The position numbers and the translations under genes are program-made. Shown here in pieces: positions 1-35,035 of a stretch of DNA of 35,035 bases. The notes under the pieces were generated by a model. It worked only from the letters and a program-made list of their open reading frames with translations, did no database searches and had not been told where the DNA came from. Within the stretch, counting starts at the first letter, position 1; each line of letters opens with the position of its first letter. The stretch is from Bacteroidota bacterium (lineage in GTDB: Bacteria; Bacteroidota; Bacteroidia; Chitinophagales; Saprospiraceae): the NCBI GenBank assembly GCA_017857395.1, contig JAFMDF010000066.1, forward strand, positions 1 to 35,035, read 5' to 3'.

Positions 1-26
1 AACCGCAAAGTTACAATAAATACTAT

Positions 27-1910
27 TTAGAACTTCATGCGTAAACCACTAGATTGTTCCAAACCAGAAACGGTATAAGTTCCCCTAGCAGCAACCACTT
101 CATCGTCAATAATTTGGGCAACTCGATTGGAAAAATTGGCTTTTGTTACATGACCATCTTGTTTCCATAATTGAAATTGTTGTGCCCCTCCAGTCGTATC
201 CCAATTGATCGCTACGGTACTACAAGTAATATTGTCAGCAGTTAAATTAGCGATACAAGGAGAAGGCGTAAAATAAGTATCTCCAACCACCACAAAAACA
301 GGTCTTTCACTAACCGTTATAGTCGGGTTAGTGCCCGAAATAGCAGAAGGAACACCATGAATACTAGGTAGTTCCAATTCCACTAAAGTCCCTGAATTCG
401 CCCCTTCTAAAGAAAGCTGGTATTGATAAGTCGTGTCTTTTGCAGTAGGACTCCAAACAGCATAGACTTTTTTATTATTATTCTGCGGGTCTGTAAATCG
501 GTATACTTTAGTACAACTCGTATCCTGACAAGCGGATAAATCCGCATCAAAATTCATTCCCTTTAAGATATTTTTCATGGTATAAGTGTAATACCAAGAG
601 TTTTTAGGCCGATAAAGGCTATCCAAACTTTCTATCAGACCGCTACTTTGAAATAAAGCACAGGCAGGTTGAGTGCAAATGTCCCGTAAATCAAAAAGAA
701 CGGCTCGGTCAAATCCAGCAGCAATTGTTTCCAAATAAAATCGAACAATCCATTGGGCTTGCACTTCATAATTGTCATTATTGCCAATTGTTGGTACACT
801 AATAGGAGAATTATCATTCGTATCATAGCCAAATTCAGATAACCATAATTCTGTGCTAGGCATCAAAGAATCCCGGTAATCCACAAACTCCTGTAAAATT
901 TGTTTTAATCCAGCAGACTCAGGGGAAATCCCATAGGTCGAAGCCAATACTTGCGGGTCATTGCCTACATAAATATGTATATTGATAGCATCCAAAGGAA
1001 TTTGCCCAAAAGTAGCCGTTGGACTTCGGTTCGCTTTAAACCAAGTGACCATATCCCGAACATACCCTAAATCGGCATCCGTTAATCCACCCATTACGAC
1101 CTTCATATTCGGATCCGCATTTTTGATACCTACCGTCGAGATGGTATTATTCGGATTATCAGGGTCAGGCATTAAACCTAGCGCCTGCCCATGCCCATCA
1201 AAATCAGCACTCAACATTGCGGCATAAGCTTCTGGGGAAAAATAGGTTTCAGGAAAGTTCGGATAGAAAGTTTTATCTTGTTCATTCCAATCCTCTAAAT
1301 ACTTGATATTTCCTAAGCCCGTTTTCAGAGTTTCATCGGGATGTAATTTAGGCGCAATGATAGCATTAGCTCTAGCTGGAGAAAATGGGGTGCTTCCATA
1401 GCGAGCGGCATAATGGTATAAATATTCTGCATGAGCGATATACGAAGCTGGAAGCGTGGAATTTGCACCAGGCGGAAGTGGTTTCTGTTCTAATATTTGG
1501 TTAATGCTGGGGTCGTTAAAAGCAATCGTACCAGATGGGTCAATCACCTGCAAAATATTACCCAAAGTAGTTGGACAAATAATAATATTACTGTCTTGGA
1601 TTTCTTGATAAAAATCATCAAAACGAGTATAAGTTAATTCCTGATAGGCTTCATTCCAACGATATTGATTATTGGGATAGCCTGATGAACCATTTTCATT
1701 AAACGGAATAACAGGAAATCCCTCATTCAAATACCAATCGTGATATTCCCTAATAAATCCGACCGCTTGCATCCGTTCAATAGGGTCTTGTCGCCGAGTA
1801 TTCACACCCATAAATTCATCGACTGGCACTTGGGCAGACAAGGCAGTACTAAATACAATTAATAAGGGGAGTAGGAATGAAAATTTGTTGTTAAAAATTT
1901 CTTTGTTCAT
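27..1910 (-). CDS. Exported clan GH-A-like glycoside hydrolase with C-terminal FnIII domain
   Basis: The 627-residue product starts with a signal peptide (basic MNKEIFNNK, hydrophobic core to about residue 24, then SAQ), so it is exported. The body reads as a TIM-barrel glycosidase: W-N-E at 208-210 fits the acid/base strand of clan GH-A and LSEFG at 357-361 fits the nucleophile strand, with about 149 residues between the two Glu. This resembles GH39/GH44-type enzymes, but I cannot fix the family or substrate. The last ~75 residues (from about PCIANLTADN) look like a fibronectin type III domain ending abruptly at GLRMKF. No type IX secretion sorting tail is visible, although such tails are common on secreted Bacteroidota enzymes, so the protein may be periplasmic or shortened. 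It is transcribed away from the rest of the window. The start ATG immediately precedes the signal peptide. Confidence 0.7.
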   Translation of the reverse strand: MNKEIFNNKFSFLLPLLIVFSTALSAQVPVDEFMGVNTRRQDPIERMQAVGFIREYHDWYLNEGFPVIPFNENGSSGYPNNQYRWNEAYQELTYTRFDDFYQEIQDSNIIICPTTLGNILQVIDPSGTIAFNDPSINQILEQKPLPPGANSTLPASYIAHAEYLYHYAARYGSTPFSPARANAIIAPKLHPDETLKTGLGNIKYLEDWNEQDKTFYPNFPETYFSPEAYAAMLSADFDGHGQALGLMPDPDNPNNTISTVGIKNADPNMKVVMGGLTDADLGYVRDMVTWFKANRSPTATFGQIPLDAINIHIYVGNDPQVLASTYGISPESAGLKQILQEFVDYRDSLMPSTELWLSEFGYDTNDNSPISVPTIGNNDNYEVQAQWIVRFYLETIAAGFDRAVLFDLRDICTQPACALFQSSGLIESLDSLYRPKNSWYYTYTMKNILKGMNFDADLSACQDTSCTKVYRFTDPQNNNKKVYAVWSPTAKDTTYQYQLSLEGANSGTLVELELPSIHGVPSAISGTNPTITVSERPVFVVVGDTYFTPSPCIANLTADNITCSTVAINWDTTGGAQQFQLWKQDGHVTKANFSNRVAQIIDDEVVAARGTYTVSGLEQSSGLRMKF

Positions 1911-2725
1911 AGTTTCTATGGAGTTATATTAATTAAAAATCAAGTGTTTGTAGTAGGGATTTCTCATTTCTGTTATGTCTGATTAGTTATAAAAGTGCTG
2001 TCTGTAGACCTCCGAGCGTTTTTAGAGATGTCAACCGAGGTAAGAATCTGGGATGAAAAAATCCTATACCTCCATAATTCAGCACAGCCTACCTTGTAAG
2101 TATTCGGATTCATCCTTAGTACGCTGTTCAAAAAAAATCAGGTATTTTGTAATCGCCAATTCACTTGACGTTTACGAAAAACCAAAAAACTTAAATCCAA
2201 ACAAGTGCGCAGGAATTGACCAAATTTTTTATGGTGTTTCTAAAATAGTGGTAGTATGGTTATCGATTTACGTGGGAAAAGAGAAAAAACTAATCAAAGT
2301 TTTTGCTTAGGAGTTGCTAAGATTTAGCTGCAAAAAATAATTATTATTGACAGACTAATCTAAGTATTATTGAAAATTATAAGGGGGGTAAATAGGAAGA
2401 ATTAACCAATGTGGTAATTCACAGGTATAAAATTACAAATAATATTTTAAAAATAGAAATATTTGTTTTTTTATTTTTAATAAGTTGACAAATTTAAGAG
2501 GTTTCCTATTCGGTAGATATGGCGAACATTTAAATTACCGTAGTTGATTTTAGATGCCGCTATTTTTAATAGATTTATTCGATTTTTTTCAAAATTAAAT
2601 CCTACCTTTAAGTTTTAATAATGACCTGACAGTCATTTGAATCTTTGATTTATTTACATTTTCTCATCGGACGGCAAAGCTATCCAATGAGTTTAACAAT
2701 TTTTTCAAAGCCTAAATAAAAGATT
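1911..2725. other. Gene-free AT-rich region between divergent genes
   Basis: These 815 bases separate two divergently transcribed exported-protein genes and should hold both promoters. I see no convincing gene. An 85-codon ORF at 2053-2310 has no signal peptide, no recognisable domain and unremarkable composition, so I do not call it. At 2006-2023 the sequence matches 16 of 18 bases of the right arm of the terminator hairpin at 31574-31591 (AGACCTCC.AG.GTTTTT), but the left arm is missing, so this may be a decayed hairpin copy. The stretch 2330-2700 is strongly AT-rich with homopolymer runs. Confidence 0.5.
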
Positions 2726-3454
2726 ATGAGAAATCTACTAAAACTAACCCTGGCAAGCGCCCTATTAATCCTTGCAACCGCCTTCACCAACTCCACCACT
2801 ACTGCGACCGAACCTGGCGTTTTCAAAATCATGGAAGTCACTCATTTATGGGATTTATTAAAATCCAATTATGAGCCTGACCGAGAGCGAGATGGTACTT
2901 GGTTGGAAGTCGGATTGCGTTCTAAATATGCAATGGCAAAAAACTATGCTTCGTTGAGTATTTTGGAAGAGACCTTTGATGAAGATGTATTTTTAAGAGG
3001 GCCTCACCAAGGAGAGATGGACTTTAATTCGACCACTTCTTTTGGTTATTATAATCCGCAATTTATTGCTAAGGCGCATGATGCTATAGCGACTGCTTTA
3101 AAAAATCCAGTTTTTAGCAAAGTGGCGGAGGCATTTTATACAAAGCATTTGCGTAGTATGGCACATACTTATTATTCTGGATTTTTGTACCTGGAGCAAA
3201 ATCCAGAAATCAGACAAGATTTAATCAATGAATATGTCCTAATGGTCGCTCAGCCTGGCGGTGCAGGAGATGGTTCGTTACAAGAGCATTTTAGGGAATT
3301 TGCAGAAGAATTAGAAAAAGGGCCTCAAAAAGCAGATGTTTATGAAGCTTTTACCGCACCTTCTTTTTGGGTTCGCCGCCATATTGATGGAACAGCCGAT
3401 GATTTTATTAAGTTATTAGAGTTGGTGGTTGGGCATTTTGAAGGAGCTAAATAG
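2726..3454 (+). CDS. Exported protein of unknown function
   Basis: The 242-residue product has a clear N-terminal signal (MRNLLK, then an Ala/Leu-rich core to about residue 20) and is predicted to be exported. I do not recognise a family. The mature part is mostly helical and rich in aromatic and acidic residues. Segments such as FNSTTSFGYYNPQF (about 92-105) and APSFWVRRHIDGTADDF (about 211-227) contain the Trp, Arg, His and Asp clusters most likely to matter, but there is no known catalytic motif. It stands alone, with long gaps on both sides and no co-directional partner within 800 bases. The start is the ATG directly before the signal sequence, in an A-rich context (AAATAAAAGATTATG). It is followed within 100 bases by a large palindromic element. 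Confidence 0.75.
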   Translation: MRNLLKLTLASALLILATAFTNSTTTATEPGVFKIMEVTHLWDLLKSNYEPDRERDGTWLEVGLRSKYAMAKNYASLSILEETFDEDVFLRGPHQGEMDFNSTTSFGYYNPQFIAKAHDAIATALKNPVFSKVAEAFYTKHLRSMAHTYYSGFLYLEQNPEIRQDLINEYVLMVAQPGGAGDGSLQEHFREFAEELEKGPQKADVYEAFTAPSFWVRRHIDGTADDFIKLLELVVGHFEGAK

Positions 3455-3516
3455 GCAGTCAGCAATTTGGGAAGTCTTGGTTATCAATAAATTAGACTTT
3501 CCCAGTCTTCGAGACC

Positions 3517-3732
3517 TACGGTATGCCTACAAGTGGGAAAAAGACAGTGTCGGAGCGATGCTCTTTTTTAAAAGCAGAAATATTGATATCTCTACAGACA
3601 GTTTCGAAGCTAAAGCTCCTTTTTTATGGAAAAGCTCTGGCTCTGTCTGTAGCACAAAGTTTCCGAAATTTCTCCAAAGGAGCATCGCTCCGACCCTATA
3701 ATTTAACGTTTGTCCACTTGTGTGCATACCGT
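3517..3732. repeat. 216-bp nested palindromic element (MITE-like)
   Basis: Three nested inverted repeats share one centre. The outer arms are about 20 bases (TACGGTATGC.TACAAGTGG against its complement at 3714-3732) with one or two differences. The middle arms are 15 bases and perfect (GTCGGAGCGATGCTC at 3549-3563 and its complement at 3680-3694). The inner arms are CTACAGACA (3592-3600) and TGTCTGTAG (3644-3652). ORFs exist on both strands through it (for example 3527-3727 minus), but the palindrome explains them better than coding does. No transposase is present. The structure fits a non-autonomous mobile or extragenic palindromic repeat lying in the gap after the gene ending at 3454. Confidence 0.7.
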
Positions 3733-3788
3733 AAGCCTTCGAGATTTTTAGATAGTCAGATAAAAAATTGATTCTACAAAAAATATTA

Positions 3789-3843
3789 GGGAGCAGGTAA
3801 TAAATAAGCTACCAGATGGGTAGGTTATATTTTACCTGTTCCC
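3789..3843. repeat. Imperfect palindrome with 24-bp arms
   Basis: GGGAGCAGGTAA at 3789-3800 and TTACCTGTTCCC at 3832-3843 are near-perfect complements. The inner parts (AAGCTACC and GGTAGGTT-like) continue the pairing, with about 20 of 24 positions matching and a loop of about 7 bases. It could fold as a hairpin in RNA or a cruciform in DNA. It lies 57 bases after the larger palindrome, in the 857-base gap before the SusC-like gene. The rest of that gap (3844-4219) is AT-rich with no gene that I can see. Confidence 0.55.
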
Positions 3844-4219
3844 TTAAGTAAAAATCTAAATTAAATAGGCGGGTAGTATTTGTTCTAAAGTTCAGAAATT
3901 TGGAATGCCTAAAAATGAAAATACCTTCTATAAAAACTTGGTAATCAAAAAAATAGGTATTATCCATAAATATAAGTAAGGCGCTTTTTTAGAATTATCT
4001 CCTTTTTTTGTCTTTTTTTCCCGCCCTAATTGTTTATAGTTTGCATAAAATCACTTATAAATGGTGCATCTCTCTTTACAAAACAGCTAAATAGCCCGTC
4101 TTTTTCTACCTTAAAAATAAAACCTATATCTCTTTAAATATTGTGTATTTAAATAATTGTTAAAGGGTTGTTTATGTAACTATTTTGTTACTTCTTTGCT
4201 AGGTTATTTTAGGGCATAG

Positions 4220-4250
4220 TTTGACTAAAAAAATTGTTTAAATACCTTTA
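4220..4250 (+). promoter_or_regulatory. Candidate Bacteroidota-type promoter for the SusC/SusD operon
   Basis: TTTG at 4220-4223 and TACCTTTA at 4243-4250 lie 19 bases apart, close to the Bacteroidota -33 TTTG and -7 TAnnTTTG pattern (7 of 8 bases matched in the latter with the n positions free). The start codon at 4312 would leave a leader of about 55 bases. Short AT-rich motifs are frequent here, so this is only a candidate. Confidence 0.3.
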
Positions 4251-4311
4251 TTTATACCCCCAAAAATGGGTACTTTTGAGAAGAACTACATAAAAAACCT
4301 CAACCAATACT

Positions 4312-7300
4312 ATGAGAGAATTAGCACTCCTAGGCATATTATGTCTATGTTTCAATATCTTACCTGCGCATGCCCAGCGAATGATTTCGGGGACTATTTC
4401 AGACGAACAAGGGGAATTATTAATTGGTGCAACCGTACTTGCTAAAGGTACTTCTATTGGCACTACGACCGATATTAACGGTCAATATATCTTAAATGTA
4501 CCTATTGAAGTCAATATCCTACAATTTAGCTATTTAGGCTTTTTACCCTTAGCAATCGAATTAGGTGCCGAAAATGTAGTCGATGCAGTTTTAAAATCTA
4601 GCGCCCTTGTTTTTGATGAAGTCATTGTTACAGGATATTCGACAGAATTAAAAAGGGAAATCACCGCTTCCATTACGAGTATTAAAAATCGAGAAATCGA
4701 AGGCTTATCGGTGCAATCTTTTGATAGAGCAATTCAAGGAAAAGCTTCGGGTGTGCAAATTTCTTCAGAAAGTGGTGCACCGGGCGGAGCGGCGACTATC
4801 CGAATTCGAGGTGTTGGTTCAATTTCCGCAGGGTCAGAACCACTGATTATCATTGATGGGGTACAAGTTGGAAGACAGGGGCAATCTGGACAAGGTTCTG
4901 CTAATCCTTTGAATGGTATTAACCCTAATGATATTGCGTCTATTGAAATTCTAAAAGATGCCTCTTCTACTTCTATTTATGGCGCTCAAGGCGCTAATGG
5001 AATTATTTTAGTCACCACTAAAACGGGCACTAAAGGAGATAAAGCTACATTTAATGTGGCTTATCAAGAAGGCATTGTGCAACCGATGAATTTATATAAA
5101 GTGATGAATAGTCAGCAGTATGCCGATATTCGACAAGCAGCTTTTGTTAATTCTGGACAAAGTATTGAAGCAGCACAGAAATTATATGGAGACCCGAATG
5201 ATGCTAGTTTGCCTTACTATGATTGGAAAGAGGCAATTTGGCGAGATGCGACTTTGAGAACGCTGGATTTTTCCTTTAGCGGAGGGTCAGATAAAGTAGA
5301 TTATTACACTTCTTTTTCTTATAATTTACAAGAAGGACAAATCCTCACCAACGAATGGGAGCGCACCACAGGCCGCTTTAATTTGAATGCCGATTTACTA
5401 GATAATTTCTCTTTAAATCTACGAACTTCCCTTGCTTTTATAGAACAAGAAGGCCAACCTTGTGATGGTGGATTCTGGGTTAATTGCCCTTTTGCGCCTT
5501 CTTTCTGGTCCATTCCTAGTTCCCCAGCTTTTGATGAAAACGGGGATTATAATGCTTACCCAACCAATGGCGAAGGGCATAATTTTAATTTTAACGAAAT
5601 TCAAAATGCACAAGAAGTCACCCGCTTAGGGCAAACTTTGCAAAATATTAGTGCATTGACCTTAAATTATCAACCCATCCCCAATTTAACCGCAAGAGCC
5701 TCTATGGGCATTGACTACATTAATAATAAAGACAAACAGGTTCGACCAATTAGCATTCCTTTTTTCCGAGATGCTTGGGGCGGACAGATTCTAAATGAAG
5801 ATAGAATTTCTGTTAACTGGAATACTTTTGGAACACTACAATATAATTTTGACATCAAAGAAGCCAATCGGTTTTCCACTTTATTAGGTTTTGAATACAA
5901 GCAAGAAGATTGGACGAATTTTAGTGCCACAGGTAGAGGTTTAGCAGACCCTTCTTTCCAGAATTTAAATAGTGCTTCTACGCCTTTTGCCATTGCAGGT
6001 ACGTCTTCCACCAATCGCCGACAAGGAGTATTCAGTTCCGTAAAATATAGTTTTAATGAAAAGTATTTTGCCAATGCAACCGTTCGCTACGATGGTTCTT
6101 CTCGTTTTGGTCGAGATAATCGTTGGGGTTTATTTTATGCTGGTTCACTAGGTTGGCGATTGAGTGCAGAACCTTTCTTGCAAAATACTACGTGGATAGA
6201 AGAGTTGAAAATTAGACTGTCTTATGGGATTACGGGTAATTCTGAAATTGCAGATTTTGCTTCCCTACCTCAATTTGGCACAAGAGGGCAATATTTAGGT
6301 GCTCCAGGCTTAGCACCTACGAAATTAGCCAACAATCAATTAGGCTGGGAAGAAGCCGAACAATTTGATATAGGCATCGACTTTTCTTTCTTTGAAAATA
6401 GGCTTTATGGAAGCATTGATTTGTGGAACAAAAATAATAGAAATTTACTTTTAGCCACCCAGATTCCCGCAGCAGCAGGTATTGAAGATGCGACGTTTGT
6501 AGAAAATGTAGGGCAGGTGAATAATAAAGGTATTGATTTTGAATTGTCCACTATTTTGTATAATCGAGGCGGATTTAATTGGCGAATTGGCGGAACTTTA
6601 TCTTTTCAGAAAAACGAAGTCGTTGAATTAAATGGTGGTCGAGATACGATATTTTCAGATGGTTTTCCTCAATTAATTGTTGGGCAACCCATTCATTTTT
6701 TCAATCTCTTACCATTTGCGGGCGTAAATCCAGCGAATGGTCGAGCGACGGTTTATGATAGAAATGGTTTTCCGACCTATGCTCCATCAGCCGAAGATGT
6801 ACAAGTTTTCAAAGGCGCTATTCCTGATTTTTTTGGCGGAATCCGTACGGAGTTTAGTTATAAAGGTTTATCGCTTGGCGCTTTTTTCCAGTTTCAAGGT
6901 GGGCATTATGTCTATAATAATGACTTAGAAGCATTGGCAGAAGCAGGTGGTTCACCTAATAACCAATTGGTTTCTCAGGCGAATTACTGGAGGAATCCAG
7001 GTGATTTAACCAATGTACACCGACCTAGCCAAGGAAATGTTGTTAGTGGTATTGACCAGATTACATTTGGATTGCCTGGTACCACTCGTTTTTATTCGGA
7101 TGCTTCTTATATTCGATTAAAAGAAATCAAATTAGGGTATACTTTCCCAAAGACCAGTTTATCTTTTATGAACGTATCTAATTTAACTGTTTTCGCTCAA
7201 GGCTTAAACATGATTACTTGGACTCGATTTGATGGGATAGACCCAGAAGTGGTCGCTACTCGACATGCGTATAGTGAACGTTTTCCTTTTGCTTTTCCTT

Positions 7301-7341
7301 TGGGGCGACAATTTTCTTTTGGGTTAAATATGTCGTTTTAA
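4312..7341 (+). CDS. SusC/RagA-family TonB-linked outer-membrane transporter
   Basis: The 1009-residue protein is a typical SusC-like TonB-dependent transporter that imports ligands delivered by its SusD partner. A signal peptide (ending PAHAQ, about residue 22) is followed by a carboxypeptidase-D-like beta domain (about 25-100; ISGTISDEQGELLIGATV, GTTTDINGQY). A TonB-box-like segment (FDEVIVTGY) comes next, then the plug (about 115-240) with the SusC signatures GVQISSESGAPGGAATIRIRG, IIIDGVQVG and IEILKDASSTSIYGAQGANG. The rest is a 22-strand barrel ending in an aromatic Phe (FSFGLNMSF), as outer-membrane barrels require. It lacks an N-terminal STN domain, so a direct anti-sigma input is not evident. 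It starts the operon with the SusD-like gene downstream. The substrate is unknown: no polysaccharide lyase or hydrolase is in the operon. Confidence 0.97.
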   Translation: MRELALLGILCLCFNILPAHAQRMISGTISDEQGELLIGATVLAKGTSIGTTTDINGQYILNVPIEVNILQFSYLGFLPLAIELGAENVVDAVLKSSALVFDEVIVTGYSTELKREITASITSIKNREIEGLSVQSFDRAIQGKASGVQISSESGAPGGAATIRIRGVGSISAGSEPLIIIDGVQVGRQGQSGQGSANPLNGINPNDIASIEILKDASSTSIYGAQGANGIILVTTKTGTKGDKATFNVAYQEGIVQPMNLYKVMNSQQYADIRQAAFVNSGQSIEAAQKLYGDPNDASLPYYDWKEAIWRDATLRTLDFSFSGGSDKVDYYTSFSYNLQEGQILTNEWERTTGRFNLNADLLDNFSLNLRTSLAFIEQEGQPCDGGFWVNCPFAPSFWSIPSSPAFDENGDYNAYPTNGEGHNFNFNEIQNAQEVTRLGQTLQNISALTLNYQPIPNLTARASMGIDYINNKDKQVRPISIPFFRDAWGGQILNEDRISVNWNTFGTLQYNFDIKEANRFSTLLGFEYKQEDWTNFSATGRGLADPSFQNLNSASTPFAIAGTSSTNRRQGVFSSVKYSFNEKYFANATVRYDGSSRFGRDNRWGLFYAGSLGWRLSAEPFLQNTTWIEELKIRLSYGITGNSEIADFASLPQFGTRGQYLGAPGLAPTKLANNQLGWEEAEQFDIGIDFSFFENRLYGSIDLWNKNNRNLLLATQIPAAAGIEDATFVENVGQVNNKGIDFELSTILYNRGGFNWRIGGTLSFQKNEVVELNGGRDTIFSDGFPQLIVGQPIHFFNLLPFAGVNPANGRATVYDRNGFPTYAPSAEDVQVFKGAIPDFFGGIRTEFSYKGLSLGAFFQFQGGHYVYNNDLEALAEAGGSPNNQLVSQANYWRNPGDLTNVHRPSQGNVVSGIDQITFGLPGTTRFYSDASYIRLKEIKLGYTFPKTSLSFMNVSNLTVFAQGLNMITWTRFDGIDPEVVATRHAYSERFPFAFPLGRQFSFGLNMSF

Positions 7342-7345
7342 TTAA

Positions 7346-7424
7346 CCGTAGCTTGGACATTCTTGTCCGAGCAAATCTAGCTTGTCCACCACTAGTTACT
7401 CGGATAAGAATGTCCAAGCTACGG
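7346..7424. repeat. Palindrome with 26-bp arms between the susC-like and susD-like genes
   Basis: Arms at 7346-7371 and 7399-7424 match at 25 of 26 positions around a 27-base loop. The core of each arm is itself nearly self-complementary (GGACATTCTTGTCC). It lies in the 107-base gap, ending 24 bases before the SusD start, so it would form a strong hairpin in the operon mRNA. There is no U-tract, so it is not a standard terminator. It shares the GGAC..GTCCGA design with the palindrome at 20326-20464. Confidence 0.8.
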
Positions 7425-7448
7425 AGCTACAGAACTAAAAATAAAATC

Positions 7449-8864
7449 ATGAATTCCTATAATAAACTATACTTTCTCCTCCTTCTAGGTTTGTTTTCCT
7501 GCACCAAAGCCCTAGATGTCGCCGACCCAGAGTCGCTTTCCCCCGAACAAGTCTTTGCAGAAGTAGGCGGTTTTGAATCCATTCTTTTTTCCGCTTATAA
7601 TCGAGTCCATAATTTTGAATGGATGGGACAAAATGGTATCATAGCACCCGATGTCTTAGCGGATAATTTGGATTTTAATAATCGAACCTTTAATTATGAA
7701 TCGGAATATGTCAATGCTGTTCGAGCGCACATGGGAAGATGGGAATTATATGTTGGCATCAATGATTTAAATTTGATTTTTAGCAAAATTGATGATTTAA
7801 CGGATGTAACCGCAGCAGAAGAAGATTTACGTCAACAAATCAAAGGAGAAGCCTTTTTTCTTAGAGCGTTATATTACCATGACTTAGCCAAAGTGTATGG
7901 TTATGAACCGGGCAAAGAAGTTAATGATTTTAACTTAACTGTCCCAATTCGTACGACGCCAACCGAGGAAGTATCCGATGCTTTAGTGACCAATCCGAGA
8001 GCGACGAATACCGAACTATATGAATTGATTGAATCCGATTTAAATCAAGCGATTAATTTATTATCAGATAATGTAATTGCACCATTAAGAGTCGGAAAAG
8101 CAACGGTTCACGCTTTAATGGCAAGGGTACAATTATACAAAAGTAATTTTGCTGAAGCCGCCAGACAAGCCGACCAAGCCTTGACTCAAACGACCGCAGA
8201 ATTAACCACCGTTGAAAATTTTGAGGCTTCGTGGGAAATGACACCACATCCAGAATCTTTATTTGAAGCAGAAATTCGAGCAACAGATTGGTCAACTGTA
8301 GATGGCGCTAATCGGAGTATTTGTACCATGACCAATAATACCAGTTCTAGTTCGCAATATATTTTAGTCGGCAGTCCTGAATTATTAGCTGTTTTGGACC
8401 GCGAACCAAATGACATTCGGCATAGTATATGGACGGTAGAGGAAGACATTCCTAATGGCACTAGAAAATGCAATAAATGGAGAGGCGAACAAGGTGACTT
8501 TAGGGAAAATATCCCTATTATTCGCTATGCCGAAGTACTCTTGATTGCTGCGGAAGGATATGTTAGAAGTGGCGATGATACTAATGCACAAACTCGCATT
8601 AATGAATTGCGAATGGCTAGAGGTTTAGTCCCAACAGCTTTAACTGGAACTGCTTTAATCGACTTAATTATGCAAGAACGAAGAATTGAATTGGCCTTAG
8701 AAGGACATCGCTGGTTTGACTTGAAAAGGTTGGGGAAGGATATCCCTAAAACGAATGCTTCTAATGTGCCCAATTTGAGTTATACTGACTTTAGAATTTT
8801 GTCAGATATTCCGCAAAGTGAATTGAGCTTGAATGAGTTATTAACACAAAATCCAGGGTATTAG
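7449..8864 (+). CDS. SusD/RagB-family nutrient-binding lipoprotein
   Basis: The product binds ligand at the cell surface and passes it to the SusC-like channel encoded just upstream. I take ATG 7449 as the start: it gives a 471-residue protein beginning MNSYNKLYFLLLLGLFSC, a lipoprotein signal with Cys18. An upstream ATG at 7353 in the same frame lies inside the palindrome and would add 32 non-signal residues. SusD hallmarks are visible: IKGEAFFLRALYYHDLAKVYG in the N-terminal TPR-like part, IPIIRYAEVLLIAAEGYVR, then INELRMARGL and IMQERRIELALEGHRWFDLKR near the C-terminus. The length is on the short side for the family (often 500-600), and the ligand-binding part is correspondingly compact. 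It is probably co-transcribed with 4312-7341. Confidence 0.95.
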   Translation: MNSYNKLYFLLLLGLFSCTKALDVADPESLSPEQVFAEVGGFESILFSAYNRVHNFEWMGQNGIIAPDVLADNLDFNNRTFNYESEYVNAVRAHMGRWELYVGINDLNLIFSKIDDLTDVTAAEEDLRQQIKGEAFFLRALYYHDLAKVYGYEPGKEVNDFNLTVPIRTTPTEEVSDALVTNPRATNTELYELIESDLNQAINLLSDNVIAPLRVGKATVHALMARVQLYKSNFAEAARQADQALTQTTAELTTVENFEASWEMTPHPESLFEAEIRATDWSTVDGANRSICTMTNNTSSSSQYILVGSPELLAVLDREPNDIRHSIWTVEEDIPNGTRKCNKWRGEQGDFRENIPIIRYAEVLLIAAEGYVRSGDDTNAQTRINELRMARGLVPTALTGTALIDLIMQERRIELALEGHRWFDLKRLGKDIPKTNASNVPNLSYTDFRILSDIPQSELSLNELLTQNPGY

Positions 8865-8867
8865 AGG

Positions 8868-8949
8868 AGAGGTCAGAAGTCAGATAATTTAGGAAGGAAG
8901 TGTTGATAATCAGTTTTTTTAGCTGTATTAAACCTGACTTCTAATCTCT
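8868..8949. repeat. Imperfect inverted repeat after the susD-like gene
   Basis: AGAGGTCAGAAGTCAG at 8868-8883 pairs with CTGACTTCTAATCTCT at 8934-8949 (13 of 16). The spacer of about 50 bases contains a T7 run. It fills the gap between the SusD-like gene and the next lipoprotein gene and could weaken read-through, but it lacks a terminal U-tract. Confidence 0.5.
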
Positions 8950-8973
8950 AGAACAATCATAAAATTAAAAATA

Positions 8974-9435
8974 ATGAAGTCTCAATTAATAATCATAATC
9001 TTTCTAAGTTTAGGTTTTTTTGCCTGTGATGCGCCAGGCACAGATATTTTATTCATGGATGCTTTTTTGGAATTAGATGCCGCTACTAGCGTAACAGGGG
9101 AGCAAACTTTTACTTATCAAAAAATTGTTGATGGAGAAACTATACCCAGTGGTTTTATTGTCAATTTAGCGGCGGTGCAACAAGGAACGCCGATTACCTT
9201 TGATTTTAAAATTGAAGCAAATAGTACGGCACAAGAAGGGCAACAGTATCAAGTCAATGGAAATACAGCAACAATTCCAGCCAATGCCAGCATGGTAGAA
9301 TTACCCATCGAAATCTTAGATGATAATATCGAAGTAGGCGATAATTGGACGATTATTATAAGCATTGCTAGCAGCTCTATTCCAGTCAATCCTAATTATG
9401 AAAGTGGCACACATATTATCGAGGTTAAGGAGTAA
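8974..9435 (+). CDS. Small beta-rich lipoprotein of the SusC/SusD operon
   Basis: This 153-residue protein has a lipoprotein signal (MKSQLIIIIFLSLGFFAC, Cys18). The mature part is beta-rich: AQEGQQYQVNGNTATIPANA (about 90-109) followed by VELPIEILDDNIEVGDNWTIIISI resembles the Calx-beta layout, in which a G-x-Y strand and an acidic D-D-x-x-E turn precede a long strand. Small lipoproteins of this kind often lie third in SusC/SusD loci and are thought to be accessory surface-binding proteins. The 109-base gap after the SusD-like gene and the same orientation support one operon. I cannot assign a ligand. It ends at an ordinary stop, followed by a 415-base gap. Confidence 0.8.
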   Translation: MKSQLIIIIFLSLGFFACDAPGTDILFMDAFLELDAATSVTGEQTFTYQKIVDGETIPSGFIVNLAAVQQGTPITFDFKIEANSTAQEGQQYQVNGNTATIPANASMVELPIEILDDNIEVGDNWTIIISIASSSIPVNPNYESGTHIIEVKE

Positions 9436-9504
9436 ATGCTTATATTTCTACACTTTCTCCAAATGACTTAAAAAGTATTCAAGGCTTGGGAAGTCTAAAT
9501 AACT

Positions 9505-9567
9505 GATTTCGAGCTAAAAAGACTTACTAAGTTTTGAAAACTTCGCAAGCCAAAGTCTCCTGAAATC
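9505..9567. repeat. Nested palindrome in the 9436-9850 gap
   Basis: A self-complementary core, AAGTTTTGAAAACTT (9529-9543), lies within AGACTT/AAGTCT arms (9520-9525 and 9553-9558) and outer GATTTC/GAAATC arms (9505-9510 and 9562-9567). This fits an extragenic palindromic repeat or a hairpin ending the SusC/SusD operon. The rest of the 415-base gap is AT-rich with no gene visible and presumably includes the promoter of the following cyclase gene. Confidence 0.55.
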
Positions 9568-9850
9568 AAAATGTATAGTAGCCAATGCTCAAGAAATAAC
9601 TAAAAGATGTATCCAACTATTTTACTTATTATCCTTCCTGCTCAGATAGTAGAATTATTGATGCTGTCATTTTGTAATAAAATATATATTAATGAGTAAG
9701 GACAAAACAAGCACTTATTAAGGGTATAATTTTCAAGACCCAATAATATTTTATATCTTTATTGCTCCTATGAGATAAGGTCAGTTAATCAATATATTGC
9801 TAGATTTTATTTTTGTTTTTTACAGGAGTTAAATTTACACAAAGATATAA

Positions 9851-12118
9851 ATGCCACACCAGCAAGAAAGACAATTCTTAGCCGTTTTATTCGCCGATAT
9901 ACAGGGATATACAGCTTTGATGCAGCGTGATGAAGAGCGAGGTCGCTTAGTCTTACGTAACTTTAAAGAAGTACTTACGGAAAACGTAACCCAATTTCGT
10001 GGAAATATTATCAATTTTTACGGAGACGGCTGTTTGTGTACTTTTGAAAACCCTACCGATGCAGCCAACTGTGCAGCTACCTTACAAAAAAACTTTAAGT
10101 CTGTTACCCCTGCTACTCCCGTTAGAGTCGGACTACATCAAGGAAATGTAGGATTCGAAGATGGTAATGCTTATGGAGATGCGGTTAATATTACTTCTCG
10201 AATTGAGTCATTTGGTGTGCCTGGTTCTGTCTTAATTTCTAGTGAATTTAAAGCAGCAATTGCCAACCAAACAGCGTATAAAGCTATTCGATTAGGCGCA
10301 TTTAAGTTTAAAAATGTGGCCCAACCCATGCAGATTTATGCCCTGCAAGGCGATGATTTAATTATTCCAAAAAAAGAAGATTTAACAGGTAAAGGGAAAT
10401 TAATTCCATCTACTGTTTCAAAAGCCAAAAAGTGGGTATTAGCAGGTATAGTTATTCTTGTTTTAGGATTAGTTCGTTTTTTCAGTCCTTTTGGAGTTAT
10501 AGATAGTGCTATTCCCAAAAATCTAAGAGACGCAAGAATAGCCGTATTACCTTTTGAAAATAAAACAGGCGATAAAGAGTTAGATATTGTGGGCGATATG
10601 GCATCTGATTGGGTCATTCAAGGCTTGATGTATTTGGACGATATACAATTAGTTGGATTTGAAAACATTCAAGAAAATATTAAATATGCGAGTGTTGGGG
10701 ATTCTAGTAAAAATTTTGCACGTAGAACGGGCGCTCAAAAAATAGTGAAGGGACGATATTATATTGACAAAGACGAGTTGATTTTTAAAAGTCAGATTAT
10801 TGATATTGAAACGGGTAAAATTGAACTGTCTCTTCCTGATGTTAGAGGACCTAAAGAGGAGAATGCCGCTTTGGTTAGTGAATTACAAGCCAAATTTGTG
10901 ACGGCTTTTGATGCCCAAAATCATAACTTCTCCCCAGGGATTGCCCAAAATCCACCACCACATAAAGCCTATCAGTTATTCCGAGAAGGGATTGATATTT
11001 ATAGCGAAGACACAGAAGAATCTCGAAATCTTTTTGCCCAAGCCATTGAAATGGACAGTAGTTTCTTTTGGCCTTATATTTGGGCAACTGGTTCTTTTTT
11101 TAATGCTGGGATGGGCAGCGATGCTGATTCAACTTTTGCCCTCATCAAACAAAATATTGACTTCAAAAGCCTTAATAGTTTTGACCGCCAATGGTATGTA
11201 CATTGGCAAGCCTTATTGGATAAAGATTTGGATAAAGCATTTAAGGCAAGTCTAAAAATTTTAGATAGAGACCCTAAACAATGGTTTTCCAATGTAGAAG
11301 CAGGTATTATTGCCAATAATTTAAATTTGCCTAAAAAGGCGGTCGAAATATTTGAATATTTAGACCCCGAATTTGCCCCGCAAGATATAGAATTAGACAC
11401 TTGGTGGCATAATTATTATGTCCATAATTTGTACCGAGTAGGCAGATATGCGGATGCGGAAAAAATAGCCAAAACGATTCAGTCCAAGTTTAGAAAGCAT
11501 TGGAATTATTATGATAGATTAGCGGAAATTTATATACAACAAGATAAGGCAACCGCCTTGCAAGCCTTAATGAAAGAAATGCAAGACAACCAAATGGCGA
11601 ACTTAGAAATCCTCAATGCATTTGTCTTTATTTCCGAGCGATATGGAGTAAAGGGGCAAAAAGAAAAGGAGCAAGAATGGGCGCAAACTGGTATTGATTG
11701 GGCAAACCAACAAGGCACGAACCTGGATCCTTTTGCTTTGGGCAATCTATATTATACCACCAATCAATTTGCTATTGCCAAACCACTTTTCCAAGAAGCC
11801 ATTGACCAAACAGGCAATAGTTCGCTCAACTTATCTAGAGCAGGCAGCACTTGCCAACAATTAGGACAAAGAAAAGCAGTAGCAGCTATACTTAAACAAT
11901 TAGAAAGTTTATATACAAGCACACAAGATGCTAGTTATTTAGTAGCGCAAGCTCATATTTATTGCAAGACCGATGATAAAGACAAAGCCATTACCCTACT
12001 CAATCGTGCCATCAAAAAGGGCTTTGCTTATAGCCCAACTACTTTTGGCAATGATGTTATGTTAGTTGATTTGCAGGGATATCCCCCTTTTGAAGCTTTG
12101 GTCAAAGCAAAGGGATAG
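9851..12118 (+). CDS. Class III nucleotide cyclase with TolB/FlgO-like and TPR C-terminal regions
   Basis: The 755-residue protein begins with a class III cyclase domain (about 8-165), which makes a cyclic nucleotide from a nucleoside triphosphate. Metal-binding Asp residues are D16 (LFADIQGYT) and D59 (NFYGDG); the transition-state pair is N113 and R117 (DAVNITSRIE). The position that is normally the purine-selecting Lys appears to be Asn55, and its partner position appears to be Asn106, so substrate choice is uncertain. One membrane helix follows (about 195-210, KKWVLAGIVILVLGLV). Next comes a TolB/FlgO-like alpha/beta domain (about 228-350, DARIAVLPFENKTGDKE), then TPR-like helices to the C-terminus (about 370-750). 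This order is a known architecture in which the cyclase is cytoplasmic and the C-terminal part lies across the membrane. A second cyclase gene follows at 12496. Confidence 0.88.
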   Translation: MPHQQERQFLAVLFADIQGYTALMQRDEERGRLVLRNFKEVLTENVTQFRGNIINFYGDGCLCTFENPTDAANCAATLQKNFKSVTPATPVRVGLHQGNVGFEDGNAYGDAVNITSRIESFGVPGSVLISSEFKAAIANQTAYKAIRLGAFKFKNVAQPMQIYALQGDDLIIPKKEDLTGKGKLIPSTVSKAKKWVLAGIVILVLGLVRFFSPFGVIDSAIPKNLRDARIAVLPFENKTGDKELDIVGDMASDWVIQGLMYLDDIQLVGFENIQENIKYASVGDSSKNFARRTGAQKIVKGRYYIDKDELIFKSQIIDIETGKIELSLPDVRGPKEENAALVSELQAKFVTAFDAQNHNFSPGIAQNPPPHKAYQLFREGIDIYSEDTEESRNLFAQAIEMDSSFFWPYIWATGSFFNAGMGSDADSTFALIKQNIDFKSLNSFDRQWYVHWQALLDKDLDKAFKASLKILDRDPKQWFSNVEAGIIANNLNLPKKAVEIFEYLDPEFAPQDIELDTWWHNYYVHNLYRVGRYADAEKIAKTIQSKFRKHWNYYDRLAEIYIQQDKATALQALMKEMQDNQMANLEILNAFVFISERYGVKGQKEKEQEWAQTGIDWANQQGTNLDPFALGNLYYTTNQFAIAKPLFQEAIDQTGNSSLNLSRAGSTCQQLGQRKAVAAILKQLESLYTSTQDASYLVAQAHIYCKTDDKDKAITLLNRAIKKGFAYSPTTFGNDVMLVDLQGYPPFEALVKAKG

Positions 12119-12186
12119 AAATAGAAGCGCCCAAAAGATAAAGCAAAAATAGTAGTAATTTTCAAAAGTATTTGTAACTTGTTCTA

Positions 12187-12315
12187 ATGAAAAAGGCCAA
12201 CTTTTCCATGCGAGTAAAATTTTATGGCACACGGGATTCGATACCTGTCTGTTCAAAAGATTTCCAAGATTTTGGAGGCAATACTTCTTGTATTAGTATC
12301 TCGATTAACCTATAA
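12187..12315 (+). pseudogene. 5' remnant of a metallo-beta-lactamase-fold hydrolase gene
   Basis: A 42-codon ORF encodes MRVKFYGTRDSIPVCSKDF, then DFGGNTSCISI. This matches the N-terminal strand region of MBL-fold hydrolases of the type that begins VRFWGTRGSIPVPG and continues YGGNTSCVEV. Intact members run to 250 or more residues and need the downstream LDAGTG and HxHxDH metal motifs. None is visible before the next gene at 12496 in any frame that I checked, so this is a truncated remnant. It lies between two cyclase genes. The remainder of the 12119-12495 gap shows nothing else. Confidence 0.6.
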
Positions 12316-12495
12316 AATTAGTCACCATTCTATTCAATTGTCAAAATAATCCAGATTTTTCGCAAAATAATGCTAGTCTTTTCTTTGGAACAATCCTAAC
12401 TTGTCTTTTCCCTAAATAACCTACCTCAAAACCAAAAATCAACTACTGGATTAAAGAAACTAGAAATGACAAACCCTAGAAAGTAGGAAAATAAA

Positions 12496-15400
12496 ATGAA
12501 AAAAAACTTAATCTTCTTTACCCTCCTTTGGATTATCCTCCCTGCTTTTAGTCAATCTACTTTTATAGATTCACTAGAACAATTGATTCCAGCGGCCTCC
12601 TTTTCCGAAAGGATAAAACTCAAATATCGGGCAGAACCCTATTTGAAGAGCCTAGTGGATATTGATGAAAAACTGCAGCAAGCACAGCGCTACGTAGCCG
12701 TAGCTACGACCTTAAAGGATTCGCTTTTATTAGATCATGCTTATTGGCAATTGGGAGAGGTCTATAAAACAATCGGTGACACGATAAATAGTAAGCAAGC
12801 TTTTGACCAAGGAAAAATGATTGCCAGCCAATACGGATGGTCACTCGGAGATAGTCGTCGTAAAGAAGTTCCAACAGTAAATTTTGCTGGTATCTTTACA
12901 ACCACATATAAAGATAGCTCCCAACAAATGAGTTTTGATTCCATTAGGAAGCGGGGGGATATTTTTGAACTTCATCGTTCCAATGATACTTTTGACCTCA
13001 ATGCGGCTTATTGGTGTAAATTGAAATTGAGGGGACATCCTGAAAAAACGAAGGAGTATGTATTTCAAATTTCATCAGACAGCTATGGCAGAAGGAGTTG
13101 GAATAATATTGCCGCTTATTTGGTACATGAAGATGGAAGCGTGGAAAAGCAACAGTCAGGGTTTGCGTTCCATCCCGAAGAAAAGGCGGTTCCTTATCCT
13201 CCTAATTTACTTCGATACAGCATTGCAAAAAATGAAAAAGCAGTTTTATATTTTCGATTGGAAGGCGTAGAAGCCAAAAGAAAACCAAGTGCTATTGCTA
13301 CCTGGATAGTAGATGATGGATTCTATCTAGATACCGAAGGAGGCTATGAATTTAAAGGTCAATTTAATAATGATTTTGGTGCTCGTTATTCTTTTATCAG
13401 CAACTACATTTTCCATCACGAAATTGTAGAAGACTCAGCAGGGACAATGGATATTGAATCCGTTTACAATAACTGGCAATCGCTGAATCGGAAAGATTGG
13501 ATGAACGTAAAACCTGTATTAAATAGAGTCTATTGGCTAAAAGCTAAATTCATAGGTAGTCCTATCTTTAATGGCAAACAAGTGATTCATGTGACTAGTA
13601 GTGCAGGAAATGATTTACAAAGCTTTGACTATGTAGATGCTTATATTCCTGACGGTAAAGGAGGCTTTCACCATCAAAGAACAGGAGATCAAGTGCCTTT
13701 GCGGAAACGGCCCTATCATTTTTGGGCAACCTTTTTAAAAATTGATATACCGCTGAATGATACCTTGGAGGTATTGGTACGATTGGAAGGAGCAGATTCA
13801 CAACTATTGCCTAATCAAATTCTCTTAACCCATATTGATGAATCTTCTATATGGCCAGACCAAATTAATAAGAGCCTATTAAGTGGAATACTTTTAGGAA
13901 TCCTAGGTGTACAAGCCTTATACTTCTTGCTCTTATTTTTTATGGAAAGAGACCGTATCCATCTTTATTTAGCCTGTTTCGTTTTAGGTTTCTTGTTATT
14001 TTTTCATTTTAGCCCCGACAACTATCGTCAATTTGTAGCCATTCCAATCTGGAAGGAAATTACTTATCAATTAAATTGGATCAGTTTACTCTTGGTGTTT
14101 TACGGCTTAATAAAATTTACTCAGATTTACTTTAATTATCCAAAGTCTTCTCGCCTCTCCAAGTGGGGTATTCCTATTTACTTTTCTCTTTTAGCTATTG
14201 TCATTTTTTTACTTAATATAGAAAAGGAAACAGATTATTTTTCATTTCTTGGAAGCTTTATTCAAGTATTTATTGGTCTTGGTGTGGTAATAGTCTTAGG
14301 ATTAGTTTTTACTTCCAAGAAACAAACGCATGTTTCTAAAAGCTTATTCTTGTTGGCTTTTTTACCTTTTCTCTCTGTTCTTCTTTTTTCAATAATTCTC
14401 GAGATTTTACCTTAAATTCTTGATGCTAATTCGACTGTATTTAATTTTATAAATCTGAATCAAAGTAGAATCTGGGAACTATTTACGAATGCATTCCCAT
14501 TTTCCATTGTTTTTTGTTTAGTCATGTTGGCACTAAGTGCAGGCAAAAGGAACAATGGCTTGAAAGTAGAAAAGGAAAAAGCCCTCCAAAAAAATCTTGA
14601 TGCTCAACAACAAATGTTAGCAGAACAAAAGCGGGTTAACCAAGCCATCAGTCGTTTTGTACCCAATGAATTTTTGACTGCCCTAGGTAAATCCAATATT
14701 ACAGAAATCGCTTTAGGGGATACGGTCGAAAAAGAAGTGACAGTTTTCTTTTCAGATATTCGGGATTATACGTCGATTGCAGAGGCTTTGAGTCCGGAAG
14801 ATAATTTCAAATTTGTCAATGCTTATAATGCGAGGATGGGCCCGATTATTCAAAAAAACAATGGTTTTGTCAATCAATATTTAGGCGATGGAATTATGGC
14901 GATTTTTCCTAAATCGTCGGAGGATGCCCTTCGTGCAGCTATCGCGATGCAGCAAACCATTCGACAATTTAACGCCGAAAGAAGAGCTGGTGGCAAAAGG
15001 AAAATTCGGGTAGGGATGGGCTTACACAGCGGTTCGCTCATTATGGGCATTACAGGCGATGAAAATCGAATGGATGCGACCACTATTTCCGACTCGGTCA
15101 ACTCGGCTGCTCGTATTGAAAACCTTACCAAATATTATGGCGCTGCTATTTTATTGAGTGAAGTGAGCTTAAAAAAATTAAACAATCCGTCCGAATTTCA
15201 TTTGCGCTACTTAGGCGAAGTACAGGTAAAAGGAAAATTAAAGCCATTAAAAATTTACGAATGTTTCGACGGAGATACCGCAGATATGATTGCTTTTAAA
15301 TTGGCGACTTTAACTCAATTTGAAAAAGGCATTCAATCTTACTTTGAAAAATCCTTTGCCAAAGCAGCCTATATTTTTGAATCCATTACGCTACAAAATA

Positions 15401-15504
15401 ACGACGATCGGATTGCTCAATTGTTTTTGAAGAAAGCGAAGGCATTAGATGTTGCGGGTGTGCGGGAAGATTGGACGGGCGTAGAAATGATGTTGGGAAA
15501 GTAA
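12496..15504 (+). pseudogene. Seven-helix receptor (7TMR-DISM-like) nucleotide cyclase interrupted by one in-frame TAA
   Basis: Two open stretches, 12496-14415 (639 codons) and 14524-15504 (326 codons), are in the same frame. The 36 codons between them contain no other stop. Only TAA at 14413-14415 (codon 640) breaks a 1002-residue protein. The order is: signal peptide; helical repeats (about 20-120); two beta-rich extracellular domains resembling 7TMR-DISM sensor modules (about 130-290 and 310-455); six membrane helices (about 458-637); then, after the stop, the seventh helix (FPFSIVFCLVMLALSAG), a coiled coil, and a class III cyclase domain. In the downstream piece, the metal Asp residues are D78 and D122 and the N/R pair is N193/R197; Gln118 takes the usual purine-selecting Lys position. 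The first downstream ATG (14524) lies inside helix seven, so it is not a natural start. If expressed now, the sensor and the enzyme would be separate polypeptides. Confidence 0.8.
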
Positions 15505-15663
15505 GCTTGACGGGGTCGTTTCAAATCTATGCCAAGGCATTGGCGGAATTGAAGTTGCTGGAGTTGATGCCTTTTGATGCGCCTTTGAAAAATTGAAATG
15601 GTAATTTCAATAATTTTGTACCTTGTCTAAACAAAATTAGGCAATTGATTAAACTATACAATA

Positions 15664-16098
15664 ATGAAACAAACACAATATAAAAACTATCAGCTACTAC
15701 TCAATAAAATTGGGACGACGTTTCAGCAACATCAATCTAGGGCAATTAGGCAAGTAAGTATAGAAAAAGTACAAGCTTACTGGGCTATTGGACAACAAAT
15801 CGTTGAATATGAACAGGAAGGAAAAGTCAAAGCGGAATATGGTAAACAATTATTGATACAATTATCAAAAGATTTGAAAACGAGATATGGGAAAGAGTTT
15901 TCTAGGACGAACCTAGTGTATATGCGCCTTTTTTACATCAAATACTCAAAAAGTCAGACGGTGTCTGACCAATTAAGTTGGAGTCATTATGTGGAAATAT
16001 TAAGTATTTCAGATGATTTAGAAAGGTCTTTCTATGAACAACAAACGGTGATAGAAAGATGGTCGGAAAAATGACTTGGTGAGTCATCTTTATTTGAA
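15664..16098 (+). pseudogene. Truncated DUF1016/YhcG-type nuclease gene
   Basis: The open part (15664-16074, 136 codons) matches the N-terminal DUF1016 domain: VQAYWAIGQQIVEYEQEG, YGKQLLIQLSKDLKTRYG, FSRTNLVYMRLFY, LSWSHYVEILSISDDLERSFYE. Intact YhcG-type proteins are about 330-380 residues and carry a C-terminal PDDEXK-like nuclease domain, which is absent here. The ORF breaks at ERWSEK-stop, where family members continue with a WSVRELKRQI-type sequence. In another frame, 16081-16098 reads ESSLFE, reminiscent of the conserved SSLFERLALS segment that follows, which suggests a small indel plus loss of the rest. It is probably non-functional as a nuclease. Confidence 0.7.
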
Positions 16099-16120
16099 GT
16101 AACCTTTTCAAATCTTCAAC

Positions 16121-16684
16121 ATGAAAGTAATAACATACCTTCAATTCATTTTCATAATAATTATAGGTAGTTGTCAGCCACCTAATAATGTATCTCAATT
16201 AACAAGAAAAGACAAAGTAGAGCAGGTGGCCAAAGATTTTTTCGACACCTTTGCCCAAAGAAAAGACTGGGAAAAATTCTGTTCTTTTTATCGAGAAGAT
16301 TTAATATTTGAAGACATCTTATTACAAATCAAATTGGATAGTCTCTGGCAATTTAAAAAGTTTTATAAATGGGATGAAGAAGGTGGAAATTTCCAAAAAT
16401 TAACTCCCGACCAAAAACATGTAGAAATTGATGCTTTAGTCGTCAATGATAGCATGGCAATTGGCTATGGTCATTTAAACCCATTTTATTATTATGATAA
16501 ATTGATTGAAGAAAAGTGGGGTATGAAAGTTAATTTTATTTTGTACTTTGATAAAAATTTAAAAATAAAAAAGCAAATTGACTGGATAGAATATCATGAT
16601 GATGTTATGGAAAGTGTAATTAAACGTTATCGAAAACAGGGGATAGAAAAATTGCCTGATTGGTTAGATTTGACGAAGGATTAA
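16121..16684 (+). CDS. NTF2-like (SnoaL-type) lipoprotein
   Basis: The 187-residue product has a lipoprotein signal (MKVITYLQFIFIIIIGSC, Cys18). The mature part begins with the long helix typical of NTF2-like folds (KVEQVAKDFFDTFAQRKDWEKFCSFYREDLIFED, about 32-65), and strands follow (HVEIDALVVNDSMAIGYGHL, VNFILYFDKNLKIKKQIDWIEY). SnoaL-like domains bind small molecules or catalyse diverse reactions. No specific active site can be assigned, so an exported binding protein or orphan enzyme is possible. It starts 46 bases after the DUF1016 remnant's stop and probably has its own promoter in the decayed gene. A terminator-like hairpin lies downstream at 16854. Confidence 0.75.
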   Translation: MKVITYLQFIFIIIIGSCQPPNNVSQLTRKDKVEQVAKDFFDTFAQRKDWEKFCSFYREDLIFEDILLQIKLDSLWQFKKFYKWDEEGGNFQKLTPDQKHVEIDALVVNDSMAIGYGHLNPFYYYDKLIEEKWGMKVNFILYFDKNLKIKKQIDWIEYHDDVMESVIKRYRKQGIEKLPDWLDLTKD

Positions 16685-16853
16685 TAGCTATGACAAATCC
16701 TTGTCACTTGTAAACCGACTACTTAATTCTACTTTGGTACTCAGAAATAAAGTCCTAGTTAAATATTGCATAGCCTGCATCTAGGTGGTGGTGGGATGTC
16801 AAAAAACTCCTTCCAGTAAAAAAAGAACTTAGTAGGAGAATGGGAATCTAATG

Positions 16854-16899
16854 GGGGAGCAAAAAGTGGATTTTCTAAAAAGTCGACTTTTTGCTCCCC
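16854..16899 (+). terminator. Perfect 14-bp hairpin with downstream T-rich tract
   Basis: GGGGAGCAAAAAGT at 16854-16867 and ACTTTTTGCTCCCC at 16886-16899 are perfect complements around an 18-base loop. TTTTAAATCTTTTTTT follows. This is the strongest terminator-like signal after the lipoprotein gene ending at 16684, although it lies 170 bases beyond it. Nothing else is visible in the 306-base gap. Confidence 0.65.
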
Positions 16900-16990
16900 T
16901 TTTAAATCTTTTTTTACAAATTTTGCCTTTTGATACAACAAAATTTGTTATACTACCCAATATTTCCTAATCATCAAAACCATCAAAAAT

Positions 16991-19900
16991 ATGAGCAAGC
17001 ATTCCTTCCTTTATCTGCTGCTATTAAGTCTTTTAATTAGCTTTTTTGCAAATCCACAAATAGGACAAAGTCAAACCTTAGAAAAAGAACAAATCAAACA
17101 ATTAAAATATCGACATATTGGCCCTGTCGGCAATCGAATCATTTCAGTAGCGGGGATTCCTGGCGACCCGCTCACCTATTATGTAGGTGCGGCTACAGGA
17201 GGTATTTGGAAATCTGTGGATGGTGGCATTGCTTGGAAACCGATTTTTGATGATAAGCCTGTGCATGCTATTGGTGCGCTGGCAATTGCCCCTTCTGACT
17301 CAGAAATCATCTATGCAGGGACAGGAGAAAGTTTTATCCGCTCCAATGTTTCACTGGGTAATGGGATGTGGAAATCAATGGATGGCGGCGAGACTTGGAC
17401 GCATATTGGTTTGGATAAAACGGGTAGGATAAGTAGAGTGGTGGTGCATCCTGATAATCCAGATATTGTTTATGTAGCAGCAGTTGGACATGCCTATGCA
17501 CCGCAAAAAGAAAGAGGTATATTTATGACCGAAGATGGTGGTAAAACTTGGCAACATACCTTATTTGTCGATGAAAATACAGGCGCTTCTGATATTGTCA
17601 TGAGTCCACATAATCCTAGAATCTTATTTGCAGGTACTTGGGAATTAAAATTAGCCACTTGGAATCGAACGAGTGGTGGTCCTGGAAGCGGGGTATATAA
17701 ATCAACCGATGGCGGGAAGACATGGGAAAAAATGACCAAAGGTTTGCCTAAATTGCCTGTGGGCAAAATTGCTTTGGCAATGACTCCTGCGCAAAAAGGA
17801 AGAGTTTACGCACAGATTGAAACAGGAGATGGCGTCCCTTTAAATGGTAAACCTACCTCAACTGGGGAATTATGGCGGTCAGATGATAATGGTAAATCGT
17901 GGAAATTAGTCAATTCAAATCGAGATATGGGTGGCAGACAAGCTTATTATACCCGTTGTGCCGCCTCGCCTGATAATCCACATGAAATCTATTTTATTTG
18001 GGCGGGTTTTTCTAGAAGTATCGACGGCGGTAAAACCTTAGAACCTAGTGCACCTGGTAGCCAACCGAATTGGGATCATCATGAAATGTGGATTGACCCA
18101 ACTGATGGCAACCGTATGATAGTTGTAGGTGATGGAGGGTTATCTATTTCTCAAAACCGAGGGAAAGATTGGGATAGAACGCAACTGGGTGTTGCCCAAG
18201 TCTATCATGTTACTACCGATAATGCCATTCCTTATAATGTCTTAACCAATCGACAAGACGGCCCTGCCATGAGAGGCCCAAGTAATACTCGAACAGGTGG
18301 TTTTTTCGGTGCAGGTATGATTCCTACAGGGGCTTGGAGAGATATAGGTGGTGGAGAAAGTGGGTTTGCTACACCTGACCCAACGAATCCTGATATTGTC
18401 TGGTCAAGTGCTTCTGGAATGGGGCCATTAGGTGGCATTGTTACTCGATATAATGTCAATACAGGACAGTATCGACAAGTGGAAGTTTGGCCTGAATTTC
18501 CAGTAGGACATCCAGCAGCAGATGCTAAATTTCGTTTTCAATGGACTTTTCCTTTATTGATATCTCCACATGATAATAATACCGTTTATGTAACCAGTCA
18601 ACATGTACATAGAACGACTAATAAAGGACAAACTTGGGAAGTCATTAGCCCAGACTTAACCTTAAATGACAAAAGCAAACAAGGTTTTTCTGGTGGGCTA
18701 ACGGGCGATAATATCAATGTAGAATACGCCAATGTAATTTATGCTTTTGATGAATCGCCTGTGCAGAAAGGCGTATTTTGGGCTGGAACAAATGATGGTT
18801 TAGTACAAATTAGTAAAGACGGAGGCGCTACTTGGACAAACGTTACTAAAAACATTCCTAATCTACCGAAAGATGGCGTGGTCAGAAATATTGATGCCTC
18901 CAAATGGGACGCTGGAAAAGCTTATTTAACCATAGAATTTCACCAAGTTGGCAATTTTAAACCTTATGTTTACAAAACAAGTGATTATGGTCAAACTTGG
19001 CAAAAAATCACCAATGGGATTGAGGATACTGGCTTGAATTATACCCGTTGCATTAGAGAAGACCCTGTCAAAAAAGGGTTACTATATTTAGGTACAGAAA
19101 CCAAATTATTTGTCTCTTTTAATGATGGTCAAACGTGGCAATCCTTAATGAGTAATCTACCACATACGCCAATGTATTGGCTTGATATTCCAGAACATTA
19201 TAACGATTTAGTGATTGGAACTTATGGTAGAGGTATTTGGATATTAGATGATATTACGCCTTTGCAGCAATTGACGGAGGACCTAACAAAAGCAAAAGCC
19301 CATTTATTTGCGCCAAAACCTGCCTATCGTTTCCGTCCAGTTACGTCTAATATGCAATTTTTTCCAGAACCTTCTTTTGGCAAAGACCCTGCTTTCGGGG
19401 CGAGCCTTAATTATTGGCTGAGTGAAAAAAATGATAGTGTAAAAATACATATCGTGGATAGTGCAGGAGATACCGTCCGAACCTTAAAACATAAAGGAAA
19501 AGCGGGTATCAATCGGGTGATGTGGGATTTAAAAGACGAACCGAATGAGCCTATTGTTTTGCGCAATAAACCATTATACGCAGATTGGTTTGTTCTTAGC
19601 AAAAAAGGCGACCATAATCCATTGATTAAACCATTTAGTATTTTAGTGCCGCCAGGGAAATATAAAGTGCATTTGGCTGCTGGTTCGGATACCAATATAC
19701 AAGAAGTGGAAATCTTAAAAGACCCACATTCAGAAGGAAGTTTAGCAGATATCGAAGCGCAAACGACCATCCTAAAGGATTTGCAAAAAGATATGACAAC
19801 CGTTGCCGAAATGGTCAATGAAATAGAAATAATGCGGATGCAATTAGGCGATTTAAAAGCAACGATGACTGCTTTGAAAAAACCAACTGATTTGATTAAA

Positions 19901-20203
19901 GCGACTGCAAATATGGATACGACTTTAATCAATCTAGAAAGTAAACTCATTCAGTTAAAATACACAGGCACGGGACAGGATGAAGTGCGCTACCCAGTTC
20001 GATTGGCTGAACGAATTAATTATTTGGCAGGAACTATAGCCATTGCTGATTTTCCACCTGCTGACCCGCATCGGGAAGTACATCAACTGTTAAAAGAACG
20101 ATTGGTAGCTGTTCAGAAAGAATATGAGGTATTGAAGGCAAAAGATTTAGTTGCTTTTACCAAAATGTTGGGTGAGCATGGAGTTGGTTTGCTACTCAAA
20201 TAA
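16991..20203 (+). CDS. Large exported sortilin/Asp-box beta-propeller protein (VPS10-like)
   Basis: The 1070-residue protein has a signal peptide (to about FANPQIGQSQ, residue 28). A long region of beta-propeller repeats follows (about 45-760) with Asp-box motifs of the S-x-D-G-G-x-T-W type: SVDGGIAWKP, SMDGGETWTH, TEDGGKTWQH, STDGGKTWEK, SKDGGATWTN and SDYGQTWQK. Such WD40/YVTN/BNR-like, sortilin-type proteins are abundant secreted or periplasmic proteins in Bacteroidota. Their biochemical role is mostly unknown; Asp boxes are structural and not evidence of sialidase activity. A beta-sandwich-like segment (about 800-920, PFSILVPPGKYKVHL) precedes a helical, probably coiled-coil C-terminus (about 920-1070). 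No T9SS tail is seen. The start ATG directly precedes the signal peptide in an A-rich context. A terminator hairpin lies 30 bases downstream. Confidence 0.9.
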   Translation: MSKHSFLYLLLLSLLISFFANPQIGQSQTLEKEQIKQLKYRHIGPVGNRIISVAGIPGDPLTYYVGAATGGIWKSVDGGIAWKPIFDDKPVHAIGALAIAPSDSEIIYAGTGESFIRSNVSLGNGMWKSMDGGETWTHIGLDKTGRISRVVVHPDNPDIVYVAAVGHAYAPQKERGIFMTEDGGKTWQHTLFVDENTGASDIVMSPHNPRILFAGTWELKLATWNRTSGGPGSGVYKSTDGGKTWEKMTKGLPKLPVGKIALAMTPAQKGRVYAQIETGDGVPLNGKPTSTGELWRSDDNGKSWKLVNSNRDMGGRQAYYTRCAASPDNPHEIYFIWAGFSRSIDGGKTLEPSAPGSQPNWDHHEMWIDPTDGNRMIVVGDGGLSISQNRGKDWDRTQLGVAQVYHVTTDNAIPYNVLTNRQDGPAMRGPSNTRTGGFFGAGMIPTGAWRDIGGGESGFATPDPTNPDIVWSSASGMGPLGGIVTRYNVNTGQYRQVEVWPEFPVGHPAADAKFRFQWTFPLLISPHDNNTVYVTSQHVHRTTNKGQTWEVISPDLTLNDKSKQGFSGGLTGDNINVEYANVIYAFDESPVQKGVFWAGTNDGLVQISKDGGATWTNVTKNIPNLPKDGVVRNIDASKWDAGKAYLTIEFHQVGNFKPYVYKTSDYGQTWQKITNGIEDTGLNYTRCIREDPVKKGLLYLGTETKLFVSFNDGQTWQSLMSNLPHTPMYWLDIPEHYNDLVIGTYGRGIWILDDITPLQQLTEDLTKAKAHLFAPKPAYRFRPVTSNMQFFPEPSFGKDPAFGASLNYWLSEKNDSVKIHIVDSAGDTVRTLKHKGKAGINRVMWDLKDEPNEPIVLRNKPLYADWFVLSKKGDHNPLIKPFSILVPPGKYKVHLAAGSDTNIQEVEILKDPHSEGSLADIEAQTTILKDLQKDMTTVAEMVNEIEIMRMQLGDLKATMTALKKPTDLIKATANMDTTLINLESKLIQLKYTGTGQDEVRYPVRLAERINYLAGTIAIADFPPADPHREVHQLLKERLVAVQKEYEVLKAKDLVAFTKMLGEHGVGLLLK

Positions 20204-20232
20204 AAACGTTTTAGATTATTTACTTTAAGCAC

Positions 20233-20273
20233 AACATTACCCTGTGATTTGCCATCATGGGGTAATGTTTTTT
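20233..20273 (+). terminator. Hairpin with T6 tract after the Asp-box protein gene
   Basis: Arms at 20233-20248 and 20254-20269 match at 14 of 16, with a 5-base loop, and a T6 run closes the stem. The form ATTACCC..GGGTAAT is shared with hairpins at 22081-22111 and 24045-24075, so it also belongs to a repeated family. Confidence 0.75.
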
Positions 20274-20325
20274 AAGTTTGTGATAAATAATCAGACAAAA
20301 ATAAATTAACAACTAAACAAAGATT

Positions 20326-20464
20326 GCTGGTTAGGACTATTAGTCCGAAACCACTATTTTTCTTGCCTCTGGCAAGTGTTATTAGCTGGAATTTTAAAAA
20401 ATAGATGCTCTAAATTCGCCAGAGGCGAGCCAATAAAAGTATCGGACTAAAAGTCCTAACCAGC
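20326..20464. repeat. Palindromic element with 23-bp arms
   Basis: The arms at 20326-20348 and 20442-20464 match at 22 of 23. Each arm contains a smaller self-complementary core (GGACTATTAGTCC on the left). Inside lies another inverted pair, GCCTCTGGC (20365-20373) and GCCAGAGGC (20418-20426). It fills most of the 20204-20568 gap and ends about 105 bases before the next gene. No ORF of note is inside. The design resembles the palindrome at 7346-7424. Confidence 0.75.
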
Positions 20465-20568
20465 AGCAGCTATCCAATAATCTAAAAATTGTTCGTTTAT
20501 CTTTGTCAAACTACTTACACCTCATTAACCTAATTTTTGAAGCATTTAAAAGCAAAAATACTAAACTG

Positions 20569-21936
20569 ATGAAATATCTATCTTTCCTTATTCTTTCTAC
20601 CCTAATCATTAGTTGTCAATCGGATACACCCAATAATAATGATAACCAAATCAATCAACCTTCCTACGAATTGGGCGTAGTTGGTGGATTTAGCGAATTA
20701 ATTGCCGCTGGCGTCAAACAATTAGGGTTAAGTGCACCTATGTCGCCCAAGGAAATGGATGCCTTTATTATTGATGCCGAAAAAGTAGCGGCAAAACATG
20801 GCGTTTCTGTATTCCGAGAATCCGATTTGCTAATCACGAATCTTTTTCCAGCCGATGTGGCGAAAGAGAAGGAAGTACTTTTATTATATACGGGCAATAC
20901 CAAAGACGCCTATCTCCAACTAAAAGCGGATAAAGCGAAGTTTGAAAAAGCAGCTGCTTATGATACAAAAGCCAGTATGGACATTTCCAGAAGATTCGGT
21001 CGATTATTGAGTTATAGCCCTAAAAAAATCAATCAATTATTAGCTCAAAATACGGACTTCCGAACGATGGCTGATTTTGGAATTAAGGCAACCAATTTAT
21101 TCCTTTATTATAAAGATTTAGAAGCAGCAGGAGATTTTTATGTTTCCACTTTGGGCATGGAATTGGTGGCAGATTATGGAATGGCTTTACTCCTACGAAT
21201 GACCTCCGATTCCTATTTGATTCTAGTCGATGCTACCAAAGGCATGCATACCGCCGAAGAGCCTAAAACAGTTGCTTTAGCTTTACTGACCGAGCAATTA
21301 AAGGAATGGTATGATTATTTAAAAAGCAAGGAAGTTTCCATAAAGTATACCTACAAAGAAGGCGCTGCACATGATGGATTTGTCGCTATTGACCCAGAAG
21401 GTTATTTACTAGAATTTGAACGATTTAATCAACATCCAGAAAATGAAAAATTCATCCCTATTTTAAATAATAACAAGATAAAAACCATTCCGTCCAATCC
21501 TAAAAGTACGAAGCCGGCAGGATTAACTATTCATTCGACCATTACTTGGTTGTATAATAAAGAGGTCTTAGCCATGCAAAATTATTATCAAGATGTGCTA
21601 GGATTAGAATTGGTCGCAGACCAAGGATGGACAAAAATTTATCAAGCGGCTACTACTGGTTTCCTAGCAATTGTAGATGAAAGAAGAGGGATGCACAATT
21701 TTACCGAAAAGAAAGCCGTCAATGTTGGATTTATCATAGAGGAGTTGAGTCCCTGGTTTGATTATGTCAAAGCGAATAACATACTAGAACTTCGAGACAC
21801 CACCTTGAATATTGGCCCCGAAACAAGGTATAAGTCCTTTGTTGGGTATGGACCAGAAACCTATTATTGGGAATTTGATGCCTTTTTTCCACATGGGGAT
21901 AATACGCTTTTGTTACAATATTTAGACGACGAATGA
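20569..21936 (+). CDS. Lipoprotein with two VOC (glyoxalase-fold) domains
   Basis: I choose ATG 20569 because it gives a lipoprotein signal, MKYLSFLILSTLIISCQSD (Cys16). An in-frame ATG at 20503 would add 22 residues that break the signal. The 455-residue product has a helical N-terminal region (about 30-165, with MSPKEMDAFIIDAEKVA) and then two vicinal-oxygen-chelate modules. In the first (about 170-285), NLFLYYKDLEAAGDFYVSTL begins the fold and EGYLLEFERF ends it. In the second (about 325-450), STITWLYNKEVLAMQNYYQD begins it and GPETYYWEFDAF ends it. VOC proteins include glyoxalases, dioxygenases and resistance proteins. The usual metal ligands are only partly evident (terminal Glu residues), so activity is unassigned. 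An exported double-VOC lipoprotein is unusual, because most members are cytoplasmic. Confidence 0.82.
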   Translation: MKYLSFLILSTLIISCQSDTPNNNDNQINQPSYELGVVGGFSELIAAGVKQLGLSAPMSPKEMDAFIIDAEKVAAKHGVSVFRESDLLITNLFPADVAKEKEVLLLYTGNTKDAYLQLKADKAKFEKAAAYDTKASMDISRRFGRLLSYSPKKINQLLAQNTDFRTMADFGIKATNLFLYYKDLEAAGDFYVSTLGMELVADYGMALLLRMTSDSYLILVDATKGMHTAEEPKTVALALLTEQLKEWYDYLKSKEVSIKYTYKEGAAHDGFVAIDPEGYLLEFERFNQHPENEKFIPILNNNKIKTIPSNPKSTKPAGLTIHSTITWLYNKEVLAMQNYYQDVLGLELVADQGWTKIYQAATTGFLAIVDERRGMHNFTEKKAVNVGFIIEELSPWFDYVKANNILELRDTTLNIGPETRYKSFVGYGPETYYWEFDAFFPHGDNTLLLQYLDDE

Positions 21937-22014
21937 TTTGAACTAAAGACGCCAAATCTTTAAGGTTTGAAGCCCTCCAAAAAAATCAATTTAATGAAAA
22001 AGCAATAAACATTG

Positions 22015-22074
22015 GTTGGTCTTCATTCATCCGTTGGTAGTTAAAAAATAACCAACGGATGAATGAAGACCAAC
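22015..22074. repeat. Perfect palindrome with 24-bp arms and 12-base loop
   Basis: Arms at 22015-22038 and 22051-22074 are perfectly complementary. Each arm starts and ends with the same GTTGGT hexamer (one inside CCGTTGGT). The element at 29721-29777 has the same geometry (24-bp perfect arms, short loop, ATCCGTTG in the arm), so the two are members of a family. It lies 78 bases after the VOC gene. There is no U-tract. Confidence 0.8.
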
Positions 22075-22080
22075 GGGAGT

Positions 22081-22111
22081 TTTACCCCGTGACTTCCCGT
22101 CACTGGGTAAA
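22081..22111. repeat. TTTACCCC hairpin, copy 2
   Basis: Arms at 22081-22093 and 22099-22111 match at 12 of 13 around the loop TTCCC. It is nearly identical to the hairpin at 24045-24075 (same arm, same loop) and related to the one at 20233. No T-run follows, so here it is less likely to terminate transcription. It directly follows the 22015-22074 palindrome. Confidence 0.75.
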
Positions 22112-22263
22112 TATAAAAGGCTTCGCCTATTTAAATGATTTCTTCCTTATCTAATCAACGCCTAAAATATTTTTAAAAGAAAAGTGACCTTTCAATAAAA
22201 TAGTAGTCTTAAGAATGTAAGAGGATATTATTTAAATATATCCTCACATGGAATTTCACAAGT

Positions 22264-22307
22264 TTTTAGGTTTTCTTCTTCCTTTTAGGTTTTTTTTCTC
22301 CTTCCTT
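22264..22307 (+). promoter_or_regulatory. Pyrimidine-rich direct repeat in the leader region of the RRM gene
   Basis: Two overlapping copies of TTTTAGGTTTT followed by a C/T run ending CTTCCTT lie at 22264-22284 and 22283-22307, about 70-110 bases before the RRM start codon. If transcribed, this would be a long U/C-rich 5' leader. RRM proteins of this type are often cold-inducible and may bind their own mRNA, so a regulatory role is plausible but not demonstrated. Confidence 0.3.
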
Positions 22308-22375
22308 ATGTTTTTCATTTCACATTTTTTATTTATTTACTATCCGTTTTCAACGGTTAGTTAACTTTTATTTTT

Positions 22376-22723
22376 ATGAATATTTTCGTTGCAAAGTTAA
22401 ATTTCGATACACAAGAAAGAGATTTACAAGATGCATTTGCTGCTCACGGAGCAGTTGACTCAGTTAAAATTATTATGGACAAATTTACAGGCAAATCAAA
22501 AGGGTTTGGTTTTGTAGAAATGCCAAACGAGGCCGAAGCACAAGCTGCTATTGACGATTTAAATGACCAAGATTTTGACGGTCGTACAATCGTTGTTAAA
22601 AAAGCAGAACCTCGGGAAAATCGCGGCGGCGGCGGCGGTTACAATCGCGGAGGCGGTGGTGGAGGCTACAACCGTGGAGGCGGCGGTGGCGGAAGCTACG
22701 GTGGCGGTGGAAACAGATATTAA
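22376..22723 (+). CDS. Glycine-rich RNA-binding protein with one RRM
   Basis: The 115-residue protein contains one RNA recognition motif (about 2-78) and a glycine-rich tail (about 83-115). RNP2 is NIFVAKL (2-8) and RNP1 is KGFGFVEM (about 42-49), with aromatic residues in the expected RNA-contacting positions. The tail has repeats of the RGGGGGYN type. Proteins of this form are common in Bacteroidota and cyanobacteria, are often induced by cold, and act as cytoplasmic RNA chaperones or post-transcriptional regulators. The tail is encoded by GGC/GGT/GGA-rich DNA, so local GC is much higher than in the surroundings. It is a single-gene unit with its own leader and a hairpin terminator at 22764. 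Confidence 0.95.
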   Translation: MNIFVAKLNFDTQERDLQDAFAAHGAVDSVKIIMDKFTGKSKGFGFVEMPNEAEAQAAIDDLNDQDFDGRTIVVKKAEPRENRGGGGGYNRGGGGGGYNRGGGGGGSYGGGGNRY

Positions 22724-22763
22724 TACAGGCATCTTCGGATGCAATCTTTAATATAAGTACTAG

Positions 22764-22796
22764 CACAAGAGCTCCGAGTAATCGGGGCTCTTTGTG
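22764..22796 (+). terminator. Hairpin after the RRM gene
   Basis: CACAAGAGCTCCGA (22764-22777 region) pairs with TCGGGGCTCTTTGTG (22782-22796) around the loop GTAA, with one bulge and one G-T pair. It lies 41 bases after the RRM stop codon. Only a short T-rich tail follows (TTTG). Confidence 0.6.
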
Positions 22797-23004
22797 TTTG
22801 TGGTACATTTTATTTTTACTTAGCGCAGAAAGTTAATTTATTTTATATAATAGCATATAGCAATTTTGATTATCCACTTGCTTATAAATTGTTAAGATTA
22901 TGTTAAAGGAATAAGCTCTTGCATTATACATAGGACTCTTATGTATGTTTGCAATCGACTGCGAAATTATAGCCTATTTTTACACAAAAGATTACTTGGG
23001 AATT

Positions 23005-24006
23005 ATGTTTACAGATAAACACTTGAAAATTTTCTTCAACCTATGCATTGCTTTGTTGATTAATGGTTTTGCTTATGGCCAAGCTGAAGATTCGCTCTTT
23101 GTAAGCAAAGGAGCTGTCTCGTTTAAAAAAGTCATGCTAGACGGCAAGTTATTTTATCGAAATGAAAAAACGAAGGAATTCATAAGTCAATCAGCATATA
23201 ACTATATTTCTGAAGCTAGAAATGGAAAAACGCTTCCCGATACAAATCGTATAGTACATGGACAGGGGGATGATTATTGGCAAAATGACCGAGTCAATCC
23301 ATATAGAGGTGCAGTCCTGCCAACACCTTATAAAATAGCATTTGACCAGACCACATTTACCCACCCAGTTGATGGGGATATTGTGATTACCTCAAGATTT
23401 GGGAGGAGGAGAAGAGGTCCTCATAGAGGTTTAGACCTCGACCTTGTTACGGGTGATACCGTGCGCTCAGTTTTGCCTGGAATCGTTCGATTTGTGGGCT
23501 ATAGCCGAGGTCATGGTAAAACTGTTATCGTCCGCCATGCAAATGAGGTAGAAACATTATATGCTCATTTGTCTGACTATGCTGTAGAACCGAATGACCT
23601 CATTTACGAAGGACAATTACTTGGATTTGGTGGTAATACGGGCAATAGTCGAGGCAGTCATTTACATCTAGAAGTACGTTATAAAGGCGTCTGTATTCAT
23701 CCACAATATGTATTTAATTTTGATGGTAGTCAAGCGATTCGAGGATCGGAACTATGGGTTACCAATGAATGGAAAACGCCAAGATTTCACAGTTCCTATC
23801 GAACAAGTAAAGTAACGCCTATCTTCACAGAAACAGATGCCATCGCTGCTCAAAAGGCAGAGCCTCGATACCATAGAGTCCGCAAAGGAGAAACTCTTTC
23901 TCATATAGCGGGAAGATACCAGCTTAGATTAAAAGAAATTTATCAACTCAATCCTATTCCCAAAAACGCTATTCTCAATATTGGGCAAGCAATACAAGTA
24001 AGATAA
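23005..24006 (+). CDS. Exported M23 (LytM) peptidase-like protein with C-terminal LysM domain
   Basis: ATG 23005 gives a 333-residue protein with a signal peptide (MFTDKHLKIFFNLCIALLI, cut near AYGQA). An in-frame ATG at 22945 would place 20 extra residues before it. The central LytM/M23 domain (about 120-245) has the zinc-site pattern: H and D in GPHRGLDLDL, and H-x-H in SHLHLEVRYKG, with SRFGRRRRGPHRG upstream as is typical. The C-terminal LysM (about 287-333, YHRVRKGETLSHIAGRYQLR) binds peptidoglycan. The likely role is cleavage of peptidoglycan cross-bridges or activation of other wall enzymes in the periplasm, as in cell division or growth. It appears monocistronic, with a strong hairpin immediately after. 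Confidence 0.9.
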   Translation: MFTDKHLKIFFNLCIALLINGFAYGQAEDSLFVSKGAVSFKKVMLDGKLFYRNEKTKEFISQSAYNYISEARNGKTLPDTNRIVHGQGDDYWQNDRVNPYRGAVLPTPYKIAFDQTTFTHPVDGDIVITSRFGRRRRGPHRGLDLDLVTGDTVRSVLPGIVRFVGYSRGHGKTVIVRHANEVETLYAHLSDYAVEPNDLIYEGQLLGFGGNTGNSRGSHLHLEVRYKGVCIHPQYVFNFDGSQAIRGSELWVTNEWKTPRFHSSYRTSKVTPIFTETDAIAAQKAEPRYHRVRKGETLSHIAGRYQLRLKEIYQLNPIPKNAILNIGQAIQVR

Positions 24007-24044
24007 AGGATGCTAATAAAACACTTGAATAAGAATTAATATCT

Positions 24045-24075
24045 ATTACCCCGTGACTTCCCGTCACGGGGTAAT
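24045..24075 (+). terminator. Perfect TTACCCC hairpin with T-rich tail, copy 3
   Basis: Arms ATTACCCCGTGAC (24045-24057) and its exact complement (24063-24075) surround the loop TTCCC, followed by TTGTTTTTA. It lies 38 bases after the peptidase stop and fits a Rho-independent terminator. The arms and loop are the same as in the 22081-22111 hairpin apart from one mismatch. Confidence 0.8.
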
Positions 24076-24158
24076 TTGTTTTTATAAGTCCAAAAAATCA
24101 GAAAATTTCGAGCAAATTTTTCGGATTCCCCAATTCCAGTTACTTTTAGGCAAAAACG

Positions 24159-25646
24159 ATGAACCAACAACCAACTACTAAACCCAACCTCTCCAGAAAA
24201 TTAGGCCTAATAAGTCTAGCAGCGACAGGTATTTGCTCTATGTTAGGCGCATCGGTCTATGTTGTACCCATTATGATACAGCGCAATGTCCCAGGCATTG
24301 GCCCTTATGTTTTACCTGCTTTTTTACTAGCAGCCATTCCTGCTTTATTGGCGGCTTTTGCTTATGCAAGCTTATCTTCTGCGATGCCAAGGGCAGGCGG
24401 CAGTTATATTTTTGCCAGTCGAGGTTTGCATCCCTATTGGGGATTTGTGGCGAGTTTTGCCCAATGGTTTGGTTTGACAATTGTGATTGGGGTGATTTGT
24501 TATATCATTATTCCTTTTTTTAGAGATATTGCGACTGCTTTGGATTGGGAGGCAACGGCTAATTTATTAAATACAGGTTGGATAAGAGTCACTTTAGCGT
24601 TGGCTTTATTATGGACTTTTGTGGGTATTAATATGCGTGGTTTAAAATTTTATGAACGCACCTTGATTCCTTTGATGTTGTTAATGTTTGGTTTAGGGGC
24701 AATTGTTATTTTCGCAGGTTTTAGTTTTAATCATGCAGATTTTGCCACTGCCTTACAAGCAAAAGAAGGACGTTCCATTCCTACGGCAACTATTGCTGCA
24801 TTTGATTTTAGTACTTTTTTAGCAGCAGCAGCCGTTTTATTTTCTAGTTTTATTGGTTTTGATTCGATTGCCCAAGCAGGTGGAGAGGCTAAAAATCCTG
24901 AAAAATTATTGCCTCGTGCGATTGCCTTAGCGGTATTAACGGTCGGTGGTTTTTACTTCATTTTTACAGCGGCTGTGTATCATGCTGTACCTTGGCAATT
25001 TATCGCAGCAGAAGCGATGGAAAAAGACATCTCTGCACCAGGCTTATTTGGTTATTTATTATCGCCTGGTTGGGGCGTCGCCATTATTTTTGGTGCGGCA
25101 ATTGCGCTCATTAATGATTTGCCAGCGATGCTTTTATCTGTTTCTAGGTTATTATTTGCTTGGGCAGCAGATGGTATTTTTCCAAAAAGAATAGCCCAAA
25201 TTAATCCAACGACACAGACACCTCAAATCGCTTTATTTTTAAGTGGTATTATGGCAACTATTGGTATTTTAGGTAGTCATTTTGCAGGCGATTTTTTCCT
25301 TGGTATTGATATTATGGTGACCAGCATGTTGGTCAATTTTTTATTGATGTGCTTGACTTTGATTTCTTTGCCTAAAAAGAATCCAGCCATTGCGAAAAAC
25401 ATTAAAGTATTGACTTCCAATAATTTAAGGTTGGCTCTGGCATGGTTAGGCGTATTTTTTCTATCTGGATTTTTAATTATCCATATTTGGAAAGATTTGC
25501 AGGCAGATGTTGCAGCATGGTATTTTCATTCTACGCCTGTTTGGTTAATCGTGATGGGCTTGGCTTCTTTGATTTATTTTTGGCAGTTAGGGAAACTTCG
25601 AGCTAAAGGTGTTGACTTGGAGGAGTTGTTTAGGAAATTGCCTTAG
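24159..25646 (+). CDS. APC-family amino acid/polyamine permease
   Basis: The 495-residue integral membrane protein belongs to the APC superfamily, which moves amino acids or related amines across the inner membrane by symport or antiport. The first helix carries the family's glycine-rich unwound segment (TGICSMLGASVYVVP, about 22-36). The second and third helices contain the conserved AAFAYASLSSAMPRAGGSYIF (about 69-89), including the PRAGG signature. Further support is FIGFDSIAQAGGEAKNPEK in helix 6 (about 236-254) and RLLFAWAADGIFPKRIAQ (about 334-351). About 12-13 membrane helices are visible. The substrate cannot be told from sequence. There is no neighbour enzyme to suggest one. It appears monocistronic. 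Confidence 0.92.
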   Translation: MNQQPTTKPNLSRKLGLISLAATGICSMLGASVYVVPIMIQRNVPGIGPYVLPAFLLAAIPALLAAFAYASLSSAMPRAGGSYIFASRGLHPYWGFVASFAQWFGLTIVIGVICYIIIPFFRDIATALDWEATANLLNTGWIRVTLALALLWTFVGINMRGLKFYERTLIPLMLLMFGLGAIVIFAGFSFNHADFATALQAKEGRSIPTATIAAFDFSTFLAAAAVLFSSFIGFDSIAQAGGEAKNPEKLLPRAIALAVLTVGGFYFIFTAAVYHAVPWQFIAAEAMEKDISAPGLFGYLLSPGWGVAIIFGAAIALINDLPAMLLSVSRLLFAWAADGIFPKRIAQINPTTQTPQIALFLSGIMATIGILGSHFAGDFFLGIDIMVTSMLVNFLLMCLTLISLPKKNPAIAKNIKVLTSNNLRLALAWLGVFFLSGFLIIHIWKDLQADVAAWYFHSTPVWLIVMGLASLIYFWQLGKLRAKGVDLEELFRKLP

Positions 25647-25749
25647 TGTATTTTCAGTATAGCCGACAATGTCTGCTAAGAGGATGGCGGCGAGTCGCAA
25701 CCCGCAACAAATTAAATATTGTAAGTTTATTTTTGTCTCATTACGTATT

Positions 25750-25821
25750 TATTCCAAAATAAATCGTGTAGAAAGTACTTCCAGAACTTGGAGTTATGGA
25801 AGTACTAAGCCTTTTGGAATA
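25750..25821. repeat. Nested inverted repeat after the permease gene
   Basis: Outer arms TATTCCAAAA (25750-25759) and TTTTGGAATA (25812-25821), and inner arms AGTACTTCCA (25774-25783) and TGGAAGTACT (25797-25806), are all perfect complements. The element lies between the convergent permease and DUF885 genes and could act as a bidirectional RNA hairpin. A 72-codon ORF spanning it (25669-25887) is probably chance. Confidence 0.6.
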
Positions 25822-25893
25822 GAGTCTAATAAAGATAGTGAAAAATATTGTTTTAAAACTTTTATCAATCACCACCCGCTTTTCTGAAAATTT

Positions 25894-27714
25894 CTATAGT
25901 CGCTGTTCTTCAATCCACCTATCAATCTTAGCTTCCAATAAGACTAAGGGCAAACTTCCCGAATTCAATACCTGATTATGAAAAGCTTTAATATCAAAAT
26001 TATCGCCCAAAGCTGCTGTTGCTCTATTTCTTAACTCCCGAATCTTTAATTGGCCAATCTTATAAGACAAGGCTTGGCCTGGAGTTGCCATATACCGTTC
26101 GATAGAGGCAATGACCGACGCTTCTGATTCTGCTTCATTGTCTAAGGAATACTGAATGGCTTGTTCTCTAGTCCATCCCAAACCATGAATACCTGAATCA
26201 ACGACCAAGCGGATAGCACGGTGCATTTCCATGCTCAACATACCGAAATATTGAATAGGGTCTTCATACAAGCCTAATTCTTTTCCTAAAGATTCTGCAT
26301 ATAAAGCCCAACCTTCGACAAAAACGCCCATACTTTCAGGGTGCAAAAATTCAGGGAGTTGGGTGTTTTCTTGTTGTAAAGACAACTGATAATGATGCCC
26401 AGGAATTGCTTCATGCAGAAAAAGGGCTTCGTCCGAAATGGTGTTATAGCTACTTACATCTGGAATAGGGACATAAAAAATACCGCCTCTGGAAGCATCT
26501 TTTGATCCTGGTACATATTCTGCACTAGCGGATGCTTCTCGAAACGCTTCTGTTCGCCTCACTTCAAAATTAGCTTTGGGTTTTAAATCAAAAAGCTGAG
26601 TTAAGCCAATATTTACTTTATCCTTAATTTGATTAAAATTGGCAATCACTTGTGCAGGTTCGGTAAAAGGCATTTGTGCTTTGTTTGTTCTCAAATGTTC
26701 AAAAAATGCCTTAATATCTCCTTTAAAGCCTATTTGGTTTTTAGCTTTTTCCATTTCTATCAATATTCTCGCTACCTCGCTTTTTCCCAATTCATGAATC
26801 TCTTCGACCGACATATTGGTCGTTGTATGCAGTTTGATTAAATACTTGTAAGTTTCTGAACCGTTTGGTAAAGCACCTATCCCTGAAGTTTCCCGACAAA
26901 CTGGCAAATATTCTTCAACTAAAAATTGCCGAAGGGTTTTATATTTTGGTTTTAATTTATTGGTAATCATTTGACGATACGCCGCTTTTAAACGTGCTTG
27001 GTCATCGGCTGAAATACTCGCTGGCATAGAGGTAATTGGTTTATAAAATAAGTGTTGGTCAATTGGCTTCGTAATAAATTCTTCTAATTGAGGAATCATT
27101 TTTTGAGTCAATACTTTTGGCAAAACCACGCCTGTCGCCATACCTAGCTTCATTTTCACTATGCAAGTATCCAAAAAGGGTAGATAATCATCAACTCGAT
27201 GCAACCAATTATCATAATCTTTGGCCGTTTTAAAAGGTTGAACACTTTTTCCTGCTGCCAATTGAGAAAAATATAAATGCAGCGATTGTATTTGAATCAG
27301 CGGCATTAATTCAAAACTAGGTAAGTTATAAACAGGTGATGCCATTGTCACTAATTTATTCGTCAACCCTTCTCTTTTAATGGTACAATCCCATTTCATT
27401 ACTTCCATACTCAATTGTTGGGAAGGGCTGATTTTAGTGATGTCAACTTGCGCTATCGCTGCCAAAAATTGCGTATAATGCTCTATTAAATCTTGCTGAT
27501 AATCTGCGGAGATATAATTTGCCACTTGGTCATTATATTTATTTTCTCCTGACTTAGTCGCTTCAATGGGATTAATCCGTTGTTGAAAGTGATTAAAAGC
27601 TTGAAATAAGCTGTCGATATTTATTGCCTTTGCTTGAGGTACACTCATCGTTGCTTCTTGGCATCCAAGGGTCAATAATAGGCAAAGGAATAGGCTAAAG
27701 GAAAATACTTTCAT
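25894..27714 (-). CDS. DUF885-family metallopeptidase-like lipoprotein
   Basis: The 606-residue protein has a lipoprotein signal (MKVFSFSLFLCLLLTLGC, Cys18). It carries the DUF885 hallmark HEAIPGHHYQ (about 433-442), a zinc-site-like motif, followed by EGWALYAESLG about 30 residues later and ATPGQALSYKIGQLKIREL near the C-terminus. The length is typical of the family (about 550-620). DUF885 proteins are regarded as likely zinc metallopeptidases on the basis of this motif, but the substrate is unknown. It is the intact member of a pair: a divergent relative is encoded at 29828-31522. It is transcribed alone on this strand, convergent with the permease. Confidence 0.9.
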   Translation of the reverse strand: MKVFSFSLFLCLLLTLGCQEATMSVPQAKAINIDSLFQAFNHFQQRINPIEATKSGENKYNDQVANYISADYQQDLIEHYTQFLAAIAQVDITKISPSQQLSMEVMKWDCTIKREGLTNKLVTMASPVYNLPSFELMPLIQIQSLHLYFSQLAAGKSVQPFKTAKDYDNWLHRVDDYLPFLDTCIVKMKLGMATGVVLPKVLTQKMIPQLEEFITKPIDQHLFYKPITSMPASISADDQARLKAAYRQMITNKLKPKYKTLRQFLVEEYLPVCRETSGIGALPNGSETYKYLIKLHTTTNMSVEEIHELGKSEVARILIEMEKAKNQIGFKGDIKAFFEHLRTNKAQMPFTEPAQVIANFNQIKDKVNIGLTQLFDLKPKANFEVRRTEAFREASASAEYVPGSKDASRGGIFYVPIPDVSSYNTISDEALFLHEAIPGHHYQLSLQQENTQLPEFLHPESMGVFVEGWALYAESLGKELGLYEDPIQYFGMLSMEMHRAIRLVVDSGIHGLGWTREQAIQYSLDNEAESEASVIASIERYMATPGQALSYKIGQLKIRELRNRATAALGDNFDIKAFHNQVLNSGSLPLVLLEAKIDRWIEEQRL

Positions 27715-27861
27715 TATTAATGATTTTAGAAGGAAAACGGTTTGGGATTAAAGGTAGTTAGAAGGATTGAATTAAGGAAGAAAAAGAAAAGAGGTGAATG
27801 GGTTTAATTTAATTTTAGAGATTTAATGGAAATAAGAAGGTATATGAAAGTTTATGAAAAA

Positions 27862-28043
27862 TTATCTTCTCCAATTTATTTCAACTTTTTCCTTTACTGC
27901 TCCACTCAAATTTATAACAACTCCTGAAGTATGTTTATTTTGTTCTAACGCTGTAATAATAGCTTCATACCAACTATATCTCCACGGTTTTTAGTAATAC
28001 CGAGTAATCCTCCTCTTAAAAGGTCAAGTTTTAGTTTTTTCAT
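27862..28043 (-). pseudogene. Small frameshifted ORF of unknown function
   Basis: Reading from ATG 28043, the first frame gives MKKLKLDLLRGGLLGITKNR. A shift of one base near CGTGG then gives a second open frame, WRYSWYEAIITALEQNKH and onward to INWRR and TAA at 27862. The combined product would be about 60 residues with well-ordered charged and hydrophobic residues, and restoring one base would join the two parts. I do not recognise the family. It lies in a 474-base gap between divergent genes. The rest of that gap (27715-27861 and 28044-28188) is AT-rich with no gene seen. Confidence 0.35.
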
Positions 28044-28188
28044 AGGTTATGATTAGAAAGATACAAATTCTATCCATTCTTTACAAAGAAACGATTTTTT
28101 TTAGTGATTTAAATTATTCCATTTTTATAAAAATCATTTTAATCAAAGATTAATGTATTTTGTGCTTTGTTATAACACACCTTAAAAT

Positions 28189-29637
28189 ATGAACAAAACA
28201 CACCACCAACTAGCGCCTAATCTAAAAACCTCCAGAATCTTAACAGGTCTCTGGCAAGTAGCAGATATGGAAAGAGGCGGAAAACAGTTGGATTTAGATA
28301 CAGCGGCAAAAGCCTTAATCCCCTATATTGAAGCTGGATTAACCACTTTTGATATGGCAGATCATTATGGTTCATCGGAATTGATTACGGGCATTTTACA
28401 TAAAAAATACATCGCTAAAGATAAAATTCAGCTACTCACTAAATGGGTGCCACCGCCGGGAAAAGTATCGAAAAAAGTAGTCAGAGAAGCAGTACAAATC
28501 TCTTTGGATAGAATGCAGTTAGAAACATTGGATGTCCTGCAATACCATGCATGGAATTATGCAGATGCTGCTTGGCTCGACCAATTATATTGGTTGCAAG
28601 AATTAAAAGAAGAAGGTTTAATCAAACAGTTGGGCTTAACAAACTTTGATACCCCGCATCTAAAAATGGTCTTGGATAGTGGGATAAAAGTCGTGTCCAA
28701 CCAAATTTGTTTCTCTTTATTAGATCAACGAGCCAATCATGGAATGTTGGCCTTATGCCAAGCTTATGGTGTCAAAGTTTTGGCTTTTGGTACATTAGCA
28801 GGTGGTTTTTTAAGTAACAAATGGCTACATCAACCAGAACCTGACATCAATAAATTAGCCACTTGGTCACAGATGAAATACAAACGATTTATTGACCAAA
28901 CAGGTAGCTGGGACAACTTTCAAGAATTATTACAAACTATCCATGAAATTGCCCTTGCTAAAGATGTTAGTATTGCTAATATTGCCAGTCGATATATTAT
29001 GGAACAGGAAGGCGTTGGCGGCGTTGTTATTGGCGCAAGACCAGGGAAAAGTGAACATGTTGCCTCCAACTTACGCTTATACGACCTTCAATTAGCAGAT
29101 GCTGAAAAAGCTACAATCAGTAAAGCTTTAACTACCTTAAAACCTATTCCTGGAGATTGTGGAGATGAATACCGTAAACCTCCATTTTTAACGGCTTCGG
29201 GTGATTTAAGCCATCATTTAGATAATTTCCCTGCACCTTATCGTACAAAAGAAGGACAAGATGGACGAACCCAAGTTTTGAGTGGCACAATTTGGGAAGA
29301 CTTAGCGGGATTCAGTCGAGCCGTCAAAAAAGGCAATCGAATATTGGTATCGGGTACGACTGCTACACATGGTGATAAATCAATTGGCGGTAACGACCCT
29401 GCTTCCCAAATGAATTTTATTATTGATAAAATTGAAGGGGCTTTGCAGTCTTTAGGCGCACGATTAGAAGATGTAGTGCGCACTCGGATTTTTATTCGAA
29501 ATGTGACTGATTGGGAACCAATTTCTAGGGCGCATGGAGCTCGTTTTAAAGATATTCAACCTGCGAATACTTTAGTACAGGCGAATCTGATTGGGGAAGA
29601 ATATCTGGTGGAGATGGAAGCGGAAGCGATTGTTTAA
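28189..29637 (+). CDS. Aldo/keto reductase fused to a C-terminal RidA-family domain
   Basis: The 482-residue protein joins two domains. Residues about 10-325 are an aldo/keto reductase that reduces carbonyls with NADPH. The catalytic tetrad is visible as D55 and Y60 (TFDMADHYGSSE), K85 (LLTKW) and H120 (LQYHAW), with the barrel motif KQLGLTNFD and the cofactor-loop segment GVVIGARPGKSEHVASN. A linker rich in Pro and Gly (about 330-360) leads to a RidA/YjgF domain (about 365-482: ISRAHGARFKDIQPANTLVQ, EMEAEAIV). The catalytic Arg of RidA imine deaminases sits in a PARxxV context; here that segment reads PANTLVQ, so Asn replaces it and deaminase activity is doubtful. No signal peptide, so cytoplasmic. 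A palindrome follows at 29721. Confidence 0.9.
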   Translation: MNKTHHQLAPNLKTSRILTGLWQVADMERGGKQLDLDTAAKALIPYIEAGLTTFDMADHYGSSELITGILHKKYIAKDKIQLLTKWVPPPGKVSKKVVREAVQISLDRMQLETLDVLQYHAWNYADAAWLDQLYWLQELKEEGLIKQLGLTNFDTPHLKMVLDSGIKVVSNQICFSLLDQRANHGMLALCQAYGVKVLAFGTLAGGFLSNKWLHQPEPDINKLATWSQMKYKRFIDQTGSWDNFQELLQTIHEIALAKDVSIANIASRYIMEQEGVGGVVIGARPGKSEHVASNLRLYDLQLADAEKATISKALTTLKPIPGDCGDEYRKPPFLTASGDLSHHLDNFPAPYRTKEGQDGRTQVLSGTIWEDLAGFSRAVKKGNRILVSGTTATHGDKSIGGNDPASQMNFIIDKIEGALQSLGARLEDVVRTRIFIRNVTDWEPISRAHGARFKDIQPANTLVQANLIGEEYLVEMEAEAIV

Positions 29638-29720
29638 TGATGAACGATAAACGATGAATGATAAATTAGTCAAAGGTCTATCAACTTATCAAATCTAGAA
29701 ATATAAACCTACCTAAATCC

Positions 29721-29777
29721 GTTGTCCTTTAATTATCCGTTGTAGGAATAAGATACAACGGATAATTAAAGGACAAC
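29721..29777. repeat. Perfect palindrome with 24-bp arms and 9-base loop
   Basis: Arms at 29721-29744 and 29754-29777 are exact complements. Each arm begins GTTG and carries ATCCGTTG near its inner end, as does the palindrome at 22015-22074 (about 16 of 24 aligned arm bases shared). It lies 51 bases before the start of the following lipoprotein gene and might sit in its 5' leader. No T-tract follows. Confidence 0.8.
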
Positions 29778-29827
29778 CAATTGGAATGTATTTAGGAAAT
29801 TACAGTATTAATAAAAAACAATTAATA

Positions 29828-31522
29828 ATGAAAAACCACTTTACCTTACTATTCTTATTTCTTGCGGTAAGCTTATTTACAAATTGCCAGCAAGCGCAAG
29901 AGCAAAAACAAGCAGTAGCTTCAATAACTGTTCCTACCTCTAAAAAATATACCGATTTAACTGCCCTATTCCAAGAATGGCGAACTTTTGAAAATCCACC
30001 AAAAAAAGACGGTGCACCAGATTATACCGCTGAGACCTTCAAAAAACGTTGGCCTGTGTTTGAGCAATTACAAGCTAAATTATTAGCCATTGATACAACG
30101 GACTGGCCAGTAGCTCAGCAAGTAGATTGGCATATCGTTTGGGCAGAAATGAATGGTTACGACTTTAATCATCGCATTCTAAAACCTTGGGAGAGAGATC
30201 CTGCTTTTTATAAATCGTTATGGATGAGTCGAAGTGATGTGCCTGCACATGAAGGCCCTACGCATCATGGGACAACGGAGATTTGGACTTATGAATTTCC
30301 TTTAAGTGCAACTGCAAAAACTAAATTATTAAACGATTTTAAAGTTATTCCAGTTTTAAACGAACAAGCTAAGCTAAATCTGACGGGCAATGCCAAAGAC
30401 CTTTGGATAGCAGGAATTCGAGACATCCGTTCCCAAAGTGCCAATCTTAAAAAGGTCATGGAGTATGAAGGCATTAAAGGCGATAGCGAACTAGTTGCTG
30501 CCATTCAAACAGCGATTACTTCAACGGATGGCTTAGTTACTTGGTTAGAAAAAGAAGCACCATCCAAAACAGGCCCATCTGGAATTGGCAAAGAAAATTA
30601 TACTTGGTATTTACAAAATGTACATTTAGTGCCTTTAACCTGGGAAGATGAAGTGATGATTTTAAAAAGAGAATTATCAAGAGCTTGGGCTTCTTTAAAA
30701 TTAGAAGAACATCGGAATCGGAAATTACCGCAGATGATAGCCGCTGATTCGCCTAAAGCTTATGACGAACTAGCAGAAAAATCGGCGAAAAGTTTAATGA
30801 CTTTTTTAGAAGATCAAGATATTGTGACTGTTAAAGATTATTTTGATCCTGCCTTACGGAAACATTTAGGGGGATTTGTTCCAAAAGAAACGCGTAATTT
30901 TTTCTGGATTACTGCTCATTATGATCAAAGACCGCTCTATTCCCATTTTTACCATTGGTTTGAATTGGCTCGAATGGATTTAACACCGCATCAAAGCGAG
31001 ATTCGCAAAAAACCATTGTTATATAATATTTTTGATTCTAGAAATGAAGGCATGGCAACAGCCGTAGAAGAAATGTTTATGCAAGCTGGTTTATATGATG
31101 ATAATCCTAGGGTGAAGGAGATTGTATATATTATGATTGCTCAACGAGCTGCTAGAGGTCTAGGTTCGCTTTATGCGCATGCCAATGAGATGACGATGGA
31201 AGAAGCTGGTGGTATTCATTCCGAATTTACGCCTAGAGGTTGGATGAAAACAGAGAAGGAATTATTGCTTTTTGAGCAGCATCTTTATCTCCGCCAACCA
31301 GGCTATGGGACGAGTTATATTACAGGGAAGCACTTGGTAGAAGAAACTTTAGCAGATTTTGCTAGACTGCAAGAAGGTAGTGGGACATCTTTTGAAATAA
31401 AGTCCTTTTTTGATGGTTTGAATAGTATCGGAAATATTCCAATTTCATTGGGGCGCTGGGAAATGACAGGGATTGATGCGGATGTTCGGGAGATTGTTAA
31501 GGGAGGAAGGAGTAGTAAATAA
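29828..31522 (+). CDS. DUF885-like lipoprotein lacking the zinc motif
   Basis: ATG 29828 gives a 564-residue lipoprotein ([20 protein letters not shown], Cys20). An upstream in-frame ATG at 29786 would add 14 residues before the signal. The C-terminal half resembles DUF885 in order: [19 protein letters not shown], then [16 protein letters not shown] where DUF885 has EGWALYAESLG, then [14 protein letters not shown] where DUF885 has TPGQALSYKIGQL. The HEAxPGHH motif expected before EGxA is absent; the corresponding stretch is [15 protein letters not shown]. It may be a catalytically altered or inactive relative of the product of 25894-27714. A terminator follows at 31556. The assignment rests on motif order rather than close identity. 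Confidence 0.75.
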
Positions 31523-31555
31523 TTTGGATTAAATCTATAAGAAATAGTAATTTAG

Positions 31556-31591
31556 ACACTTGGAGCGTCTTTCAGACCTCCAAGTGTTTTT
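31556..31591. terminator. Bidirectional hairpin between convergent genes
   Basis: ACACTTGGAGCGTCT (31556-31570) pairs with AGACCTCCAAGTGT (31574-31587) around the loop TTC, followed by a T5 run on the plus strand. It is the only structure in the 78-base gap between the convergent DUF885-like and NACHT/WD40 genes, so it probably ends transcription from the left and possibly from both sides. Confidence 0.75.
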
Positions 31592-31600
31592 CGAGCCGGT

Positions 31601-34600
31601 TCAACAAGGAATCACCTTATATTGATGTAATAAATCATGTTCTTGATTTGTCAAAGGTGGTGACCAGCGAACGGTTCTAAAATCAAGGTCGGCAACCATA
31701 AATCCAGGAACATTTTGAATGCCCCATAATTCTTTTTGAGTCGTTCTATTCCATTGCCTAAGGGTGCAATCTTGAGAAACGCTAAAAAAAGTAGCCTGCG
31801 CTTTATCATAAATTGCAGATAAAATATAACTGGTATGTCCTTCATAAACAACCTTGTCATTCAAATCAATCTGTCTAGTAGCGCCCTTTTCTTTTATGGG
31901 TAATTCGTATAATTTATTTTGTCGTTGCCCACCGATTAAAATATGTTTTTTATCAGGACTATAGGTAATGTAAAGAATTCGTTCTGCATTCAATTGTACA
32001 GAAAAGGATAGTTGCCCCGTTTGACTATCCCATTCTTCTATCGTACCATCTATTTTACCAACTAATATATAGCGTCCATCAAAATCCATTGTATAAACTC
32101 GTGTTGGGTTATTTTGATTAAATACTTGTTTGCTGCTATCTCCGTCGGTTTCTTCTGCTGACCAAAGATTAATAAGGCCATTTTTGCAACAAGTCACAAA
32201 CTGGCTGTCTGTTAGCTTGGGGCTAAAAACAATAGCCGTAATTGAATTTGATGCTTTCGGGTAGGTCGCTAACAAAGTCGTTATTTTAAGCGACCAAAGT
32301 AGTGTATGACCACCATCATCCCCCGAAACAACTGCACCCGTAACTTGATTGATAGCGATACTAGTAACGGTTGTCGAATGCTCCGTAAAACGACGAATAC
32401 ATTTGCCAGCTAAAGTCCATACTTGAATAATCCCCCATTCTCCACCCGTAACTAAAAGGGTCGGTACTCCTTTTGGGGAATAAATCGCCATGCTATAGGC
32501 AGCGCCCTCTCCTGCGAAAATAAGGTCTCGTTTTTGCTCCATAGTGTTCCATCGATGAAATGTGCCATTTTCAGAAGAAGCCAAAATCCAATCAGAATTG
32601 GGGATATTAATTAAAGTATTATAAGGACTAGCACTACAGGAAAAAGTATGAAGGACTTGCCCATTGAGCGTAGACCATTTTTTACTAGTTCCATCAAAAG
32701 AACCCGAATAAAAAGATTGGCCATTTGGATGATAGGCGATACTTGTAACTCGCCTAGGGTGTCCTTTAAATAGTTGAGTTGTTTTTATCTCCGCAGTTGT
32801 ATTCTTAGTAATTTCTTTAACGGGCCATTCATAAATATTATCATCTAAACCTGCTACTAAAACATATTTACCAGTTGGACTATAAGTGATATCGGCAAAT
32901 TGTGCATTCCGATTAAATTTAGGCGCTTGATTAAAAATAAAGCTTTGGGTAATTTTTTCTGTTTCTATAGCCCATTCTTTGATTTGCCAACTAGCGGCCG
33001 TCCTTTCTTTTGACAAAGCAATCATCTTTTTTCCTGATGGATTTTGCGCCAATGCTATTACATTTTCTTGGTAAAAAGAAGCTATTTTTTTACCTGTCCT
33101 TGTTGACAATTCTAAAATAACTCCTTGTGAGCCAACTAAAAAACTTTGCCCCTGTTTGGTGTAATCAACGGTGTTAATTTCTTTGAAATAACTATCTAGA
33201 CAGGTGGTAACAAATTGTTCAATCTTGTTTCCCTCCTCCTTGACTATTGTTGTTTTAGGCTTAGTGTAAGTAGCAATTGCTGCTACTTCCGTTTCCATTT
33301 TTTTAAGATAGTTTTTTATATGTTTTTGTAAATTAGTTTTGGTATAGTCTGTACCTAATTTTTTAGCCTCTATTTCCATCGCCTTAAAAACGGACTCTAT
33401 TTTAAATCCAGTAAGCAGCTGGGTGCTAATACTATAAGCCTTAAGTTTTTTTCCTTCTTGCGTACACCATTCTCTCACGGTACCATCCGCCGCTGCCGAT
33501 AGCATTTTTTCTTCTTTTGGATGATAGGCTACTGCACTAATAGCTGCCTGATGCCCTCGAAAAACATGTAAAGTCTTTCCTGTTGCTACTTCCCATTCAA
33601 TTAAACCGCTATCCGATGCACCAGTGATTAATCGTTGGCTATCGGGACTAAAAGCCATAGTTGTTACCCCCGAAAAATGCCCATAATGATTATGAAGTGT
33701 CCGAACAAATTCATTCGTTTCCACTAGCCATAATTTAATCGTATGGTCGTTGGAAGCGGTTGCCAAGTATTTTCCGTCAGGACTAATACTTATTTTATTT
33801 ACCTCTTTAGAATGCCCTTGTGGAAACCATTGACTAGGCGACAAGCAGCTATTGTCCCATCGGCTAGTAATTTTTTCTCCATCTTTTGTCAACTCAATAT
33901 GCTTCGTCCCATTAAAATCAAAACCTGTTAAATTAAGATTGGATAAATCCGCCCCTGCAAAAGTTTGTCTAGTTTGCTTCCAGATAGATAAAATATTCCA
34001 AATCGTATAACCTACTATTTTTTTATCCGTTATTCCTCTACAGAGGTCGAGTATTTTAGCCAAACTGGTTTTGATGTAATATTGCGCCCATTTCCTACCA
34101 GCAGGAACTAAGGCTGGTCGATTGCGATGTTCTCCAACTATTTCTCCCAACATTTTTTGTAAATTGGCGGGTAACCTACGGTCTTTCAATACAGTAGGTA
34201 ATCGCTCTTTTTCAAGTGCCAAATTAATTTCATTCAATAAATGTTTGGCTGCAAAAAAGTCTTGAAAACTTTGATGAAAAAAGCGCAAATGGACGCCTTC
34301 TCTAGTAATAGGATATAATGCTTGTTGAAAATCTTCCATCAATTCTTCAAATCGACTAATTGCATCAATTAGCGGAAGCGTACCTAACTGTAGCGCATGT
34401 ACATACTTTCGGTATCGCTTTATGGGGGTATGATTTAGACCAGAAGACAATAAAAAATCAGACTCGTAAAACCGTTGGAATGCCTCATTCACTATGATTT
34501 CAACATCTTTTTCTTCCAGCACTAATTGTTCCTTTTGTTCCATCTGATACGCTAGATAAGGCATCAAATGCTGCAAAAAGAAGTGGTTTCGGATATACGC

Positions 34601-34999
34601 TTCTGGATTCGATAGTTGCTCTTTTTCAAATGCTTCTAATTTTAACGCCATATACTGCCATAGTAATTCTCCTATTCCTCGCACTTCCCCTTGTACCATA
34701 TCTGATTCGCTTAACTTTTGGTAAAGATTAAGCATCATTGGATTTGCCAATAACTCATTTAAAGTATTGCTTCTCGTCGCATTATCTGTTCCTAAATATT
34801 GACTAACCGCTGAGGAAGATAAAGGTGCTAATTCCCATATATTGAAATCAACAGCAAACTGGTGATTGGAAGGGAATCGAGTACTGACAATGAGTTGAAT
34901 TCCACACGATTTTGCCATGCGACTCCATTCATTTAAATCAATTAATAAAGGAGTGATGTCCGCAGTAATTTCATTTAATCCATCTAGTGGTTTGCGCAA
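31601..34999 (-). CDS. C-terminal part of a NACHT-type STAND ATPase with 14 WD40 blades (5' end incomplete)
   Basis: The visible 1132 residues begin inside a NACHT ATPase domain. DGLNE (6-10) fits Walker B and IVSTRFP (37-43) fits the sensor strand, but the P-loop is absent. A helical region follows (about 110-345) with FHQSFQDFFAAKHLL (241-255), as in NACHT proteins, and a short pentapeptide-like stretch (FAGADLSNLNLTGFDF, 347-362). From about 394 I count 14 WD40 blades, enough for two seven-bladed propellers (PDGKYLATASNDHTIKLW is the first). An ~80-residue helical insertion (about 530-610) lies after blade 3. Such proteins are sensor ATPases linked to cell-death or anti-phage signalling in other bacteria; that role is inference here. 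The reading frame starts at TTG 34999. An in-frame TGA lies at 35024-35026, while the adjacent frame is open to the window edge (KEIEEY), so the N-terminus is probably frameshifted. Confidence 0.85.
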   Translation of the reverse strand: MRKPLDGLNEITADITPLLIDLNEWSRMAKSCGIQLIVSTRFPSNHQFAVDFNIWELAPLSSSAVSQYLGTDNATRSNTLNELLANPMMLNLYQKLSESDMVQGEVRGIGELLWQYMALKLEAFEKEQLSNPEAYIRNHFFLQHLMPYLAYQMEQKEQLVLEEKDVEIIVNEAFQRFYESDFLLSSGLNHTPIKRYRKYVHALQLGTLPLIDAISRFEELMEDFQQALYPITREGVHLRFFHQSFQDFFAAKHLLNEINLALEKERLPTVLKDRRLPANLQKMLGEIVGEHRNRPALVPAGRKWAQYYIKTSLAKILDLCRGITDKKIVGYTIWNILSIWKQTRQTFAGADLSNLNLTGFDFNGTKHIELTKDGEKITSRWDNSCLSPSQWFPQGHSKEVNKISISPDGKYLATASNDHTIKLWLVETNEFVRTLHNHYGHFSGVTTMAFSPDSQRLITGASDSGLIEWEVATGKTLHVFRGHQAAISAVAYHPKEEKMLSAAADGTVREWCTQEGKKLKAYSISTQLLTGFKIESVFKAMEIEAKKLGTDYTKTNLQKHIKNYLKKMETEVAAIATYTKPKTTIVKEEGNKIEQFVTTCLDSYFKEINTVDYTKQGQSFLVGSQGVILELSTRTGKKIASFYQENVIALAQNPSGKKMIALSKERTAASWQIKEWAIETEKITQSFIFNQAPKFNRNAQFADITYSPTGKYVLVAGLDDNIYEWPVKEITKNTTAEIKTTQLFKGHPRRVTSIAYHPNGQSFYSGSFDGTSKKWSTLNGQVLHTFSCSASPYNTLINIPNSDWILASSENGTFHRWNTMEQKRDLIFAGEGAAYSMAIYSPKGVPTLLVTGGEWGIIQVWTLAGKCIRRFTEHSTTVTSIAINQVTGAVVSGDDGGHTLLWSLKITTLLATYPKASNSITAIVFSPKLTDSQFVTCCKNGLINLWSAEETDGDSSKQVFNQNNPTRVYTMDFDGRYILVGKIDGTIEEWDSQTGQLSFSVQLNAERILYITYSPDKKHILIGGQRQNKLYELPIKEKGATRQIDLNDKVVYEGHTSYILSAIYDKAQATFFSVSQDCTLRQWNRTTQKELWGIQNVPGFMVADLDFRTVRWSPPLTNQEHDLLHQYKVIPC

Positions 35000-35035
35000 G
35001 AAGTTAGCGGCAGTTAATATTCTTCAATTTCTTTC

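Follow-up and report, generated by a model that had tools for sequence, protein, structure and literature searches.

The forward-strand frame at 12496–15504 of the window (the whole 35,035-nt stretch of Saprospiraceae DNA analysed here) is that of a receptor cyclase gene with exactly one internal stop, a TAA at 14413–14415, where both of the orthologues found have an arginine codon, CGA. The best explanation appears to be a genuine and fairly recent nonsense mutation in a receptor cyclase of known kind, with a probability of roughly 0.75; most likely the gene lost its function through an ordinary mutation, and the genome has many similar genes. We infer that living cells do carry the stop and have lost the function of the receptor, with a minority-strain base at this codon a possible alternative to a fixed mutation. 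Three other readings rank below this one, in the order error, functional split and read-through; the odds for the four are the authors' judgement and were not computed.

The interrupted frame and its parts

By ORF listing and translation, the frame consists of 639 codons, the stop and a further 362 codons, for 1002 positions in all. The two flanking ORFs, at 12496–14415 (639 aa) and 14524–15504 (326 aa), are co-framed, and the 36 codons between the stop and the downstream ATG (14416–14523) are open. Apart from the stop, the frame reads from a hydrophobic N-terminus through a 7TMR-DISMED2 domain and seven hydrophobic segments to a linker and, last, a class III cyclase. Two Pfam matches fall 5' of the stop, PF07696 (DISMED; E = 1.4e-21, best stretch residues 309–441) and PF07695 (7TMR-DISM_7TM; above cut-off, model positions 2–174 of 205), and one 3' of it, PF00211 (E = 1.9e-18, 67.2 bits vs. 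a cut-off of 21.9). The end of the PF07695 match at position 174 of 205 was considered as a sign of truncation and rejected, as in the two orthologues that have no interruption the match reaches only 183 and 184.

Kyte-Doolittle peaks, with overlapping ones merged by hand, place six segments before the stop (about residues 465–483, 488–506, 526–546, 557–575, 588–606, and 617–635) and a seventh after it (662–680). The N-terminal part of the receptor (12496–14412, plus strand) carries the hydrophobic N-terminus, 7TMR-DISMED2, and 7TMR-DISM segments 1–6; the open stretch just past the stop covers a loop and most of segment 7; and the downstream ORF, which begins at the first ATG, GTG, or TTG past the stop, encodes the end of that segment, the linker, and the class III nucleotide cyclase domain (PF00211, 14731–15243), all on the same strand. 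Codon 640, between segments six and seven, is the stop, and codon 677, near the end of segment seven, is the ATG at 14524. The sequence-only reading, which had described a single in-frame TAA between helices six and seven, two co-framed ORFs joined by 36 open codons, and an ATG inside the seventh helix, is borne out on all of these points by translation and hydropathy. In the window, six of the helices are encoded before the stop and one after it, and the cyclase lies beyond the TAA rather than on the sensor's chain; in the orthologue L092, all seven (by hydropathy) and the cyclase are on one polypeptide. An AlphaFold2 model of L092, made from a four-row alignment, had a mean pLDDT of 43.0 and was set aside for topology.

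Orthologues and the codon at the stop

The two orthologues found are both in Saprospiraceae metagenome-assembled genomes. L092 (CAJQQY010000214.1, uncultured Saprospiraceae) has an intact 1000-aa ORF with PF07696, PF07695, and PF00211, and is 60% identical to the window gene before the stop and 70% after it. The second and closest, G001, reads through the stop site and the rest of the cyclase without interruption, but about 340 codons are missing from its start, and no other match to them was reported in that genome (94% complete); with this part missing, it was rejected as an intact comparator. Where the gene breaks off (L062/L091, on G001:C410), it adjoins an S10 peptidase frame that is itself cut there. 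The loss would be a rearrangement or a chimeric contig, and the locus may be unstable. In a tree built from 15 cyclase parts, with three further family rows excluded as incomplete or not cyclases, the window and G001 group at 100/100 and L092 joins them at 93/95, so that both appear to be orthologues of the window gene, with moderate support in the case of L092. Chance co-framing of the halves is excluded because the orthologues have both in one frame. The proposal that this was recently a single receptor cyclase of about 1002 residues is accordingly well founded, L092 being intact with the same three domains and G001 open across the site.

The TAA differs from the CGA of L092 and G001 at two bases, so two substitutions are needed, and one miscalled base on CGA cannot give TAA. 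In the window lineage, the arginine codon would have become TAA either by way of TGA or by way of CAA (Gln), and either order is plausible. Of the Arg codons common to both orthologues, 1 of 16 became CAA on the window branch, and a synonymous G-to-A change is found at 4 of 31 positions with an ancestral third-position G. The 32 sites that are CG in both orthologues read CG (22), CA (4), AG (2), GG (2), TA (1), or CT (1) in the window. A CpG-type change was considered as the cause, but neither two-step route is favored over the other and both are possible.

It is unlikely, though ahead of the other rivals, that the stop is a sequencing or assembly error and that the true genome has a sense codon here. 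The assembly (10.15 Mb) is in 631 contigs with 4.82% estimated contamination, coding sequence is conserved on both sides of the stop, and, given the Arg codon that did change to CAA, a tolerated Gln plus one miscalled base would suffice. A single error on the ancestral codon would not, however, since CGA in both orthologues is two bases off. Nor would any single miscalled base explain what lies just upstream of the receptor at 12187–12312, a 42-codon stub. Over 38 residues it matches, at 92% identity, the beginning of an open frame of 322 aa on another contig of this genome (G000:C378), and it is apparently a truncated gene copy. Among the options first proposed from the sequence (nonsense mutation, sequencing error, or a cyclase now made separately), the two-base distance favors the first and argues against the second in its simple form; the third is taken up below.

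The sequence-only reading had named orthologues ending naturally at the same residue as what would tell against a recent break. None was found among the 25 distinct related 7TM genes that could be checked, the two orthologues included. In all 25 the frame continues for at least 154 codons past the stop site, in several cases only to the edge of the locus or contig. The first survey, with four copies of the window excluded, gave 28 rows with a 7TM match reaching query residue 270 of 311, from which the window itself (L113) and two repeats were removed to leave these 25. In a recount of 145 non-window loci there were 71 matches, of which 25 ended before residue 270 and were left unjudged, 22 were repeats, and 24 were kept; the 25th gene, L080, had been merged in the recount with its 96% identical neighbor L019. 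One locus with just nine codons to its edge (L033) is a cut copy of another, L085, which runs on for 340 codons. Judged from these sequences, the split is derived, and among those searched it is seen only in the window.

The searches behind these counts covered 100 related genomes (the window's own included), at least 66 of which match the cyclase part and 14 the sensor part, and 398 genomes of the family, of which 42 match the 7TM part, again counting the window's own. The only orthologue that the 398-genome search added to G001 is in G310, where the match has the same coordinates as L092. A contig scan gave three loci, from two uncultured Saprospiraceae metagenome-assembled genomes. By eye, the tails of the related sensors resemble cyclases or histidine kinases, and three tails scanned with Pfam were two cyclases and one hybrid histidine kinase. 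At one locus (L095, G000:C521:14000–24500) two adjacent receptors share 1.94 kb of sensor DNA at 96% identity; one (a 930-aa frame) ends in a cyclase and the other (1158 aa) in HisKA, HATPase_c, receiver, and AraC-type HTH domains.

Consequences for the sensor and the cyclase

Going by its domains, the intact receptor would sense a ligand outside the inner membrane and pass the signal through the seven helices and linker to the cytoplasmic cyclase. With the stop in place, the expected product is a sensor of 639 residues that has six membrane segments but lacks an output. Synthesis of the cyclase half would require ribosomes to restart some 108 nt on, at the first ATG, and the cyclase would then come without its sensor.

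Pairwise dN/dS values for the window and G001 (Nei-Gojobori) are 0.36 for the sensor part covered by G001, 0.27 for the 36 post-stop codons, 0.06 for the segment end and linker, and 0.11 for the cyclase and C-terminus. When polarized with L092, amino-acid changes number 16 on the window branch and 19 on that of G001 in the receptor, 2 and 1 in the post-stop stretch, 2 and 3 in the segment end and linker, and 2 and 5 in the cyclase and C-terminus (with 23, 7, 0, and 12 unresolved, respectively), and the tree branches of the two are about equal (0.049 for the window, 0.047 for G001). Neither half has decayed more in the window than in G001. Because of this, the stop is probably recent when set against the divergence from G001. 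Of two marks of a pseudogene, a disabling lesion absent from its relatives is found here, going by the two orthologues and the 25 related genes, while relaxed constraint on the window lineage is not, as could be the case for a recent lesion. That neither half has decayed further fits a recent stop, an error, or a retained cyclase equally and does not choose among them.

The catalytic residues of the cyclase are intact. In an alignment including 2w01 and 6fht, the window cyclase has two Asp, an Asn, and an Arg in columns that we take to be the metal-binding pair and the transition-state residues, and Gln/Asp at what is presumably the substrate pair. With these metal and transition-state residues kept, the cyclase, if made, could be active. 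Gln/Asp occurs in all 16 aligned rows, the window included (the incomplete L100c was excluded). The canonical substrate residues of adenylyl cyclases are Lys plus Asp or Thr, a pair that is absent here, and the protein is therefore not called an adenylyl cyclase.

These intact residues and the cyclase dN/dS of 0.11 are what might be expected of a functional split, in which the sensor ends at segment six and a sensor-free cyclase is made from the ATG at 14524 or the next in-frame one at 14614, but this is unlikely, and it ranks behind error. The dN/dS value averages over the whole period since the window and G001 parted, and a large share of that period may predate the stop. Of the 25 related sensors checked, 0 are split at this place. 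There are only near-cognate codons in the 108 nt between the stop and the ATG at 14524, itself a gap that tells against the split. At the 14524 position the window gene shares a methionine with both orthologues, but none of the 11 paralogues that could be aligned there has one (two further rows have a gap), so this methionine was probably inherited as part of the helix.

A sigma-70-like match (9 of 12) at 14527–14556 on the plus strand, just inside the downstream ORF, lies upstream of the ATG at 14614, but such matches between 12000 and 16200 are at chance level, with 13 found against an expected mean of 12.8. For a Bacteroidota-type pattern there are five matches in the whole window compared with 2.82 expected, a number reached by 15 of 100 shuffles, and none between 12994 and 15584. 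Terminator-like sites number 8, vs. 3.0 in shuffles, with none between the stop and the ATG at 14524. The earlier suggestion that the cyclase is now made apart from its sensor thus finds no positive support: the start is not conserved in paralogues, promoter matches are at chance, and the gap is 108 nt. A more specific version, in which a 7TM receptor cyclase has only just been uncoupled and is caught before decay, with a six-segment decoy sensor and a sensor-free cyclase from an internal start, is rather improbable.

Least probable of all, and by our estimate very improbable, is read-through or recoding of the TAA to give a full-length receptor. Coding constraint on both sides of the stop would fit this, but both orthologues have a sense codon at the site and none of the 25 relatives checked has a stop there. 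TAA followed by A is an efficient terminator, and the TAA here is followed by A. A nonsense mutation remains the preferred reading.

Genomic setting and comparison with known systems

The receptor locus adjoins other, apparently truncated genes, which speaks for the nonsense-mutation reading. In addition to the stub upstream, the frame at 15664–16074 has the N-terminal domain of DUF1016 only (Pfam), ended by a TGA at 16072–16074. Three frames in this genome match DUF1016_N, a long one of 366 aa and two short ones of 161 and 141 aa, the window's being one of the short pair. The window may thus not be the only place with the short form. There are 44 cyclase-domain matches in the genome, three of them with internal stops (on contigs C84, C482, and C630). 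Two neighboring cyclase genes on C84 (L109, G000:C84:12500–16500) show frame changes by eye, and those on C482 and C630 (L107 and L108) are apparently damaged, with stops inside the matches. An apparently damaged, 5'-short cyclase on C487 (L099) starts shortly before the catalytic domain, on a contig without a match to the sensor part.

The importance of the lesion is mostly confined to this genome. It serves as a clear example of how large Saprospiraceae receptor-cyclase families may turn over through ordinary lesions, and of how two orthologues suffice to recognize a stop codon as derived rather than as part of a naturally split gene. Should the cyclase prove to be produced independently, the locus would amount to a modest natural experiment with an output domain freed from its sensor. 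Receptors of the 7TMR-DISM type are reportedly the subject of a 2003 paper. A search for literature on adenylate cyclase in Saprospiraceae found none. The literature found on 7TMR-DISM and class III cyclase receptors includes PMC1592074.

The catalytic half resembles class III cyclases (PF00211; PDB 2w01 and 6fht) in its metal Asp pair and transition-state Asn and Arg, and differs at one position, where 2w01 has Glu and 6fht Lys while the window and all aligned rows have Gln. As a whole, the gene has the architecture of the 7TMR-DISM receptors (PF07695/PF07696), in which DISMED2, the seven-helix region, and an intracellular output are on one polypeptide, except that in the window this polypeptide is interrupted after segment six. 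L092 is alike in architecture but intact, with CGA where the window has TAA.
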